The notes under the pieces are model-generated. The model saw only the letters and a list, made by a program, of their open reading frames with translations, ran no database searches and was not told where the DNA came from. This document shows, in pieces, positions 1 through 64,000 of a DNA stretch of 64,000 nucleotides (positions are counted from its first letter, which is position 1; each line of letters opens with the position of its first letter). A program made the position numbers and the translations under genes. This DNA comes from Gallionella sp. (GTDB taxonomy: Bacteria; Pseudomonadota; Gammaproteobacteria; Burkholderiales; Gallionellaceae): positions 8,323 to 72,322 of the forward strand of contig JAQTWT010000004.1 of assembly GCA_028689145.1 (NCBI GenBank), in the 5' to 3' direction.

Positions 1-3
1 GCG

Positions 4-2313
4 ATGGCGGCAGTGGCGGAAAAAGCCAAACCGGAGGAAGCTAAAGTCGAAGCCGCCCCTGTTAAAACGGAGCCTGCCGCAGCGGAGTCCGTACAACTGA
101 ATGCCGGACAGGAAGCGCAAGCTGCGCTAGAAGAACAGGCCAAGCTGGAAGCTGAAGCCAAGGTGGCGAAACTGAAAGCCAAACAAGAAGCCAAGGCTGA
201 AGCGGCGCGACTAAAGGCAGAGAAGAAAGCCAAAGCTGAAGCTGAGAAAAAAGCAGCAGCAGAAGCCAAGGCCGAAGCGGCACGGCTGAAGGCCGAGCAA
301 AAGGCCAAAGCCTTGGCGGAAAAACGGGCGGCAGCGGAAGCCAAAAAAGCGGCGGATGCCGAAGCAGCTCGGGTAATAGCAGAGCAGGAAGCACATGCCG
401 CGGCTCCCGCGCAACTGAAGGCTGAGCCGGAAGCGCCGGCGGCAGTGGCGGGAAAAGCCAAACCGGAGGAAGCTAAAGTCGAAGCCGCCCCTGTTAAAAC
501 GGAGCCTGCCGCAGCGGAGTCCGTACAACTGAATGCCGGACAGGAAGCGCAAGCTGCGCCAGAAGAACAGGCCAAACTGGAAGCTGAAGCCAAGGTGGCG
601 AAACTGAAAGCCGAACAAGCAGCCAGGGCTGAAGCGGTGCGACTGAATGCCGAGAAGAAAGCCAAAGCCGAAGCCGAGAAAAAAGCGGCAGCAGAAGCCA
701 AGGCCGAAGCGGCACGGCTGAAGGCCGAGCAAAAGGCCAAAGCCCTGGCGGAAAAACGGGCGGCAGCGGAAGCCAAAAAAGCGGCGGATGCAGAAGCTGC
801 GCGGGTCATAGCAGAGCAGGAAGCAGCGCGACAACAAGCCGCGCTGGTAGCTAAACAAGCGGAAAAACTGCCGGCCACCACCCCGGAATTACTGGTGGAG
901 CGATGGGTGAGCAACTGGTCCGGCAAGGATGTTGACAGTTACCTGTCGCGCTACGACATCGGATTCCGCCCGGCAGACGGAAAAGACCGCGAATCATGGG
1001 AAGCCATGCGCCGCAGCCGGATCGGCGCAGCATCCTCAATCAGTGTGCGCGCAAAAAATCTGCGGATTGAACCGCAGGGCGAACTGATGGCGACAGCACG
1101 ATTTGTGGAAACACTTGAAGTTGGCAGCTATATAAAAATATCGCATAAGCAATTGGTCATGGTGCGCCGTGACGGTGCATGGAAGATACTGGATGAGAAG
1201 GAAGAAAGCGGACTTGAAGCCGAAGTTTCACCCGTTAAATCAGAGCCGACATCCGTTCCCTCAACGCAACTGAAGGCTGAGCCGGAAGCGCCGGCGGCAG
1301 TGGCGGGAAAAGCCAAACCGGAGGAAGCTAAAGTCGAAGCCGCCCCTGTTAAAACGGAGCCTGCCGCAGCGGAGTCCGTACAACTGAATGCCGGACAGGA
1401 AGCGCAAGCTGCGCCAGAAGAACAGGCCAAACTGGAAGCTGAAGCCAAGGTGGCGAAACTGAAAGCCGAACAAGCAGCCAGGGCTGAAGCGGTGCGACTG
1501 AATGCCGAGAAGAAAGCCAAAGCCGAAGCCGAGAAAAAAGCGGCAGCAGAAGCCAAGGCCGAAGCGGCACGGCTGAAGGCCGAGCAAAAGGCCAAAGCCC
1601 TGGCGGAAAAACGGGCGGCAGCGGAAGCCAAAAAAGCGGCGGATGCAGAAGCTGCGCGGGTCATAGCAGAGCAGGAAGCAGCGCGACAACAAGCCGCGCT
1701 GGTAGCTAAACAAGCGGAAAAACTGCCGGCCACCACCCCGGAATTACTGGTGGAGCGATGGGTGAGCAACTGGTCCGGCAAGGATGTTGACAGTTACCTG
1801 TCGCGCTACGACATCGGATTCCGCCCGGCAGACGGAAAAGACCGCGAATCATGGGAAGCCATGCGCCGCAGCCGGATCGGCGCAGCATCCTCAATCAGTG
1901 TGCGCGCAAAAAATCTGCGGATTGAACCGCAGGGCGAACTGATGGCGACAGCACGATTTGTGGAAACACTTGAAGTTGGCGGCTATATAAAAATATCGCG
2001 TAAGCAATTGGTCATGGTGCGCCGTGACGGTGAATGGAAGATACTGGAAGAAACCGAACGAGAAATTGAAGCGGAAGCGGTACCCGTGGAAGCTGAACCC
2101 GCCGTTGAACCCCAACTGAAAGCAAAACCGGAAGCACAGGCGGCAGAAGAAACAGCGCGGCTGGAAGCGGAAGCCAAGGTGGCAAAATTGAAAGCAAAAA
2201 TAGCAGCAAAGGCAGAAGCGGCGAGGCTAAAGGCGGAAAGGGCAGCCCAGGCACAAGCTGAGGAGCAGGCGGAAAAAAACAAACAACCGGCCGAAGCCGA
2301 AGCAGCGCCCTAA
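4..2313 (+). CDS. Ala/Lys/Glu-rich repeat protein with two NTF2-like (Cds6/SnoaL-type) domains; 5' end uncertain
   Basis: The 769 residues alternate long A/K/E-rich stretches (predicted charged helix or coiled coil, TolA-like in composition) with two nearly identical globular domains at about residues 292-401 and 577-686, each starting TTPELLVERWVSNWSGKD. These domains resemble the NTF2-like fold found at the C-terminus of Cds6-type L,D-transpeptidase-associated proteins, where it is an accessory domain. No signal peptide is visible, and the first ATG lies 4 bases from the window edge in a repetitive region, so the true start is probably upstream. The residues between the domains differ by only about three substitutions, which points to a recent duplication. 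A cell-envelope or scaffolding role is inference only. Confidence 0.6.
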   Translation: MAAVAEKAKPEEAKVEAAPVKTEPAAAESVQLNAGQEAQAALEEQAKLEAEAKVAKLKAKQEAKAEAARLKAEKKAKAEAEKKAAAEAKAEAARLKAEQKAKALAEKRAAAEAKKAADAEAARVIAEQEAHAAAPAQLKAEPEAPAAVAGKAKPEEAKVEAAPVKTEPAAAESVQLNAGQEAQAAPEEQAKLEAEAKVAKLKAEQAARAEAVRLNAEKKAKAEAEKKAAAEAKAEAARLKAEQKAKALAEKRAAAEAKKAADAEAARVIAEQEAARQQAALVAKQAEKLPATTPELLVERWVSNWSGKDVDSYLSRYDIGFRPADGKDRESWEAMRRSRIGAASSISVRAKNLRIEPQGELMATARFVETLEVGSYIKISHKQLVMVRRDGAWKILDEKEESGLEAEVSPVKSEPTSVPSTQLKAEPEAPAAVAGKAKPEEAKVEAAPVKTEPAAAESVQLNAGQEAQAAPEEQAKLEAEAKVAKLKAEQAARAEAVRLNAEKKAKAEAEKKAAAEAKAEAARLKAEQKAKALAEKRAAAEAKKAADAEAARVIAEQEAARQQAALVAKQAEKLPATTPELLVERWVSNWSGKDVDSYLSRYDIGFRPADGKDRESWEAMRRSRIGAASSISVRAKNLRIEPQGELMATARFVETLEVGGYIKISRKQLVMVRRDGEWKILEETEREIEAEAVPVEAEPAVEPQLKAKPEAQAAEETARLEAEAKVAKLKAKIAAKAEAARLKAERAAQAQAEEQAEKNKQPAEAEAAP
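411..2048 (+). repeat. 855-bp in-frame tandem duplication inside the repeat protein
   Basis: The stretch starting at 411 recurs at 1266, an offset of 855 bp (285 codons). About 780 bp (411-1193 against 1266-2048) match with roughly three visible differences, near 1124, 1145 and 1174 in the first copy. Bases 8-400 resemble the A/K/E part of the unit again but lack the globular domain. Such high nucleotide identity suggests recent duplication or ongoing gene conversion. Confidence 0.85.
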
Positions 2314-2333
2314 CGAACAATCCCAGTTTGAAA

Positions 2334-2915
2334 TTAATTTGGTTTGTGCAGCAAACCTTTTACCGTGGCGCTAAGCAACAGTATGCAAATCGAGGATAGT
2401 GCGCTGATGCCAAGGATAATCCGCACGTCACCGGAAAAATGAAACAGTTCGCGCAGCATCGGCACGTTTAATACCAGAGCCACCCCGGCAATGCTGCTGA
2501 GCACGACACTCCCAGCACGGGATTTTGTCGCGACAATGCATCTTGCCAGCAGGCGTTTAGAGAGCGGTTGCTGAACACCAGGGCGCGCGGGCTGGACAGG
2601 TCGCGCAACGCTTCCAGCCCCCGTTCGTTTTTGTGTTCCTGAAAGACAGTCAATGCGATAACGAGCAACACAAAAAACATCAGCATCAACGCATCAGAAA
2701 CATCGCCCAGCAACAGATAAATACAGCCCGCCGAGATTAGCAGCAGGAACATCGGCTCGCGTAACGCATCTGCGACCATGTGCCATATCCGGCGCTGTTG
2801 CCGGATTCAGCTCGTTGTAGCCGGAGGCGGCAAGGCATTGTTGTGCCTGTGCCGTGCTCAACCCGGAAATTGTCAGGTCATTGCGCTCATGCCGATGGAC
2901 TCTGTCTTTTATCAT
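2334..2915 (-). pseudogene. Remnant of a Ca2+-type P-type ATPase (internal deletion plus frameshift)
   Basis: Three pieces of a P2-type cation ATPase can be read in order on the minus strand. The N-terminal cation-ATPase domain runs from the ATG at 2915 (ISGLSTAQAQQCLAASGYNE). After a frameshift near 2780 comes the first membrane hairpin (REPMFLLLISAGCIYLLLGD, then QEHKNERGLEALRDLSS). Near 2520 the reading jumps to the extreme C-terminal helices (VPMLRELFHFSGDVRIILGI), ending at a TAA at 2334-2336. The actuator domain, the phosphorylation (DKTGT) domain and the ATP-binding domain, about 600-700 residues, are absent, so the gene cannot be functional. Family assignment is by eye. Confidence 0.75.
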
Positions 2916-3100
2916 GAGCAGAGGATACAGCGATAGCGCTTGTCGAGTAAATTGCAGCAGTTGCCTGACCAAAAAATGCCTGCACAGCAGGAATTTTTCG
3001 GGTAAATTTCGCAACCGTTTTATAGAAGTTACCTTTTATCGAGGGAACTTATTCGGAAGAGTTCTATCTTACAGGTTCCGAAAATTTCAGGAGAAAATTT

Positions 3101-3622
3101 ATGACGCAATACAGCAAACGCATGGTGATCGTTCATTGGCTGACCTTGGTACTGTTGGTCGTTGCCTGGTATCTGGGGGAAGAGCTGGACGAGGCACGGC
3201 ACGAAACGGCGGCTACACTGACCGGCTACGTTGTACATGCCTTGGTGGGCGGCGCGGTTCTGCTGCTGGCTTTTGTGCGGCTGTATTTCCGTAGTGCGGA
3301 CGGTACACCGCCGCCAATCGGCGATACACCGATGGACAAGGTAGCCAAAGGCATTCATCACGGACTTTATGCCCTGTTGTTCCTGTTGCCGATAACCGGC
3401 ATCGTGACTTTGGTTTCCAGCGATGTGCTCAAAGCCCTGCAGGCGGGGGATGCAAGTTTGCTACCGCAGAAGTTTAGCGGCGTATTCGCCCATGAAGCCC
3501 ATGAAATACTGGTAACCGTGTTAATGGTGCTGGTGGCAGTGCATTTGCTGGGTGCGCTCAAGCATCAGTTCATCAGTAAAGACGGCCTGATGAAGCGCAT
3601 GTCGTTGCACAGAAAAGACTGA
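3101..3622 (+). CDS. Cytochrome b561 family protein
   Basis: A 173-residue integral membrane protein with four predicted helices and the histidines expected for bis-His haem b ligation: H12 in VIVHW, a His in YVVHALVGG, KGIHHGLYALLF, and VAVHLLGALKHQF. Bacterial members (YodB/YceJ-like) sit in the inner membrane and pass electrons between the quinone pool and other carriers. The length is normal for the family. A good ribosome binding site (AGGAGAAAATTT) precedes the ATG and a strong terminator follows, so it looks monocistronic. The electron partner cannot be told from the context, since the neighbours are a pseudogene and a long intergenic region. Confidence 0.88.
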   Translation: MTQYSKRMVIVHWLTLVLLVVAWYLGEELDEARHETAATLTGYVVHALVGGAVLLLAFVRLYFRSADGTPPPIGDTPMDKVAKGIHHGLYALLFLLPITGIVTLVSSDVLKALQAGDASLLPQKFSGVFAHEAHEILVTVLMVLVAVHLLGALKHQFISKDGLMKRMSLHRKD

Positions 3623-3642
3623 ACCTAATATTGGGTTGAATG

Positions 3643-3672
3643 AAAAGGCGGGACATTGGTCCCGCCTTTTTT
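3643..3672 (+). terminator. Rho-independent terminator of the cytochrome b561 gene
   Basis: A perfect GC-rich stem (AAGGCGGGA / TCCCGCCTT) with a six-base loop is followed by a run of T, about 20 bp after the stop codon. Confidence 0.85.
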
Positions 3673-4146
3673 ATTGCTTGTTGCAAAGATATGTGTTTAT
3701 CAATCGCCCGATATTTCCCGAGTATTTTGAGCGGCATTTCGTTAAATGACTATTGCAAAAGAGTATTTTTGTTTACCCACAAAATCTGTGGATAACTTTG
3801 TGGGTAAATATATCGGTTAGTGCTTTAAGTCGGTATTGCATAAGGATTTTTGTTGCGTTGCTTATTTTTTAAGTTTTTAAAAACAATTTAAATACAATGC
3901 GTTAACGTAAGTTGCTGGTGTTGGCTGCAGGGGTTATTGCAATAAGCTCCGAATTCTCTGGCTTTGTGGATTGTTTTGAAATGTCAATATACCTTTTAGT
4001 GTTTTTTTGAAGAAAAACATCATATTTTGCTTGTCAAAAAACTCGCCATTTCAATCAAATAGTTGCGCGGAAACGGAGTGCATTTGTTACAGGTGCATCG
4101 GGAGTATTGATCCGGCAGACGTTGCGAAAAAATGTGCGAGGAGCTG
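3673..4146. other. 474-bp AT-rich intergenic region with an inverted repeat and a DnaA-box match
   Basis: No coding sequence is supported. The stretch is clearly more AT-rich than its surroundings. At 3772-3781 and 3799-3808 there is a perfect 10-bp inverted repeat (TTTACCCACA / TGTGGGTAAA), and the 17-bp loop contains TGTGGATAA (3787-3795), the exact reverse complement of the DnaA-box consensus TTATCCACA. The two flanking genes converge here. Confidence 0.5.
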
Positions 4147-5046
4147 CTAAAAATCGGCGCTTTGCAACAGCCAGCCAGCTCCTCCCAGCGCACCGAAAAA
4201 AATCACCAGATGCGCCCATGCCCAGAACAGGTAACGGCGCGATAATTTCTCCGGCGAGAGATTGCTGATCAGGAATAATTTGCCGTCGCGCGGCTGGCCG
4301 ATGAGGTGGATATCCGCTTGGGTGTGGGCTTCGCGCTGTTTTATGGCCACTTGGCGCTTGGCGGCCTGGCGCGCCAGCAGCCATTCATTCATATCCAGTT
4401 CGCCGTCGTTGTTCAAATCGAAGCGCGCATGTAACGCCGGCTTGTCCCGCTTCCATTCGGCGAGCAGTGTGTTGAGTTCGGCGCGGCTGTCGAATTCCAC
4501 CGCCCCGCTCCGCGTGCGGAATTCGCCGATGACATACAGGAAATCGCTATCGATGATTTTCCATTCGGTGTAGCGATATTCGCCTTCACGCCATTGGTCG
4601 CGGTGCTTGGTCACGATCTCGGCGTGTTCCGGATCAACCACGCAGTCGCCAGTGTTGTCGCGCAACAGGAAGGTATCGTTGCTTGTGCCGCTATCCACGG
4701 TTTTCCACTCATTTTCCGAGTTGCTTTGCTCGATTGTGTAGCGGTACCACAGGCAGGGTAGCAGGCGGCATTTGCTGATCAGCGGTGTCGCGTCGAACGG
4801 CTTGCCGCGCCCGCTCAGTTCGACATAACCCTGCGCGGCGGAAGCGACCTTCGAGGTGGGCGTATCGCGTATCGTACGCAGCCGTTTTAATGACGACAGC
4901 CATGCAACGAAGCTGATGAGCGCCATGAGGGACAGGCAGCCCAGCCAGCCTTCCCGCGATTCGAGCTGGAAGCCGACGAACAGCAGCAACAGCTGCGCGC
5001 CGGAAGTCACCAGTTGCGCGTAGCTGCGGTGCAGCGAGACCAGCAT
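4147..5046 (-). CDS. GIDE-domain membrane protein with an EF-hand motif, LemA neighbour
   Basis: A 299-residue protein with predicted membrane helices near residues 10-50 (LLLLFVGFQLES, LSLMALISFVAWL) and at the C-terminus (LFWAWAHLVIFFGALGGAG). The middle resembles the GIDE domain (the membrane-side domain first named from a eukaryotic E3 ligase), which in bacteria is commonly encoded beside LemA. At about residue 208 the stretch DLNNDGELDMNEW fits an EF-hand Ca2+-binding loop. The upstream gene on the same strand is lemA, 185 bp away, with a hairpin repeat between them. The function in bacteria is not established; the LemA partnership is inferred from gene order. Confidence 0.65.
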   Translation of the reverse strand: MLVSLHRSYAQLVTSGAQLLLLFVGFQLESREGWLGCLSLMALISFVAWLSSLKRLRTIRDTPTSKVASAAQGYVELSGRGKPFDATPLISKCRLLPCLWYRYTIEQSNSENEWKTVDSGTSNDTFLLRDNTGDCVVDPEHAEIVTKHRDQWREGEYRYTEWKIIDSDFLYVIGEFRTRSGAVEFDSRAELNTLLAEWKRDKPALHARFDLNNDGELDMNEWLLARQAAKRQVAIKQREAHTQADIHLIGQPRDGKLFLISNLSPEKLSRRYLFWAWAHLVIFFGALGGAGWLLQSADF

Positions 5047-5104
5047 GGCGGATTAACGAGAGACTCGCACGGCGAGACGTTCGCTTCCTCTCCCGCTTGC
5101 GGGA

Positions 5105-5153
5105 TAACCAGCGACTTGGCTATCGTTTTTTGATAGCCTAGCCGAATGGCTAG
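5105..5153. repeat. Covarying hairpin repeat, copy A
   Basis: A member of a roughly 50-nt family that begins TAACCA and ends TGGCTA. The inner stem is GGCTATC / GATAGCC with a T-rich loop (GTTTTTT), followed by a T opposite T mismatch and an outer CT/AG stem. It lies between lemA and the GIDE gene. Other copies are at 15371-15424, 63749-63796 and 63949-63997. Confidence 0.7.
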
Positions 5154-5231
5154 TAGTCCCAACAGAGGATTGAGGAGAGGGGGCGGGCATGACGGGGCTC
5201 ATTGCCACGGATAGAAGCAACGCCATGCCTG

Positions 5232-5798
5232 TTAGCTAAATAGTTGCTTCATATCCACATCCGCCTTCTCTGCGGATGAGAATTCCAGCAGCGGCTTTTC
5301 GCCGAAATTGAACAGCTTGGCGATGATGCTGGCGGGAAACACCTCGATCTGCACATTGTTGATATTCACCGACTCGTTATACAGTTCGCGGCGGTCGGCG
5401 ATGCCGTTCTCCAGCGCAGTGATGCGGGTCTGCAACTGCATGAAATTCTCGTTGGCCTTCAGTTCCGGGTAGGCTTCCGCCACCGCAAAAATGCCGCCCA
5501 ACCCGGCGCGCAACATACCTTCCGCCTGACCAAGCGCGGGAATGTCCTGATGTTCGCGCGCGGTTTGCACCTGCGAACGCGCCTCGATGACTTTTTGCAG
5601 CGTGGCCTGTTCGAACTGCTTGTACTGTTTGCATACCTCGACCAGCTTGGGCAGCTCGTCGTGGCGCTGCTTGAGCAGCACGTCGATATTCGCCCACGCC
5701 TTGGCGACCGCGTGCTTCACGCTGACCAGGTGGTTGTACAGGCCGATGCTGTAAAACAACAGTGCGGCTACGGCGCCGAAGAAAATCAGTGTACTCAT
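5232..5798 (-). CDS. lemA: LemA family protein
   Basis: A 188-residue protein with one N-terminal membrane anchor (LIFFGAVAALLFYSIGLYNHL) followed by a helical LemA domain. Family hallmarks visible are AWANIDVLLKQRHDELPKLV near residue 35 and NENFMQLQ with ITALENGIADRRELYNESV in the second half. LemA proteins are membrane-anchored four-helix proteins of unclear function, often paired with GIDE or TPM-domain proteins. A strong ribosome binding site (AAGGAG) lies before the ATG. The SIMPL-domain gene is 26 bp upstream, so these form an operon. Confidence 0.92.
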   Translation of the reverse strand: MSTLIFFGAVAALLFYSIGLYNHLVSVKHAVAKAWANIDVLLKQRHDELPKLVEVCKQYKQFEQATLQKVIEARSQVQTAREHQDIPALGQAEGMLRAGLGGIFAVAEAYPELKANENFMQLQTRITALENGIADRRELYNESVNINNVQIEVFPASIIAKLFNFGEKPLLEFSSAEKADVDMKQLFS

Positions 5799-5824
5799 GC
5801 TTGCTCCTTCAGTCGGGTTGATGA

Positions 5825-6511
5825 TTACGGAAATTCGATGGTGCCGTTGATCTGCACCGTCAGGCGGCTGTCACCGCCGGCGAATTCAGGTGCGGGAATC
5901 GCCGCGTTGGTCATGGCCGCACCGCGCATCATTGCCATCGGATAAGGCCTCGGCATATCGCTGTTGCTGATCGTGAAATGCACTGTCTTGTATGATTTTG
6001 CGCCGAGCACGGTGCGTATCGCATCGGCGCGCATCTGGAAGGCTTTGATCGCTTCGGCGATCAGCACGTTTTCGGTTTTTGCGCGGGTGTCCGGCGCGAC
6101 GGTGAATTGCACTCCGCCCAGTTGCATCGAGGCTTGCAACTGCATAATGAGTTCACCGGCGGCCTTAAAATCGCGGCTCTCCAGACGAATCTCGCCGCGG
6201 CCGCGCCAGGCCTCGATCTGGTTGTTCTTGCCGTATACCGGGTAGGTGTTCTGGTTGCCGCTGGCTGCTTTCACGCTGCCGAATGCCGAGGCTTTCTTCA
6301 GCGCGTCGTTCAGGGCGGCGTTGAGCTGCTGGGCGACGCGGGCCGGCTGTTTGTCCTGGATTTCCACACTCATGCTGGTCAACAGCAAATCATTTGCAAC
6401 TTCGCGCGCGGCTTCGACCTGAAAATCCACACGGTTATATGTATCGCTGTCCGAGGCTTGCGCCAGATGGTTGACGGACAGCAGACTGAACAACAATGCA
6501 ATACGCAACAT
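5825..6511 (-). CDS. SIMPL (DUF541) domain periplasmic protein
   Basis: A 228-residue protein with an N-terminal signal peptide (cleavage likely after AQA near residue 19). The SIMPL/DUF541 fold is recognisable from the VSVEIQ-like strand, the A-rich helices (LNAALNDALKKASAFG, AFQMRADAIRTVLGA) and the C-terminal strand LTVQINGTIEF. Relatives include E. coli YggE and are periplasmic proteins linked to oxidative-stress tolerance. AAGGAG precedes the ATG. It is the first gene of a probable unit with lemA and the GIDE-like gene. The exact role is unknown. Confidence 0.85.
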   Translation of the reverse strand: MLRIALLFSLLSVNHLAQASDSDTYNRVDFQVEAAREVANDLLLTSMSVEIQDKQPARVAQQLNAALNDALKKASAFGSVKAASGNQNTYPVYGKNNQIEAWRGRGEIRLESRDFKAAGELIMQLQASMQLGGVQFTVAPDTRAKTENVLIAEAIKAFQMRADAIRTVLGAKSYKTVHFTISNSDMPRPYPMAMMRGAAMTNAAIPAPEFAGGDSRLTVQINGTIEFP

Positions 6512-6563
6512 GGCAGACTCCTTGGTTGGTAATGCGCATATCGTAATGCAAAATTGCCGTGAG

Positions 6564-7310
6564 CTATAGCACCAGTTGATTATTCAAACAGGTCTTGGCC
6601 TGTGCCAGCCGTGCCAGCGTCGGTTGCAGGTTCAATCCGGTTAGCTTCTTCAGCGCCAATGCGCTTTCTTTCAGGTCATCGAAAGATATTTCGATCGGGT
6701 CGCCGCATGTCGCGAAAGCGATTGCATTGCCGGCCTCGCTGGAAGGGAGCACCAGCGTGCGGTCGTCGAACGCCTCGGCGATACGTTCCGCAGTCGCCTT
6801 GAAGCCGCGGCTGCGCGTCAGCATGTTTACCGTCAAGACGCCGTCGCCGCTCAGGCGCGTACGGCAGGCCTGGTAGAACGGCAGCGTCTCCAGCGCGCCG
6901 GTGCGCGCGTTCTCGTCGAAACCGTCCACCAGAACCAGATCGAATTTTTTGTTGCTGTTCAATACAAATTCCGCGCCGTCGCCAATCACCAGATTGATGC
7001 GCTTAGGGTCTTCCGGCAGCTTGAAGAACTGCCGTGCCGCCGCGACCACGGCAGGCTCAATCTCCACGATGGTCAGGTGTGCCAGCGGATAATGGCGGTA
7101 CAGGAACTTGGTCAGCGAAGCCGCGCCCAGCCCGATTAGCAGCACCTTGCGCGGCGTGTCGCACAGCAACAGGCTCGCCATCATTTCGCGGGTGTACTCC
7201 AGCTCCAGATTCCACGGCCGCGCGATGCGCATCGCCCCTTGAATCCATTCGGAGCCGAAGTGCAGCGTGCGCACGCCTGCTTCTTCGCGGATTTCTATTG
7301 GTGTAGCCAT
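6564..7310 (-). CDS. Spermidine synthase-like SAM-fold protein
   Basis: A 248-residue Rossmann-fold protein with the methyltransferase-type nucleotide-binding loop VLLIGLGAASLTKFLY at about residue 55, an acidic ribose-binding strand (TIVEIEPAVVAAA), and DLVLVDGF at about residue 125, the place of the catalytic Asp in aminopropyltransferases. It matches the spermidine-synthase-like family of Betaproteobacteria, whose members usually lack a defined substrate. The short N-terminal domain argues against a full SpeE. It is followed by the SIMPL-lemA group on the same strand, with 52 bp between them. Real polyamine synthesis is not proven. Confidence 0.75.
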   Translation of the reverse strand: MATPIEIREEAGVRTLHFGSEWIQGAMRIARPWNLELEYTREMMASLLLCDTPRKVLLIGLGAASLTKFLYRHYPLAHLTIVEIEPAVVAAARQFFKLPEDPKRINLVIGDGAEFVLNSNKKFDLVLVDGFDENARTGALETLPFYQACRTRLSGDGVLTVNMLTRSRGFKATAERIAEAFDDRTLVLPSSEAGNAIAFATCGDPIEISFDDLKESALALKKLTGLNLQPTLARLAQAKTCLNNQLVL

Positions 7311-7328
7311 ATTTTTAGTAACCCTTTT

Positions 7329-7407
7329 GTAGGCTGGCGGTAAGCGTAGCGCACCCCAGCATGAATGCCAGACAAATGCCGGGGTTCATACCTCACCGCC
7401 AGCCTAC
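7329..7407. repeat. Palindromic intergenic repeat (GTAGGCTGGCGG family)
   Basis: Arms GTAGGCTGGCGG (7329-7340) and CCGCCAGCCTAC (7396-7407) are perfect inverted repeats around an inner CCCCAGCAT / ATGCCGGGG-like hairpin. A related complete element lies at 44704-44780 and a half copy at 15339-15350. The right arm contains the stop codon of the neighbouring dehydratase gene. Confidence 0.8.
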
Positions 7408-8306
7408 GTCCATTGGTTTAGCAGCCATCTCGCCCATTCGGTTACCTCAGTCGCGGTCATGCCGATGCCTGCCTGCTGTGCAGCCAGCGCATCTCCCGCC
7501 GCGCCGTGCAGATGCACCGACAGTAGCAGCGCATCGTCCGTCGACATGCCCTGCGCAATGAAGGCAGCGATCATGCCGCTCAGCACGTCGCCCATGCCCG
7601 CCGTGCTCATGCCGGGGTTGCCGGTGCGGTTGACGAACAGCTTGCTGTCGTGTGTGGCGCACAGGCTGTCCGCGCCTTTCAGCACCACGCTGCAGGCGAA
7701 TTTCTGTGCCAGTTGCCGCACTGCCGCGACACGATCTGTCTGCACTTCCCTGATTTCGCAGCCCAGCAGGCGTGCCGCTTCGCCGGGGTGGGGCGTGAGC
7801 ACGGCAGGATGAGTGCGTGCACGCAGATCGTCCTGCAGATCGGTATGGCTGGCGAGCAGATTCAGCGCATCGGCATCCAGCACGAGGGGAGTTTTGAATT
7901 TCAGCGCCTCATACAGCAGCTTGTAAGCGGCTGTTGACGTGCCCATGCCGCAGCCGATGGCAATTACTGAATTGCCCTTCGACGAGCTCAGGGCGAACGG
8001 CTTGAGGGATAAGATGTCGTGTGCGCGGTGCAGCATCAACTCTGGCTGCTGCAAATCCACCGCAGGCGCGTTATCCGCCAGCAGGCCGACATGCACGCAG
8101 CCCGCGCCCAGCTTGAGCGCGGCGCGGGCTGCCAGCAGCGGCGCGCCAACCATGCCTACCGCGCCGCCGATTATCGCGACGCTGCCGAACATGCCCTTGT
8201 GGCTGTCGCGCGGGCGTTTCGGGAAGTTTGCGCTGACCCGATCCTGATCAATTGCTTCGGGGATGCGTTTGCTCATTTCCGGTCGCATACTGAGTGTGGG
8301 GGGCAT
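7404..8306 (-). CDS. nnrD: ADP/ATP-dependent NAD(P)H-hydrate dehydratase (YjeF C-terminal/ribokinase-like domain)
   Basis: A 300-residue ribokinase-like protein that dehydrates damaged NAD(P)H hydrates in the cytoplasm. Hallmarks are GMFGSVAIIGGAVGMVGAPLLA near the start, LVLDADALNL, VLTPHPGEAARLLG, SVVLKGADSLC and the C-terminal GNPGMSTAGMGDVLSGMI signature. The epimerase domain of full YjeF (NnrE) is not present. The start is uncertain: ATGs at 8306, 8288 and 8276 are all possible, and the frame stays open to 8438 inside purL. Two oddities are the peptide PFALSSSKG, encoded by a dispersed repeat at 7975-8000, and the stop codon, which is supplied by a palindromic repeat. Confidence 0.9.
   Translation of the reverse strand: MPPTLSMRPEMSKRIPEAIDQDRVSANFPKRPRDSHKGMFGSVAIIGGAVGMVGAPLLAARAALKLGAGCVHVGLLADNAPAVDLQQPELMLHRAHDILSLKPFALSSSKGNSVIAIGCGMGTSTAAYKLLYEALKFKTPLVLDADALNLLASHTDLQDDLRARTHPAVLTPHPGEAARLLGCEIREVQTDRVAAVRQLAQKFACSVVLKGADSLCATHDSKLFVNRTGNPGMSTAGMGDVLSGMIAAFIAQGMSTDDALLLSVHLHGAAGDALAAQQAGIGMTATEVTEWARWLLNQWT
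7975..8000. repeat. Dispersed repeat (CCTTCGAC...GGGCGAACGG family) inside nnrD
   Basis: It matches the intergenic copy at 12374-12399 in 24 of 26 bases. On the minus strand it reads in frame as PFALSSSKG within the dehydratase, just before the SVIAIGCGMG strand. Confidence 0.8.
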
Positions 8307-8346
8307 AGTATAATCCCGCCCCGAATTTAATTTCACTGTCCACGCC

Positions 8347-11300
8347 ATGTTTCGAGTCTCTGTCGGCACTGCCGCCTTATCTGCCTTCCGCTTGGAAAAA
8401 CTGCGCGCCGCGCTGAACGATGCCGCACCCGGCATCACCCTTGCCGATACCCGCCACTGCTATTTCAGCGCGCTCAAGGACAAAACGCTGAGCAAGGCGC
8501 AAGCCGGATTGCTGGACAAGGTGCTGGGGCTGGACAAGGCCGCCGGAGAGCCGAAACAGGCGAATACCCTGTTACGGATACTGGTGGTGCCGCGCCTCGG
8601 CACGATCTCGCCGTGGTCCACCAAGGCTACCGACATCGCGCAGCACTGCGGTCTGTCCGGCGTGCAGCGCATCGAGCGCGGCGTGGTGTACTACCTTGCC
8701 ACTGCAAGCGGAAAGGCATTGAGCAAGGCGCAGCAGGCCGCAGTGTTGCCGCTGCTGCACGATCGCATGACCGAGACTGTGCTGACCGATCCTTCGACTG
8801 GGCTCAGGACAGGCTTTACTGATGCGGCGGACAAGATATTCCGCCACGGCAAGCCGCAACCGCTGTCCGGCGTGGACATCCTGAAAGGCGGCAGCGAGGC
8901 GCTGGAAGCTGCCAACCGCGCGATGGGGCTGGCGCTGTCCGCCGATGAAATCGAATACTTGGTCGAGAATTTCAAAAAACTCAAACGCAACCCAACCGAT
9001 GTTGAACTGATGATGTTCGCGCAGGCCAACTCAGAACACTGCCGCCACAAGATATTCAACGCCGACTGGGTGATTGACGGCGAAGCGCAGGATATGTCGC
9101 TGTTTGGCATGATTCGCAACACCCATAAGGTCAGCCCGCAGGGCACGGTGGTCGCGTATTCCGACAATTCCTCGGTAATCGAGGGTGCGCGCGTCGAGCG
9201 TTTTTATCCGCGTGCCGAAGGTGGCTACGCGTTCAGCGACGAGCTGACCCACACGCTGATGAAAGTCGAAACACACAACCATCCCACCGCCATCGCACCG
9301 TTTGCGGGCGCGGCCACCGGCTCTGGTGGTGAGATTCGTGATGAGGGCGCGACCGGGAGCGGCTCCAAACCCAAAGCCGGGCTGACCGGATTCTCGGTTT
9401 CCAATTTGAATATTCCGGGCTTTGTGCAGCCTTGGGAAGCCAGCTATGGCAAGCCAAGCCGCATCGTCACCCCGCTGCAGATCATGCTCGACGGCCCGAT
9501 CGGCGGCGCGGCGTTCAACAATGAATTTGGCCGCCCGAATCTGGCCGGGTATTTCCGCACTTTCGAAGAGAACGTCAGCGGCGAGATGCGCGGCTACCAC
9601 AAGCCGATCATGCTGGCGGGCGGGGTCGGCAACATTGCCGCGATACACACCCACAAGCACGACCTACCGGTCGGTGCGCTGGTCGTACACCTCGGTGGCC
9701 CCGGCATGCTGATCGGGTTGGGCGGGGGTGCTGCATCCAGCATGGACACCGGCAGCAACGCCGAGAATCTGGATTTTGATTCGGTGCAGCGCGGCAATCC
9801 CGAGATGCAGCGCCGCGCGCAGGAAGTGATCGACCGCTGCTGGCAGCTGGGCGAGAACAATCCGATTCTTTCCATTCACGATGTCGGCGCGGGCGGCATG
9901 TCCAACGCGCTGCCGGAGCTGGTGCACGGCGGCGGGCGCGGGGCGAATTTTGAGCTGCGCAAGATACCGCTGGACGAGACCGGCATGTCGCCGAAACAGA
10001 TCTGGTGCAACGAGTCGCAGGAGCGCTATGTACTGGCGATTGCGCCTGAGCGTCTCGAAGAATTCCGCGCGTTCTGCGAGCGCGAACGCTGTCCGTTCTC
10101 GGTGGTTGGTGTCGCGATCGAAGACAACCAGCTGATCGTGCACGACACCGAGTTCGGCAACGATCCGGTCAACATGCCGCTGTCGGTGTTGCTCGGCAAG
10201 CCGCCGAAGATGACGCGCAACGTGGTGCGCGAGACCGCGCGCCTGACTTCGTTCGACAGCAGCACGCTCGATCTGCGCGAGTCCATCGAGCGCGTGTTGC
10301 GTCTGCCCGCCGTGGCGAATAAGACTTTCTTGATCAGCATCGGCGACCGCACCGTTGGCGGCATGACCGCGCGCGACCAGATGGTCGGCCCTTGGCAAGT
10401 ACCGGTGGCCGATGTCGCCGTCACGCTGATGGGTTTTAATACCCTGCGTGCCGAAGCATTCGCGCTCGGCGAGCGTACCCCGCTGGCACTGGTAAACGCG
10501 CCGGCCTCGGGACGCATGGCGGTTGGCGAAGCGCTGACTAACATCGCGGCGGCGCGCATCGACAAGATCGGCGACATCAAACTGTCGGCGAACTGGATGG
10601 CCGCTGCCGGACATCACGGCGAAGATGCCGCGCTGTTCGATACGGTGCGCGCGGTCGGCATGGAACTGTGCCCGCAACTCGGCATCGGCATTCCGGTCGG
10701 CAAAGATTCGATGAGCATGAAGACGGTCTGGCAGGACGGCAAGGAAAATAAATCCGTCACCGCGCCATTGTCGCTGATCGTGACCGCGTTTGCGCCGTGC
10801 CCGGATGCGCGCCATACGCTCACACCGCAACTCGCCGCCGACCTTGATAGCACGCTGCTGCTGATTGATCTGGGGCAGGGCAAGAAACGCATGGGCGGCT
10901 CGGCGCTGGCGCAGGTCTACAAACAGGTCGGCGATGTCGCGCCCGATGTAGACGATGCTGCCGTGCTCAAAGCATTCTTCGAACTGATCCAGCGTCTGAA
11001 TGCCGCCGACACGCTGTTGAGCTATCACGACCGCTCCGACGGCGGCGCGTTCGTGGCGCTGTGCGAAATGTCGTTCGCGGCGCATATCGGCCTGACCATC
11101 AAGTTAGATGAGCTGCACGGCGATACGCTGCGCGCGCTGTTCAACGAGGAGCTCGGCGCGCTGGTGCAAGTGCGCAACCGCGATGTCGAGCATGTGCTGC
11201 AACTGGCGCGCGAAGCAGGGCTGAAAAGTGTGCAGAAAATCGCCACGCTGAATCAGACCGGCATGATCGAAATCGCGCGCGGCGACGAAAAACTGTTCAG

Positions 11301-12252
11301 CGAGAATGCGGCGCAACTGCAACGCATCTGGTCGGAGACTACCTGGCAGATGCAAAAGCTGCGCGACAACCCGGCCTGCGCGCAGCAGGAATTCGACCGT
11401 CTGCTGGACGTGGCCGATCCCGGTTTGCATGTGAAACTGAGTTACGATCCGAATGAGAATATCGGTCAGGGGCTGCTGCGCCATCGCCCGAAGATAGCCA
11501 TCCTGCGCGAACAGGGCGTAAACGGCCAAGTGGAAATGGCCGCCGCATTCGACCGTGCCGGATTCGCCGCGGTGGACGTGCATATGAGCGACATTATCAG
11601 CGGCCGCGTCAATCTGGCCGATTTCAAGGGTGTGGCGGCATGCGGCGGATTCTCCTACGGCGACGTGCTGGGGGCGGGCGAGGGCTGGGCGAAATCCATT
11701 TTGTTCAACCCGCGCGCGCGCGACGAGTTCGAAGCGTTCTTCCAGCGCAACGACACCTTCGCGCTCGGCGTGTGCAACGGCTGCCAGATGATGAGCAACC
11801 TGCACGAGATCATTCCTGGTGCGGCCAACTGGGCGCACTTCGCGCGCAACCAGTCCGAGCAGTTTGAGGCGCGCTTCGTGATGGTGGAAGTGCAGCCGTC
11901 GCCGTCAATCTTCTTCAACGGCATGGCGGGCAGCCGCATGCCGATCGTGGTTGCGCACGGTGAAGGTTATGCCGACTTCGGCGACGCGAAAAAACTCGGG
12001 GCCGCGCAGCCACTGGTCACGTTGCGCTATGTGGACAACAGCGGCAAACCGACCGAAATCTACCCGCTCAACCCGAACGGCTCGCCGCAGGGTATCACCG
12101 GCCTGACCACGCCGGACGGGCGCTTCAGCATCATGATGCCGCACCCGGAGCGGGTGTTCCGCGCCGTGCAAAACTCCTGGTACCCGCGCGACTGGCAGGA
12201 GAACGGCGCCTGGCTGAAGATGTTCCAGAACGCAAGGAAGTGGGTGGGTTAG
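8347..12252 (+). CDS. purL: Phosphoribosylformylglycinamidine synthase (FGAM synthetase), large single-chain form
   Basis: This 1301-residue enzyme converts FGAR and glutamine to FGAM, the fourth step of de novo purine synthesis. An N-terminal PurS-like domain (about 1-150) is followed by a linker, two AIRS-type halves with the ATP-binding signatures [13 protein letters not shown] and [21 protein letters not shown], and a C-terminal class I glutaminase ([14 protein letters not shown], catalytic Cys in [11 protein letters not shown], His/Glu in MMPHPERVF). The length is typical for the proteobacterial form. A TATAAT at 8309-8314 is a candidate -10. An unusual [10 protein letters not shown] stretch near residue 150 is encoded by a dispersed repeat (8791-8814). 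Confidence 0.98.
8791..8814. repeat. Dispersed repeat inserted in frame in purL
   Basis: This 24-mer (starting CCTTCGACTGGGCTCAGG) differs by one base from the reverse complement of the copy inside the relE-like gene at 44935-44960. It codes for the extra residues PSTGLRTG between VLTD and the conserved AADKIFRHG segment. Confidence 0.75.
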
Positions 12253-12274
12253 CGTTCCCGTAGTTGGAAATAAC

Positions 12275-12300
12275 AAGGCGACCGGAAGGTCGCCTTTTTT
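12275..12300 (+). terminator. Rho-independent terminator of purL
   Basis: A perfect 9-bp stem AAGGCGACC / GGTCGCCTT with a GGAA loop is followed by a T run, 22 bp after the purL stop. Confidence 0.9.
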
Positions 12301-12329
12301 GTGGGTTGTTGCCAATAATAACAACTTAA

Positions 12330-12399
12330 CCGTTCGTGGTGAGCTTGTCGAACCACCAGTTAGGCACACAGAGCCCTTCGACAGGCTCAGGGCGAACGG
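12330..12399. repeat. Paired copies of the dispersed palindromic repeat (REPIN-like)
   Basis: Two copies face each other: one of the GTTCGTGGTGAGCTTGTCGAA type and one of the CCCTTCGACAGGCTCAGGG type (12374-12399). A similar facing pair lies at 13402-13458, so the gene between them is flanked on both sides. Confidence 0.75.
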
Positions 12400-12486
12400 A
12401 ATTTTTTAAGTGAACGATATTGGGGAGATGCCTGATTCTATTTTTCAATCAAAAGTGAAATATCGTAGGGAGCAACAAACGCTAGA

Positions 12487-13359
12487 TCAGAGGTAGTCAA
12501 TATCCAGTTCATCCCCCGCATAGTACTTTTGTATCGCGATGATGACGGTTTTTGCACCGGTTTTCGACAGAATTTTTTTGACGATGCTGTTCCGGTATTC
12601 GTCCATGCGCTCGCGCAGGATGTGCTGATATTCAGGCGGGGCTTTGTCGAGCAATTCGTTCCAGCCGGTATCGATATCGGGGCGTGTTTCACGGGCGCGC
12701 CGGATCAGGTTCTCGATGTCTTTTTGCCCGGTGCGGGCGACGATGCGCCCGTCGCCCAGAATCGCGAATATAACCGCAATCGCGATAACGGCATGGGCAT
12801 CCAGGTCGCCGTCTTTAACGGGACCCGCGTAATGTTTTTTGCGCAGCCATTGTGCGCATTGGATAATTTCTTGGTTCCTTTTCCGCTCCAGCCATTCCCT
12901 TTTATAAGTTTCATCGCCTGTCCAGGCCGAGTTCGGATCGGCGCGGCATATCTCAGAGAACAGCGCTTTGATATTGCGCTGTTGCACGAGCGGGTCGTTA
13001 TCGAAATCCGACAGAAATTCCGCGTAGGGCAGGCCGGATAATTCCCTGATCTGCCGGAACCCCATCTGGAACACATGTTCCGCGCCATGCTGCAGCAGGA
13101 AGGACAACCGCGATTCGCCGTCATCGGGAAGGTCGGCCCGGCTGATGCCCAGCGAGATACATCCCACCGTGAGGTAGAACGCTTCCAGCAGGCCATCCGC
13201 CGTCCGGTCATTGGTGAATTTTTTGGCGACCAGCACGGTTATGCCGCTCAGTTCATCGAGCAGATTCTGCGCTGCCTCCTGATGATTCACGCGCTGGGCA
13301 AGCGCTTCGAGCGCTTGCACCAAATGAGGGGGGCGCGTGGTGATGTGGGCTAGTTGCAT
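12487..13359 (-). CDS. Protein of unknown function (290 aa)
   Basis: I do not recognise a family. The protein is soluble-looking, mostly helical and acidic, with no signal peptide or clear membrane helix apart from one hydrophobic stretch (AHAVIAIAVIFAILGDG, about residue 195). The sequence GGESRLSF-like DDGESRLSFLLQHGAEHVFQM and a basic helix KREWLERKRNQ are visible. It is flanked on both sides by facing pairs of palindromic repeats and precedes no gene closely. Three further minus-strand genes of unknown or J-domain type lie upstream, which may indicate a shared process. Confidence 0.6.
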   Translation of the reverse strand: MQLAHITTRPPHLVQALEALAQRVNHQEAAQNLLDELSGITVLVAKKFTNDRTADGLLEAFYLTVGCISLGISRADLPDDGESRLSFLLQHGAEHVFQMGFRQIRELSGLPYAEFLSDFDNDPLVQQRNIKALFSEICRADPNSAWTGDETYKREWLERKRNQEIIQCAQWLRKKHYAGPVKDGDLDAHAVIAIAVIFAILGDGRIVARTGQKDIENLIRRARETRPDIDTGWNELLDKAPPEYQHILRERMDEYRNSIVKKILSKTGAKTVIIAIQKYYAGDELDIDYL

Positions 13360-13401
13360 GAGTGAATATCAGTTTTATAGAGCCGGATAATGAATAGTAA
13401 T

Positions 13402-13458
13402 CCGTTCGCCCTGAGCTTGTCGAAGGGGTGTATGGTTCGACAGGCTCACCACGAACGG
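13402..13458. repeat. Paired copies of the dispersed palindromic repeat
   Basis: Facing copies: CCGTTCGCCCTGAGCTTGTC... (13402-13427) and GGTTCGACAGGCTCACCACG... (13434-13458). It is the same family and arrangement as 12330-12399. Confidence 0.8.
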
Positions 13459-13491
13459 CCACCGATCTTTTAATCGTTTATTCTAAAACTA

Positions 13492-14280
13492 TCACGCAAA
13501 AATATCCTCGCCCAGACTCGGGCGCGCGCCTTTCTTCGGCGTGGCGAGGGATTTGCCCGGCACTTGTTTGCGCAGGCGCAACAGCAAATCATGGGTGGTG
13601 CGGGCAAGCGCAAACTCGTGGTGATGTTCGTCATCATCGCCCTCTTCGGAGCGCGCGCGCAATTGGTTTTCGCCGGGCACCCAGTCGGGGAATATCTCGA
13701 ACAGCACCCGCTCCCACGCATCAATATCGGCGCGCGCAATTTCCAGCGCGAGCGGAATCACATCGTGGTCGGAAGTCGTCTGTCCGCTGCTGTGCGCCCC
13801 GCGCGTGTGGATGTCATGGGCGAGTTCGATGATCTCGCCGGTCGCGGTCGAGAACATCACGGCAAAAGCCGTCGTCCCCCAATCGGTTGCCAGCGCCTCA
13901 TGAATCAGCTGGCTGCGCCGCACGGGATCGTCGCCGGAGAAAATGATGCCGTGGATATGCGCGAACAGGGATTCTGTCAGCACCTCCGGCTCATCCCCGA
14001 TCATGTCATCGTTCCAGGTCGCGGCGAAAAAAGCCAGGCTTTCGGCCCAGGCTTTGGGCGAGATCAGCAGCGTCGCCAACGACAGTTTGCCGCCGTCAAA
14101 AGCGGTCAGGTGCATCGATGCCACCTGCGGTTCCAGCGTATCCAGTACCGCCACCACGGCCAGATCGCCGAATTGTTCCGCGGTGTCATTGATCGCCTCT
14201 TCCGCGTGGACGGAAGAACCGGCCAGAACCAGCTCGGTCACCTGTCGGCTGATGGTGGGAAAATTAGACTGTTCAGACAT
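13492..14280 (-). CDS. Protein of unknown function (262 aa)
   Basis: No family was recognised. The ATG at 14280 (MSEQSNFP) overlaps the stop of the upstream gene by 8 bp, which suggests translational coupling and decides the start over an in-frame ATG at 14310. The N-terminal half is hydrophobic-helical, the middle carries HDIHTRGAHSSGQTTSDHD, and the C-terminal part has an acidic-His tract EEGDDDEHHHEF followed by a basic tail. It is probably a cytoplasmic partner of the 178-residue protein encoded just before it. Confidence 0.6.
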   Translation of the reverse strand: MSEQSNFPTISRQVTELVLAGSSVHAEEAINDTAEQFGDLAVVAVLDTLEPQVASMHLTAFDGGKLSLATLLISPKAWAESLAFFAATWNDDMIGDEPEVLTESLFAHIHGIIFSGDDPVRRSQLIHEALATDWGTTAFAVMFSTATGEIIELAHDIHTRGAHSSGQTTSDHDVIPLALEIARADIDAWERVLFEIFPDWVPGENQLRARSEEGDDDEHHHEFALARTTHDLLLRLRKQVPGKSLATPKKGARPSLGEDIFA

Positions 14281-14809
14281 TGCCGTCCTCGCGTGTATCG
14301 AACAGATCAATCACATCCTGCCCCGGCATGTTCCGTTCGTCGTCCTCGGCCTCGTCTGCATCCGGCTTGTTGTCGCCGTCCTCTTCTTCTTGCAGGTCTT
14401 CGGATGACTTGTCTTCGGCAGCCCAGCGCTTGGTGTTCTTGAACAAAAATGCGGTAATGATCGCTTTGCGTGCCAGATCGGGATTCCTCACGGAAACAGT
14501 GGCGAGTGCTTTGGCCGCATCGGTATCGGTACACGCCACCATCGCGACCACCTGCGCGGCATTGCCGCCCTCATACTGCTGGCTTTGCGCCAGCAGCCCG
14601 GCCGGATCATCAAAGCGCAGGTAATCGGCCAGCGCAAAACTCAACAGATTCACATCATCGATCTCCGTGCCTTTCGCGTATTCGCCGAGCAACGCTGCAA
14701 TGACTCGCGCATAGCTCTTCCGGTCGGGCGGATCGCCCAGCGTATCCTCGATCTGGATGCCCAGTTCGCGCGATTGATAGGCAAATTCGTGATGGATATT
14801 TTTATTCAT
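14273..14809 (-). CDS. Protein of unknown function with an acidic C-terminus (178 aa)
   Basis: No family was recognised. The first 130 residues are helical (YARVIAALLGEYAKG, AAQVVAMVACTDTDAAKAL). Residues of about 133-165 form a strongly acidic low-complexity tail (SSEDLQEEEDGDNKPDADEA). The stop codon overlaps the start of the next gene, so the two are likely translated together. The upstream neighbour on the same strand, 144 bp away across a repeat element, encodes a small J-domain protein. Confidence 0.6.
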   Translation of the reverse strand: MNKNIHHEFAYQSRELGIQIEDTLGDPPDRKSYARVIAALLGEYAKGTEIDDVNLLSFALADYLRFDDPAGLLAQSQQYEGGNAAQVVAMVACTDTDAAKALATVSVRNPDLARKAIITAFLFKNTKRWAAEDKSSEDLQEEEDGDNKPDADEAEDDERNMPGQDVIDLFDTREDGNV

Positions 14810-14834
14810 GGGTGTTATTCGGGTGATTTCATTA

Positions 14835-14957
14835 TTAACGTGAAACTCGCGCAGCGATTCGTTCGCCCTTTCTCCCGCTTGCGGGGGAAAGTTGGATAGG
14901 GGGAAACGGGCATGGCAAGTTTCATTATCAGGGGTGGCAACTTGCCATGCCCGTTAG
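14835..14957. repeat. 123-bp dispersed repeat, copy 1
   Basis: It matches the reverse complement of 34088-34210 over its full 123 bp at roughly 85-90% by eye. It contains a TCTCCCGCTTGCGGG-type hairpin and a GGGCATGGCAAGTT...AACTTGCCATGCCC inverted pair. Its outer 31 bp (14835-14865) recur exactly inside the ThDP-enzyme gene at 30866-30896, and a 22-bp piece recurs at 17813-17834. Confidence 0.8.
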
Positions 14958-15262
14958 TGCGATGAATGGCTATCGTGCGGCAGCACAATGGCGCAACGGT
15001 CGAACAGCGCATGCCACAGCGTGCGCGCCTCATCATCCGGGTCGAGGATGATGCGGTTGTTCAGGCTCTGATTATATTCGACTCTTTTTTTCGGGTCTGA
15101 AAGCAACTCGTACGCCGTCTTGATCGCGTTGAATCTGATCTCCGAACCGGAGTGCGTGCTGCGGTCCGGGTGATGGCGCATCGCCAGCGAGCGGTACGCT
15201 TTCTTGATCTCGTCGCTCGTCGCGGTCGGCGCAACGCCAAGAATATTGTATAGATTTTCCAA
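14954..15262 (-). CDS. Small J-domain (DnaJ-like) protein
   Basis: The 102 residues consist almost entirely of a J domain: NLYNILGVAPTATSDEIKKA, the catalytic HPD in MRHHPDRS near residue 32, and AYELLSDPKKRVEYN. J domains stimulate the ATPase of DnaK/Hsp70. No Gly/Phe region, zinc finger or client-binding domain is present, so this is a minimal type III J protein that probably directs Hsp70 to a special client. The start codon is TTG with GGAG about 10 bases upstream. The unknown proteins encoded downstream are candidate clients. Confidence 0.85.
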   Translation of the reverse strand: MENLYNILGVAPTATSDEIKKAYRSLAMRHHPDRSTHSGSEIRFNAIKTAYELLSDPKKRVEYNQSLNNRIILDPDDEARTLWHALFDRCAIVLPHDSHSSH

Positions 15263-15370
15263 CGGCTGTCTCCAGTGAGGCGGGGATTTTACACGCTATT
15301 GATTAGGCTATTAAACTGATTGAAAGGATCGCTGTAGCGTAGGCTGGCGGTGAGGCACGAACCCCGGCGT

Positions 15371-15424
15371 TAACCAATGACTTAGCGAGTGTTGTTTGAT
15401 CGCTTAGTCATAGTCATATGGCTA
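15371..15424. repeat. Covarying hairpin repeat, copy B
   Basis: It begins TAACCA and ends TGGCTA like copy A, with stems GACT/AGTC and AGCGA/TCGCT separated by the same T opposite T mismatch. The base pairs differ from the other copies but the pairing is kept. It is adjacent to a half copy of the GTAGGCTGGCGG palindrome at 15339-15350. Confidence 0.6.
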
Positions 15425-15500
15425 TGCAAAGCTATCCGCCTGTGCGGCTGACATTGCCAGCGAGGGCGTATACCATACGAGGGCGTATTGCCATACGCCC

Positions 15501-16922
15501 CTACAGGGCGCGCACTTTTACCGTCTTGCCTTTTACCTTGCCTGCCGATAATTTGCGCACTGCTTCCTGTGCGATGTTGCGCGCGACGGCGACGTAGGTG
15601 GACTGGTCGGTCACGGTAATTTTGCCGACTTGTTCGCGGGTAAATCCGGCCTCGCCGGTGAGCGCGCCCAACACGTCGCCGGGGCGGATTTTTTCCTTGC
15701 GTCCGCCGAGAATCTGCAGCGTGACCATCGGCGGAACCAGCGGCGCTTCATCCTCGCTGTTCAGTTCGCCGAGTTCGTGCCACTCCGGTTCGATATGCAT
15801 CATTTTCGCGATGCCGATGATGCGGTTACGCTCGCTCGGGGCGCACAGGCTCAACGCCCAACCGTCCTGATCGGCGCGTCCGGTGCGGCCGATGCGGTGG
15901 ATGTGCACCTCGGGGTCGGGCGTGACATCGACATTGATTACCGCTTCGAGTTGCGCGATATCCAGTCCCCGCGCCGCCACATCGGTCGCCACCAGCACCG
16001 AGCTGCTGCGGTTGGCGAACTGGATCAGCACCTGATCGCGCTCGCGCTGTTCCATATCGCCGTTCAGGGTCAGCGCCTTGATGCCCTGCGCATGCAGCAC
16101 TTCCAGCAACGAGCGGCATTGCTGTTTGGTGTTGCAGAAGGCTAGCGTGCTGACCGGGCGGTAGTGTTTTAGCAACGTGGCGACGGCCTGCAGCCTGTCC
16201 CCGTCTTCCACCTTGTAGAAGCGCTGGCGTATTTTGCTCTCCTCGTGCTGCTCCAGCAGCTTCACTTCCTGCGGGGTGCGCATGAACTGGCGCGCCAGCC
16301 GCGCGATGCCTTCGGGATAGGTGGCCGAGAATAGCAGCGTCTGGCGCTGTGCCGGGCAATGTTTCGCCACGTAGGCGATCTGGTCGTTAAAGCCCATCTC
16401 CAGCATGCGATCCGCCTCGTCGAGCACCAGCGTATTGAGCGCCTCCAGATTCAGCGTGCCGCGATCAATGTGATCCATGATGCGCCCCGGTGTGCCGACG
16501 ATGATGTGCGCACCGTGCTCCAGACTGGCGATCTGCGTGCGTATGATGCTGCCGCCGCACAGCGTCAGAATCTTGATGTTGTCGGCGGAACGCGCCAGAC
16601 GGCGAATCTCCTGCGTCACCTGATCGGCCAGCTCGCGCGTCGGGCACAACACCATCGCCTGCACCGCAAAGCGGCGCGGATTGAGATTGGTGAGCAGCGG
16701 CAAACCGAACGCCGCCGTCTTGCCGCTGCCGGTCTTCGCCTGCGCGATCAGATCGTGCCCGGCCAACGCGACCGGCAGACTGGCCGCCTGTATCGGGGTC
16801 ATAGTCAGGTAACCGAGCTGCTGCAAGGTCGCCAGTATCGCGGGCGACAGCGGCAACTCGCTGAACGGGCGACCGGTGGTGCTGGCTGGAGGCGATGGGG
16901 TAAGTTGAGAGATGTCGGTCAT
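15501..16922 (-). CDS. dbpA: ATP-dependent RNA helicase DbpA
   Basis: A 473-residue DEAD-box helicase that remodels 23S rRNA during large-subunit assembly. Motifs run in order: Q motif region TMTPIQAASLP, Walker [30 protein letters not shown] (FSATYPEG), and VI in HRIGRTGRA. The C-terminal RNA-binding domain typical of DbpA (VTLQILGGRKEKIRPGDVLG...) confirms the subgroup and normally gives specificity for hairpin 92. The start at 16922 (MTDISQ) is preferred because GGA lies at the right distance; a second ATG lies 12 bases upstream. A palindromic repeat lies directly upstream. Confidence 0.93.
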   Translation of the reverse strand: MTDISQLTPSPPASTTGRPFSELPLSPAILATLQQLGYLTMTPIQAASLPVALAGHDLIAQAKTGSGKTAAFGLPLLTNLNPRRFAVQAMVLCPTRELADQVTQEIRRLARSADNIKILTLCGGSIIRTQIASLEHGAHIIVGTPGRIMDHIDRGTLNLEALNTLVLDEADRMLEMGFNDQIAYVAKHCPAQRQTLLFSATYPEGIARLARQFMRTPQEVKLLEQHEESKIRQRFYKVEDGDRLQAVATLLKHYRPVSTLAFCNTKQQCRSLLEVLHAQGIKALTLNGDMEQRERDQVLIQFANRSSSVLVATDVAARGLDIAQLEAVINVDVTPDPEVHIHRIGRTGRADQDGWALSLCAPSERNRIIGIAKMMHIEPEWHELGELNSEDEAPLVPPMVTLQILGGRKEKIRPGDVLGALTGEAGFTREQVGKITVTDQSTYVAVARNIAQEAVRKLSAGKVKGKTVKVRAL

Positions 16923-16960
16923 GCGTAATTCCAATTCAATTTCAAGGGTTCAAGAATTCC

Positions 16961-17025
16961 GTAGGGACGCGATTCATCGCGTCCTTCTTTCTGGAAAAAC
17001 AGGGCGCGATGAATCGCGCCCCTAC
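16961..17025. repeat. Palindromic repeat (GTAGGG-CGCGATTCATCGCG type)
   Basis: Two inverted arms of 21 nt (16961-16981 and 17005-17025), each itself a small hairpin around GATTCATC. A related single hairpin occurs at 40435-40458. It sits between dbpA and the upstream gene, in the region that must hold the dbpA promoter. Confidence 0.75.
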
Positions 17026-17051
17026 ATTACACCGTTAATCGGCAAAGAATA

Positions 17052-17549
17052 TCACCCTTCCTTGCGTCTGCGCGCCGCAAAAGACTTGAACGGTTTGCGC
17101 GAGCCCGGATGCTTGCTGTCGATCTCCGCCGGTTTGGGTTTTGGCACCAGCAGATTTTTGCCCGGACTTTTTTTGGCCGCCTGATGTTCCGCAATCGCAA
17201 CGGCGATTTGTTCCACCGTCAACAGAATGATCGTGTGTTCGCCGTTCAGGTGAAAGTCGGCGAGATTCTCCTTGATGTCGTAGATGCGCTCCTGACTTTT
17301 GGCCTTTCTGGCGTGGCCGGACAAGATCTGCTGCGCATCTGCGGTCAGCGTATAGCCGCCGTCCTGCGCGCAAATCAGGCCGTATTCCGAGAGCCGGTAA
17401 AACGAATCGGATAATTTGGTTTCGGGCGGAATCACACCCTGCGCCAGATCGGCTGCGGCGATGATCTCGACCAGCTCCGCCGGACGGCGCTTGGATGCAA
17501 GCGACAGGGCCAGCAACAGGATTGCATCAACATCGTGGACTGGATACAT
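17052..17549 (-). CDS. Protein of unknown function (165 aa), winged-helix-like N-terminus
   Basis: No named family was recognised. Residues 1-90 (MYPVHDVDAILLLALSLASK, then SDSFYRLSEYGLI...GGYTLTADAQQIL) have the pattern of a small helical or winged-helix domain. The C-terminus is basic (KSFAARRRKEG), which could suggest nucleic-acid binding. The start at 17549 is chosen because AAAGG lies 8 bases upstream; the frame is open further to 17609. It is upstream of dbpA on the same strand with a palindromic repeat between. Confidence 0.6.
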   Translation of the reverse strand: MYPVHDVDAILLLALSLASKRRPAELVEIIAAADLAQGVIPPETKLSDSFYRLSEYGLICAQDGGYTLTADAQQILSGHARKAKSQERIYDIKENLADFHLNGEHTIILLTVEQIAVAIAEHQAAKKSPGKNLLVPKPKPAEIDSKHPGSRKPFKSFAARRRKEG

Positions 17550-17752
17550 CGGGTAACCTTTGAATAAATTTGGAAGAGCAGCCAACCGGCCGGGGGCAGA
17601 AAATACCACGGACGACTATCTGGCACCCGCGCGGACGAGAGTGTAACAGGCAAAACTATTGATTCGGCACGAATATGTTTGAAGTTTTTCGTTCGGGCTG
17701 ATGCTTCGACAATCTCAGTACAGGGTACGCAAAACGTATCTAAGCCCATTTA

Positions 17753-17834
17753 CCCTTCGAGACATCAGGGCGAATGGACTTTAAACTTCACTTGGCCGGA
17801 TCAATAGCCAGCAACGTGAAATTCGCGCAGCGAT
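17753..17834. repeat. Fragments of two dispersed repeat families
   Basis: CCCTTCGAGACATCAGGGCG (from 17753) is a degenerate copy of the 26-bp family. AACGTGAAATTCGCGCAGCG (17813-17834) is a 22-bp piece of the end of the 123-bp repeat. Nothing coding is seen between 17550 and the higB promoter. Confidence 0.6.
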
Positions 17835-17858
17835 ACCTTCCCCGCGAGATTTTATTGA

Positions 17859-17903
17859 TTGACCCGAACACTCGTCCAGACTACAATCTCCCAAATTGGG
17901 AGG
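17859..17903 (+). promoter_or_regulatory. Promoter and likely operator of the higBA-type module
   Basis: TTGACC (17859-17864) and TACAAT (17882-17887) are spaced by exactly 17 bp, a near-consensus sigma-70 promoter. Directly behind the -10 lies a palindrome CTCCCAA-A-TTGGGAG (17888-17902), covering the expected transcription start and merging with the GGGAGG ribosome binding site. An operator for the antitoxin or toxin-antitoxin complex at this place would give autorepression. The binding is inference. Confidence 0.7.
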
Positions 17904-17909
17904 ATTGCT

Positions 17910-18218
17910 ATGCGGGTGATTGCCAAGAGCGCATTGGTCAAGTTTTGGAGTCAGCCGGAATATGCGGATTCGAAAGGCGCTTTGCAAAGCTGGTACGATG
18001 AGACGATCAAGGCAAGCTGGACGACCCCGCAGGACATCAAGGATCAGTATCGCAGTGCGAGTATTTGCGGCAATCACCGGGTGGTATTTAATATTGCCGG
18101 GAATAAATACCGCCTGATTGTGGAAATGCAATATCGGGTTGGGATCGTGTGGGTGAAGTTCGTTGGAACCCATGCCCAATACGCTAGAATTAACGCGGAG
18201 ACGGTCAATGAATATTAA
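17910..18218 (+). CDS. higB: HigB-type mRNA interferase toxin
   Basis: A 102-residue RelE-superfamily toxin of the HigB group: MRVIAKSALVKFW, AGALQSWYDETIKASW-like SKGALQSWYDETIKASWTTP, the core GNHRVVFNIAGNKYRLIV, and the C-terminal WVKFVGTHAQYARINAETV. Family members cleave mRNA on the ribosome. The start at 17910 follows GGGAGG. The gene precedes its antitoxin, the order typical of higBA, and overlaps it by 11 bp. Confidence 0.9.
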   Translation: MRVIAKSALVKFWSQPEYADSKGALQSWYDETIKASWTTPQDIKDQYRSASICGNHRVVFNIAGNKYRLIVEMQYRVGIVWVKFVGTHAQYARINAETVNEY

Positions 18219-18564
18219 GCCAATCAGAAATGGCGACGATTTGCGCGCCGCATTCAAGCGGCTGGATCTGGTGTATCAGGCGCAAGATGGAACGCCGGAA
18301 GCGGACGAGATGGAAATTCTTGTCACGCTCATCGAGGCCTATGAACACAAGCATTTTCCGATCGGCGTGGTCGATCCGGTCGAAGCCATCAAATTCAGAA
18401 TGGAACAGCAGGGGCTGACGCAAAAAGATCTTGAGCAGTACATCGGCTCCAGCGGCCGTGTTTCCGAAGTGTTGAACCACAAGCGCCGGCTCAGTCTGCA
18501 AATGGTGAAGCGGCTGCATGACGGGTTGCACATCCCGTATGAAAGCCTGTTATCCGCTGCATAG
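18208..18564 (+). CDS. higA: HigA-type helix-turn-helix antitoxin
   Basis: A 118-residue protein with an N-terminal toxin-binding region (MNIKPIRNGDDLRAAFKRL) and a C-terminal Xre-like helix-turn-helix (EQQGLTQKDLEQYIGSSGRVSEVLN). It neutralises HigB and represses the shared promoter. ATG at 18208 lies inside the end of higB and has GGAG 7-8 bases upstream. Length and layout are normal for the COG5499 group. Confidence 0.9.
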   Translation: MNIKPIRNGDDLRAAFKRLDLVYQAQDGTPEADEMEILVTLIEAYEHKHFPIGVVDPVEAIKFRMEQQGLTQKDLEQYIGSSGRVSEVLNHKRRLSLQMVKRLHDGLHIPYESLLSAA

Positions 18565-18633
18565 TCGCTGCGGAATTTAGTTTTTTAAAGTGTCGAAGCA
18601 AAAGACCAAAATCAATAATCGGAGAGCATTTAT

Positions 18634-19950
18634 ATGACCAAGCCAGTCCCGTTGAGAGCAATTCCCCAGCACAACATCTTCCGCAAGGGCGATGTCTTCG
18701 TACTGTTCGGCGAACTGTTTGGCCGCGGCTACGCCAACGGCTTGGTGAACGAGGCGCGCAAGGCGGGTATGACCATCATCGGCATCACCGTCGGGCGGCG
18801 CGACGAGAACAACGCGCTGCGCGCGCTGAACGACGAGGAGCTGGCAACCGCCGAGGCCAATTTGGGCGGGCGCATCATCAACGTGCCGCTGATGGCCGGT
18901 TTCGATCTGGATGCCCCTGCGGGCGAACCCACCCCGACCGATCTGCTCGGCGGCATGACGCTGAAAAGCTGGCAGGACGACAAGCTCGACTGGACACAAA
19001 TCGACAAGTGCCGCGCGGTCGGCGTAAAGCGCTTCAAAGATTCCGTCGCCAAAGTGATGGCCGAGTTGGACGGCATGATTCCGGACGGCAGCAACGCGTT
19101 CTTTGCCCACACCATGGCGGGCGGCATCCCCAAGGTCAAGGTATTCCTCGCCATCGCCAACCGTATCTACAAAGGGCGCGGCGAACGCTTCATGTCGTCG
19201 CGCGCGCTGCTCGACAGCGACCTCGGTAAGCTGTGCCTGATGAATTTCGACGAGGTCACCGCCAACACTTTCCAGTACCTGATCGAAGGTAGCGCGGCGA
19301 TCCGCGCGCGGCTGGAAAAGACCGGCGGCCAGGTGCGCTATACCGCCTACGGCTACCACGGCACCGAGATACTCATCAATGGCGACTACCATTGGCAGAC
19401 CTACACCAACTACACCCAGGGTTACGCCAAGATGCGTCTCGAGCGCGTTGCACAGGATGCCTGGGCGCAGGGCATCAAGGCCACGGTGTTCAACTGCCCG
19501 GAAATACGCACCAACTCCTCCGACATCTTCGTCGGTGTCGAACTTTCGCTGTTCCCGTTGCTGAAGGCACTCAAGCAGGAAGGCGGCGGAGCATGGGTAG
19601 AGGAACAGTGGCAGGCCTGCCGCGACACCCTGCAGGAAGGCGCATCGCTGGAAGCACTGCTGCAGAAGATCAGCGACTACAATGCAAGCAGCGTGATGCA
19701 GGCCTACCGCAATTTCGGTGCATGGCCGATGGACAACTCCGCGGAATTGGCCGACCTGATGATCGGCACCTCGGAAGAGATCACCCAGATGCACAAAGAC
19801 CGCAAGGCGCTGGTGACCGACATCCTCAGCGCGCTGGTGCTGGAAGGAACCGGCCCGCTGATGTTCCTCGAGGCATCGAATCCTGCCGCCCCAGTGCTGT
19901 GGCTCAATCACGATGTCATCGCCAAACAGTTGAATTTGATTCACGGGTGA
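18634..19950 (+). CDS. FabMG-like (putative enoyl-ACP reductase) family protein
   Basis: A 438-residue protein. The N-terminal segment KGDVFVLFGELFGRGYANGLV...AGMTIIGITVGRRD looks like the nucleotide-binding part of a Rossmann fold. Further conserved-looking stretches are PDGSNAFFAHTMAGGIPK, KGRGERFMSSRALLDSDLG and YTAYGYHGTEILI. From memory this corresponds to a family annotated as enoyl-ACP reductase FabMG, described from metagenomic triclosan-resistance work; I could not check this. A good ribosome binding site (GGAGAG) precedes the ATG. The next gene starts 36 bp downstream, so an operon with the prenyltransferase is possible. Confidence 0.55.
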   Translation: MTKPVPLRAIPQHNIFRKGDVFVLFGELFGRGYANGLVNEARKAGMTIIGITVGRRDENNALRALNDEELATAEANLGGRIINVPLMAGFDLDAPAGEPTPTDLLGGMTLKSWQDDKLDWTQIDKCRAVGVKRFKDSVAKVMAELDGMIPDGSNAFFAHTMAGGIPKVKVFLAIANRIYKGRGERFMSSRALLDSDLGKLCLMNFDEVTANTFQYLIEGSAAIRARLEKTGGQVRYTAYGYHGTEILINGDYHWQTYTNYTQGYAKMRLERVAQDAWAQGIKATVFNCPEIRTNSSDIFVGVELSLFPLLKALKQEGGGAWVEEQWQACRDTLQEGASLEALLQKISDYNASSVMQAYRNFGAWPMDNSAELADLMIGTSEEITQMHKDRKALVTDILSALVLEGTGPLMFLEASNPAAPVLWLNHDVIAKQLNLIHG

Positions 19951-19986
19951 AATTAGTGGCTGCCGTAGCAGAAATGGATTAATGCG

Positions 19987-20925
19987 ATGCAACCGGTGGA
20001 ACCCACGCTTGAAACCTATGCGAACCCGCTGGCGCGCTATATCGCGGCAACTAGACCGGCGTTTCTCAGCGCCAGTCTGATGTCCAGCCTGATCGGGCTG
20101 GCGATGGCGTGGCATGACGGCATCGCATTTGCCCCGCTACCGGCGGCAGTCACACTAATGTTCGCACTGCTGGCGCATGCCGGGGTAAATGTGTTGAACG
20201 ATTACTACGATGCGCTGAATGGCACCGATGCGCGCAATATCGAGCGGGTGTTTCCATTCACCGGCGGCAGCCGTTTCATACAGAACGGAGTACTAACGCC
20301 GGAACAGACACGCAACTTCGGTTTTGCACTGCTCTTCGGCGTGGTGCTGGCAGGGGTGTGGCTGGTGCTGTGCTCCGCGCCGCAGTTACTGTATATCGGC
20401 CTTGCCGGCCTGTTCATTGGCTGGGCATATTCCGCACCGCCGTTCCGTTTGAACAGCCGAGGGTTGGGCGAGTTATGCGTGGCAGCGGGATTTTTACTGA
20501 TTACCGTGGGGACGGATTTCGTGCAGCGCCGGGGCTTCTCCTCCGCCCCTCTGGTCGCCGGGCTGTCCTATGCATTGCTGGTGACCAATCTGCTATACAT
20601 CAACCAATTTCCGGATCGCTCTGCCGACACGGCATCGGGCAAGCTGCACTGGGTGGCGCGGCTCGAAATTCGGCACGCACGCTGGGGTTATGTGTTGATT
20701 GCCCTGCTGGCGTATGTTTGGTTGCTGCTGGCCGTGCTGGCAGGCCGGTTGCCGCTACCCGCCTGCGTGACCCTGCTGGCCTTGCCGCTCAGCATCCGTG
20801 CGGCGCGACAGCTGTTTCGCCATGCCGCGCAACCGCAGCAGCTGGGTGAGGCGATAAAACTGACCGTCGCCGCGATGTTGCTGCACGGCGGGCTGCTGAC
20901 GTTGGCTTTGTTGATAGCAAAATAA
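19987..20925 (+). CDS. UbiA-family membrane prenyltransferase
   Basis: A 312-residue polytopic membrane protein (about 8-9 helices) with the first Asp-rich prenyl-diphosphate/Mg2+ motif NDYYDALNGTD near residue 77 and a second, INQFPDRSAD, near residue 209. These place it in the UbiA superfamily, closest in look to the MenA/DHNA polyprenyltransferase branch. The acceptor cannot be told: no men or ubi gene is nearby. It lies 36 bp behind the FabMG-like gene and may be cotranscribed. Confidence 0.8.
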   Translation: MQPVEPTLETYANPLARYIAATRPAFLSASLMSSLIGLAMAWHDGIAFAPLPAAVTLMFALLAHAGVNVLNDYYDALNGTDARNIERVFPFTGGSRFIQNGVLTPEQTRNFGFALLFGVVLAGVWLVLCSAPQLLYIGLAGLFIGWAYSAPPFRLNSRGLGELCVAAGFLLITVGTDFVQRRGFSSAPLVAGLSYALLVTNLLYINQFPDRSADTASGKLHWVARLEIRHARWGYVLIALLAYVWLLLAVLAGRLPLPACVTLLALPLSIRAARQLFRHAAQPQQLGEAIKLTVAAMLLHGGLLTLALLIAK

Positions 20926-20979
20926 GAGCTACCGGTTTTATTTTATGGTTCGCAGCCCGTTGCCAAGCTGCGGATTGCT

Positions 20980-21825
20980 TTACCCGCCATTCAAATAAAC
21001 CAGAATATCTTCCTTGCGATCGAGAAATTCCTGGTCGGATATGCCGAAGTGTTTCAGCACATCGTGCTCAAATTGACACCACTCTGTGTTTTTGACGTTC
21101 AAGTGTTCGTCGGCGATGCACTCCGCCATATGTATGATGCCGATCAGGTCGCGGATGGCGGTTTCTTCATCCTCGTCCATCGAGGCAAATACGTCGGTAT
21201 CGTGGTGATACAGAATGGCTTTGCATATGTTGTCATGGAGCATCCAGTTGCGCGTCAACATATGCCCGACCGTGGCGTGACTGGTTGAGAAAGAATCATT
21301 CTCGACATCGCAAAGAGGCTTTCCCGATTGGCATTGAGTCATCACGGTTTCGCGGTACTCGGGAAATTTCAGCATCAGTACCGGGATGCCGCAATCGTGG
21401 AACAAAGTCGCAATGTAAGCATCGTCCTTGGATACCGTCATGAATTTTGCCGCTATTTTTTCCGCAATGGTTGCGGTCAAACTTGAGCGCTCCCAAAATT
21501 TCTCAAAACTTTGCGAGTTACCGCCAACGCTTTGCCGCAGCGCAATATTCTGTACCAGGTTCAGCGTATTTTGCATACCCAGTACGCTAACCGCCTGCAA
21601 AGCGGATGTCACCTTGCTTTTCAAACCGATGAAAGGCGAGTTGGCCAGCTTGAGCAGCGGAGCCACAATGCCGGCATCACCGCTGATCAAATTTGCAAGG
21701 CTGTCTATGCGGGTAGAAGGGCGTTTCGCCTCGCGCATAATATTGGTCAGGGAAGCGGGGCAGGGCGGAATGGTGATTCCCATCAACACCTTTCCGGTGA
21801 TGTCATTCGATAGTTGTGCGTGCAT
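20980..21825 (-). CDS. HDOD domain signalling protein
   Basis: A 281-residue stand-alone HDOD domain: IPPCPASLTNIMREAKRPST at the N-terminus, ANLISGDAGIVAPLLKLANS, ALQAVSVLGMQNTLNLV, and an HD-like TLFHDCGIPVLM near residue 140, then STSHATVGHML. HDOD proteins relate to HD phosphohydrolases but usually lack hydrolase activity and act in regulation of motility, stress or c-di-GMP pathways. No effector domain is attached. It is monocistronic by context. Confidence 0.85.
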   Translation of the reverse strand: MHAQLSNDITGKVLMGITIPPCPASLTNIMREAKRPSTRIDSLANLISGDAGIVAPLLKLANSPFIGLKSKVTSALQAVSVLGMQNTLNLVQNIALRQSVGGNSQSFEKFWERSSLTATIAEKIAAKFMTVSKDDAYIATLFHDCGIPVLMLKFPEYRETVMTQCQSGKPLCDVENDSFSTSHATVGHMLTRNWMLHDNICKAILYHHDTDVFASMDEDEETAIRDLIGIIHMAECIADEHLNVKNTEWCQFEHDVLKHFGISDQEFLDRKEDILVYLNGG

Positions 21826-22031
21826 TTTTATAATCTCCCGTAATGATCGTCAGGGTCTGCCTTATAGCTGCAACAGGGAGTGAACAGTAATGCGTTTTTT
21901 TACAAAATCATATATGTCTAAATATCTATATATTCCGGCCTAGTGACCAGCACAAATAGCGTATCTACTCCGTTCGGTCTAAGCATGTCGAAGGCTTGAA
22001 TGTTCGTGGGGACTTGATTTCAGGTCAGACA

Positions 22032-22061
22032 GTAGCCCGGATGCAGCGTAGCGGAATCCGG
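22032..22061. repeat. Dispersed intergenic repeat (GTAGCCCGGATGCAGCG type)
   Basis: An imperfect palindrome CCGGATGCAGCGTAGCGGAATCCGG-like (arms CCGGAT / ATCCGG) of a kind scattered in many proteobacterial genomes. It lies just beyond the stop of the YgjP-like gene. A decayed copy of the TTCGGTCTAAGCATGTCGAA type lies upstream near 21970. Confidence 0.55.
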
Positions 22062-22067
22062 AGCAGC

Positions 22068-22604
22068 CTAAACCCCGTCCTCAACACCCGCCCACAGCAC
22101 CACCCCGCCCGCATCGAGATAGGTCAGGTAAGCGCGCAGCTCAAACTCTAACTGCGCATAATCGGGTTCCATATAGCGGCAGAGCTGATAAAAAGCCTTG
22201 TTGTGACCGAGTTCCTTCAGGTGTGCCAGTTCGTGAACCACGATCATGCGCAAAAATTCCGGCGGCATCTCTTTGAACATTACCGCGACGCGAATCTCAC
22301 GTTTTGCGATGAGATTCGAACCCTGCACCCGCGAGATGCGGGTATGCGTGCCCAGCGCATTCCTGATGACATGCAACTTGTTGTCGAACGCCACCCTGCT
22401 CAGTTGCCCGGCATTGCGCAAATATTCGTTTTTGAGTTCCTGCGCGTAGTCATACAGCGCCTTGTCGGTGCGCACCGTGTGCGCCAGCGGATACTTCTGG
22501 CGCAACATACCGGCCAGCCTATTCTGCTCGATCAGCCGCTGTACCTGTTCAGCCTGTGCGGCTGGGTAGCCGGCAAGATAATTCGGCGACGGTTTGGGGT
22601 GCAT
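22068..22604 (-). CDS. YgjP-like (SprT/M48-type) zinc metallopeptidase family protein
   Basis: A 178-residue cytoplasmic protein with the zincin motif HELAHLKELGHNKAF (HExxH near residue 120 with a third His ligand five residues on), typical of the YgjP/DUF45 family. An ISRVQGSNLIAKREIRVAVMF strand pattern precedes it. The start at 22604 (MHPKPSP) is chosen because homologues rarely have the extra 20 residues of the longer frame. Targets are unknown. The next gene on the strand, smpB, lies 290 bp upstream. Confidence 0.75.
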   Translation of the reverse strand: MHPKPSPNYLAGYPAAQAEQVQRLIEQNRLAGMLRQKYPLAHTVRTDKALYDYAQELKNEYLRNAGQLSRVAFDNKLHVIRNALGTHTRISRVQGSNLIAKREIRVAVMFKEMPPEFLRMIVVHELAHLKELGHNKAFYQLCRYMEPDYAQLEFELRAYLTYLDAGGVVLWAGVEDGV

Positions 22605-22892
22605 GGAGAAATGGACGAAAGGAGAGTGGTGCGGTGCAAAAAAACTATTGTGATGCAGCTCCAATAGTTGCCAATAGTTCTATGCCGTACAGATTCTGTA
22701 TTTTGGCAGGATGTTGTAAACCACGTTGAAGCGGTGCGCAGAGATGGCATCGTGAAAATTTTCCATGAGCTTTCCTTCGTTGCCAGAAAACATGACATCT
22801 ACAAAGTGCAAGTTTGGATGCTGCGATAAATCTGCCTCAAGAACAATATGCCAAACGGCCAATTTGTGTCCCATATTGGGTCTTGTGCATGA

Positions 22893-23342
22893 CTAGCGGC
22901 GCTCCTTTTTCATCGCCTGTGCGGCTTCGCGCTTGGAATCCTTTTCCTTTTCGGTGGCGCGCTTGTCGTGCTGCTTCTTGCCCTTGGCTAGCCCAATCTC
23001 CAGTTTGACGCGACCGCCTTTGTAGTGCATATCCAGCGGCATCAGGGTGTAGCCGGCGCGTTGCACCTTGCCGATGATCTTGTCGATTTCCGACTTGTGT
23101 AGCAACAGCTTGCGGGTGCGCACCGGGTCGGGATGGATATGCGTGGAAGCATTGAGCAGCGGGCTGATATGCGAGCCGAACAGGTACAGTGCGCCGTCTT
23201 TTACGGTGACGTAGGCTTCCTTGAGTTGCGCCCGTCCGGCGCGGATTGCTTTGACTTCCCAGCCTTCCAGCATAATGCCGGCTTCATATTTATCTTCGAT
23301 GAAGTATTCGTGGAAAGCCTTTTTATTCTGGATAATACTCAT
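22893..23342 (-). CDS. smpB: SsrA-binding protein SmpB
   Basis: A 149-residue OB-fold protein that carries tmRNA to stalled ribosomes for trans-translation. Signatures seen are [39 protein letters not shown], and the basic C-terminal tail [19 protein letters not shown], which inserts into the mRNA channel. ATG at 23342 gives the standard N-terminus MSIIQNKKA. The tmRNA gene (ssrA) was not seen in the window. ratA and rnfH are divergently arranged 190 bp away, a common proteobacterial arrangement. Confidence 0.97.
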
Positions 23343-23534
23343 ATTTCCAATCCAATTTCTTCGGTGAAACGGCGTTGATTTCCTCGCTCGCTCCTGGTCG
23401 TGCTGCAGCACTGCCTGCCTCGTTCGCTCGTCATCGCCTTGTTTGACCTTCGAAATAGAATTGGAAACAGGTGAGTTTTGCGGTGTGTTCGGCTATTCTA
23501 CCAGCCTTTGGTTTTGCAGCTTCAAGACAGACTA

Positions 23535-23972
23535 ATGGCGTTAGTGGAAAAAACGGTACTGGTTCCGCACAGCGCGGAGCAGATGTTCAATCTGGTGGAT
23601 CGCGTGGAAGATTACCCGCAGTTCCTGCCGTGGTGCGGTGGGGCGAGTGTGACCCCGCTGAATGACCGGACGGTGCATGCCACGGTGCATATCGATTACC
23701 ACCATATCAGGCAGCATTTCACCACCGAGAACGTGCGCACGCCGCCGCACCAGATCGACCTGACTTTGCAGCACGGGCCGTTCCGCCATCTGGACGGCCA
23801 TTGGCGGTTTATCCCGCTGAACGATTCAGCCTGTAAAATAGAATTCCGGTTGCACTACGAGTTTTCCAGCAAGCTGCTGGAAAAGCTGGTCGGGCCGGTG
23901 TTTCATTACATTACCAACAGTTTTGTGGATGCTTTCATCCAGCGCGCGGAAAAGGTTTATACCAACCCATGA
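23535..23972 (+). CDS. ratA: RatA/COQ10-like START-domain protein
   Basis: A 145-residue START-like protein, beginning MALVEKTVLVPHSAEQMFNL with DYPQFLPWCGGA, as in E. coli RatA (YfjG) and the COQ10 family. It is described as a ribosome-association toxin and as a ubiquinone-binding chaperone. The chosen start at 23535 removes a non-homologous 19-residue extension. The stop overlaps the start of rnfH by 4 bp (ATGA). Confidence 0.9.
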   Translation: MALVEKTVLVPHSAEQMFNLVDRVEDYPQFLPWCGGASVTPLNDRTVHATVHIDYHHIRQHFTTENVRTPPHQIDLTLQHGPFRHLDGHWRFIPLNDSACKIEFRLHYEFSSKLLEKLVGPVFHYITNSFVDAFIQRAEKVYTNP

Positions 23973-24286
23973 GCACGATCACTATCGAAGCGGTGTATGC
24001 GCTGCCCGACGAGCAAATGCTGTTCAGGCAATCCGTGCCGGAAGGGGCAACGGTTGCGCAGGCCATCAAGCTGTGCGGCATACTGGAAAAGTATCCCGAA
24101 ATCGACCTGACGGCCAACAAGCTGGGTATCTTCGGCAAGCTGAGCCGGGCCGACACCGTGCTACGCGACCGGGATCGCATCGAAATTTACCGCCCGTTGC
24201 TGGCCGACCCGAAGGAAGTCCGCCGCAAGCGCGCCGGACAGGGGAAGGGGATGAAGAAGGGCGATAGTGGCGTTGTTGAAACATGA
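23969..24286 (+). CDS. rnfH: RnfH family (ubiquitin-fold) protein
   Basis: A 105-residue beta-grasp protein: ITIEAVYALPDEQMLFRQSV, EGATVAQAIKLCGIL, NKLGIFGKLSR, and DRIEIYRPLLADPKEVRRKRA, the RnfH/RatB signature. It is coupled to ratA by an ATGA overlap, as in many Proteobacteria. The function is unclear; the family was named for proximity to rnf genes, which are absent here. The basic C-terminus is typical. Confidence 0.92.
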   Translation: MSTITIEAVYALPDEQMLFRQSVPEGATVAQAIKLCGILEKYPEIDLTANKLGIFGKLSRADTVLRDRDRIEIYRPLLADPKEVRRKRAGQGKGMKKGDSGVVET

Positions 24287-24415
24287 AGGGAGTCCAGCAG
24301 TTCTTGCCGGGTTGGTGGCTGGCGCAGTGTGGATTTTCTATATTTGCCAGCGCATAGGTAAAAAGTAACAAGCCAGACATGGGGGAGACTTGCTCCCCGA
24401 GATTTTAGGTTCTCT

Positions 24416-25455
<1,040 letters not shown>

Positions 25456-25611
25456 TCAGTAGTTATTCGCCTTGGTATGCCTGAAGATGGGTGGCGAATT
25501 GCAAGCCGGTTAAGTGATGCCTGATCTTAGGGACGGACAAGTAATTGGCAATTAGAATTAAACGGCTCCGGCTTCGCATGGCCCTTATCGGCCAGTCCAC
25601 CGGCTCTCCCG

Positions 25612-28056
25612 CTACCGCGCAACCAATAAAGCGGCAAATTCTTCACAGGGTATAGGCATGCTGAACAGATATCCCTGATAGAGCATGCAGCCATTCGCCT
25701 CAAGAAAATCGCGTTGTTCAGTCGTTTCCACGCCTTCGGCGATCACTTCCATGCCCAGATTGTTTGACATGCCGATGATGGTTTGAATGATGGTCGCATC
25801 GGAAGCTTTGCTGCCGATGTGGCGCACGAACGACTGGTCAATCTTGAGTTGGTCGAGCGGCAGTCTGGTCAGGTAAGCCAGCGACGAATAGCCGGTGCCA
25901 AAATCATCCATGGAGAAACGGATGCCGATTTTTCTAAGTGCCAGCATCTTGGCGATGGTGTCGTCAACATTGTCGAGCACAATACTCTCGGTCAGTTCAA
26001 GCTTGAGGCGCAACGGGTTAATGCCGGTCCGTTCGATGATTTCGCTTACCTGCGCGACGAAATCCGCCTGACGGAACTGCCTCCCGCTGACGTTGACGGC
26101 AAGCTGCAAATCGCGGGTAAGCGGGTCTGCTTCCCATATTTTGAGTTGCTCGCAGGCGCTTTCCAGCACCCAATGGCCGATCGGCAGGATCAGCCCGGTT
26201 TCTTCCGCCAGCGGGATGAATTGCAGCGGAGAAATCAAGCCGCGCTCCGGATGAATCCAGCGCAGCAAAACTTCAGCGCCCAGAATATCCCCGTCGTGGT
26301 TGACCTGCATCTGGTAATAAAGCCGGAATTCCTGCTTGCGCAACGCCTCGCGCAGCCCGCCTTCAAGCTGGGCGCGAACTTCCAGTTCCTCCTGCATCAC
26401 GGGATCGAAGAAGCGCAAGGTGTTGCGGCCGGATTTCTTGGCCTGATACATGGCCGTATCGGCCTGTTTAAGCAACTCGTCAAGATTGTCATTGTGGTTG
26501 ATGAACAGGGTGATGCCCATGCTCGATGAGCTATGAAACTCGTTTCCGTCCAACAAGTAGGGCTGACTGAGCGCGTCCAGCACTTTCTCTCCCACGCCCC
26601 GCGCCTGCACCGCAGCTTGCCCGCTTTCTTCGCTCAAACCTTCCAGCAACAGCACAAACTCGTCCCCGCCGAAACGCGACAGGGTATCGCCCTCGCGCAC
26701 GCAGGACTGCAGGCGTTTGGCCACTTCAACCAGCAGCAAGTCCCCGACACCGTGCCCTTTGGTGTCGTTCAGGGTCTTGAAGTTATCCAGATCGAGGAAC
26801 AGCAGCGCGCAACTGGTATGGTTGCGCGCACTGGTGGCCACCGACTGCCGCAGGCGGTCAAGCAACAGGCGCCGGTTGGGCAATTGGCAGAGCGGGTCAT
26901 AAAAAGCGAGATTGTGGATTTCATTTTCCGCCTGTTTGCGTTCGGTAAAGTCGATAAACGCACCGACGTAATTCGTTACCTTGCCGTCATCGCCGACAAC
27001 GGCGGTAATGTTCAACCACTCCGGGTAAACCTCCCCGTTTTTGCGCCGGTTCCATACTTCACCTTGCCAGCTATTTTCGTTCTTCAGACTTGCCCACATA
27101 CGCCTGAAGAACTCCTCGTCGTGGCGATCAGACTTGAGCATGGAAGGAGTTTTGCCGATGGCTTCTTCGGCACTGTAGCCGGTTAGCCGGGTGAACGCCT
27201 GATTGACCCGGATAATCGTCGCATGCTCATCGGTCACCATCATGCCTTCTTCGGTCTCGAAAGCGATGGCGGCGATACGCAAAGCGGCTTCGCGCTCTTC
27301 CTGCACCGACATCATCTTATTGAACACATGCGCCATATCGGCAATGTCCTTCGGCCCGCCTGGTTCGGCCCGCACCTGTGATTCGCCCATTTTTGCGCGC
27401 CTCATGCTGTCCGACAACTGGTTGAGCGGTTGCGTGATGGTGCGGGTAAGGAAGCGGATCAGGAACAGGAATAGCAGCGCGAAAGAAAACGATGTAACCA
27501 GATTCGAGATAAAAATGCCGGAGGTCGAGCGGGTTAGCGCCTCCTTGCTCAACACCACCGATACCTGGCCGAGCAATTCCGGGGAAACCGCTTCGCTGAA
27601 CGGCGATTCAGCGGACGGCTGCGAATAGACCGGCGCGCCAAAATGCCACGCCTTGCTGTTTTCCGCATTGAGCATGGCGGCGGCTTGCAACCCCCCAGTG
27701 TGTTCCTCCTGTCCGCGGAATTCACCGATATTGATGTTGCCGCGTGCCAGCAACACATGCCCGTTGGCATGGCGTATCTCCACACCGACCACCCCGGGGA
27801 AAGCCATGGTGACATTCACCGCCTCGGATGCATTGTCTGGCGAAGCATAAATTAGCGCCAGTGAACTTTGGTGCGCCAGATTCTCGGTGATGCGCTGACC
27901 CTGCTCGATAAGATCACGGCGCGCCCGCTCGTTACCCTGCCACGATCCCACAACAGATGAAAATAATGCCAAAAAGAGAATGCCGAGCGTAACCGTGATA
28001 CCGAGCTGGCGCTGGAAGGTGAGTTTTTGGAAAAATGCGGAAAACATTTTGTTCAT
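25612..28056 (-). CDS. Membrane-bound PAS-GGDEF-EAL protein (c-di-GMP turnover)
   Basis: The 814 residues comprise a membrane helix (about 18-38), an extracytoplasmic CHASE8-like sensor region (about 40-180), a second helix (about 183-205), HAMP (about 205-255), PAS (about 262-378), GGDEF with an intact RFGGDEF motif (about 385-545) and EAL with EVLLRW plus DDFGTGYSS and KIDQSFV (about 560-810). Both catalytic domains look competent, so it could make and break c-di-GMP. The gene for a periplasmic binding protein ends 122 bp upstream on the same strand, which suggests a ligand-sensing pair. Confidence 0.93.
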   Translation of the reverse strand: MNKMFSAFFQKLTFQRQLGITVTLGILFLALFSSVVGSWQGNERARRDLIEQGQRITENLAHQSSLALIYASPDNASEAVNVTMAFPGVVGVEIRHANGHVLLARGNINIGEFRGQEEHTGGLQAAAMLNAENSKAWHFGAPVYSQPSAESPFSEAVSPELLGQVSVVLSKEALTRSTSGIFISNLVTSFSFALLFLFLIRFLTRTITQPLNQLSDSMRRAKMGESQVRAEPGGPKDIADMAHVFNKMMSVQEEREAALRIAAIAFETEEGMMVTDEHATIIRVNQAFTRLTGYSAEEAIGKTPSMLKSDRHDEEFFRRMWASLKNENSWQGEVWNRRKNGEVYPEWLNITAVVGDDGKVTNYVGAFIDFTERKQAENEIHNLAFYDPLCQLPNRRLLLDRLRQSVATSARNHTSCALLFLDLDNFKTLNDTKGHGVGDLLLVEVAKRLQSCVREGDTLSRFGGDEFVLLLEGLSEESGQAAVQARGVGEKVLDALSQPYLLDGNEFHSSSSMGITLFINHNDNLDELLKQADTAMYQAKKSGRNTLRFFDPVMQEELEVRAQLEGGLREALRKQEFRLYYQMQVNHDGDILGAEVLLRWIHPERGLISPLQFIPLAEETGLILPIGHWVLESACEQLKIWEADPLTRDLQLAVNVSGRQFRQADFVAQVSEIIERTGINPLRLKLELTESIVLDNVDDTIAKMLALRKIGIRFSMDDFGTGYSSLAYLTRLPLDQLKIDQSFVRHIGSKASDATIIQTIIGMSNNLGMEVIAEGVETTEQRDFLEANGCMLYQGYLFSMPIPCEEFAALLVAR

Positions 28057-28081
28057 ACTAGATTCCGCAGTTGTGGGGTTC

Positions 28082-28139
28082 GTAGGTGCGAATTTATTCG
28101 CACGCTCAGCCGATTATGTGCGAATGAATTCGCACCTAC
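28082..28139. repeat. Long palindrome between the binding-protein and GGDEF/EAL genes
   Basis: Arms 28082-28103 and 28118-28139 (GTAGGTGCGAAT...) are 22 nt with one mismatch. The hairpin could attenuate transcription into the GGDEF/EAL gene. Confidence 0.8.
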
Positions 28140-28178
28140 CACCCCATCAATTTTTTTTAGGTTCATCATTGGCGCGCC

Positions 28179-29399
28179 TTATTGTTCGGGGAACGCCATG
28201 TCGAAACTTTTCGGGCGACTAGTATTGAGTCCAAGGTGCTTGGCGGTACGCAGATTGATCGCCATCAGCACTTCGCGCAACGGAACCATGCCGGATACCC
28301 CGCTTGCCCCGGAAGCCAGAAAGTCGAGCGCGGAACCAGCAAGATGACGGCCCAACTCGACATTATTGGGGTACAGCGAAAACAGCACACCGCGCCGGAC
28401 ATGGCCGAAACTGCTGGAGAATACCGCCAGATTGCGCGACCATGATTCCTGCAGCACCAGCGGGAGCACCGTGCTGTCTTCCACCGTGGTGGAATCCTGG
28501 GGCAGCCATAACGCATCCTGACTGCTGTCGGCGGCGGCAAAAATCTCCTGATAAGCCCGCATCGCGCTGCGCAAGTCCTGTGCCTCGTAGGCGGTAAACT
28601 CCAAACCCTGAGCGCGCGCGGCCTCTTTCGCCAGACGCACCATCCACGCATTCTGGCGCGGGTCGTACACCGTGAACACGCGCCGCACCTTGGGCATCAT
28701 TCCCTTCAGGCGCGAAAACAGCAACGCCGGATCCGGCGACAGGCTGTTCACCTGCCGGTCACTCGCTTCATTTTCCGTCGAGGTCAATACACCGCCCACC
28801 ACCATACCGAGATTGCTGTCCAGCGTGGAGGCCGCCTTCACCCCCTGCCTGCCCAGCGCAATCACCACTCTGGTATTACTGCGGCGCAGGGAGTTATTCA
28901 GTTCACCCGCATCCACATTTGCGCCCACCGCAAAATTGGCAACCCGCCCTTTGGCTTTGGCCTCGATACCCGCAATGATCTGTGCGAATACACTGCGATA
29001 AGGTTCGCCGATGTCCGGGTAGATTACCGCGATGTTGCCTTCCCCGGAGGCCTGCGCGATTTTATTGGTAAGGTTTCTGGGTGCGCGGGCGACAACCGAG
29101 CCGGCGACTCGGATCGGGAAAACCACCACGTCCGGAAACGCCTCGATGGCGCGAATCACCTCATCTTCCGGCTCCGGCTGCGGTTTGGAAAGTGACGGGA
29201 TGAACGGGTCGATGGCATGAATTACCCCGGCGTAATCTTCCTGCCGGGAGACATTGCCGTCGGTATCTTTCGGGATCGCCCATGCCGGAGCAGCGGCATC
29301 CAGCAGCAGCGCAATTGCCAGCAACCAAGCCGGCAAACTACCCCCCCGACAGTTCGATGGCACTGTGCCGGATATTGAAAGTACCGTGAACTTAGCCAT
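28179..29399 (-). CDS. ABC-transporter-type periplasmic substrate-binding protein
   Basis: A 406-residue protein with a signal peptide (hydrophobic LPAWLLAIALLLDAAAPAWA, cleavage near residue 41). The rest resembles the TrpX-like/DUF534 ABC substrate-binding family: GNIAVIYPDIGEPYRSVFAQIIAGI, NTRVVIALGRQGVKAA, VRRVFTVYDPRQNAWMV and the C-terminal INLRTAKHLGLNTS signature. No permease or ATPase gene is nearby, so it may act as a sensory binding protein for the GGDEF/EAL membrane protein encoded next, rather than in transport. That pairing is inference. Confidence 0.75.
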   Translation of the reverse strand: MAKFTVLSISGTVPSNCRGGSLPAWLLAIALLLDAAAPAWAIPKDTDGNVSRQEDYAGVIHAIDPFIPSLSKPQPEPEDEVIRAIEAFPDVVVFPIRVAGSVVARAPRNLTNKIAQASGEGNIAVIYPDIGEPYRSVFAQIIAGIEAKAKGRVANFAVGANVDAGELNNSLRRSNTRVVIALGRQGVKAASTLDSNLGMVVGGVLTSTENEASDRQVNSLSPDPALLFSRLKGMMPKVRRVFTVYDPRQNAWMVRLAKEAARAQGLEFTAYEAQDLRSAMRAYQEIFAAADSSQDALWLPQDSTTVEDSTVLPLVLQESWSRNLAVFSSSFGHVRRGVLFSLYPNNVELGRHLAGSALDFLASGASGVSGMVPLREVLMAINLRTAKHLGLNTSRPKSFDMAFPEQ

Positions 29400-29733
29400 G
29401 ATTCATTAATATTCTATGTCGTTCAAATGCGCCCGGTGCACGAACCAATTAACTGCGAAACATGCGCTGCGAATATGCCGGCGGGCTATTGCGCAACAAT
29501 CCGCGCCTGACGCAAACCGCATGAGCCAATTAACACCCGCCGCTTCACTTGTACACAATAATATCAGGATTTACACTAGCCCTACAGCCTTTATGGTTAA
29601 ATAATACCTGCGCCGCGGAAAATTGCGACCGCATGGCTCACTGCAACAATGACCGGCACAGACCGGCACGCCGATCTCAATCGGCAAACAATAATGAGAT
29701 GTTATCCAACATCACTTAGGAGTAAGTCCAGTC
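29400..29733. other. Divergent intergenic region with a conserved 20-nt palindromic element
   Basis: A 334-bp gap between divergent genes. GGCACGCCGATCTCAATCGG (29665-29684) recurs with two differences at 34221-34240 upstream of the TonB-receptor genes, at nearly the same distance from the start codon (49 against 47 nt). It contains the hairpin or operator CCGAT-N4-ATCGG. The ribosome binding site of the downstream gene is TAGGAG. No coding sequence is supported. Confidence 0.65.
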
Positions 29734-31575
29734 ATGGACATTAACATTGCGCTTGCCCGCAGCCCGGTAATAAAGGCTGCGGCAAGCCCGGAGATTATTC
29801 CGGCGCAAACGCCGGAAGTGGCCGATTTGCTGGTGGCCTATCTGGAACAGATCGGTGTCGAATACGTATTCGGCGTGCCGGGAGGGGCCATTGAGCCCCT
29901 GTTTAATGCCATGGCGCGCAGCCAACGGCGCGGCGGCCTGCGTCCAATCGTGGCGCGGCACGAGGCGGGGGCGGCATTCATGGCCGACGGCTATGCCCGC
30001 GAGACCGGACGTTTGGGGGTATGTTGCGCCACTTCCGGCCCCGGCTCGACCAACTTGATTACCGGCGTGGCATGCGCGCACGACAACAATGTCCCGCTGC
30101 TGGCAATCAGCGGTCTCCCGGTTCTGTCTTCGTTCGGCAAAGGCGCGTTGCAGGAATCGTCCAACACCGGCGTCAACGCCTTTGCCATGTTCGACCACTG
30201 CACCCGTTACAACGCCATGGTATCCCACCCCGGCCACTTCGAACGCAAGCTGGCCAACGCCCTGATGACAGCGCACCAGGCCCCCGGCGGTCCGGCGCAT
30301 CTGGCCATCCCGCTGGACATCCTGCGTTGCGCGGCACCGGGCATCACGCCCACTTACGACCTGGCTGCCTTGTTCACCCACGAGCCCGTCTTGATCGACG
30401 AACGCGCGGTACAGCAACTCCTGAACGAACTGCGCTTATCCCCGCGCGTCGCGTTTCTGATCGGCGCCTCCTGCGGCGAAGCGATCGAAGCAATCATGCA
30501 ACTGGCCGACCTGACCGGGGCACTGTTCGTCACCACCCCCGATGCCAAAGGCTTCATCAATCCGCTCCATCCGGCTTATTGCGGCGTATTCGGCTTCGGC
30601 GGTCACGCCAGCGCCAACGCGCTGCTGTCCAGCACGCCGGACATCGTATTGGCTTTCGGAACCGGATTCAGCGAATTGATCAGCGGCGGCTGGTGCGATT
30701 CCCTGCTCAACAAACGTCTGGTGCACATCGATAATTCGGAGGAAAACCTGATGCGTTCGCCGATGGCCATGCTGCATGTGCGCGGCAACATCCACTCGGT
30801 ATGCGAACGCCTGATCGGACTGCTGCAAGCCTGCTATCCGTCCGGCCTTGAGAACCCCGCGCGCTCGAACGAATCGCTGCGCGAGTTTCACGTTAACGTA
30901 ACCTTGCAATCGCCCGAAAACTACAGCTCCGACGCTACTCCGATCAAGCCGCAACGGCTCATGAAAACACTGTCCGAGCGCTGCCCGCCCAACACGCGTT
31001 TTCTCGCCGACTCCGGCAACAGCATGTTGTGGACGGTACATTATCTCCAACCCCTCAACCGGCGAATTGAGCGGGCGCGTGCCAATGGGCAAGGGCCGGA
31101 ACAACGCTCGGGCATGGCCAGCTGGTTGCGCGTGATGATGGACTTTTGCCCGATGGGTTGGGCCATCGGTGCGGCAGTCGGCATCGCGCGCGGCAATCCG
31201 GTTTGTCCGGTTGTGTGCATTACCGGCGACGGCGCTTTTCTGATGAGCGGACAGGAAATCACCGTGGCCGCCATGGAGCGGCTCACCGTCGTCTTTGTCG
31301 TTCTCAACGACAGCGCTTTGGGCATGGTCAAACACGGTCAGCGGCTGGCTCAGGCCGAACCTGTCGGCTACGAACTGCCGCAGGTCGATTACTGCAAACT
31401 TGCCGAAGCCATGGGCATTCCAGGCCACGTCATCTGCTCGCCGCAAGAACTGGATAATCTCGACTTCGACGCGATCCTGCGGCGCAAAGGACCAACGCTG
31501 CTCGACGTGCGCATCGACGGCGAGGAAATTCCGCCTATGGTGCTGCGTATGAAAACATTGGGAAGTATGAAATGA
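29734..31575 (+). CDS. Acetolactate-synthase-like ThDP-dependent enzyme
   Basis: A 613-residue enzyme of the IlvB/pyruvate-oxidase family: N-terminal ThDP pyrimidine domain (VFGVPGGAIEPLFNAMA, cofactor-activating Glu in ARHEAGAAFMADGYAR), a central domain, and a C-terminal diphosphate-binding domain (CITGDGAFLMSGQEITVAAM...VVLND). It is longer than usual for IlvB and no small subunit (ilvN) is nearby, so a role in branched-chain amino acid synthesis is unlikely. It starts an operon with an SDR and two citrate-synthase-like proteins, which suggests C-C bond formation from a 2-oxoacid. Residues SNESLREFHVN near residue 380 are encoded by 31 bp identical to a dispersed repeat. Confidence 0.85.
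   Translation: MDINIALARSPVIKAAASPEIIPAQTPEVADLLVAYLEQIGVEYVFGVPGGAIEPLFNAMARSQRRGGLRPIVARHEAGAAFMADGYARETGRLGVCCATSGPGSTNLITGVACAHDNNVPLLAISGLPVLSSFGKGALQESSNTGVNAFAMFDHCTRYNAMVSHPGHFERKLANALMTAHQAPGGPAHLAIPLDILRCAAPGITPTYDLAALFTHEPVLIDERAVQQLLNELRLSPRVAFLIGASCGEAIEAIMQLADLTGALFVTTPDAKGFINPLHPAYCGVFGFGGHASANALLSSTPDIVLAFGTGFSELISGGWCDSLLNKRLVHIDNSEENLMRSPMAMLHVRGNIHSVCERLIGLLQACYPSGLENPARSNESLREFHVNVTLQSPENYSSDATPIKPQRLMKTLSERCPPNTRFLADSGNSMLWTVHYLQPLNRRIERARANGQGPEQRSGMASWLRVMMDFCPMGWAIGAAVGIARGNPVCPVVCITGDGAFLMSGQEITVAAMERLTVVFVVLNDSALGMVKHGQRLAQAEPVGYELPQVDYCKLAEAMGIPGHVICSPQELDNLDFDAILRRKGPTLLDVRIDGEEIPPMVLRMKTLGSMK
30866..30896. repeat. 31-bp piece of a dispersed repeat inside the ThDP-enzyme gene
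   Basis: Exactly the reverse complement of 14835-14865, the outer end of the 123-bp intergenic repeat. It is read in frame within the linker between the central and C-terminal domains. Confidence 0.8.
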
Positions 31576-31657
31576 ACCCTGATAAAAATTTACACGCGCA
31601 GCAGGCACCCCAGGTGAATTTACCGATGTGCGTTCCGGTTAACACTATTTTTAAAGG

Positions 31658-32422
31658 ATGATCGTGGACAGACTCAAAGGAAAAACGGTACTGATTACCG
31701 GCGGCACAAGCGGCATCGGTCTTGCCAGCGCCAGGCTTTTTCGTTCCGAAGGCGCGCGACTGGCGGTCACGGGGCGCAACCCGGAAAGACTGGCGACCGC
31801 GCAAGCGGAGTTAGGCGGCGAAACGCTGGTTATTCCAAGCGAGGCAAGCAATTTGTCCGAAATAGATTCCCTGATGGAGCAGGTGAAAAATCACTTTGGG
31901 CAACTGGATGTACTGTTCCTTAACGCGGCGTTGTCCTCACCCGCACCGATAGAACAGGTGTCCGAAGCCCAATTCGACAAAATTATCGGGGTCAATTTTA
32001 AAGGGGTATTCTTCACTATCCAGAAAGCGCTGCCGCTACTCGGCAAAAACGCATCCATTATTGTCACCACCTCGATCACCAACCGGACAGGCTCCCCCAA
32101 TTTTAGCGTGTATGGCGCGAGCAAAGCCGCTTTGCGCTCGCTCGTACAGTCTCTTGGGCTGGCGCTCATCAGCCGCGGAATCCGGGTCAACGCAATCAAT
32201 CCTGGGCCGATAGAAACCGGGGGCTTTAACCGTTTACCGCTTCCTCGGGATGTGTTCCAAGCCATCAAAAACGACATTGAGGGCAAGTCCCCCATCAAGC
32301 GTTTCGGCACCCCGGAAGAGGTCGCGAAGGTGGCTCTTTTTCTTGCTTCGGACGACTCGGCTTATGTGGTCGGCGAAGAAATCGTCGTGGATGGCGGTAT
32401 CAGCCTGGTGTGCTTACCTTAG
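31658..32422 (+). CDS. Short-chain dehydrogenase/reductase (SDR)
   Basis: A 254-residue classical SDR: cofactor-binding TGGTSGIGLASA near residue 14, NAA in LFLNAALSS near residue 89, the catalytic Ser in VTTSI, and YGASK (Tyr-Lys) near residue 152, then INPGPIETG. All active-site residues are present. The Arg after the Gly-rich strand (TGRNPERL) favours NADP(H). It is the second gene of the ThDP/citrate-synthase-like operon, so it probably reduces a carbonyl made by the ThDP enzyme; the substrate is unknown. Confidence 0.9.
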   Translation: MIVDRLKGKTVLITGGTSGIGLASARLFRSEGARLAVTGRNPERLATAQAELGGETLVIPSEASNLSEIDSLMEQVKNHFGQLDVLFLNAALSSPAPIEQVSEAQFDKIIGVNFKGVFFTIQKALPLLGKNASIIVTTSITNRTGSPNFSVYGASKAALRSLVQSLGLALISRGIRVNAINPGPIETGGFNRLPLPRDVFQAIKNDIEGKSPIKRFGTPEEVAKVALFLASDDSAYVVGEEIVVDGGISLVCLP

Positions 32423-32430
32423 GAGTCCAT

Positions 32431-33243
32431 ATGCCCGATAACAAAAATGCCAACATGATACGCAGCCGTATCTGGCGCGAAGAGCCGGAACCCGACAATC
32501 CATATGCCACCCGTGCTGCTTATTGCCGGGGTTACGATGTCTTCGGTCAAATGGTGGGAAATGCGCGGTGGGTCGAAATGCTGGCACTGCTGTTCCGCGA
32601 CGAATTGCCCGGCACGGCCGCACTCGACATGCTGGAAGCCTTGGCGGTTGCGCTCGCCAACCCCGGCCCGCGCGACCCGTCGATACACGCGGCCATGTGC
32701 GGCGGCGTGGGCGGTTCCAGCGCCGCCGCGTCCCTGATTGCCGCACTCTCCGTGGGTGCGGGTCGCTATCGCGGCGCGCGCGAAGTATTCGATGCCATGA
32801 CCGCCTGGAAAACCTGCGATACTGATCTCGATGCTTGGAATAACTACAGCCGCCGCGATACAAGCAACGACATCGTGGACACATGGCCCCGGCGCGAACA
32901 TCCGCCCGGCTTCGATCCCCACGGCGTATCCACGGCCACCAGCGTGCGCCGGTTGCTGGAAACACTGGCGCGTATCGGTGCAACTCCGCGACTAACCTGG
33001 CTGGCATCGCAACACCGGGAACTGGAACAATGCGTCGGCCTCCCGCTGGATGTCAGCGGCGTCGCCTCGGCCGCATTTGCGGATTTGGGATACACGCCGA
33101 ACGAAGGGGAAATGCTTTTTCTGCTGCTGCGTCTACCCGGCGCGGCGGCGCACGCGCTGGAACAGGAAAGCTACGGTTACAAGCGCTTCCCCTTCTACCC
33201 AGTGGAACTGGAAGACGATCCTGCGACCAGAGAAATGCCATGA
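32431..33243 (+). CDS. Citrate-synthase-fold protein 1, catalytic residues replaced
   Basis: A 270-residue protein with the citrate synthase/citryl-CoA lyase pattern: GYDVFGQMVGNARWVEMLALLFRDELP, DPSIHAAM...ASLIAALSVGAGRYRGA, and the C-terminal LPLDVSGVASAAFADLGYTP. By eye alignment the first catalytic His (GPLHGGA in lyases) is Tyr113, the GFGH motif reads GFDP, and the catalytic Asp (NVDG) is Ser209. Chemistry as in classical citrate synthase is therefore unlikely. The start at 32431 follows TAGGAG; the stop overlaps the next gene by 4 bp (ATGA), so the two proteins probably form a heteromer. Confidence 0.7.
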   Translation: MPDNKNANMIRSRIWREEPEPDNPYATRAAYCRGYDVFGQMVGNARWVEMLALLFRDELPGTAALDMLEALAVALANPGPRDPSIHAAMCGGVGGSSAAASLIAALSVGAGRYRGAREVFDAMTAWKTCDTDLDAWNNYSRRDTSNDIVDTWPRREHPPGFDPHGVSTATSVRRLLETLARIGATPRLTWLASQHRELEQCVGLPLDVSGVASAAFADLGYTPNEGEMLFLLLRLPGAAAHALEQESYGYKRFPFYPVELEDDPATREMP

Positions 33244-34052
33244 ACGGCCCCGAATTATTGGCAGCCCATAGCGGCATCCTGCGCACCAAAGTCGGTGCCT
33301 GCTGGCCGGGCACGCGCGCGGTATTTCGCGGCCACGACCTGCATCGGGACTTGCACGATACCGACTGGCTGGAACTATACCTGTTCGGCATCACCGGCCG
33401 CCGCTTCACTCCCCGGCAAGTCAAGCTACTGCACGGCATCTGGGTCATCACCAGCTACCCCGACGCGCGCATCTGGAACAACCGCGTCGCCGCTCTGGCC
33501 GGCAGCAGCCGCAGCTCTCCGGTGCTGGGCTTGGCCGCTGCACTCGCCGTTTCCGAGGCACGCATCTATGGCGGCGGCCCCGGTCTGCGCGCCATCGACT
33601 TTTTTCTGCGCGCCGGAAAAGCGCTCGCCTCCGGCCAAGCGCTACGCGAGTTCATCACCGGAGAACTCACGGTACGCCATATTTACGGTTATGGCCGCCC
33701 TATCGATTCCTGCGACGAACGCTTGCCCTGGCTTGTCAACCTTGCCAAGGAGCAAGGGCAGGATCAGGGACAGCATTTCAAAATCGCGTTCGAGGTCGAA
33801 AAAATCCTGTTGGAAATGGGAAAAACCAATTTACGCATGAATTACGCCGGCATGACATCCGCCCTCGGGGCTGACTTGGGACTTACGCCGCGCGAATTTC
33901 ACTTGTTCCGCGTACCGATGTTTTTGGCAGGCATGCCACCGTGCTGGGTGGAAGCAGCGGAAAAACCCCAAGGAACGCTGTTTCCGACACCTTGTGACGG
34001 CATTACCTACGAAGGTGTCGGACAACGAGCCTGGCACAATAAAATATCTTGA
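33240..34052 (+). CDS. Citrate-synthase-fold protein 2, catalytic residues replaced
   Basis: Also 270 residues, a paralogue-like partner of the preceding protein. Recognisable parts are NRVAALAGSSRSSPVLGLAA, SEARIYGGGPG, the well-kept GYGRPIDSCDERLPWLV (GFGHPxYKxxDPR in enzymes) and LRMNYAGMTSALGADLGL (LPINVDG). The three catalytic positions read Tyr110, Arg153 and Ala203 in place of His, His and Asp. The fold seems kept while the known mechanism is lost in both copies. It is last in the operon; the TonB receptors follow 235 bp later. The function is not known. Confidence 0.7.
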   Translation: MNGPELLAAHSGILRTKVGACWPGTRAVFRGHDLHRDLHDTDWLELYLFGITGRRFTPRQVKLLHGIWVITSYPDARIWNNRVAALAGSSRSSPVLGLAAALAVSEARIYGGGPGLRAIDFFLRAGKALASGQALREFITGELTVRHIYGYGRPIDSCDERLPWLVNLAKEQGQDQGQHFKIAFEVEKILLEMGKTNLRMNYAGMTSALGADLGLTPREFHLFRVPMFLAGMPPCWVEAAEKPQGTLFPTPCDGITYEGVGQRAWHNKIS

Positions 34053-34087
34053 ATAGCCCGTCCGCCAGTGTTGTATACTTTTTCAAA

Positions 34088-34210
34088 CTAACAGGCATGG
34101 CAAGTTGCCATCCCTGATAATGAAACTCGCCATGCCCGTTTCCCCCTATCCAACTTTCCCCCTCAAGCGGGAGAAAGGGCAAACAAATCGCTGCGCTAGT
34201 TTTACGTTAA
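34088..34210. repeat. 123-bp dispersed repeat, copy 2 (inverted)
   Basis: The inverse orientation of 14835-14957 over the same length, with about 15 differences by eye. It lies between the citrate-synthase-like operon and the receptor genes. Confidence 0.8.
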
Positions 34211-34220
34211 ATGCCAGCTT

Positions 34221-34240
34221 GGCACGCCGATCTTCATCGG
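34221..34240 (+). promoter_or_regulatory. Second copy of the 20-nt palindromic element, upstream of the TonB receptors
   Basis: GGCACGCCGATCTTCATCGG matches 29665-29684 in 18 of 20 bases, with the difference confined to the loop of CCGAT-N4-ATCGG. It ends 47 nt before the receptor ATG, against 49 nt at the ThDP operon. This could be a shared operator or a 5' leader hairpin. Confidence 0.6.
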
Positions 34241-34287
34241 AAGCCAATCGCAAGATATAACTTGATAACACAGGGAGAGACACCACT

Positions 34288-36362
34288 ATGCAACCGACTA
34301 CTCGTCACCTGACAATTTTTATCATGCTGGCTTTAGCCTGGAGCGGCACTGCCGCCGCCCAGACCTCCGAAGAGGATGACTTTGCCTTAGTCTACGGCGA
34401 CAAGTCCAACATCAGCATCGCCACCGGCAGTTCGCAAGCCATCACCCGCGCGCCCTCCAGTGCGACGGTCATCACCTCCCACGACATCAAAGCCATGGGG
34501 GCGACCAATCTTGACCGTGTTCTGGAAGCGGTTCCGGGGCTGCATGTTTCTCTGAACAACATCGCCTTGAATCCGATTTACAGCTTCCGCGGCATTACGA
34601 CCAAGCAAAATCCGCAGGTGTTGATGCTGGTCAACGGTATCCCGATCACCAATGTATTTCCGGTAATCGCGGCCAGCTATGGGGTGGCATGCCGCTGGAA
34701 AACGTGGCGCGCATCGAAATCATCCGCGGGCCGGGTTCCGCACTGTATGGTGCCGATGCCTTTTCCGGGGTAATCAATGTCATTACCAAAACGGCGGCTG
34801 ATGTCAGTGGCACAGAATACGGCGCGCGCGCAGGCAGCTTCAACACCCGCGATGCCTGGATACAACACGGTGGCAAGCTGGGAGAACTGGATGCGCTATT
34901 TTATCTGGGGGTGGGCAATACCGACGGACAGAAGGGCATCATCCAGGAAGATGCTCAAACCAGAATGGATGCAAGATTCGGCACGGCGGTATCGCTCGCG
35001 CCGGGGCCTATCAATGCGCAGAACAAATCGGTCGATGCGCGCGCCGATTTATCCTATCAGGCATGGCGTTTCCGCGCGGCTTACCAGCAGCGTGAGCTGG
35101 GGAGCGGCGGTGGGCTTGGCGGTAGCCTCGATCCTTACGCGCGCACGCACCCTTCACGGCTTTATCTGGATCTGAGCTACGACCAGGCCAACTGGGCGCA
35201 AAACTGGAATGTATCCGCAGTGGTCGGGTATTACGACATCAAGGACACGTCCGGCAATCCAACCTATACGTTATTTCCGGCAGGAGCGAAGATTGGTGCC
35301 AATACTTTTCCCAACGGGATGATCGGCAATCCGGGACATTACGAGCAGCACACTCACGCCAGCGTTTCAGCCGTCTATACCGGCTTTGAGCAGCATCGGA
35401 TACGCACGGGCACAGGATACCGTGTCGAGGATATGTATGCGGTTCAAGAGAGCAAAAATTACGGCCCGACATACGCACCGCTTCCGCAAGGACTCGTCGA
35501 TGCAACCGGCAACCCGGCGCTTGCTTATCTGCTCCCGCACAAACGCAACCTAGCCTTTGTTTTTGCACAGGACGAATGGAACTTCGCACAGGACTGGACG
35601 CTGACGGCAGGCGTGCGGCATGACCGCTATTCGGACTTCGGCGGCACTACCAACCCCCGTCTCGCGCTGGTGTGGGATGCGGCATACAATGTCGTGGTCA
35701 AAGCCATGCATGGCACGGCTTTCCGCGCCCCGTCATTCTCCGAGCAATTTGGCCTCAACAATCCCGTGGTTGTCGGTAATCCCAATATCAAGCCTGAGAC
35801 CATCACTACCGACGAGCTGGGTTTGTCCTGGCAGCCGGTACCTCAGCTAAAAACCGATCTGAATTTCTTCCAATACAACATGCGCAACATTATTTTGCCC
35901 GTTGGGGCTGTGTATCAGAATAGCGGAGGTCAAACCGGTCAGGGTTTTGAATTTGAGGCAACTTTTGAGGCTGCCAGCAATCTGCAATTGACCGGCAATG
36001 TTTCGGTGCAGCACTCGAAGGATGCAGCTACTGGACAGGATGCAGGTTTGGCTCCGCATCAACGCTTTTTTGCCCGTGTTGACTGGCGTTTTGTGCCGCT
36101 TTGGCAATTGGGCACCACGATCAACAATGTCAGAGGAAGAATGCGGGAGCCTGGCGACACTCGCGCGCTGCTTCCGGATTACACCACAGTGGATTTAACC
36201 TTGCGCCATGAAAAAATCGCCAGCGATTGGGAAATAAGCGCGACAGTGACGAACCTGTTCAATCGCGATGCCAGAGAACCGACCTTTAAATCCGTGGGGA
36301 TGAATTCCGATCTGCCGCTGCCCGGACGCGCTTTTTACGTCCAAGCGCAGCATAAGCTTTGA
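34288..36362 (+). pseudogene. TonB-dependent receptor 1, single frameshift
   Basis: A start with signal peptide (MQPTTRHLTIFIMLALAWSG...AAAQ) leads into the plug domain (SSATVITSHDIKAMGATNLD, FRGITTKQNPQVLMLVNGIP) up to about 34660. Then one base is missing compared with the downstream paralogue, and the frame continues (GGMPLENVARIEIIRGPGSA) through the whole beta-barrel to 36362 (FYVQAQHKL). Restoring one base at about 34660-34668 gives a full receptor of about 690 residues. GGGAGAG precedes the start. It is either a recent inactivation or a sequencing error. The 5' element shared with the ThDP operon suggests common control. Confidence 0.85.
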
Positions 36363-36405
36363 GTGAACGGCTAAGCAATTCAACGGGAGAACAGGCATAC
36401 AAACA

Positions 36406-38463
36406 TTGAATCGCCAAACACTCTGTGCTTTTCTGGCCTTCGCCTCTATCGGCACCGCTGCCGCCGCGCAGACCTCCGAAGAGGAAGACTTGGCATTAAT
36501 CTATGGTGATAAATCCACCATCAGCCTCGCCACAGGCAGTTCACAACCTATCAGCCGTGCGCCTTCCGTCGCCTCAGTGATCACTTCGCAGGACATCGCA
36601 GCGATGGGCGCGACAGACCTCGATCAGGCGCTGGCGAGCGTGCCCGGCCTGCATGTCTCAATGAACAACGTCGCACTGAATCCGATCTACGGTTTTCGCG
36701 GCATAGTCACCATAAATAACCCGCAAGTGCTGATGCTGGTCAATGGCATCCCGATCACCAATGTGTTTTGGGGCGACCGCAGCCAGATTTGGGGAGGGAT
36801 GCCGCTGGAGAATGTGGCGCGCGTCGAAGTGATCCGCGGACCGGGATCGGCGCTGTATGGTGCCGATGCCTTCTCCGGCGTGATCAACGTCATCACCAAG
36901 ACCGCTGCCGACATCAAAGGCACCGAAACCGGCGTGCGACTGGGTAGTTTCAATAGCCGTGATGCGTGGTTGCAACACGGCGGCAAGCTGGGGGCTATGG
37001 ATGCCGCTTTTTATCTCCGCATCGGCAACACTGACGGACACCGAGGCATCATCCAGCAGGATGCACAGACGGCCTTCGATACGATATTCGGCACCAATGC
37101 CTCGCTTGCACCCGGCCCGATTAACACCGAACGCAAGGCGCTCGATGCGCGCACCGATTTGTCGTTTGATGCATGGCGCTTGCGTGCGGCCTATCAACAA
37201 CGTGCTGTCGGGGTAGTCGCTTTGGGGGGCAGTCTGGATCCCAATGGGCGCGGACATTCGTCAAGACTCTATCTGGATCTGAACTACGAACAAGTCAACT
37301 GGGTGACGGATTGGGATGTGTCCGGCGTGCTCGGTTATTACGACATCAAAGACAAGCCGGGCGACCCGGCCTACACGCTATTTCCTGCCGGTGCCTTTGG
37401 TGGCGCTTTCCCCGACGGCATGATCGGCAACCCGGGACATTCGGAACAGCACACGCACACCAGCCTTTCCGCTGTCTATACTGGCTTCAAGCAACATCGT
37501 GTGCGCCTTGGCGCGGGATACCGGGTAGAGGATCTGTATGCAGTGAAAGAAGTGAAGAATTTCGACGCGACGTTCGCCCCGTTGCCCGGCGGCTTGGTGG
37601 ATGCCACAGGCAATCCGGCGCTGGTCTTTCAGATGCCGCACAAGCGCAACGTTTCCTTCGCGTTCGTTCAGGACGAATGGAGTTTCGCGCAGGACTGGAG
37701 GCTGACCGCCGGCGTGCGCCACGACCATTATTCGGATTTCGGCGGCACCACCAATCCGCGTCTGGCGCTGGTGTGGGATGCCGCTTACAACGTTGTAGTC
37801 AAGGCTATGCACGGAACCGCCTTCCGCGCCCCTTCGTTCTCCGAGCAATACTCCATCAATAATCCGGTGGCCATCGGTAGCCCAAACATCAAGCCGGAGA
37901 CTATCACCACCGACGAACTGGCGTTCTCATGGCAGACCACCTCCACCCTGCAAAACAATCTGAACTTTTTCCGCTACCGCATGCGCGGCATCATCCTGCC
38001 CACTGGCGCGATTTACCAGAACGCGGGTGGCCAGACCGGTCGCGGACTGGAACTGGAATCGACTTATGATGCCACGTCCAACCTGCGCCTGAGCGGCAGC
38101 TTCTCCCTGCAACACTCGACCGATGAAGCAACCGGACAAGATGCTGGTATGGCACCGCATCGCCGTCTTTTTGCCCGCGCAGATTGGCGTTTCACGCCGC
38201 GATGGCAGCTCGGCACTACAGTCAACCATGTGGCAGACCGGATGCGCGAGCCGGGCGATACCCGCGCGCATATCCCCGACTACACCACGGTGGATTTGAT
38301 CCTGCGCCGCGAGAAGTTCGCTGACGGCTGGGATGCGCGCGCCACAATAACCAATCTGTTCAATCGCGATGCGAGAGAGCCCACCTTCAAGAGCGCCGGT
38401 ATGCCTTCAGACATGCCGCTTTCCGGCCGTGCTTTTTACGTCCAGGTACAGCACGGGCTTTGA
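36406..38463 (+). CDS. TonB-dependent outer-membrane receptor 2
   Basis: A 685-residue receptor with a signal peptide (cleavage near TAAAAQ), a short acidic segment (TSEEEDLALIYGD), an intact plug (about 45-160, VLMLVNGIPITNVFWGDRSQ) and a 22-strand-type barrel ending in the aromatic-terminal segment GRAFYVQVQHGL. It is the tandem paralogue of the frameshifted gene 43 bp upstream, about three quarters identical by eye. The start codon is TTG. Receptors of this look import siderophores, cobalamin-like or other scarce ligands; the ligand here is unknown, but the neighbouring enzymes could make or modify it. Confidence 0.9.
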   Translation: MNRQTLCAFLAFASIGTAAAAQTSEEEDLALIYGDKSTISLATGSSQPISRAPSVASVITSQDIAAMGATDLDQALASVPGLHVSMNNVALNPIYGFRGIVTINNPQVLMLVNGIPITNVFWGDRSQIWGGMPLENVARVEVIRGPGSALYGADAFSGVINVITKTAADIKGTETGVRLGSFNSRDAWLQHGGKLGAMDAAFYLRIGNTDGHRGIIQQDAQTAFDTIFGTNASLAPGPINTERKALDARTDLSFDAWRLRAAYQQRAVGVVALGGSLDPNGRGHSSRLYLDLNYEQVNWVTDWDVSGVLGYYDIKDKPGDPAYTLFPAGAFGGAFPDGMIGNPGHSEQHTHTSLSAVYTGFKQHRVRLGAGYRVEDLYAVKEVKNFDATFAPLPGGLVDATGNPALVFQMPHKRNVSFAFVQDEWSFAQDWRLTAGVRHDHYSDFGGTTNPRLALVWDAAYNVVVKAMHGTAFRAPSFSEQYSINNPVAIGSPNIKPETITTDELAFSWQTTSTLQNNLNFFRYRMRGIILPTGAIYQNAGGQTGRGLELESTYDATSNLRLSGSFSLQHSTDEATGQDAGMAPHRRLFARADWRFTPRWQLGTTVNHVADRMREPGDTRAHIPDYTTVDLILRREKFADGWDARATITNLFNRDAREPTFKSAGMPSDMPLSGRAFYVQVQHGL

Positions 38464-38928
38464 TAAAAACTACCGGTGAAACGGTTAACCATTTCACTCA
38501 ACTGCACAAATCTCAGCAAGTGGTTGGTCATAAAGGTTGCAGGCATATTCAACCCGTTCACATTTCGACATAACCCTCGGCTTCGGCACGGCTAAATCAG
38601 GACGTTTTGGTACTTAGCCAAAAGGTGCATTTGAAAGTGCTGGTAATACTATCGGTAGCGTGCGCTGTGCGCACGATTTTTGGTTGTGTTGTCGTGCGCA
38701 CAGCGCACGCTACGCGCTAACCCGACACAGACCAACACTTTCAAATGCACCTTATTCCAAAACTTCCGTGCCCCTGATTGGTTCAAGACAGGTATAATGC
38801 ACGCCGCCCTGCGCCAAACCAATCAGCGTAGCGGTCTCTTAATTCACCCCCGATCTTTCTGATCCCTTTTTCGTCTGCCTCGATTGGTGTTGCTCTGATG
38901 GGCAGCAGGCCGTCGCAGGAGCCAAACT
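38464..38928. other. 465-bp intergenic region between receptor 2 and the helicase gene
   Basis: Contains the nested inverted-repeat element at 38622-38753 and otherwise no supported gene. The helicase ribosome binding site AGGAG is at 38917-38921. Confidence 0.6.
38622..38753. mobile_element. 132-bp MITE-like element with 18-bp terminal inverted repeats and inner palindrome
   Basis: Perfect 18-bp termini AAGGTGCATTTGAAAGTG (38622-38639) and their complement (38736-38753) enclose a perfect 22-bp-arm hairpin (38655-38676 with 38692-38713, core GTAGCGTGCGCTGTGCGCAC). There is no coding capacity. No clear target-site duplication is seen. Confidence 0.6.
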
Positions 38929-40407
38929 TTGTCACATACTGCTATTCCTTTATCCACTGAAATTTCTTTTGCCGATCTGAATCTGGCGCAACCCCTGATG
39001 CGCGCGATTGCCGATGCGGGCTACACGCGCCCCACCCCGGTGCAAGCGCAGGCGATCCCGCTGGTGCTGGCCGGCGGTGATCTGCTGGCCGGTGCGCAGA
39101 CCGGTACCGGCAAGACTGCCGGTTTCACGCTGCCGATCCTGCATCTGCTCACCGCCAAACCCCTTGCCAGTCAGCGCGCCGGCCGGCCGCGCTGTTTGAT
39201 TCTGGTCCCGACGCGCGAACTCGCCGCGCAGGTCGAGGAATCGGTGCAGACCTATGGCAAATATTTATCGCTGAAGTCGATGGTGATGTTCGGCGGCGTG
39301 AACATCAATCCGCAGATCAAGGCACTGCGCGGACAGATGGACATCCTCGTAGCCACGCCCGGACGGCTGCTTGATCACGTCGGACAAAAGACCCTCGATC
39401 TGTCCGGTGTCGAAATCCTGGTGCTGGACGAGGCCGACCGCATGCTGGACATGGGCTTCATCCGCGACATCCGGAAAATCATCGCGCTGCTGCCGAAGCA
39501 GCGCCAGAACCTGCTGTTCTCGGCGACCTTCTCCGACGAGATCAAGACCCTTGCCGACGGCCTGCTGCACAACCCCGGCTATGTCGAGGTGGCGCGCCGT
39601 AACACCACCGCCGAGCTGATCGAGCAGAGCGTGCATCTGGTACCGCAGAAGCTGAAGAGCTATTTGCTCGCTCATCTGATCAAACACCACGACTGGAAAC
39701 AGGTGCTGGTGTTCACCCGCACCAAACACGGCGCGAACCGGCTGACCGAAAAACTGATCGCGGACGGCATTCCCGCCGCCGCCATTCACGGCAACAAGAG
39801 CCAACCGGCGCGCACCAAGGCGCTGGCGCAGTTCAAGGACGGCACGCTGCCGGTGCTGGTCGCCACCGACATCGCCGCGCGCGGGCTGGACATCGATATG
39901 CTGCCGCATGTGGTGAACTTCGAATTGCCGAACATACCGGAAGATTACGTGCACCGCATCGGACGCACCGGACGCGCGGGCAGCAGCGGCGCGGCGATTT
40001 CGCTGGTGGACAGCGAAGAGTTTTCATACCTGAAGAGCATCGAGCGGCTGATCAAGCGCGAGATTCCGAAAGTAACGGTGGACAGTTTCGTGCCGCCCGC
40101 CAACCTGCCCGCCGAAGCCCCGCGTCCACCGCGCCAGCCGCACGGGCAAAAACGCCACAGCCACACCACCGCCAGCGCGCCGCGCCCGGCAGGTTCGGGA
40201 AACCGCAACCAGCCGTCGCGCGACGGGCAAGGGCGGAAACCCGGCAGCCAGCAGCCGCGCAATCCGCAACAGCGCAATGGCCCGCAACCGGCCAAACCGC
40301 GCCCGGCGGCAAAGCCAGCCGATCAGCATCTGTCCGAAGCGGCACGCCACCAATCCATGCCGCAACCGGCGTTGTTCTCGCCCAAGCCGGTGTGGCGCGG
40401 CAAGTAA
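38929..40407 (+). CDS. rhlE: DEAD-box RNA helicase, RhlE type
   Basis: A 492-residue helicase: [20 protein letters not shown]-motif region, [46 protein letters not shown], and [18 protein letters not shown], with an RhlE-like core. The C-terminal 90 residues are a basic low-complexity tail rich in Pro, Arg, Gln and Asn, which usually aids RNA binding. The start codon is TTG with AGGAG 7 bases upstream. The likely role is RNA turnover or ribosome assembly in the cold; the exact paralogue name is less certain. Confidence 0.88.
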
Positions 40408-40434
40408 CCCCTATTTCAAAATTCGAATGATCCT

Positions 40435-40458
40435 GTAGGGGCGTGATTCATCGCGCCC
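40435..40458. repeat. Short palindromic repeat (GTAGGGGCGTGATTCATCGC type)
   Basis: A hairpin GGGCG-T-GATTCATC-GCGCCC-like, related to the arms at 16961-17025. It lies between the converging helicase and glycosylase genes and may serve as a terminator. Confidence 0.65.
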
Positions 40459-40520
40459 TGATCTATGCGGATGGACGCTGCCCACCATGCCTGCCTTGTC
40501 GAAACGGATAGCGAGCTCCA

Positions 40521-41057
40521 TTATCGGGGCTTGCTCTTTGCCATGCACATTAAGGGCAGGCATTTTGCTATAGCACGCCATGCCTCCAGTTTGCGCTCAC
40601 CTGAAATGGAAGCATTTGCCGGGCTGGTGGACGGCAGGCGCAAATATTCGATGCGGCCGGTTGCGGCGCTGGGTATCACAAATTTCCGGTAGCACTGTTC
40701 AGCCTTGCTGCCGTTAAAAAAGACATGGGTGATTTGCGGATGATGCCGGAAGAACAACTCGAAGTCGTTGGGGAGGAGGGTGCTGTCATCGATGTCGGAG
40801 TCGAGGCTGCCTTTGCGGTGGCATGAATGGAGCACGTCCCACAGCGCTATTCCGGCAGTTTTTAACGCTTGAATACGCTGTTCGTAAGGCGCTGCCGGAT
40901 CAGCTCCGGTCAGTTCGCCGATGAAGCGCCAGAACAGGTTGCGCGGATGCGCATAATACTGGCCGGCCCGGAGCGACGCTGCGCCGGGCATGCTGCCCAG
41001 AATCAGGATTTTCGCATCCGCATTGGCAACGGGCGCGAAGCTTGTTACGTGCGGCAT
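40521..41057 (-). CDS. DNA-deoxyinosine (hypoxanthine-DNA) glycosylase, uracil-DNA glycosylase superfamily
   Basis: A 178-residue UDG-fold protein: water-activating loop ILILGSMPGAASLRAGQYYA near residue 17, NLFWRFIGEL, VLHSCHRKGSLDSDI, the FFNGSKAEQCY strand and the C-terminal loop LPSTSPANAS. The GSMPG and LPSTSPAN forms fit family 6 (HDG), which removes hypoxanthine from DNA. It acts in cytoplasmic base-excision repair. The gene is monocistronic and convergent with the helicase gene. Confidence 0.82.
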   Translation of the reverse strand: MPHVTSFAPVANADAKILILGSMPGAASLRAGQYYAHPRNLFWRFIGELTGADPAAPYEQRIQALKTAGIALWDVLHSCHRKGSLDSDIDDSTLLPNDFELFFRHHPQITHVFFNGSKAEQCYRKFVIPSAATGRIEYLRLPSTSPANASISGERKLEAWRAIAKCLPLMCMAKSKPR

Positions 41058-41150
41058 AGCAAAATCACAGTTTAGTCCGCAGATTACGCAGATTTACACA
41101 GATTATTAAGCGGTTGCGGACAACCATTTTTTTCGGGTAAACAAAAAACT

Positions 41151-41867
41151 TTACAAATACAGCTGACGTTCGCGTTCCGCTGTGGACGGCTCGAAGCCGT
41201 GTGTCTCGTAGTGTTTGAAAATCGCGCCGACCACGGCTTCCGGTTCATCTATAAGCTGGATGAGATCCATGTCCTCCGGGCTGATGACTTTTTCTTCCAG
41301 CAGCGCGGTGCGGAACCAGTCGATCATACCGCCCCAGAATTGGCTGCCCACCAGAATAATCGGCATCTTGCGGGTTTTGCCGGTTTGCACCAGCGTCAAC
41401 GCTTCCATCAGTTCGTCCAGCGTGCCGAAGCCTCCCGGCATCACCACATAGGCGCTGGCGAATTTCACGAACATCACTTTGCGCGTGAAAAAATGCTGGA
41501 AGGTCTGGCTGATGTTCTGGTAATGATTGCTGGACTGTTCGTGGGGCAGCTGGATGTTCAGTCCGACGCTGGGCGATTTGCCGTAGAACGCGCCTTTGTT
41601 GGCCGCTTCCATGATGCCGGGGCCTCCGCCGGAAATAACCGAAAATCCGGCATCGGAGAGCAGCCGCGCGATTTCTTCGGTGAGTTTGTAAAACGGCTGA
41701 TCCGGTCTGGTGCGCGCGCTGCCGAAGATGCTGACGGCGGGATGGATACGGTTGAGACGGTCGGTAGCCGAGACGAACTCTGACATAATACCGAACACGC
41801 GCCAGGCTTCCTTGGAATTCCATCCTTCCGGTATCACCGGGATGGGCAGTTTTGGCGGAGTATTCAT
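41151..41867 (-). CDS. LOG-family Rossmann-fold protein (TIGR00730-type)
   Basis: A 238-residue protein with AVSIFGSARTRPDQPFY, VISGGGPGIMEAANKGA and the active-site signature VVMPGGFGTLDELMEAL, the lysine-decarboxylase-like/LOG fold. Relatives are nucleoside 5'-monophosphate phosphoribohydrolases (cytokinin-activating LOG in plants; PpnN in E. coli). The start ATG is preceded by AAAGG. Its start lies only 21 bp from the divergent polA start. Confidence 0.85.
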   Translation of the reverse strand: MNTPPKLPIPVIPEGWNSKEAWRVFGIMSEFVSATDRLNRIHPAVSIFGSARTRPDQPFYKLTEEIARLLSDAGFSVISGGGPGIMEAANKGAFYGKSPSVGLNIQLPHEQSSNHYQNISQTFQHFFTRKVMFVKFASAYVVMPGGFGTLDELMEALTLVQTGKTRKMPIILVGSQFWGGMIDWFRTALLEEKVISPEDMDLIQLIDEPEAVVGAIFKHYETHGFEPSTAERERQLYL

Positions 41868-41888
41868 GCAATTACCTTTTGGCAGAAA

Positions 41889-44699
41889 ATGAAAACGAAC
41901 AATTTCGATAAAACATTACTTTTGGTGGACGGCTCATCTTTCCTGTATCGCGCCTTCCATGCGATGCCCGATTTGCGCAACCGCGAGGGTTTGCCGACCG
42001 GTGCGATTTACGGCGTGCTCAATATGCTGCGCCGTTTGCGCAATGATTATCCGGCGGATTATAGCCTGTGCGTGTTCGATGCAAAAGGTAAAACCTTCCG
42101 CGACGACTGGTATCCTGAATACAAGGCCAACCGCCCCTCGATGTCAGCCGATCTGGTGCAGCAGATCGAACCGCTGCATCAGGCCATTGCCGCTTCCGGC
42201 TGGAATATCCTGATGCAGGACGGCGTGGAGGCGGACGACGTGATCGGCACGCTGGCTCAACAAGCGGCGCGGGATGGGGTGCGCTGCATCGTGGCGACGG
42301 GAGACAAAGACCTCGCGCAACTGGTGAATCAGCATGTGACGCTGATCAATACCATGAACAACGAAACGCTGGATATTGCAGGTGTGAACGCCAAATTTGG
42401 CGTGCCGCCGGAACGCATCCTCGATTATCTGACGCTGACCGGCGATGCGGTGGATAACGTGCCGGGCGTGGAAAAAGTCGGCCCGAAAACCGCGGTGAAA
42501 TGGCTCACCCAGTACGGTACGCTGGACAACCTGATGCAGCATGCCGATGAAGTCGGCGGCGTGGTCGGCGAAAATCTGCGCAAGGCGCTGGACTGGCTGC
42601 CGCAGGCGCAACGCCTGCTTACCGTAAAGTGCGATGTGGCGTTGCCGCAGCCGTACAGCACGATGCTGCCGCCGCAGCCGGATACCGAACAACTGCGCAG
42701 CCTGTATGAGCGCTTCGAGTTCAAGACTTGGTTGCGGGAACTTTCGCTCCCCTCGCCTGCAGGCGGGAGAGGGGCTGGGGGAGAGGGGAGTCAGCCCGGA
42801 GGCTTTGTCCTTTCACCAGCCCTCACCCCAACCCTCTCCCGCCTGCGGGAGAGGGAGCCAGAGCAGAGTTTATTTGCCGATGCGCCCACCCGCACCGACA
42901 GCGCCCACTACGAAGCCATCCTCACCGAATCCCAGCTCGACGCATGGCTGGAAAAACTGCTCGCCGCCGAACTGGCCTGCGTGGATACCGAGACCACCGG
43001 GCTGGATGTGATGAACGCGCAACTGGTCGGCATCTCGTTCGCGGTCACGCCGCACGAGGCCGCCTATTTGCCGCTGGCGCATATCTATCCCGGCGCGCCG
43101 GATCAGCTCAAGCGCGACCACGCGCTGCACAAGCTCAAGCCGTGGCTGGAAAGTCCGCGGCACAAAAAACTAGGACAGAATCTCAAATACGACCTGCATA
43201 TTTTTGCCAACCACGGCATCGCGCTGGCGGGTATCCACGACGACACGCTGCTGCAATCCTACGTGCTGGAGAGCCACAAGCCGCACGACATGGACAACCT
43301 CGCGCTGCGCCATCTCAATGTGAAGACCATCAGCTACGCCGAAGTGGTCGGCAAGGGCGCGAAGCAGCTGTGCTTCGATCAGGTCGATCTCGACACCGCC
43401 ACACGCTATGCCGCCGAAGATGCCGACATCACGCTGCAACTGCACCAAGCGCTATCGCCGCAACTGCACGACAAGCTCAACACAGTGTATCGCGACATCG
43501 AATTGCCGAGTATGGCTGTGCTGTACATTATGGAACGCAACGGCGTGCTGCTCGACTGCGATCTGCTGAAAATCCAGAGCCGCGAACTGGGCGAGAAACT
43601 CATTGCGCTGGAAGCCAGGGCGCATGAGGCTGCTGGACAGCCGTTCAACCTCAATTCGCCGAAACAGATTCAGGAAATCCTGTTCGACAAGCTGCAACTG
43701 CCGGTGAAGAAAAAGACCCCGAGCGGCACCCCGTCCACCGACGAGGAGGTGTTGCAGGAACTGGCGCTCGATTACCCGCTGCCGAAAATCCTGCTCGACT
43801 ATCGCGGCATGGCGAAACTCAAATCCACCTACACCGACAAATTGCCGCAGATGGTGGACCGCAACACCGGGCGCGTGCATACCAGTTACTCACAGGCGGT
43901 CGCCGTCACCGGGCGGCTGGCCTCCAGCGATCCCAATCTGCAGAACATTCCGGTGCGCAGCGCCGAAGGCCGCCGCATCCGCGAAGCGTTCGTAGCACCA
44001 CCCGGCAGCAGCATCGTGTCGGCGGACTATTCGCAGATCGAGCTGCGCATCATGGCGCACCTGTCCGGCGATGCCGGATTGCTGAGCGCGTTCGCCAACA
44101 ACGAGGACATCCACCGTGCCACCGCCGCCGAAATCTTCATGATTGCGCCTGCCGACGTGGATAGCGAACAGCGCCGCTACGCCAAGGTTATCAACTTCGG
44201 CCTGATTTACGGCATGTCGGCCTTCGGGCTGGCCAAACAACTCGGCATCGAGCGCGGCGCGGCAACCGCCTACATCGACCGCTATTTCACACGCTATCCC
44301 GGCGTAAAGAACTACATGGACAGCACCCGCGAACAGGCCAAACAGCAGGGCTACGTCGAGACCGTATTCGGGCGGCGCTTATGGCTGCCGGAGATCAACA
44401 GCAGCAACGGCATGCGCCGTCAGGGCGCGGAACGCGCCGCGATCAACGCCCCGATGCAAGGAACTGCCGCCGACCTGATCAAGCTGGCGATGATTGCCGT
44501 GCAGCACTGGCTGGTAGCCGAAAAACTGCACAGCCGTTTGATCATGCAAGTGCACGATGAACTGGTGCTGGAAGTGCCGGAGGCGGAATTGCCGCTGGTG
44601 AAAGACATGCTGCCGAAACTGATGTGCGGAGTCGCTGAGTTGCAAGTACCTTTATTGGTAGAACTTGGCGTAGGTAAAAATTGGGACGAGGCGCATTGA
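41889..44699 (+). CDS. polA: DNA polymerase I
   Basis: A 936-residue replication and repair polymerase. The 5'-3' exonuclease domain (about 1-285, LLLVDGSSFLYRAFHAMPDL) is followed by a linker and a 3'-5' exonuclease domain (about 340-520) with an intact Exo I motif CVDTETTGLD, so proofreading should work. The polymerase domain has motif A DYSQIELRIMAHLSGD, motif B (RRYAKVINFGLIYGMS) and motif C MQVHDELVLEV. An extra Gly/Pro/Arg-rich stretch of about 38 residues near position 287 (SPAGGRGAGGEGSQPGG...TLSRLREREP) is encoded by a palindromic repeat. Confidence 0.98.
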   Translation: MKTNNFDKTLLLVDGSSFLYRAFHAMPDLRNREGLPTGAIYGVLNMLRRLRNDYPADYSLCVFDAKGKTFRDDWYPEYKANRPSMSADLVQQIEPLHQAIAASGWNILMQDGVEADDVIGTLAQQAARDGVRCIVATGDKDLAQLVNQHVTLINTMNNETLDIAGVNAKFGVPPERILDYLTLTGDAVDNVPGVEKVGPKTAVKWLTQYGTLDNLMQHADEVGGVVGENLRKALDWLPQAQRLLTVKCDVALPQPYSTMLPPQPDTEQLRSLYERFEFKTWLRELSLPSPAGGRGAGGEGSQPGGFVLSPALTPTLSRLREREPEQSLFADAPTRTDSAHYEAILTESQLDAWLEKLLAAELACVDTETTGLDVMNAQLVGISFAVTPHEAAYLPLAHIYPGAPDQLKRDHALHKLKPWLESPRHKKLGQNLKYDLHIFANHGIALAGIHDDTLLQSYVLESHKPHDMDNLALRHLNVKTISYAEVVGKGAKQLCFDQVDLDTATRYAAEDADITLQLHQALSPQLHDKLNTVYRDIELPSMAVLYIMERNGVLLDCDLLKIQSRELGEKLIALEARAHEAAGQPFNLNSPKQIQEILFDKLQLPVKKKTPSGTPSTDEEVLQELALDYPLPKILLDYRGMAKLKSTYTDKLPQMVDRNTGRVHTSYSQAVAVTGRLASSDPNLQNIPVRSAEGRRIREAFVAPPGSSIVSADYSQIELRIMAHLSGDAGLLSAFANNEDIHRATAAEIFMIAPADVDSEQRRYAKVINFGLIYGMSAFGLAKQLGIERGAATAYIDRYFTRYPGVKNYMDSTREQAKQQGYVETVFGRRLWLPEINSSNGMRRQGAERAAINAPMQGTAADLIKLAMIAVQHWLVAEKLHSRLIMQVHDELVLEVPEAELPLVKDMLPKLMCGVAELQVPLLVELGVGKNWDEAH
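42747..42858. repeat. Palindromic repeat inserted in frame in polA
   Basis: Two inverted copies of a CTCCCGC/GCGGGAG-rich motif (42747-42790 and 42818-42858) form a potential hairpin of over 35 bp per arm. The 112-bp element is translated in frame in the linker between the two exonuclease domains. Confidence 0.8.
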
Positions 44700-44703
44700 C
44701 TCG

Positions 44704-44780
44704 GTAGGCTGGGGTAAGGTACGCACCCCAGCGTTTCAATGTTGCCCAATGCTGGGGTTCGCAGGCTCACCCCAGCCTAC
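44704..44780. repeat. Palindromic repeat (GTAGGCTGGGG family) between polA and relE
   Basis: Arms GTAGGCTGGGG (44704-44714) and CCCCAGCCTAC (44770-44780) with an inner ACCCCAGC / GCTGGGGT hairpin. It may serve as terminator for the two convergent genes. It is homologous in design to 7329-7407. Confidence 0.8.
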
Positions 44781-44784
44781 GCCC

Positions 44785-45096
44785 CTACGCCCCCAACCTC
44801 ATCCGCAACTCTTCATACACATCCTCCCTTGTCGCCACCGACAAAATAGTCAGCAGCCGTTTGGCATCGTTGACGTGGTAGATCAGGCGGTATTGCGGGG
44901 TGGTGATTTTTATCTTGTAGCAGTCAGGCAATAAGCCTGTCCTGAGCTCAGTCGAAGGGCGCAGTGCATCTTTTGTCACGCGCGGGTGCTTGAGGTGTTC
45001 GCTGGCGAGTTTTTCTTTGAAGCGGCGCTTGATGCTGCCATCCAGTTTTGCCCATTCCTTTTCGGCATCGGGATGGATGGCGAGTTCATAACTCAT
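44785..45096 (-). CDS. RelE-type toxin
   Basis: A 103-residue RelE/ParE-fold toxin: MSYELAIHPDAEKEWAKLDG, SIKRRFKEKLASE, LPDCYKIKITTPQYRLIYHV and LLTILSVATREDVYE, the RelE ribosome-dependent mRNase pattern. Start at 45096 overlaps the antitoxin stop by 11 bp. The stretch RPSTELRTG between ALR and LPDCYKI is encoded by a dispersed repeat (44935-44960) and is extra compared with family members; whether the toxin stays active is open. Confidence 0.88.
   Translation of the reverse strand: MSYELAIHPDAEKEWAKLDGSIKRRFKEKLASEHLKHPRVTKDALRPSTELRTGLLPDCYKIKITTPQYRLIYHVNDAKRLLTILSVATREDVYEELRMRLGA
44935..44960. repeat. Dispersed repeat inserted in frame in the relE-like gene
   Basis: The reverse complement (GCCCTTCGACTGAGCTCAGG...) matches the purL copy at 8791-8814 in 23 of 24 bases. 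It supplies the codons for PSTELRTG. Another decayed copy lies at about 45429-45456. Confidence 0.8.
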
Positions 45097-45343
45097 CCAG
45101 CTTGACCTTGCGTGCCTTGCCGAGCGTCGCAATGCGGTTTTTTGCGCGGTTTTCGGCAATGCGGTCGGCGATGGAATCCAGCATGGCTTCCATCATCCGG
45201 GGCGAAACGATGTAACCGGCGGGTTTGTTGTGGTTGAGGATGGCGACGGCCTGATCCTCGTCTTCCGCCCGCTTGAGGATACGCGTGGGCGATTCGCGCA
45301 GTTCGGTGACACCGATGGTAATCCCCGCATGAATGGCATTCAT
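45086..45343 (-). CDS. RelB/Phd-type antitoxin
   Basis: An 85-residue antitoxin: IGVTELRESPTRILKRAEDEDQAVAILNHNKPAGYIVSPRMME is the Phd/YefM-type DNA-binding part, followed by a charged C-terminal helix (RIAENRAKNRIATLGKARKV) that should wrap the toxin. The start at 45343 (MNAIHAG) is chosen because the perfect 14-bp palindrome AAAATGTACATTTT lies 14 bases upstream, where an autoregulatory operator is expected. Confidence 0.88.
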   Translation of the reverse strand: MNAIHAGITIGVTELRESPTRILKRAEDEDQAVAILNHNKPAGYIVSPRMMEAMLDSIADRIAENRAKNRIATLGKARKVKLDEL

Positions 45344-45356
45344 AATTATGTCCTGA

Positions 45357-45370
45357 AAAATGTACATTTT
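45357..45370 (-). promoter_or_regulatory. Putative operator of the relBE-type pair
   Basis: A perfect 14-bp palindrome AAAATGTACATTTT, 13 bp upstream of the antitoxin ATG. Such palindromes are bound by RelB/Phd antitoxins; binding here is inferred. Confidence 0.6.
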
Positions 45371-45554
45371 GAGTATGCGGGTTTGCTGGGGGCTAGTCAA
45401 TGCTTGGTAGATTATCCGGCGCAAGGTGCTTCGCCCTTCAATAAGCTCAGCACGGGCATAGCCAGCCTACATTTGGTTACATCTTGTCCGGCTCGGGTTT
45501 ATTTAAACATGCTTCAATAATGAACCGACCGTGAAAACGTTTATCATATCGCCC

Positions 45555-46973
45555 ATGAAGAAATTGATTTTGCTGATATTGCTATGCCTTTCGCCCTGCG
45601 CCGTGGGCGAGGGGTTGCCGGATTTGGGGGATGTCTCGCAGACCGTGCTTACGCCGTTGCAGGAGCGTCAGATCGGCCAGCAGAGCATGTTGCAGATCCG
45701 CGCCAGCAAGCAATTTATGGACGATGCCGAGATCGGCGATTATCTCAACCGGCTCGGCTACCGGCTGGTTGAAAGTAGCGCCGAACCCGGTTTGGGTTTC
45801 GAGTTTTTCGGGCTGGATGATTACAGCATCAATGCCTTTGCCATGCCGGGCGGTTTCATCGGTGTGAACAGCGGGTTGTTGCTGACGGTGCAGAGCGAAT
45901 CCGAGTTGGCTGCCGTGCTCGGCCACGAAATTGCCCACGTCACGCAGCACCATCTGGCACGCATGGTGGCAGGCCAACAGAACGACAGTTTGGCTTCGAT
46001 GGCGGCCATTGCCATTGCGATACTCGCATCGCGCAGTAACCCGCAGGCGGCGCAGGCAACCATGGCCGGTGTGCAGGGGTACGCCATGCAGAAACAGCTG
46101 AATTTCACGCGCACTCATGAGCAGGAAGCCGACCGCATCGGTCTGGATATTCTGCAAAAATCCAATTTTAATGTGCATGCCATGCCGGAATTTCTGGATC
46201 GCCTGCAAAGAGCCACCCGCCTGCTGGAGGGGAATATGCCGGGCTATTTGCGCACCCACCCGATCACCAGCGAACGCGTTGCCGACATCGAAAACCGTGT
46301 GCATAAGCAGCCCTATCGCATGCTTGAGGATAGTCTGGATTTTCAGCTGGTGCGTACCAAGCTGATCGGCGGGCAGAAGACTGCGCCGGATGCCGTCGCT
46401 TATTTCAGCGATGCGCTGGGTGCGCAAAAACACGGCAATCCGGTTGCACAACGCTACGGGCTGGTGAGTTCATTGCTGCGCAACAATGAAATCAAACGCG
46501 CCGCGCAAGAACTGGCGGTATTGCGCAAACAGGTAAAAATCAATCCGATGATTGAAACGCTGGCCGGGAGAGTTAAACGTGCCGACAAGAGCAGTACCGA
46601 TACTCTGGCGTTCTACCGTACTGCGGTTCAGGCTTTCCCGCAGCATCGTGCGCTGATTTACGACTATGCCGACCTGTTGTTGCAAAACAATCAGGCTGAA
46701 GTTGCCGTCAAGTTGCTCACCGAGCAACTCGTCCGCCATCCCAGCGATACCAAGTTGTACAACTTGCAGGCTCACGGCTACGCGATACAGGGTAAACGTC
46801 TCGAACAGCATCAGGCGCAAGCCTATTCATATGCGTGGCAGGGCAATTTGTTTGCCGCGATCGAGCAACTGGAACTGGCAAAACAGGCGGGCGGAAGTTT
46901 TTATCAGCTCTCGACCATAGAGAGTGATTTGAGCGAATTGCGGGAAATGACGGACGCGCGGGGAAAGCGGTAA
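45555..46973 (+). CDS. bepA: BepA-like M48 metalloprotease with TPR domain
   Basis: A 472-residue periplasmic protease/chaperone for outer-membrane protein assembly. Signal peptide MKKLILLILLCLSPCAVG, a zincin domain with the HEIAHVTQHH motif near residue 128 and the third ligand Glu in EQEADRIGLDIL near residue 195, then helical TPR repeats (about 290-465). The start at 45555 is preferred since it gives a clean signal peptide; an in-frame GTG at 45531 would add eight residues. The length matches BepA/YfgC. Confidence 0.9.
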   Translation: MKKLILLILLCLSPCAVGEGLPDLGDVSQTVLTPLQERQIGQQSMLQIRASKQFMDDAEIGDYLNRLGYRLVESSAEPGLGFEFFGLDDYSINAFAMPGGFIGVNSGLLLTVQSESELAAVLGHEIAHVTQHHLARMVAGQQNDSLASMAAIAIAILASRSNPQAAQATMAGVQGYAMQKQLNFTRTHEQEADRIGLDILQKSNFNVHAMPEFLDRLQRATRLLEGNMPGYLRTHPITSERVADIENRVHKQPYRMLEDSLDFQLVRTKLIGGQKTAPDAVAYFSDALGAQKHGNPVAQRYGLVSSLLRNNEIKRAAQELAVLRKQVKINPMIETLAGRVKRADKSSTDTLAFYRTAVQAFPQHRALIYDYADLLLQNNQAEVAVKLLTEQLVRHPSDTKLYNLQAHGYAIQGKRLEQHQAQAYSYAWQGNLFAAIEQLELAKQAGGSFYQLSTIESDLSELREMTDARGKR

Positions 46974-47009
46974 CGCAAGTATCAATTCAACATGAACAAC
47001 TAATCACGA

Positions 47010-47657
47010 ATGGAGTATTTTTTGGATCTGCTTAGCGTATTTATCGACATCGTTTTACATCTGGATGCACATCTACTGGCATTGACCGAGCAATACGGGA
47101 TATGGATCTACGCCATTCTGTTTTTGATCATATTTTGCGAAACCGGGCTGGTAATCGCGCCGTTCCTGCCCGGCGATTCGCTGCTGTTCGTGGCGGGTGC
47201 GCTGTGCGGAATGGGGGCGCTGCAACTGGAGTTGCTTGCCCCGCTGCTGATGCTTGCGGCATTCAGCGGCGATAACACCAACTACTGGATAGGCCGGTTG
47301 CTCGGGTTGCGCCTGCTGCAACGCACCAACCGGCTGATTAAACGCGAGCACCTCGACAAGACCCATGCCTTCTACGAGAAGCATGGCGGCAAGACTATTA
47401 TCTTCGCGCGCTTCCTGCCGATTGTGCGCACCTTTGCCCCGTTCGTCGCGGGCATCGGGCTGATGCGTTATCGCCTGTTTGTGATGTTCAGCGCGCTGGG
47501 CAGCGTTGCGTGGATCGCCAGCCTGACGGTGGCGGGGTATTTTTTCGGCAACATTCCGGTGGTGAAAAATAACCTCACCCTGATCATCGTTGGCATCATC
47601 GTGCTGTCATTTTTGCCGGCGTTGCGCGAGCTTGTCCGGCACCGTATGAGAGCCTGA
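47010..47657 (+). CDS. DedA/SNARE-associated family membrane protein
   Basis: A 215-residue inner-membrane protein: IFCETGLVIAPFLPGDSLLFVAGAL, then FSGDNTNYWIGRLLG, the HGGKTIIFARFLPIVRTFAPFVAGIGLM signature and C-terminal helices. These are the DedA-family hallmarks, including the E...R residues essential in E. coli YqjA/YghB. DedA proteins act in lipid scrambling (undecaprenyl-phosphate flipping for some), membrane potential and stress tolerance. It is 36 bp after bepA and may be cotranscribed. Confidence 0.93.
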   Translation: MEYFLDLLSVFIDIVLHLDAHLLALTEQYGIWIYAILFLIIFCETGLVIAPFLPGDSLLFVAGALCGMGALQLELLAPLLMLAAFSGDNTNYWIGRLLGLRLLQRTNRLIKREHLDKTHAFYEKHGGKTIIFARFLPIVRTFAPFVAGIGLMRYRLFVMFSALGSVAWIASLTVAGYFFGNIPVVKNNLTLIIVGIIVLSFLPALRELVRHRMRA

Positions 47658-47749
47658 GTAACAACTTGAAACAATTTTGGTTGAACGTCCGGGCGGAGAT
47701 CAAGTCATAATTCGGCCACGTGAATTACGGGGATTTTAGGAGCGAAAAA

Positions 47750-48451
47750 ATGAAGAAAAGTTTATTGATGTTGGCGATGCTTTCCTTGTACGGCAACAGT
47801 TATGCGACGGATTTTACCGATACCGCACGGGTAATCTCCAGCACGCCGATCTATGAGCGTGTCAGCGAACCGCGCCGCGAATGCACGACTGAAACCGTGC
47901 AGGCTGCGCCTAAAGAGCGTTCCATGAGCGGTGCAATAATCGGCGGTGTGGCCGGTGGGCTGTTAGGCAGCCAGGTCGGCAGGGGTAGCGGCAATACGGC
48001 GGCGACTGGAGCCGGTGCGGTGGCTGGTGCGGTAATCGGTGACCAGGTTGCCAACCCGGATAGCAACCGTTCCTCAACCGGCGGGATTGTGGGTGGATTG
48101 GCCGGCGCGTTGCTGGGCAGCCAGATCGGCGGCGGTACCGGCAACAAAGCCGCAACTGCGGCGGGCGGTGTTGCCGGTGTACTGATCGGTGATAGTGTCG
48201 CCAACCCTAACCAGGCGCGCACCGAGCAGGTTGAGCGTTGCCGTCAGGTGGAATCCACCCGCGAAGTCATCAAGGGTTACAACGTGACTTATCGCTACAA
48301 CGGTCAGGACATCACCACTACTTTGCCGTACCAGCCCGGTTCAACTATCCGGGTAGGTGTGAGCGTCATCGAAGATCAGCAGAGTCAACGTTATAGCAAC
48401 CGGCAAGATCGGGGGTATGAAGGCAGCAGGGACAGACCCAGTTACCAGTGA
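47750..48451 (+). CDS. Glycine-zipper outer-membrane protein
   Basis: A 233-residue exported protein with a signal peptide (MKKSLLMLAMLSLYGNSYA) and two glycine-zipper units in tandem (SGAIIGGVAGGLLGSQVG...AVAGAVIGDQVANP and GGIVGGLAGALLGSQIG...VAGVLIGDSVANP), related to the 2TM zipper of SlyB/RcsF-type envelope proteins. No lipobox Cys is seen, so it is not a lipoprotein. ATG at 47750 follows AGGAGCGAAAAA. A strong terminator follows. Confidence 0.8.
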   Translation: MKKSLLMLAMLSLYGNSYATDFTDTARVISSTPIYERVSEPRRECTTETVQAAPKERSMSGAIIGGVAGGLLGSQVGRGSGNTAATGAGAVAGAVIGDQVANPDSNRSSTGGIVGGLAGALLGSQIGGGTGNKAATAAGGVAGVLIGDSVANPNQARTEQVERCRQVESTREVIKGYNVTYRYNGQDITTTLPYQPGSTIRVGVSVIEDQQSQRYSNRQDRGYEGSRDRPSYQ

Positions 48452-48466
48452 TTTGGTTTTTTCCGC

Positions 48467-48496
48467 AAAAAAGCCCGGCTTGGTCCGGGCTTTTTT
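48467..48496 (+). terminator. Rho-independent terminator after the glycine-zipper gene
   Basis: AAAAAAGCCCGG / CCGGGCTTTTTT with a six-base loop, 15 bp after the stop. The symmetric A and T runs would also allow use from the other side. Confidence 0.88.
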
Positions 48497-48737
48497 GTGG
48501 GTATCTGTGCGGTAAGACACTTGCACAGCATGGTTTTTTGCTAGTATGCAAAACCGTTCTGGACGGTAATAGAGAGCTTCAAACTGTATCACGGTAGTTT
48601 TGGTAAATATTGCATGGACTGTTGTCGGATGAGGTGATAAGCCTGTCTGGAAATGGTTGGAGGCATAATGCCGGTAAGGCGGATGTAGAATTTTGACCGG
48701 TTCAATCGAACTGCCATGATGATTATCGGGGGGCGCA

Positions 48738-51700
48738 TTGGATAATTTGCAATATTTGTTCGACCGTCGCAACCGCCCTGCCTGGGTGGTTTTGGTTATC
48801 AGTCTTTCTTTAACTTTTGTATCTTGGTATAGCTTGCATATGCAGGCTATGAGTAGTGCCGAGCAGCAATTTGAACTGCACGTTCGTGATGTGATCGGTT
48901 CTATTGAGGAGCGGCTGCGCCAGCATGAACAGATACTACTCGGCGGCGCGGGATTGTTCGATGCCAGTGAATCGGTTGATCGTGAGGAGTGGCGCGCCTA
49001 CGTCAAACGGCTCGATCTCAGCCAAAATTACCCCGGAATTCAGGGGGTCGGATTCAGCAGGATTATCAAGCCTGCCGATTTACAGGCGCATATCGCCGTA
49101 TTACGCGCCGAGGGATTTGCGGATTATATGGTTCAACCGCCCGGCAATCGGCCGATCTATAGCCCCATCGTTTATCTGGAGCCTTTTGCCGGCCGCAATC
49201 TGGCGGCATTCGGCTATGACATGATGTCCGAAACTATCCGTGCCAAAGCCATGCGTATGGCGGCGGAGAGCGGTAAAACGGCTATATCCGGCAAGGTCAG
49301 GCTGAAGCAGGAAACGTACGGCAAGGAGCAGGCCGGTTTCTTGATGTATGTGCCGATCTATCGCCAACATCAGCCGTTGACTACACCGGATGAACGCTGG
49401 AAATCCTTGCAGGGATTTGTGTTTAGCCCTTACCGGGTCGATGACCTGTTGTCGGGCATTCTGGGCAGTCGCAAGCTCATGCTGGATTTTGTCATCTTTG
49501 ACGGCGATGCTGAAATCGACGGGGCACGCATGTCTACGTCGGCGGATGAATCGAGCCAGCAGGCTGCTTCATCGAGATTGAGTGCGTTACGCATCATCAA
49601 GGAATATGGGCATACTTGGACGGTGCGCCTGTATAGCCGCCCTGAATTTGAAGCGGGATTTAGATCACCGCTGAATTCAATCATTTTGGTGTTGGGGGGC
49701 GGTATCAGTGTGTTGCTATTTGTTCTTGCGATATTCCTGATTTTTAGGCGCGAGCGAGCCGAGGAACTTGCGCGAAAGATGACGAAAGATATTCGCCTGA
49801 ATGAAGATAAGCTGCGGCAAACCAAATATCTTCTGGATTCCGTTATCGAGAACATCCCTACCATGGTGTTTCTCAAAGATGCGAATGATCTGCGCTTCGA
49901 GTTGTTCAATAGAGCCGGGGAGGGATTGCTTGGTTATTCGCGTAGCGATTTGCTGGGCAAAAGCGACTACGATTTTTTCCCCAAAGAGCAGGCGGATTTT
50001 TTTATTGCCGCTGATCGTAAAGTTCTGGCATCGGACAAGGTTCTGGAAATCCAAGAAGAACCGATCAAGACTGCCAGCGGGGAGATGCGTTATTTCCAAA
50101 CCTGGAAAATTGCATTGCGGGATGAGAGCGGTGAGCCAACACATCTGCTCGGCATTTCAATTGATATTACTGAGCGCAAAAAATCGGCAGAGTCTATTGC
50201 CCGTATTAGCAACCTTAACCGGGCTATTGTCGATGGTGCGGAACATTTGATTATCACTACCGATACAAATGGAGTTATTCAGTCCTTCAATCATTCCGCA
50301 GAGAGCTGTTTGGGCTATCAGGCTGAGGAATTGGTTGGTAAATTGACTCCAGCGGTATTTCACGATCCCGATGAAGTGCTGCGCCGAGCTCAGGAGTTGA
50401 CTGCTGCCGGTACGCCTGTTGAGCCGGGCTTTGAGGTATTTGTCGCACGTGCAAGGCTGTTATTCGGCGGGGAAACACATGAATGGACCTATATCCGTAG
50501 GGATGGTAGCCGTTTCCCGGTGTTGCTGACAGTTACGGCTTTGCGTGATACACATGGCGAGATTAACGCCTTTCTCGGGATTGCAACGGATATTACCGAG
50601 CGAAATCAGGCAGCTCAGGAACGGCGTGATGATGCGGCACGGATCGGGGCGATCCTCGATAATGTGGTGGATGGCATTATTACCATTAACGAGGCAGGGC
50701 ATATCGAATTATTCAATAAAGCCGCTGTGAAAATATTTGGCTATAGCGAAGCTGATGTGACAGGGAAGAACATCAAGATGCTGATGCCGGAGCCTTATCA
50801 CAGTCAGCATGACGGGTATCTGCACAATTATGCGTCCACAGGGATTAAGAAAATCATCGGCATTGGACGGCAAGTTATCGGGCGGCGCAAGGATGGCTCG
50901 GTTTTTCCGATGGATTTGGCGGTATCGGAAATGCAACTTGGAGATAAGCGTATGTTTATCGGTGTGGTGCGCGACATTACCGAGCGCATCAAGATCGAGC
51001 GCATGAAGAGCGAATTCATTTCGACCGTCAGTCATGAGTTGCGTACGCCGTTGACTTCGATTCGTGGCGCATTGGCACTGATTGCCGGAGGAGTGGTTGG
51101 GGCGTTGCCGGCAGCAGCCAAACCGATGGTTGATATTGCGCATAAGAATAGTGAACGATTAATACTGTTGGTCAATGACATTCTCGATATGGAAAAAATC
51201 GAGGCGGGTAAGATGGAATTCGACATTCAGCCGGTTCTTCTTATGCCGTTGCTGAAGCAGGCTCTGGATGGCAATCAAGCATATGCAGAACAGTATCGTG
51301 TCAGTTATGAGCTTACCAGCGAGTTATCCGATGCGATGCTGAAGGTTGATAAGAACCGTCTGATGCAGGTGTTTGCTAACCTGTTCTCTAACGCCGCCAA
51401 GTTCTCTACCGCAGGTGGCAAAGTGTCGGTCGCTGTCGAGCGGCTCGGACGGCATATCCGCGTGTCGGTGAAGGATAATGGTGCAGGTATTTCGGATGAG
51501 TTCAAAGCTCGGATATTTCAAAAATTTGCCCAAGCCGATTCTTCTGACACGCGCAAAAAAGGCGGCACCGGTTTGGGGCTTTCCATTACCAAAGCCATTG
51601 TAGAACAGATGGGAGGTAGCATCGGCTTCGATTCGCAGCCGAATGTGCAGACCGTATTTTATGTCGAATTTACTGAATGGTTCGATGAACCGGTAGGTCT

Positions 51701-52130
51701 CGCTCAGCCGATACCTTTGCGCGACCATGAGATTGGGAAATCAGCGCCGACCCACCCCAAAATTTTGCATGTTGAGGATGATCAGGATGTACTGCATGTG
51801 ATACGTAGTCTTGTGGGGGAATTGGCAAATTTTGAACAAGCTATGAATTTGGTTGAAGCCAAGCAACTGCTTGCTAAGAGCCGCTATGATCTGGTGATTC
51901 TCGATCTGGGTTTGCCGGACGGTTCCGGCAAGGAATTATTGCCGCTGCTGAAAGGAGCTGTGCCGTCGATTCCGGTGCTAGTATTCTCTGCGCTTGAGGT
52001 GGGTGCCGATGTTGCGAAAAATGTGGATGGTGTGCTGGTGAAGTCGCGTACCGACAATGGACAGCTACTGGAAGTCATAAAACAATTGATCGGAATTAAG
52101 TCGGCAACCGTGGATAATTTTAATGAATAA
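48738..52130 (+). CDS. Hybrid sensor histidine kinase (CHASE-PAS-PAS-PAS-HisKA-HATPase-REC)
   Basis: 1130 residues: membrane helix about 15-33, periplasmic CHASE domain about 40-290 (RLRQHEQILLGGAGLFDAS, GFADYMVQPPGNRPIYSPIVY), second helix about 312-337, three PAS domains (about 365-490, 495-625, 640-755), HisKA with phospho-His in FISTVSHELRTPLTS near residue 765, HATPase with DNGAGI and GGTGLGLSI, and a C-terminal receiver with EDD and the Asp in LVILDLGLPDG. The start is TTG at 48738. First gene of a long overlapping operon; its stop overlaps the next gene by 8 bp. CHASE domains often sense small organic ligands. Confidence 0.93.
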   Translation: MDNLQYLFDRRNRPAWVVLVISLSLTFVSWYSLHMQAMSSAEQQFELHVRDVIGSIEERLRQHEQILLGGAGLFDASESVDREEWRAYVKRLDLSQNYPGIQGVGFSRIIKPADLQAHIAVLRAEGFADYMVQPPGNRPIYSPIVYLEPFAGRNLAAFGYDMMSETIRAKAMRMAAESGKTAISGKVRLKQETYGKEQAGFLMYVPIYRQHQPLTTPDERWKSLQGFVFSPYRVDDLLSGILGSRKLMLDFVIFDGDAEIDGARMSTSADESSQQAASSRLSALRIIKEYGHTWTVRLYSRPEFEAGFRSPLNSIILVLGGGISVLLFVLAIFLIFRRERAEELARKMTKDIRLNEDKLRQTKYLLDSVIENIPTMVFLKDANDLRFELFNRAGEGLLGYSRSDLLGKSDYDFFPKEQADFFIAADRKVLASDKVLEIQEEPIKTASGEMRYFQTWKIALRDESGEPTHLLGISIDITERKKSAESIARISNLNRAIVDGAEHLIITTDTNGVIQSFNHSAESCLGYQAEELVGKLTPAVFHDPDEVLRRAQELTAAGTPVEPGFEVFVARARLLFGGETHEWTYIRRDGSRFPVLLTVTALRDTHGEINAFLGIATDITERNQAAQERRDDAARIGAILDNVVDGIITINEAGHIELFNKAAVKIFGYSEADVTGKNIKMLMPEPYHSQHDGYLHNYASTGIKKIIGIGRQVIGRRKDGSVFPMDLAVSEMQLGDKRMFIGVVRDITERIKIERMKSEFISTVSHELRTPLTSIRGALALIAGGVVGALPAAAKPMVDIAHKNSERLILLVNDILDMEKIEAGKMEFDIQPVLLMPLLKQALDGNQAYAEQYRVSYELTSELSDAMLKVDKNRLMQVFANLFSNAAKFSTAGGKVSVAVERLGRHIRVSVKDNGAGISDEFKARIFQKFAQADSSDTRKKGGTGLGLSITKAIVEQMGGSIGFDSQPNVQTVFYVEFTEWFDEPVGLAQPIPLRDHEIGKSAPTHPKILHVEDDQDVLHVIRSLVGELANFEQAMNLVEAKQLLAKSRYDLVILDLGLPDGSGKELLPLLKGAVPSIPVLVFSALEVGADVAKNVDGVLVKSRTDNGQLLEVIKQLIGIKSATVDNFNE

Positions 52131-52506
52131 GCCAAACAAACCTTCTGTGCTGGTAGTGGACGATGACAGCATGATGCGCGAGATGCTGAAACTCATTTTA
52201 CGCAGCGATGATTATGAGGTGATCGGCGAAGCATCAAACGGACAGGACGCAATCGCGCTGTGCGAGAAATATAAGCCCGGATTGTTGCTGCTCGACATCA
52301 ACATGCCCAAGATGGATGGCCTGCAGGCGCTGCAAGAGATACGCAAGGTGAGTCCGGTAACAGTGGTGCTGATGGTAAGTGCCGAGGCAACGATGGATCG
52401 GGTGCGCGAGGCGGTATCCTTGGGAGCATCGGGTTTTGTGGTCAAGCCGCTTAATCAGGCCAGCGTACTGGATAGAATCGAGAGTTGTTTTAAGAAAAGG
52501 GGATAG
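52123..52506 (+). CDS. CheY-like response regulator 1
   Basis: A 127-residue single receiver domain with all key residues: VLVVDDDSM, phospho-Asp in LLLLDINMPKMDG near residue 58, Ser in VSAEA and Lys in VVKPLNQ. There is no output domain. It overlaps the kinase gene by 8 bp and the next regulator starts 3 bp after its stop, so it is a phosphorelay shuttle within the operon. Confidence 0.93.
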   Translation: MNKPNKPSVLVVDDDSMMREMLKLILRSDDYEVIGEASNGQDAIALCEKYKPGLLLLDINMPKMDGLQALQEIRKVSPVTVVLMVSAEATMDRVREAVSLGASGFVVKPLNQASVLDRIESCFKKRG

Positions 52507-52508
52507 CA

Positions 52509-52898
52509 ATGGCCGACAAGCTGACACGTATTTTGTATGTGGAGGATGAGCCGGATATCCAGACGGTAGCAAGGCTTGCGCTGGAAGCACTGGGCGGATT
52601 TACCGTGGAGATATGTAGCTCGGGTGGCGAGGCTCTGCAACGTGCGCCGGATTTTCAACCGCAACTGATTTTGCTGGATGTGATGATGCCGGGTATGGAT
52701 GGCCCGACCATGCTGGGCAAGTTGCGCGAATTTCCGCGATTTGCCAGTACACCAGTGGTTTTTATGACCGCAAAGGTTCAGTCGAGTGAGGTTGCAGGTT
52801 ATCTTGAGATCGGTGCGGTCGATGTTATTCCCAAGCCGTTTGACCCGATGACGTTATCTAGCCAGGTACAGAATATTTGGGAGCGTTGCCATGACTGA
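52509..52898 (+). CDS. CheY-like response regulator 2
   Basis: A 129-residue single receiver: ILYVEDEPDIQ, phospho-Asp in LILLDVMMPGMDG, Thr in FMTAKVQ and Lys in IPKPFDP. No output domain. Its stop overlaps the start of the Hpt-REC-REC-GGDEF gene by 8 bp. With the preceding gene it gives two stand-alone receivers for one kinase, which suggests branching or phosphate-sink behaviour. Confidence 0.93.
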   Translation: MADKLTRILYVEDEPDIQTVARLALEALGGFTVEICSSGGEALQRAPDFQPQLILLDVMMPGMDGPTMLGKLREFPRFASTPVVFMTAKVQSSEVAGYLEIGAVDVIPKPFDPMTLSSQVQNIWERCHD

Positions 52899-54564
52899 CC
52901 CGATAGATATGCAAGCCAAACTGAAAGTGCTTAGCGATGCTTATGCTGCACAATTGCCCGAGAAAATCAGACAGATTGAGCAGGCATGGGAGTTGTTGCC
53001 GCGGGATACGTGGGATGAGGAGAACTTTGCAACCCTGCACCGCATGGTGCATAGCCTGACCGGATCGGGAAAAACCTTTGGGTTTGCATTGCTTACCGAT
53101 GTGGCGCGCAATCTTGAGGAATATCTCAAGTCACTTGCGCTGGAAAAAATTGCTTTGAACGAGCAACAGCACAATAAGCTTCAGGTGTTAATGCGCGAAC
53201 TGCATCAGGTAACCCTGCATTGCAATTCTGTGGCAGATGATAATCCACAACTGGTTGTGCCAGCCAGCGGTGAAGCCGCCAGTCCGAAGCGCATTTTTGT
53301 GGTGGAGGGCAACCATGAGCAGGCGGAAGAACTGAAAGTTCAACTCAGCTATTTTGGTTACGATGTGGGCGCATTTAATAATCTGGCAGATTTTCGCCTT
53401 GCCATGCAGGCGAACCCGGATGTGGTGGTACTGATGGATGTGACCCTTTCTGGATCGAGTCAGGAAGGAATTGAATTAATGAAAGAAATCCAGCAAGGAC
53501 GGGATATACCCGTACCTGTGTTCTTTTTGACTGCGCGTGACGAACTTGCGATCAGATTGGAAGCGGTGCGTGCGGGTGGTATAGCCTATCTAAGCAAGCC
53601 GATCAACATCGGCAATCTGATCGATAAACTGGATACGCTGACTTCGACCCTGCCATCCGCGCCATACCGGGTTTTGGTCGTTGATGATTCGGAGTCGATT
53701 ACCAGCTATTGTGCAACGGTGCTGGAGCAGACCGGAATGGTGGTAAAGGTGGTCAATAATCCGCTGGACGTGATGTCTCCGCTGCTTGAATTTACCCCGG
53801 ATTTAATTTTGCTCGATATCTATATGCCGGGATGCAATGGTTTGGAATTGGCCAAGGTCATTCGGCAGCTCGATGCTTTTATCAGCATTCCGATCGTATT
53901 TCTGTCCGCCGAAAGCGATTTGGATAAGCAGCTTTTTGCGATGGGCTTGGGAGCAGACGATTTTCTGACCAAGCCGATACAACCTCAGCACATGATTTCT
54001 GCAGTAACCAGCCGGATTCAGCGCTCCCTTGTCCTGCGCTCGTTCATGGTGCGCGACAGTCTGACGGGATTGCTTAACCATACCGCCATCAAGGATCAGC
54101 TGGATCGGGAAGTGGCACAGACAAAGCGTCGCGGCATGCCGCTGGCTTTTGCGATGGTCGATATAGACCACTTTAAGCATGTGAACGATACCTACGGCCA
54201 TCCTGCCGGGGATCGTGTGATCAAAAGCCTGTCGCGTTTGCTGAAACAGCGTCTGCGTGAGACGGATATGGTCGGGCGTTACGGCGGTGAAGAATTCGCG
54301 GTGATCCTGAGCAATACCAATGGTGAAACCGCACAAAAAGTTCTGGATGCGATTCGCCACGATTTTTCGCAATTGCGCCACATGGCGGACGGGAAGGAAT
54401 TCTCTGCCACATTCAGTTGCGGGATTGCCGATGTTTCCTTCTTCGGTGATTCAACCAAGCTGTGCGATGCGGCAGACAGGGTGCTTTACAAAGCCAAACA
54501 TGCCGGTCGCAATCGGGTGCTGTTGGGTGATGCGCCTGCGGTCAGCGGTACCGATTTTGTTTAG
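52891..54564 (+). CDS. Hpt-REC-REC-GGDEF protein (phosphorelay-controlled diguanylate cyclase)
   Basis: 557 residues: Hpt domain (about 1-115, phospho-His in LHRMVHSLTGSGKTFGF near residue 53), a first receiver (about 133-250) whose acidic pair is degraded (VVEGNHE) though an Asp remains in VVLMDVTLSG, a second complete receiver (about 258-375; VVDDSE, LILLDIYMPG, FLTKPIQ) and a GGDEF domain with the active GGEEF form (about 385-545). Phosphate from the hybrid kinase could be relayed to activate c-di-GMP synthesis. The putative output is the exopolysaccharide glycosyltransferase encoded downstream; that link is inferred from operon structure. Confidence 0.92.
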   Translation: MTDPIDMQAKLKVLSDAYAAQLPEKIRQIEQAWELLPRDTWDEENFATLHRMVHSLTGSGKTFGFALLTDVARNLEEYLKSLALEKIALNEQQHNKLQVLMRELHQVTLHCNSVADDNPQLVVPASGEAASPKRIFVVEGNHEQAEELKVQLSYFGYDVGAFNNLADFRLAMQANPDVVVLMDVTLSGSSQEGIELMKEIQQGRDIPVPVFFLTARDELAIRLEAVRAGGIAYLSKPINIGNLIDKLDTLTSTLPSAPYRVLVVDDSESITSYCATVLEQTGMVVKVVNNPLDVMSPLLEFTPDLILLDIYMPGCNGLELAKVIRQLDAFISIPIVFLSAESDLDKQLFAMGLGADDFLTKPIQPQHMISAVTSRIQRSLVLRSFMVRDSLTGLLNHTAIKDQLDREVAQTKRRGMPLAFAMVDIDHFKHVNDTYGHPAGDRVIKSLSRLLKQRLRETDMVGRYGGEEFAVILSNTNGETAQKVLDAIRHDFSQLRHMADGKEFSATFSCGIADVSFFGDSTKLCDAADRVLYKAKHAGRNRVLLGDAPAVSGTDFV

Positions 54565-54622
54565 CCGATGGCAAGACAAATCATGTTGTTAATACATGAT
54601 AAAAATAAGTGGCATTAACAGT

Positions 54623-55015
54623 ATGGTGTCCATAAATCCGCAGGGAGTGATAATGATCGTCGAGGATGATGAGCATATTGCTCAGCTTCTCGAGTTTCTT
54701 TTTCAGCGCGAGGGTTTTGGAACTAGCTGTGCATCTGACGGGCAGGCAGCGGAACAAATGATCGAATGCGGGCCTCCGCCTGTGCTGATATTGCTGGATG
54801 TGATGCTTCCGTATCAGGACGGTTTTCATCTGCTGAAACATATACGCAGACAGCCAAAGTGGGAGACCATTCCAATAATCATGCTGACGGCAAAATCACA
54901 GGAAAGTGATATTGTCCGTGCGCTGGATGCCGGAGCGAATGACTATGTGGTAAAGCCGTTTCAACCCAGTGAACTGGTGGCCAGAGTGAAACGTTTATTG
55001 AAAGTGCAACCATGA
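54623..55015 (+). CDS. CheY-like response regulator 3
   Basis: A 130-residue single receiver: VIMIVEDDEHIAQLLEFLF, phospho-Asp in LILLDVMLPYQDG, Thr in MLTAKSQ, Lys in VVKPFQP. The start is ambiguous: ATG at 54596, 54623 or 54653. The last has the best ribosome binding site (GGGAG) but would cut into the first strand, so 54623 is given. The stop overlaps yaiO-like by 4 bp. Confidence 0.85.
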   Translation: MVSINPQGVIMIVEDDEHIAQLLEFLFQREGFGTSCASDGQAAEQMIECGPPPVLILLDVMLPYQDGFHLLKHIRRQPKWETIPIIMLTAKSQESDIVRALDAGANDYVVKPFQPSELVARVKRLLKVQP

Positions 55016-55776
55016 GTTACCGGAACGCCGGCTTATTGATAGTGTCATGTATTTTCATGTCGGCCGCTCATGCACAAGGAAGTGAGCCTATTCAACTCGA
55101 AGCGGGTTCTTCGCTTGAGACATTGGATAAGGGCTATGCCGATTGGAAAAGCTATTACATTGAAGGTGCAAAAAAGCTGGGTGATCGCCACACCGTCTAT
55201 GGGTCATTGCGCGAAACAGAACGTTTTAAAACAAAAGATACCGAACTGCTGGCAGGCGTTTATTACCCGTTATCCAGCCGCTGGACACTGTTGGCGGAAG
55301 GGAATGCCAGTCCGACACACAACATCCTTGCCAGATGGTCCGGCTTAGCTCAGATTCAGTATGCGCTGGATGATGGCTGGGGCGTGCATCTCGGTTTGCG
55401 CCATACTGATTACAACAATGCATTGAGCAATAACTTGCTTGTTACCGGGGAGCGTTATTGGTCAAACTATCGCGCAGCCTGGACACATTCGTCCAGCACA
55501 CTGGTAGGCACAGGATCGGCATCAAGCGACCGCATTCAGTTGAGCAGATATTATGATGAGCATAGCTGGATCGGACTCGGCATTTCGCAGGGTGCTGAAA
55601 TCGAGAGTCTGGGGCCGACGCTGGGTATCCTGAGTTCTCGGGTGCAATCCACCGGATTGACGGGGCGACACTGGTTCAGTAGCGATTGGGCAATTTCTTA
55701 TGAGATTGCCGCCACCCAGCAAGGCAGTCTTTACACAAGAAATGTATTCCGGCTTGGACTTCGCAGCCAATTCTGA
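55012..55776 (+). CDS. YaiO-family outer-membrane beta-barrel protein
   Basis: A 254-residue outer-membrane barrel with a signal peptide (cleavage near AHA, residue 22). Alternating amphipathic strands (YADWKSYYIEGAKKLGDRHTV, YPLSSRWTLLAEGNAS, GWGVHLGLRHTDY) end in the aromatic RNVFRLGLRSQF, a typical C-terminal assembly signal. YaiO-like barrels are found beside family 2 glycosyltransferases and are thought to export polysaccharide. It is coupled to the receiver gene by ATGA and to the HEAT gene by a 35-bp overlap. Confidence 0.85.
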   Translation: MSYRNAGLLIVSCIFMSAAHAQGSEPIQLEAGSSLETLDKGYADWKSYYIEGAKKLGDRHTVYGSLRETERFKTKDTELLAGVYYPLSSRWTLLAEGNASPTHNILARWSGLAQIQYALDDGWGVHLGLRHTDYNNALSNNLLVTGERYWSNYRAAWTHSSSTLVGTGSASSDRIQLSRYYDEHSWIGLGISQGAEIESLGPTLGILSSRVQSTGLTGRHWFSSDWAISYEIAATQQGSLYTRNVFRLGLRSQF

Positions 55777-56824
55777 GCCTGTTATCCGCTTCGCATTCTG
55801 GAGCGGATTTTGCGCAGTGGTTTTAACCCTGATGTTTATTGCGCGGATTGCCGTATTGCGTATGGCATTGCGGCGAAATGAACGGCGTAAGCAGGCATTT
55901 CTTTCGGTCTGGCGCGCCTTGCTGACTGAAAGCGCACTTGCCACTATCGATCCTTCGCGATTACCTGCGATTTCTGCTCAAGATGTGGTATTTTTTCTTT
56001 CGTACTGGAATCATCTGCAGAATTCATTGCGCGGCGATACCCGGGAACGGCTTAATTATTTGGCTCGAACAGCAGGTATCGATCATGCGGTACGCCGGAT
56101 GCTGAAGGATGGCGATAATGCCGAAAGATTGCTAGCCATCGTCAGTCTGGTGCATTTGGGCGACAAAACCGATACGGTAGTGCTGAAAGATTTACTGGTG
56201 AGTGAGCAGCCCATTGCCTGTCTTCATGCAGCGCGTGCATTGCTGCACATTGATCCCGGTGCGCTTGGTGAATTGATGCCAATCATCGTTGAACGCAACG
56301 ATTTGCCCACGGCAGCTGTTGCAAATATTCTTAATGAAGCGGGGCCGGATGCAATTTCTCCGCTGCTCGCAGATATGCTGCGGAATGCTTTCCTGCAGGG
56401 CGCAGCCGCACAATATATGGTTCGCCTGATTGCCCTGACGGCAGCGGCACATCCGTCGGTTGTCTATCCGTCGTTATGCGGGATTATGGATAAGACCGGT
56501 GATATCGAAGTGCTGGCTGCTTGTCTGAAATCAGTGCGCACTCCTGCTGAGTTGCCCAGGATTCGTCAACTTATCAGGCATCCAGATTGGCGTGTGCGTG
56601 TACATGCGGTTTCTGCGCTGGGTGATATGGGCGAAAAAAGTGATCTGGAATTACTGAAGAATCTGCTTTCCGATTCGCAATGGTGGGTGCGTTACCGTGC
56701 CGCTCAGGCAATCAGTCGTTTGCCTTTCGTCACGGTTGATGATTTGAATGAGATGAGAGCGCATTTGGACGATAATTTTGCTGTCGACATGCTGGGTCAG
56801 GTTGTATCGGAACGTACGTCATGA
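55742..56824 (+). CDS. HEAT-repeat protein with one N-terminal membrane helix
   Basis: A 360-residue protein: a membrane helix (FAFWSGFCAVVLTLMFIARIAVL, about 15-38) and then repeated helical pairs of HEAT type (AERLLAIVSLVHLGDKTDTVVLKDLL, ACLHAARALLHIDPGALGELM, WRVRVHAVSALGDMGEKSDLELL). HEAT proteins are scaffolds. Placed between an outer-membrane barrel and a glycosyltransferase in overlapping genes, it probably holds the polysaccharide machinery together across the envelope (inference). The ATG at 55742 is chosen; the frame is open from 55700. Confidence 0.78.
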   Translation: MYSGLDFAANSEPVIRFAFWSGFCAVVLTLMFIARIAVLRMALRRNERRKQAFLSVWRALLTESALATIDPSRLPAISAQDVVFFLSYWNHLQNSLRGDTRERLNYLARTAGIDHAVRRMLKDGDNAERLLAIVSLVHLGDKTDTVVLKDLLVSEQPIACLHAARALLHIDPGALGELMPIIVERNDLPTAAVANILNEAGPDAISPLLADMLRNAFLQGAAAQYMVRLIALTAAAHPSVVYPSLCGIMDKTGDIEVLAACLKSVRTPAELPRIRQLIRHPDWRVRVHAVSALGDMGEKSDLELLKNLLSDSQWWVRYRAAQAISRLPFVTVDDLNEMRAHLDDNFAVDMLGQVVSERTS

Positions 56825-58221
56825 TTTCTTCCTTGATTGAAATTGGCGAATGGATCTTTCTGCTGTATTTCATCGGGCTGAACGGTGGCTATTTGGCACT
56901 CAATTTCCTTTCCTTGATCAGTTTGTCAAGGTTGATGCGTAACCGCATGATTGACGATCTGCCGCAGTTTTACTCAGGGTTGGAGCCACCCATCAGTTTG
57001 CTGGTTCCCGCTTTTAACGAGCAATCAAGCATCGCGGCATCGGTTCATTCGATGCTGCAGTTGAGTTATCAGGAATTCGAAATAATCGTTATCAATGACG
57101 GGTCAAAAGACGATACCCTAAAAGTGCTTGAGCGTGAATTCTCGCTGATTCCTTTTCCGGAGGCATATCACCAGCAACTTGCGACACAACCGATACGCGG
57201 TGTGTACCGCTCTACGCGGTATAACAATTTAAGGGTGATCGATAAGGATAATGGCGGCAAGGCGGATTCACTCAACGCCGGTATTAATGCGGCTCGTTAT
57301 CCGCTTTTTTGCGCCGTGGATGCGGATTCTATTTTGCAGCGTGACAGCCTGCAAAAGGTAGCCCAGCCATTCCTTGAAGACTCGCTGGTTGTCGCTACGG
57401 GTGGCAGCATACGGATTGCCAATGGTTGTCAGGTAAGTAACGGCTTTTTGCAGAAGGTGGATTTGCCGAAAAAGATATTGCCCCTGTTGCAGATTGTTGA
57501 GTATTTGCGCGCCTTTTTATTTGGGCGTATGGGCTGGTCACCATTGAATGCCATGCTGATTATTTCTGGTGCATTTGGCCTATTCAAGAAAAATGTGGTG
57601 ATAGAGGCGGGCGGATACCGTACCAATACTATAGGCGAAGATATGGAGCTGGTGGTGCGTATCCATAGGCTTTACCGGTTGGCGAAAAAGCCATACCGCA
57701 TTGTTTTTGTGCCAGACCCGATTTGCTGGACAGAAGCGCCGGAAGATTTGACTACGCTGAAAAATCAGAGAGTCAGATGGCAGCGCGGTTTGCTGGAGAG
57801 TCTTTCCTTGAATATTGGATTGCTGTGCCATTATCGTGGCGGTGCGGTTGGGTGGTTGGCCTTTCCGTTTATGTTGCTGTTCGAAGCGTTGGGACCGATT
57901 GTTGAATTGACCGGATATGTGTTTATGTTTGCGCTATTTTTGTCAGGCATGATTTCCGGTCAGGCATTATGGGTATTTTTATTTGTTGCCATTGGTTTTG
58001 GAATTCTGCTTTCTGTCAGTGGGTTGCTGCTGGAGGAAATGACATTTCATATCTATCCGCGTCCCAGACATTTGTTGCTGCTGCTATTTGTGGTGTTGAT
58101 CGAAAACTTTGGTTATCGTCAGCTTAATTCATGGTGGCGGCTGGTCGGTTTGGCGCTCTGGACGGGGGGCGGAAAAGCGAAATGGGGGGAAATGAAAAGA
58201 ACCGGCGCGTGGCAGAAATAA
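56821..58221 (+). CDS. Family 2 glycosyltransferase, processive membrane type
   Basis: A 466-residue inner-membrane enzyme: N-terminal helix (WIFLLYFIGLNGGYLALNFLSL), GT-A domain with PAFNEQSSIAAS, INDGSKDDTL, FCAVDADSILQ (DxD), TEAPEDLTTLKNQRVRWQRGL (TED-like and QxxRW signatures), and four or more C-terminal helices. The QxxRW motif marks processive synthases such as PgaC, cellulose and hyaluronan synthase. It is the last gene of the operon and the likely effector; no PilZ domain is seen. Confidence 0.92.
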   Translation: MISSLIEIGEWIFLLYFIGLNGGYLALNFLSLISLSRLMRNRMIDDLPQFYSGLEPPISLLVPAFNEQSSIAASVHSMLQLSYQEFEIIVINDGSKDDTLKVLEREFSLIPFPEAYHQQLATQPIRGVYRSTRYNNLRVIDKDNGGKADSLNAGINAARYPLFCAVDADSILQRDSLQKVAQPFLEDSLVVATGGSIRIANGCQVSNGFLQKVDLPKKILPLLQIVEYLRAFLFGRMGWSPLNAMLIISGAFGLFKKNVVIEAGGYRTNTIGEDMELVVRIHRLYRLAKKPYRIVFVPDPICWTEAPEDLTTLKNQRVRWQRGLLESLSLNIGLLCHYRGGAVGWLAFPFMLLFEALGPIVELTGYVFMFALFLSGMISGQALWVFLFVAIGFGILLSVSGLLLEEMTFHIYPRPRHLLLLLFVVLIENFGYRQLNSWWRLVGLALWTGGGKAKWGEMKRTGAWQK

Positions 58222-58266
58222 CGCCGATTCATTTCAAGAAATCCACATTGCAGGTGCTAAACCAGA

Positions 58267-58716
58267 CTACGCCGCCGGGGGAGGAGAGGCGGTTTTGAGT
58301 GCTTCGAGTTCGCGATGCTTTTGGCGCAAGGCAAAATGCCCCTTTACTTGCATCATGACATTTTGCGGATCAAGTGGCTTGGTCAGAAATCCCACCGCGC
58401 CTAAAGCTCGTCCCTGAGCTTCATTCCCTTTACCCGCCATGGCACTTAGGAATATGACTGGGATATTGCGGGTGCGTGGATTCGCTTTGAGTTGACGGCA
58501 TACTTCGTAACCGTCCATTTCGGGCATCATGATATCGAGCAAGATCAGATCGGGCATCGTGTCTGTTTGCACTAGACGGAGCGCTTCTGCACCGCTGTCG
58601 ACAGCTACTACCTTGTAGTCATTTTCGAGAAGCATGAGCATCAGGTTGCGTGTATCCGCGGCATCATCAGCCACCAGAATCGTTGCTTTGCGGGCAAAAT
58701 CAAGAGTATTTGACAT
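58267..58716 (-). CDS. Response regulator (single receiver domain)
   Basis: A 149-residue receiver: TILVADDAADTRNLMLMLLEN, phospho-Asp in LILLDIMMPEMDGYEVCRQL, Ser in FLSAMAG and Lys in FLTKPLDP. The C-terminal tail is about 20 residues with no domain (RELEALKTASPPPAA). AAGGAGGG precedes the ATG. The gene converges with the glycosyltransferase gene and lies 56 bp after an Hpt-pseudoreceiver gene, forming part of the same signalling island. Confidence 0.92.
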   Translation of the reverse strand: MSNTLDFARKATILVADDAADTRNLMLMLLENDYKVVAVDSGAEALRLVQTDTMPDLILLDIMMPEMDGYEVCRQLKANPRTRNIPVIFLSAMAGKGNEAQGRALGAVGFLTKPLDPQNVMMQVKGHFALRQKHRELEALKTASPPPAA

Positions 58717-58772
58717 GGCATCCCTCCTTGTTTTGAATACTATAACCGATATGACTGAAATTTTTCAGCGTA

Positions 58773-59573
58773 TTAGCCGGCCTTTTTTGGGGAGCTATCG
58801 TGGGAGAGGGCCTGCTTGACTGCATCAGCTAAATTTTGCGCTAATTTTGCATCTTTGATGAGCGTGTAATCGGCATCGGTAGCCCGATGGCGGGTTGTGG
58901 CGATATTTTTGTTTGATGTGATCAGAATGGTTTTGGTATCGCGGCTTTTTGAGTCGGAAAGCTTTAGCGCACCTATCAATGCCGGGCCGCTTAGCATGGG
59001 TATTTCATTGGAGGTGATAACCAGATCAAAAGGCTCCATGAGCGCGCGCGTTAATGCCAGAATTCCATCGCTTATCACTACTGTCTGTACCGGTAGCTCG
59101 GATAATATTTGCAGGTAAATATTAGTCGAGAGCTTCGAGTTATCGACCAGCAGTACAGTGAATGGCTTTCTGGCGAGTTGCTTGTGCAGTTTGTTTAGTT
59201 GTTCTTCAATCTGCTGGTAGTTAGTATCACCCGCATGAACTTTCACGATGACAGAGCGCAAAAGGTCGATGTAATTCAGGCTGATCGCGATGAGCGGCGG
59301 AGAGAATTTGCTTCCGCCCCCGGTAGTGTTGAGCAGGTCTTCCAGTTGGTGGCAGATGGTGGTAATGATATGTAGCCCGAAGGTTCCGCCGCTGCCTTTC
59401 AGGCTATGGATGATGCGATAGAATTCGTTGAAGGAGTCGTTGTTTACCCCGGAATTTTCCATCGCAATAAGAAGCTGCTCTAGGCGATCCAGTTTTTCAG
59501 GCACCTCATCCAGAAAAGCATTCCGCAATTGCAGCAGCATCTGCTGAAACGTGTCTGAATCAATGGAGCTCAT
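58773..59573 (-). CDS. Hpt-domain protein with a degenerate receiver
   Basis: 266 residues: an Hpt domain (about 1-115) with an intact phospho-His in FYRIIHSLKGSGGTFGLH, followed by a receiver-like domain (about 138-255). In the receiver the acidic pair reads VDNSK and the phospho-acceptor position reads Ser in LVITSNEIPMLSG in place of Asp. It should not be phosphorylated, so it is probably a docking or regulatory domain. Start at 59573 (MSSIDSD) is supported by domain limits; no clear ribosome binding site. The pstB gene ends 161 bp upstream. Confidence 0.8.
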   Translation of the reverse strand: MSSIDSDTFQQMLLQLRNAFLDEVPEKLDRLEQLLIAMENSGVNNDSFNEFYRIIHSLKGSGGTFGLHIITTICHQLEDLLNTTGGGSKFSPPLIAISLNYIDLLRSVIVKVHAGDTNYQQIEEQLNKLHKQLARKPFTVLLVDNSKLSTNIYLQILSELPVQTVVISDGILALTRALMEPFDLVITSNEIPMLSGPALIGALKLSDSKSRDTKTILITSNKNIATTRHRATDADYTLIKDAKLAQNLADAVKQALSHDSSPKKAG

Positions 59574-59734
59574 GTAAGGGATGCCGGTTAGCAAAATATG
59601 CCGTTCAATCCAGAAACTCTGGCATATCCTAAAGTTGATCAACGTTGCTATATTAACGGTCGTTGAGCCAAAATGTCCAGCAAGGTGGTGGTTCAGGTTT
59701 AATCTGATGGTCACACCGAGAGTGCCACTGTCGC

Positions 59735-60508
59735 TTAACCGAAGCGGCCAGTAATGTAGTCTTCGGTTTCCTTGCGCTTCGGATTGGTGAACACCATGCT
59801 GGTGTCGCCGAACTCGATCAGGTCTCCCAGATACATGTAGGCGGTGTAATCGGATACGCGCGCGGCCTGCTGCATATTGTGCGTGACGATGACGATGGTG
59901 AAGTCTTCCTTCAGTTCGTCGATTAGTTTTTCGATGTGCGCGGTGGAGATCGGGTCGAGTGCCGAGGTTGGTTCGTCGAGCAACATGACTTGCGGTTTGA
60001 CGGCGATGGCGCGCGCGATGCACAGGCGCTGCTGCTGGCCGCCGGACAGGCTGGTGCCGCTCTGCTTGAGCTTGTCCTTGGCTTCGGTCCACAGCGCGGC
60101 TTTGCGCAGCGCCCATTCGACACGCTCATCCATGTCGTTTTTGCTGAGGTTCTCGTAGAGTTTTACGCCAAACGCGATGTTGTCGTAAATCGACATCGGG
60201 AACGGTGTGGGTTTCTGGAACACCATGCCGATCTTGGCACGCAGCATGTTCAGATCCTGGCTTTTATCGAGGATATTGGCACCGTCCAGAATAATTTCGC
60301 CGGTAGCTTTTTGTTTCGGGTAGAGCTGATACATGCGGTTGAAGGTGCGCAACAATGTTGATTTTCCGCAACCGGACGGGCCGATGAAGGCGGTTACCAT
60401 TTTTTCCGCGATGTTCAGGTTGATATCCTTGAGTGCGCGGTCGTTGCCGTAGTAGAAGTTCAGATTCTTGACTACGATTTTTGGATTGGCGATGTTTTCA
60501 GCGTTCAT
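59735..60508 (-). CDS. pstB: Phosphate ABC transporter ATP-binding protein
   Basis: A 257-residue ABC ATPase: Walker [18 protein letters not shown] (the RTFNRM is PstB-specific), Q-loop [16 protein letters not shown], signature [15 protein letters not shown], Walker [17 protein letters not shown], and H-loop [13 protein letters not shown]. It powers high-affinity phosphate uptake with PstC and PstA. 24 bp separate it from pstA. phoU, phoB and phoR are not in the window. Confidence 0.97.
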
Positions 60509-60532
60509 TTCAAGCCTTATTTGTGACCAAAT

Positions 60533-61381
60533 TTAGTAGGTGGTAGCGCTCTGCCGGAACAGTACGCGCGCCAGAATGTTGAGTGTCAGTACGCTCAGTG
60601 TGATCAGCAGCGCGCCTGCCCAGGCAAGCTGCTGCCAGTCTTCGTAGGGACTCATGGCGAACTGGAAGATCACTACCGGCAGGTTCGCCATCGGCTGATC
60701 CATGTTGCTGCTCCAGAACTGGTTGTTCAGCGCGGTAAATAGCAGCGGCGCGGTTTCGCCGCTGATGCGCGCGATGGCCAGCATCACGCCGGTGATGATG
60801 CCGGCGCGCGCGGCGCGCAACGTGACAAAGCTGACCACCTTCCATTGCGGTGCACCGAGCGCGGCTGCCGCCTCGCGCAGCGTGTTGGGAATCAGGCGCA
60901 GCATGTTCTCGGTGGTGCGGATGACGATCGGGATGACGATGATAGCCAGCGCCAGTGTGCCCGCCCAGCCGGAGAAATGTTTGACGTGGACGACATAGAT
61001 CTCATACACGAACAGGCCGATGACGATGGAGGGTGCGGAAAGCAGCACGTCGTTGATGAAGCGCGTGACCGGGGCGAGCCAGCCGCGCTGGCCGAATTCG
61101 GCCAGATAGGTGCCGGCCAGAATGCCGATGGGCGTGCCGATCAGCGTGCCGACCAGCGTCATCGCCAGACTGCCTGCAATGGCGTTAAGCAAGCCGCCGC
61201 CGCTGCCCGGAGGCGGTGTCATTTGCGTAAACACCAGCGGGGTGAGCGCGGGCAGGCCGTATTCCAGCAGCGTCCAGAGTATCCAGATCAGCCAAAACAG
61301 GCCGAATGCCATAGTCAGCATCGAAACGGTGAGCCCGATAGCATTGGTGATGCGACGGCGTGTGTAGAGATCAAGCATCAT
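60533..61381 (-). CDS. pstA: Phosphate ABC transporter permease PstA
   Basis: A 282-residue permease with six predicted helices. The EAA-like loop [29 protein letters not shown] contacts PstB. The segment [24 protein letters not shown] is characteristic of PstA. Start follows AAGGTTACC; the gene is separated from pstC by 2 bp, so they are translated together. Confidence 0.96.
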
Positions 61382-61383
61382 GG

Positions 61384-62346
61384 TCAGGTAACCTTTCCTT
61401 CGCGTTGCCCGAGTTTGTAGAGCATAAAGCGCGCGAGTGATAGCACCACAAAAGTGATGAAGAACAGGATCAGGCCGAGCTCGATCAGCGCGGAGGTGTA
61501 GAGTTCGCCGTAGGCTTCGGTGAATTCGTTGGCAAGCGCCGAGGCGATACTGTTGCCTGGCATCAGCAGCGACTTGTGCAGCTCATGGGCATTGCCGATT
61601 ACGAAGGTGACGGCCATGGTTTCGCCCAGTGCGCGCCCCAATCCCAGCATGATGCCCCCGACTACGCCGATCTTGGTGTAGGGCAGAACAATGTTCCACA
61701 TCACTTCCCAAGTGGTTGAGCCGAGACCGTAGGCGGATTCTTTCAGCAGGGTGGGCACAATTTCAAAAACATCGCGCATCACCGCGGCGATGAACGGGAT
61801 CACCATGATGGCGAGGATGATGCCGGCGGTCAGCATGCCGATACCCATCGGCGGGCCGGAAAGGAACGGGCCGATATACGGCATCGCGCCAAAGCGGTCG
61901 TTGAGCCAAGGCTCGATATGGTCGGCAAACAGCGGTGCAAATACGAACAGCCCCCACATGCCGTAGATGATGCTGGGGATTCCCGCCAGCAACTCGATGG
62001 CGATGCCCAACGGGCGGCGCAGGATGCGCGGCGACAGCTCGGTGAGGAACAGGGCGATGCCGAAGCTGACCGGAATGGCGATCAGCAACGCGATACCCGA
62101 GGTGATTAGCGTGCCGACGATAGGAATCAGCGCGCCGAATTGATCGTTGACCGGGTCCCATTCGGAACTGGTCAGGAAGCCGAAGCCGAATGCATTGATG
62201 GCAGGCATGCTGCCCATTACCAATGAACCGATGATGGCGGCGAGCAAAGCCAATACGCCAAATGCGGATACGCGTGTCAGATTGCGGAACAGCAAATCCA
62301 ATACGTTATGTCGTTTAAGGCTTGTTTCGCGTAAAAACGTTGGCAT
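61384..62346 (-). CDS. pstC: Phosphate ABC transporter permease PstC
   Basis: A 320-residue permease with six helices and an EAA-like loop ([25 protein letters not shown]). PstC signatures are [19 protein letters not shown] near residue 55 and [18 protein letters not shown]. It pairs with PstA. Sixty-eight bases separate it from pstS, including an attenuator-like hairpin. Confidence 0.96.
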
Positions 62347-62363
62347 AAATCGGGCCTGTCAGT

Positions 62364-62392
62364 GAGAAAAATACGGGGGCTTCAAGCCCCCG
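62364..62392 (-). terminator. Attenuator-type terminator between pstS and pstC
   Basis: On the minus strand CGGGGGCTT / AAGCCCCCG forms a perfect hairpin followed by TATTTTTCTC. Partial termination here would give more binding protein than permease, a common arrangement in binding-protein operons. Confidence 0.7.
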
Positions 62393-62414
62393 CGATTATA
62401 CCTAACTAGAACTG

Positions 62415-63467
62415 TTATTTAGTCAGCGACGAACCGGATGCATCGCGGATCTGGTTTTTCCAGGCTTTGCGGATCAGGTTCTGCACGTTTTCCGGCAACG
62501 GCACATAGTCAAGTTCTGCCGCCAGTTTATTGCCATGGGTATAAGCCCAGTCAAAGAACTTCAATACTTCCTTGCCGCCAGCCGCGTCTTCCTGCATTTT
62601 GTGCATCAGGATGAAGGTTGCGCCGCTGATTGGCCAGCTGTCTTTGCCCGGCTCGTTGGTCAGGATTTCGTAGAAACCCGGTGCCTTTTCCCATTGCGCA
62701 TTGGCAGCGGCTGCCTTGAACGTGACATCGCTGGGTTCGACGAAGTTGCCGTCGAGGTTCTTCATCTGCACATAGGCCATCTTGTTCTGCAGTGCATAGG
62801 CGTATTCCACATAACCGATGGAATTCTTGATGCGCTGTACATAGGAAGCCACGCCTTCGTTACCCTTGCCGCCGGTGCCGGCTTTCCAGGAAACCGCAGT
62901 GCCTTCGCCTACTGCGGACTTCCACTCGGCGCTGGCCTTGGACAGGTAGTTGGTGAAGATAAAGGTGGTGCCGGAGCCATCGGAACGGTGCACCACGGTG
63001 ATGTTTTCGTCAGGCAGCTTGACATCCTTGTTCAGTGCGACGATAGCCGGGTCATTCCATTTGGTGATCTTGCCCAAGTAGATATTGGCCAAAGTGGTGC
63101 CGTCCAGCTTCATTTTGCCGGGGGTTACGCCCTCGACGGTAACGACCGGCACTACGCCGCCGATCACGGTCGGGAACTGCATCAGGCCATCCTTGTCCAG
63201 CTTTTCCAGTGTCAACGGCATGTCGGATGCGCCGAAATGCACGGTTTTTGCCTGAATTTGCTTGATGCCGCCGCCCGAGCCGATGGATTGGTAATTCATC
63301 TTGACGCCAGTTTTTGCGTTGTAGGCTTCAGCCCACTTAGCGTAGATCGGATAGGGGAAGGTCGCGCCCGCGCCGGTGATTGTCGCGGCTGCCATGCTAG
63401 CGCCGGCATAGGCCATGGCGCTAGCGGCGGTGATGCCGATGATGAGTTGCTTGAGTTTGCTGTTCAT
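62415..63467 (-). CDS. pstS: Periplasmic phosphate-binding protein PstS
   Basis: A 350-residue protein with a signal peptide (MNSKLKQLIIGITAASAMAY..., cleavage near SMAAA) and PstS phosphate-binding signatures: TGAGATFPYPIYAKW, GSGGGIKQIQ, VHRSDGSGTTFIFTNYL and WKAGTGGKGNEGVASYV. ATG at 63467 is chosen because GGAG lies 6 bases upstream. First gene of pstSCAB. Confidence 0.97.
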   Translation of the reverse strand: MNSKLKQLIIGITAASAMAYAGASMAAATITGAGATFPYPIYAKWAEAYNAKTGVKMNYQSIGSGGGIKQIQAKTVHFGASDMPLTLEKLDKDGLMQFPTVIGGVVPVVTVEGVTPGKMKLDGTTLANIYLGKITKWNDPAIVALNKDVKLPDENITVVHRSDGSGTTFIFTNYLSKASAEWKSAVGEGTAVSWKAGTGGKGNEGVASYVQRIKNSIGYVEYAYALQNKMAYVQMKNLDGNFVEPSDVTFKAAAANAQWEKAPGFYEILTNEPGKDSWPISGATFILMHKMQEDAAGGKEVLKFFDWAYTHGNKLAAELDYVPLPENVQNLIRKAWKNQIRDASGSSLTK

Positions 63468-63499
63468 TAGGGTCTCCATTGTGTTGAGTATGTGGCTTT

Positions 63500-63529
63500 A
63501 TTGTATGATTCTTAACAATTATTTGACGG
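63500..63529 (-). promoter_or_regulatory. Possible pstS promoter with a weak Pho-box-like sequence
   Basis: Reading the minus strand, CCGTCAAATAATTGTTAA (63512-63529) has the 7-4-7 layout of a PhoB box with about 9 of 14 heptamer positions matching, and TACAAT (63500-63505) follows as a candidate -10. The spacing between box and -10 is shorter than usual. Confidence 0.35.
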
Positions 63530-63680
63530 TGCTGCTTGGATCAACAACGCTTTGATGCAGGCACATACTAAGGTAGTTATATTACGGGATTATTACAAAA
63601 TAAGGTCAAGTTCGCAGTTTCTCGCTACCTTGCCCAAGATGCCTTTCGCCGCTTCGCTAGCCTGTGGCCGGTGCAATAAA

Positions 63681-63704
63681 AACGGGCATCCGAGAATGCC
63701 CGTT
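63681..63704 (-). terminator. Hairpin, possible terminator reading leftward
   Basis: AACGGGCAT / ATGCCCGTT with a six-base loop; on the minus strand it is followed by TTTTATTG. It could end a transcript coming from a gene beyond the right edge. Confidence 0.5.
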
Positions 63705-63748
63705 GTTTGTTACTAAACGACGATACTGCTTCGTCGGTAGCGCTATCC

Positions 63749-63796
63749 TAACCAGCGACTAGGCTGCGGTTTTTTGCATTCTGGTCGATTGGCTAG
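63749..63796. repeat. Covarying hairpin repeat, copy C
   Basis: Starts TAACCAGCGACTAGG and ends GATTGGCTAG, loop GGTTTTTTG. Stems GAC/GTC and TGC/GCA are kept, though the middle is less regular than in A and D. Confidence 0.55.
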
Positions 63797-63935
63797 TGTA
63801 GTGCACCGTAATTAACGGAACTTATGTTCAAACCCTTGTAGGTCGGGCTTTAGCCCGACATGTCGGGTTGAAACCCGACCTACAATGCTGCGCTTACCGT
63901 TGGTATAAGTTCCAAACAGAATGGCGCACTACACT
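63795..63935. mobile_element. 141-bp MITE-like element between hairpin copies C and D
   Basis: Terminal inverted repeats AGTGTAGTGC (63795-63804) and GCACTACACT (63926-63935), inner inverted GGAACTTAT (63817-63825) / ATAAGTTCC (63905-63913), and a central double hairpin GTAGGTCGGGCTTTAGCCCG... (63838-63883). No coding capacity. Confidence 0.55.
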
Positions 63936-63948
63936 GGTTGTTTCATCA

Positions 63949-63997
63949 TAACCAGCCACTTGGTTGTCGTTTTTTGACAACCTAGTGGAATGGCTAG
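63949..63997. repeat. Covarying hairpin repeat, copy D
   Basis: Starts TAACCAGCCACTTGG and ends GAATGGCTAG. Inner stem GGTTGTC / GACAACC and outer stem CCACT / AGTGG are perfect around a T opposite T mismatch. Compared with copy A, paired positions change together. Confidence 0.7.
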
Positions 63998-64000
63998 TTG

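Follow-up and report, generated by a model that had tools for sequence, protein, structure and literature searches.

What do two adjacent proteins of the citrate synthase fold do when neither of them carries the catalytic triad? To our knowledge, citrate-synthase-fold enzymes are known for a single chemistry, which is based on His-His-Asp. The window that we analysed is a 64,000-nucleotide stretch of a Gallionella sp. contig, and a first-pass annotation had described within it two overlapping genes of exactly 270 codons each. Their coordinates and lengths held up; the products are called P1 and P2 here, and the genes share a 4-base ATGA overlap. The genes of the locus are as follows.

25612..28056, minus strand: HAMP-PAS-GGDEF-EAL signalling protein, adjoining the binding protein gene
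28179..29399, minus strand: ABC_sub_bind protein (PF04392), its gene pointing away from the ThDP gene
29734..31575, plus strand: ThDP-dependent enzyme of the acetolactate-synthase superfamily
31658..32422, plus strand: SDR (short-chain dehydrogenase/reductase)
32431..33243, plus strand: P1, citryl-CoA-lyase-fold subunit, 270 aa and stop
33240..34052, plus strand: P2, citryl-CoA-lyase-fold subunit, 270 aa and stop
34288..36362, plus strand: first TonB-dependent receptor copy, two overlapping frames (34288-34773 and 34689-36362), interrupted in the assembly
36406..38463, plus strand: second TonB-dependent receptor copy, a single open frame of 685 aa

The citrate synthase/citryl-CoA lyase framework that had been read from the letters was borne out for both chains by profiles and by structural comparison. 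The best match of the P1 family profile was the citryl-CoA lyase 6hxp (E 1.8e-10), as it was for the P2 family profile (E 2.1e-10). Foldseek with AlphaFold2 models likewise placed 6hxp at the top for P1 (E 4.1e-9) and P2 (E 2.2e-8), with TM values of 0.63–0.75 against 6hxp for the two models, which are of moderate confidence (mean pLDDT 84.7 for P1 and 79.1 for P2). Searches with single sequences found citryl-CoA lyase as the best match of P1 and no citryl-CoA lyase match for P2 alone. P1 scored 14.3 bits with Pfam PF00285, below the cut-off of 27, and the Pfam scan of P2 returned no family. None of the NCBIfam citryl-CoA lyase models was passed, with scores of at most 60.4 bits (the best of them against 261) and cut-offs of at least 193. 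The low-confidence regions of the P2 model (approximately residues 71–110 and 231–270) contain many of the invariant residues described below, which would fit a need for a partner to order them. The possibility that the pair replaces the housekeeping citrate synthase was rejected; the genome has a separate citrate synthase that passes the Pfam cut-off at G000:C3:91185-92270.

To place the triad positions, both families were aligned, profile to profile, with same-phylum single-gene relatives that have His, His and Asp (L061, L063, L064 and L065). The E-values of these alignments were 6.9e-24 for P1 and 4.3e-18 for P2. In P1 the triad positions are occupied by Tyr113, Pro163 (within a GFDP motif) and Ser209, as the first-pass annotation had read them. 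In P2 the reading stood for Arg153 and Ala203, whereas the placement of Tyr110 at the first histidine varies by method within one residue: it falls on Tyr110 by motif comparison, on Gly111 by hhalign and on Ile109 by MAFFT. Histidine occurs at positions 109, 110 and 111 in 0 of 58 P2 proteins, and at position 108 in 5 of 51 near P2s. HMMER against 6hxp alone sets P2 Arg153 off by one, as though the second histidine had been deleted. A complete His-His-Asp triad was found in 0 of 57 P1 and 0 of 58 P2 proteins. These counts include the window; for P1 they cover 50 near and 7 distant proteins (omitting a 146-aa P1 fragment at L010), and for P2 51 near proteins and 7 distant ones (A1 comprises 39 of 50 sequences and A2 41 of 51).

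The two chains differ in what has become of the lost positions. In P2, eight residues are invariant in all 58 sequences (Pro74, Asp75, Arg77, Trp79, Arg153, Pro154, Arg161 and Asn201), Tyr110 is present in 57 with one Phe, and C235 is present in 54. At position 203 the P2 proteins have Gly, Ala, Ser or Val, and in no case Asp. The conserved constellation of P2 can thus be written as PDxRxW (74-79), Y110, RP (153-154), R161 and N201. In P1, position 113 is Ser in 17, Tyr in 10, Leu in 7, Asn in 6, His in 4 and other residues in 6 of the 50 near proteins, and reads L, A, A, H, H, H and H in the seven distant ones. At the remaining triad positions, none of the 57 P1 proteins has histidine (position 163) or aspartate (position 209). 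H241, W152 and R81 are each present in 57 of 57; the C-terminal stretch of the window P1 retains R234, H241, E244 and Q245. Free variation of the substituted positions among homologues is therefore found at P1-113 but not in P2, and no homologue that we saw has regained the triad. Judged from these columns, P1 has lost constraint at the first histidine, position 113 being under little of it, and P2 looks rebuilt, not decayed.

We take P2 R161 and P1 R234 to be the equivalents of Arg329 and Arg401 of pig citrate synthase, the arginines that bind substrate carboxylates. P2 retains the first of them (R161, 58/58) and has F228 at the second position in the alignment. Near P1s retain the second (R234 in 50/50, compared with 1/7 distant proteins), and the first is absent in the window P1. 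Because the carboxylate arginines are split between P1 and P2 in this way, neither chain would be able to hold citrate in the known manner.

We then asked in which other genomes the same pair occurs. The analysis covered 56 loci beyond the window, 49 near and 7 distant, from Pseudomonadota, Thermodesulfobacteriota and one Fibrobacterota MAG, with owners including Gallionella, Sideroxydans, Geobacter, Aquabacterium and Dechloromonas. Cultured bacteria such as Dechloromonas hankyongensis, Pelotalea chapellei and a Roseateles strain are among the owners. The distribution is patchy, both within the genus (11 of 37 genomes, some of the 37 being incomplete) and across the phylum (10 of 398 genomes sampled). 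Five more matches in the phylum sample are CCL-like proteins with no second such gene within the 3.4–3.7 kb retrieved. Spread by plasmids or viruses was rejected: the plasmid collection held no match to P2 (E 1e-3) or to the ThDP protein (E 1e-60), and the 22 viral stretches picked up by a pattern search included none that encodes a relative. A defence system was rejected as well, the six locus proteins tested having no PADLOC match.

Wherever the pair occurs it is tightly coupled. In all 50 cases examined the gene immediately 5' of P2 is P1, and the ATGA overlap is common to 47, where gene starts were chosen by script and the 146-aa fragment at L010 is counted as adjacent. Additionally, the P1 and P2 distance matrices of 49 loci correlate with r=0.915, a value that 0 of 999 permutations equalled, while the distances of P1 and P2 to those of the ThDP enzyme give r=0.54–0.57 each over the 49 loci. 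The constant adjacency, the shared overlap and the correlated distances together point to P1 and P2 forming an obligate heteromer. With the ThDP gene present in 54 of 56 loci (L010 and L027 end at a contig edge before it), the earlier proposal of a pair with a changed role gains support, now as an obligate pair.

The origin of the pair was examined in a 77-row tree, drawn with a midpoint and no outgroup, that holds the window, 23 of the 49 near loci (chosen by us), the seven distant loci and, from 23 CCL (citryl-CoA lyase) rows, 15. Among the CCL rows L061 and L081 are the same gene and eight were excluded as misread or full-length citrate synthases; P1 of L037 and P2 of L020 were omitted on length. 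P1 forms one clade (99/91) and P2 another (100/100), with 31 rows each. The tree joins P1 to the CCL rows and not to P2, so that the two are not sisters apart from the citryl-CoA lyases, and this grouping lends no support to a single duplication from an altered ancestor. The first-pass annotation had argued for such an ancestor from a tyrosine shared by both chains. That argument fails, since Tyr at P1-113 is a minority state among the near proteins and His is kept in one P1 branch (4 of 7 distant proteins). Rows of the Geobacter group and of the Fibrobacterota MAG are nested within proteobacterial rows, which suggests that the pair has moved between phyla, although the contig of the MAG may have been mis-binned. 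Triad-altered CCL-like single proteins (L062, L084-L086, L088 and L089) resemble P1 and P2 in family, in length and in missing the first His and the Asp. In contrast to the pair, their second His is still in place (G-[FY]-G-H), and in the tree they group with the other CCL rows and belong to neither the P1 nor the P2 clade.

The third constant gene encodes the ThDP-dependent enzyme, whose nearest solved relatives are BbmA (8x3x) and CsmA (8x3z). Its top three PDB sequences are BbmA, BbmA G484F and CsmA, with E-values of 1.3e-80 for BbmA, 1.6e-70 for CsmA and 2.7e-55 for acetolactate synthase I. NCBIfam ranks the acetolactate synthase model TIGR00118 first, at 268 bits and below its cut-off of 538, and may contain no model for the CybE-type group; a CybE-like function thus rests on the PDB ranking. 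Residues E77, G498, G500 and N525 are each present in 52 of 52 ThDP rows and D499 in 51, with at least one distant paralogue among the rows (L015, a second ThDP gene). We take Glu77 and G498-D499-G500...N525 to be the ThDP catalytic/cofactor motif. Among solved structures the window enzyme is thus closest to BbmA and CsmA, which belong to the CybE-type synthases of furanolide biosynthesis (CybE, CsmA and BbmA/BpmA), and it retains the Glu and GDG...N.

One paper names CsmA an α-hydroxy-β-keto acid synthase (PMC13307353), and another names CsmA and BpmA as CybE homologues (PMC12395478), where BpmA is taken as the BbmA of the PDB entry. According to the latter, precyanobacterin synthesis uses CybE to couple two 2-oxo acids, after which CybF links the CybE product to coumaroyl-CoA (PMC12395478). 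By analogy, the window ThDP enzyme most likely joins two 2-oxo acids decarboxylatively to give an α-hydroxy-β-keto acid. The 3-oxoacyl-ACP synthase fold differs from the citrate-synthase fold. As CybF is annotated as a 3-oxoacyl-ACP synthase (PMC8777810), the second step is not transferable from CybF to P1/P2; in furanolide pathways CybF is the next enzyme, whereas here a citrate-synthase-fold pair stands beside the synthase.

The link between the pair and the ThDP enzyme persists when the partners are exchanged. Four Geobacter-group loci carry a ThDP enzyme of another subtype, with 35–36% mean identity to the other near loci compared with 60% among those, whereas their P1 and P2 remain of the window type (53–63% identity). 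Conversely, a chimeric locus in the window's own genus (G402, L106 950-6909) has distant-type P1 and P2, 49–55% identical to those of L071-L074, together with a beta-type ThDP enzyme that is 68% identical to that of Dechloromonas. The TonB receptor of this chimeric locus shares 70% identity with that of the window. From these exchanges, the link within the trio of ThDP enzyme, P1 and P2 looks functional, not merely positional. One Pseudomonadales genome carries two tandem trio copies in the order ThDP-P1-P2 (L024 5350-12591).

Beyond the trio, the neighbourhood, as matched by tblastn (E 1e-8), is variable. The SDR is optional, with 11 of the 56 other loci having it at 56% identity or more and adjacency not constant, and a P450 occurs in 7 of 56; being optional, both resemble tailoring genes. 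A homologue of the second TonB-dependent receptor copy is present in 45 of 56 other loci and one of the ABC_sub_bind protein in 30 of 56, with a Geobacter-type ABC_sub_bind protein alone in 5 further loci. Local matches to the HAMP-PAS-GGDEF-EAL protein were found in 35 of 56. A large Ser/Thr-kinase/histidine-kinase occurs in 5 of 56 loci; histidine-kinase queries cross-match widely and were left uncounted, with domains checked on single examples. Six loci have neither a TonB receptor nor a large kinase, of which L002, L011, L018, L020 and L041 are cut by a contig edge and L047 is uncut.

No TonB receptor match lies near the trio in L071-L074. There the gene adjoining the trio is a relative of a Ser/Thr-kinase/AAA/GAF/histidine-kinase gene, with the domains identified by Pfam for L073 alone. 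A response-regulator-like gene is found as well in L071, L073 and L074, of the LuxR type by Pfam in L073 only. In L071, L073, L074 and L026 the large kinase-related proteins near the trio are 1727–1872 aa long, with no TonB match, and that of L072 is a 653-aa piece. An acyl-carrier protein upstream of the trio (L071/L073) was considered and rejected, the small shared protein of L073 being without a Pfam match. None of the eight proteins covered by the Pfam scan of the window (25.6–40.4 kb) matched a ketosynthase family. The genome of the window also holds a second TonB/ABC_sub_bind/GGDEF module that lacks the trio (L105, G000:C7:331000-349000) and comes after four genes with histidine-kinase-like matches. 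With a module of this kind standing apart from the trio, it is less certain that the receptor recognises what the trio makes.

The arrangement of the trio with uptake and sensor genes suggests an undescribed route to make and detect a small molecule. Known citrate-synthase-fold members bind acyl-CoA and carboxylates. In the reading that we propose, an obligate heteromer on the citryl-CoA lyase fold, of which P1 and P2 each supply one half, would have been rebuilt for another step and have abandoned citrate chemistry. Like CybE, CsmA and BbmA, the neighbouring ThDP enzyme would make an α-hydroxy-β-keto acid from two 2-oxo acids. This acid would be held by conserved arginines of P2, perhaps with an acyl-CoA as the second substrate of the pair, and acylation, condensation or cyclisation by P1/P2 would give a small molecule, possibly resembling a lactone or furanone. 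In some genomes SDR or P450 enzymes may tailor the product, which would be secreted, then re-imported or bound via the TonB receptor and the binding protein, and sensed by the GGDEF/EAL or kinase protein encoded next to them. As a whole, this reading of a rebuilt heteromer that takes the second step after the ThDP enzyme towards a secreted small molecule has, in our judgement, about an even chance of being correct. A bolder version, possible but doubtful, is that the trio represents an undescribed class of diffusible signal: a three-gene synthase would yield a butenolide- or acyloin-like molecule read by interchangeable receptors, and the fold would have gained C-C/C-O bond-forming chemistry with Tyr/Arg/Asn replacing His/His/Asp. 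In some owners the TonB receptor and binding protein would pass the signal to a hybrid kinase or to an enzyme of c-di-GMP turnover; in others a giant Ser/Thr-kinase/histidine-kinase would serve as the receptor.

Three other explanations were weighed against a rebuilt biosynthetic pair. The unconstrained position 113 among the 50 near P1s is what decaying citryl-CoA lyase paralogues, kept by chance or by hitch-hiking, would be expected to display. Decay is highly improbable, however, and we rejected it on selection and on the invariant residues: dN/dS was 0.08–0.26 in 30 of 30 pairwise comparisons (window and five close loci), being 0.09–0.21 in the 14 pairs with dS of at most 1 and less reliable in the 16 pairs with dS above 1; the P2 substitutions are conserved; and the pair is shared by Pseudomonadota, Thermodesulfobacteriota and the Fibrobacterota MAG. 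Because the new residues of P2 are invariant, a new reaction is favoured over decay. The pair might instead be non-catalytic, binding the product of the ThDP enzyme or an acyl-CoA and regulating that enzyme as a regulatory subunit would. Absence of the triad from both chains and the near-constant ThDP gene agree with such a binder, which we nevertheless find rather improbable, since the exchange of pair and ThDP subtypes is easier to reconcile with enzymes acting in sequence than with a tight complex, and the dense invariant polar set of P2 (R77, Y110, R153, R161 and N201) is unusual for a mere scaffold.

Somewhat less improbable, though still unlikely, is a catabolic cassette in which the TonB receptor imports a compound, the SDR, the ThDP enzyme and P1/P2 (as a lyase) degrade it, and the sensor reports its presence. 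Citryl-CoA lyase runs in the cleaving direction, ThDP lyases exist within the same superfamily (2-hydroxyacyl-CoA lyase), and the frequency of TonB and ABC_sub_bind homologues among the loci is as a cassette for uptake would have it. On the other hand, a relative of the large kinase adjoins the trio in L071-L074 where a TonB match is lacking, the nearest solved ThDP relatives are biosynthetic, and no ABC permease was recognised among the neighbours that were annotated.

P1 and P2 have the same fold, length and topology as the citryl-CoA lyase 6hxp of Hydrogenobacter thermophilus and the lyase module of ATP-citrate lyase. Unlike citryl-CoA lyase, they are two diverged chains, each with an incomplete triad (57/57 and 58/58), that miss the cut-offs of all Pfam and NCBIfam models matched and adjoin a ThDP enzyme and sensors. 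In the open-access full texts searched we found no description of such a pair or trio, and the review PMC12247030 has no Bbm, Csm or citrate term. A widespread, selected pair with another invariant set of residues would show a new use of a fold of central metabolism, and a citrate-synthase-fold pair at the place of CybF would be a different solution to that step. Should its product act as a signal, bacteria with the trio would have a communication system not found in the literature searched.
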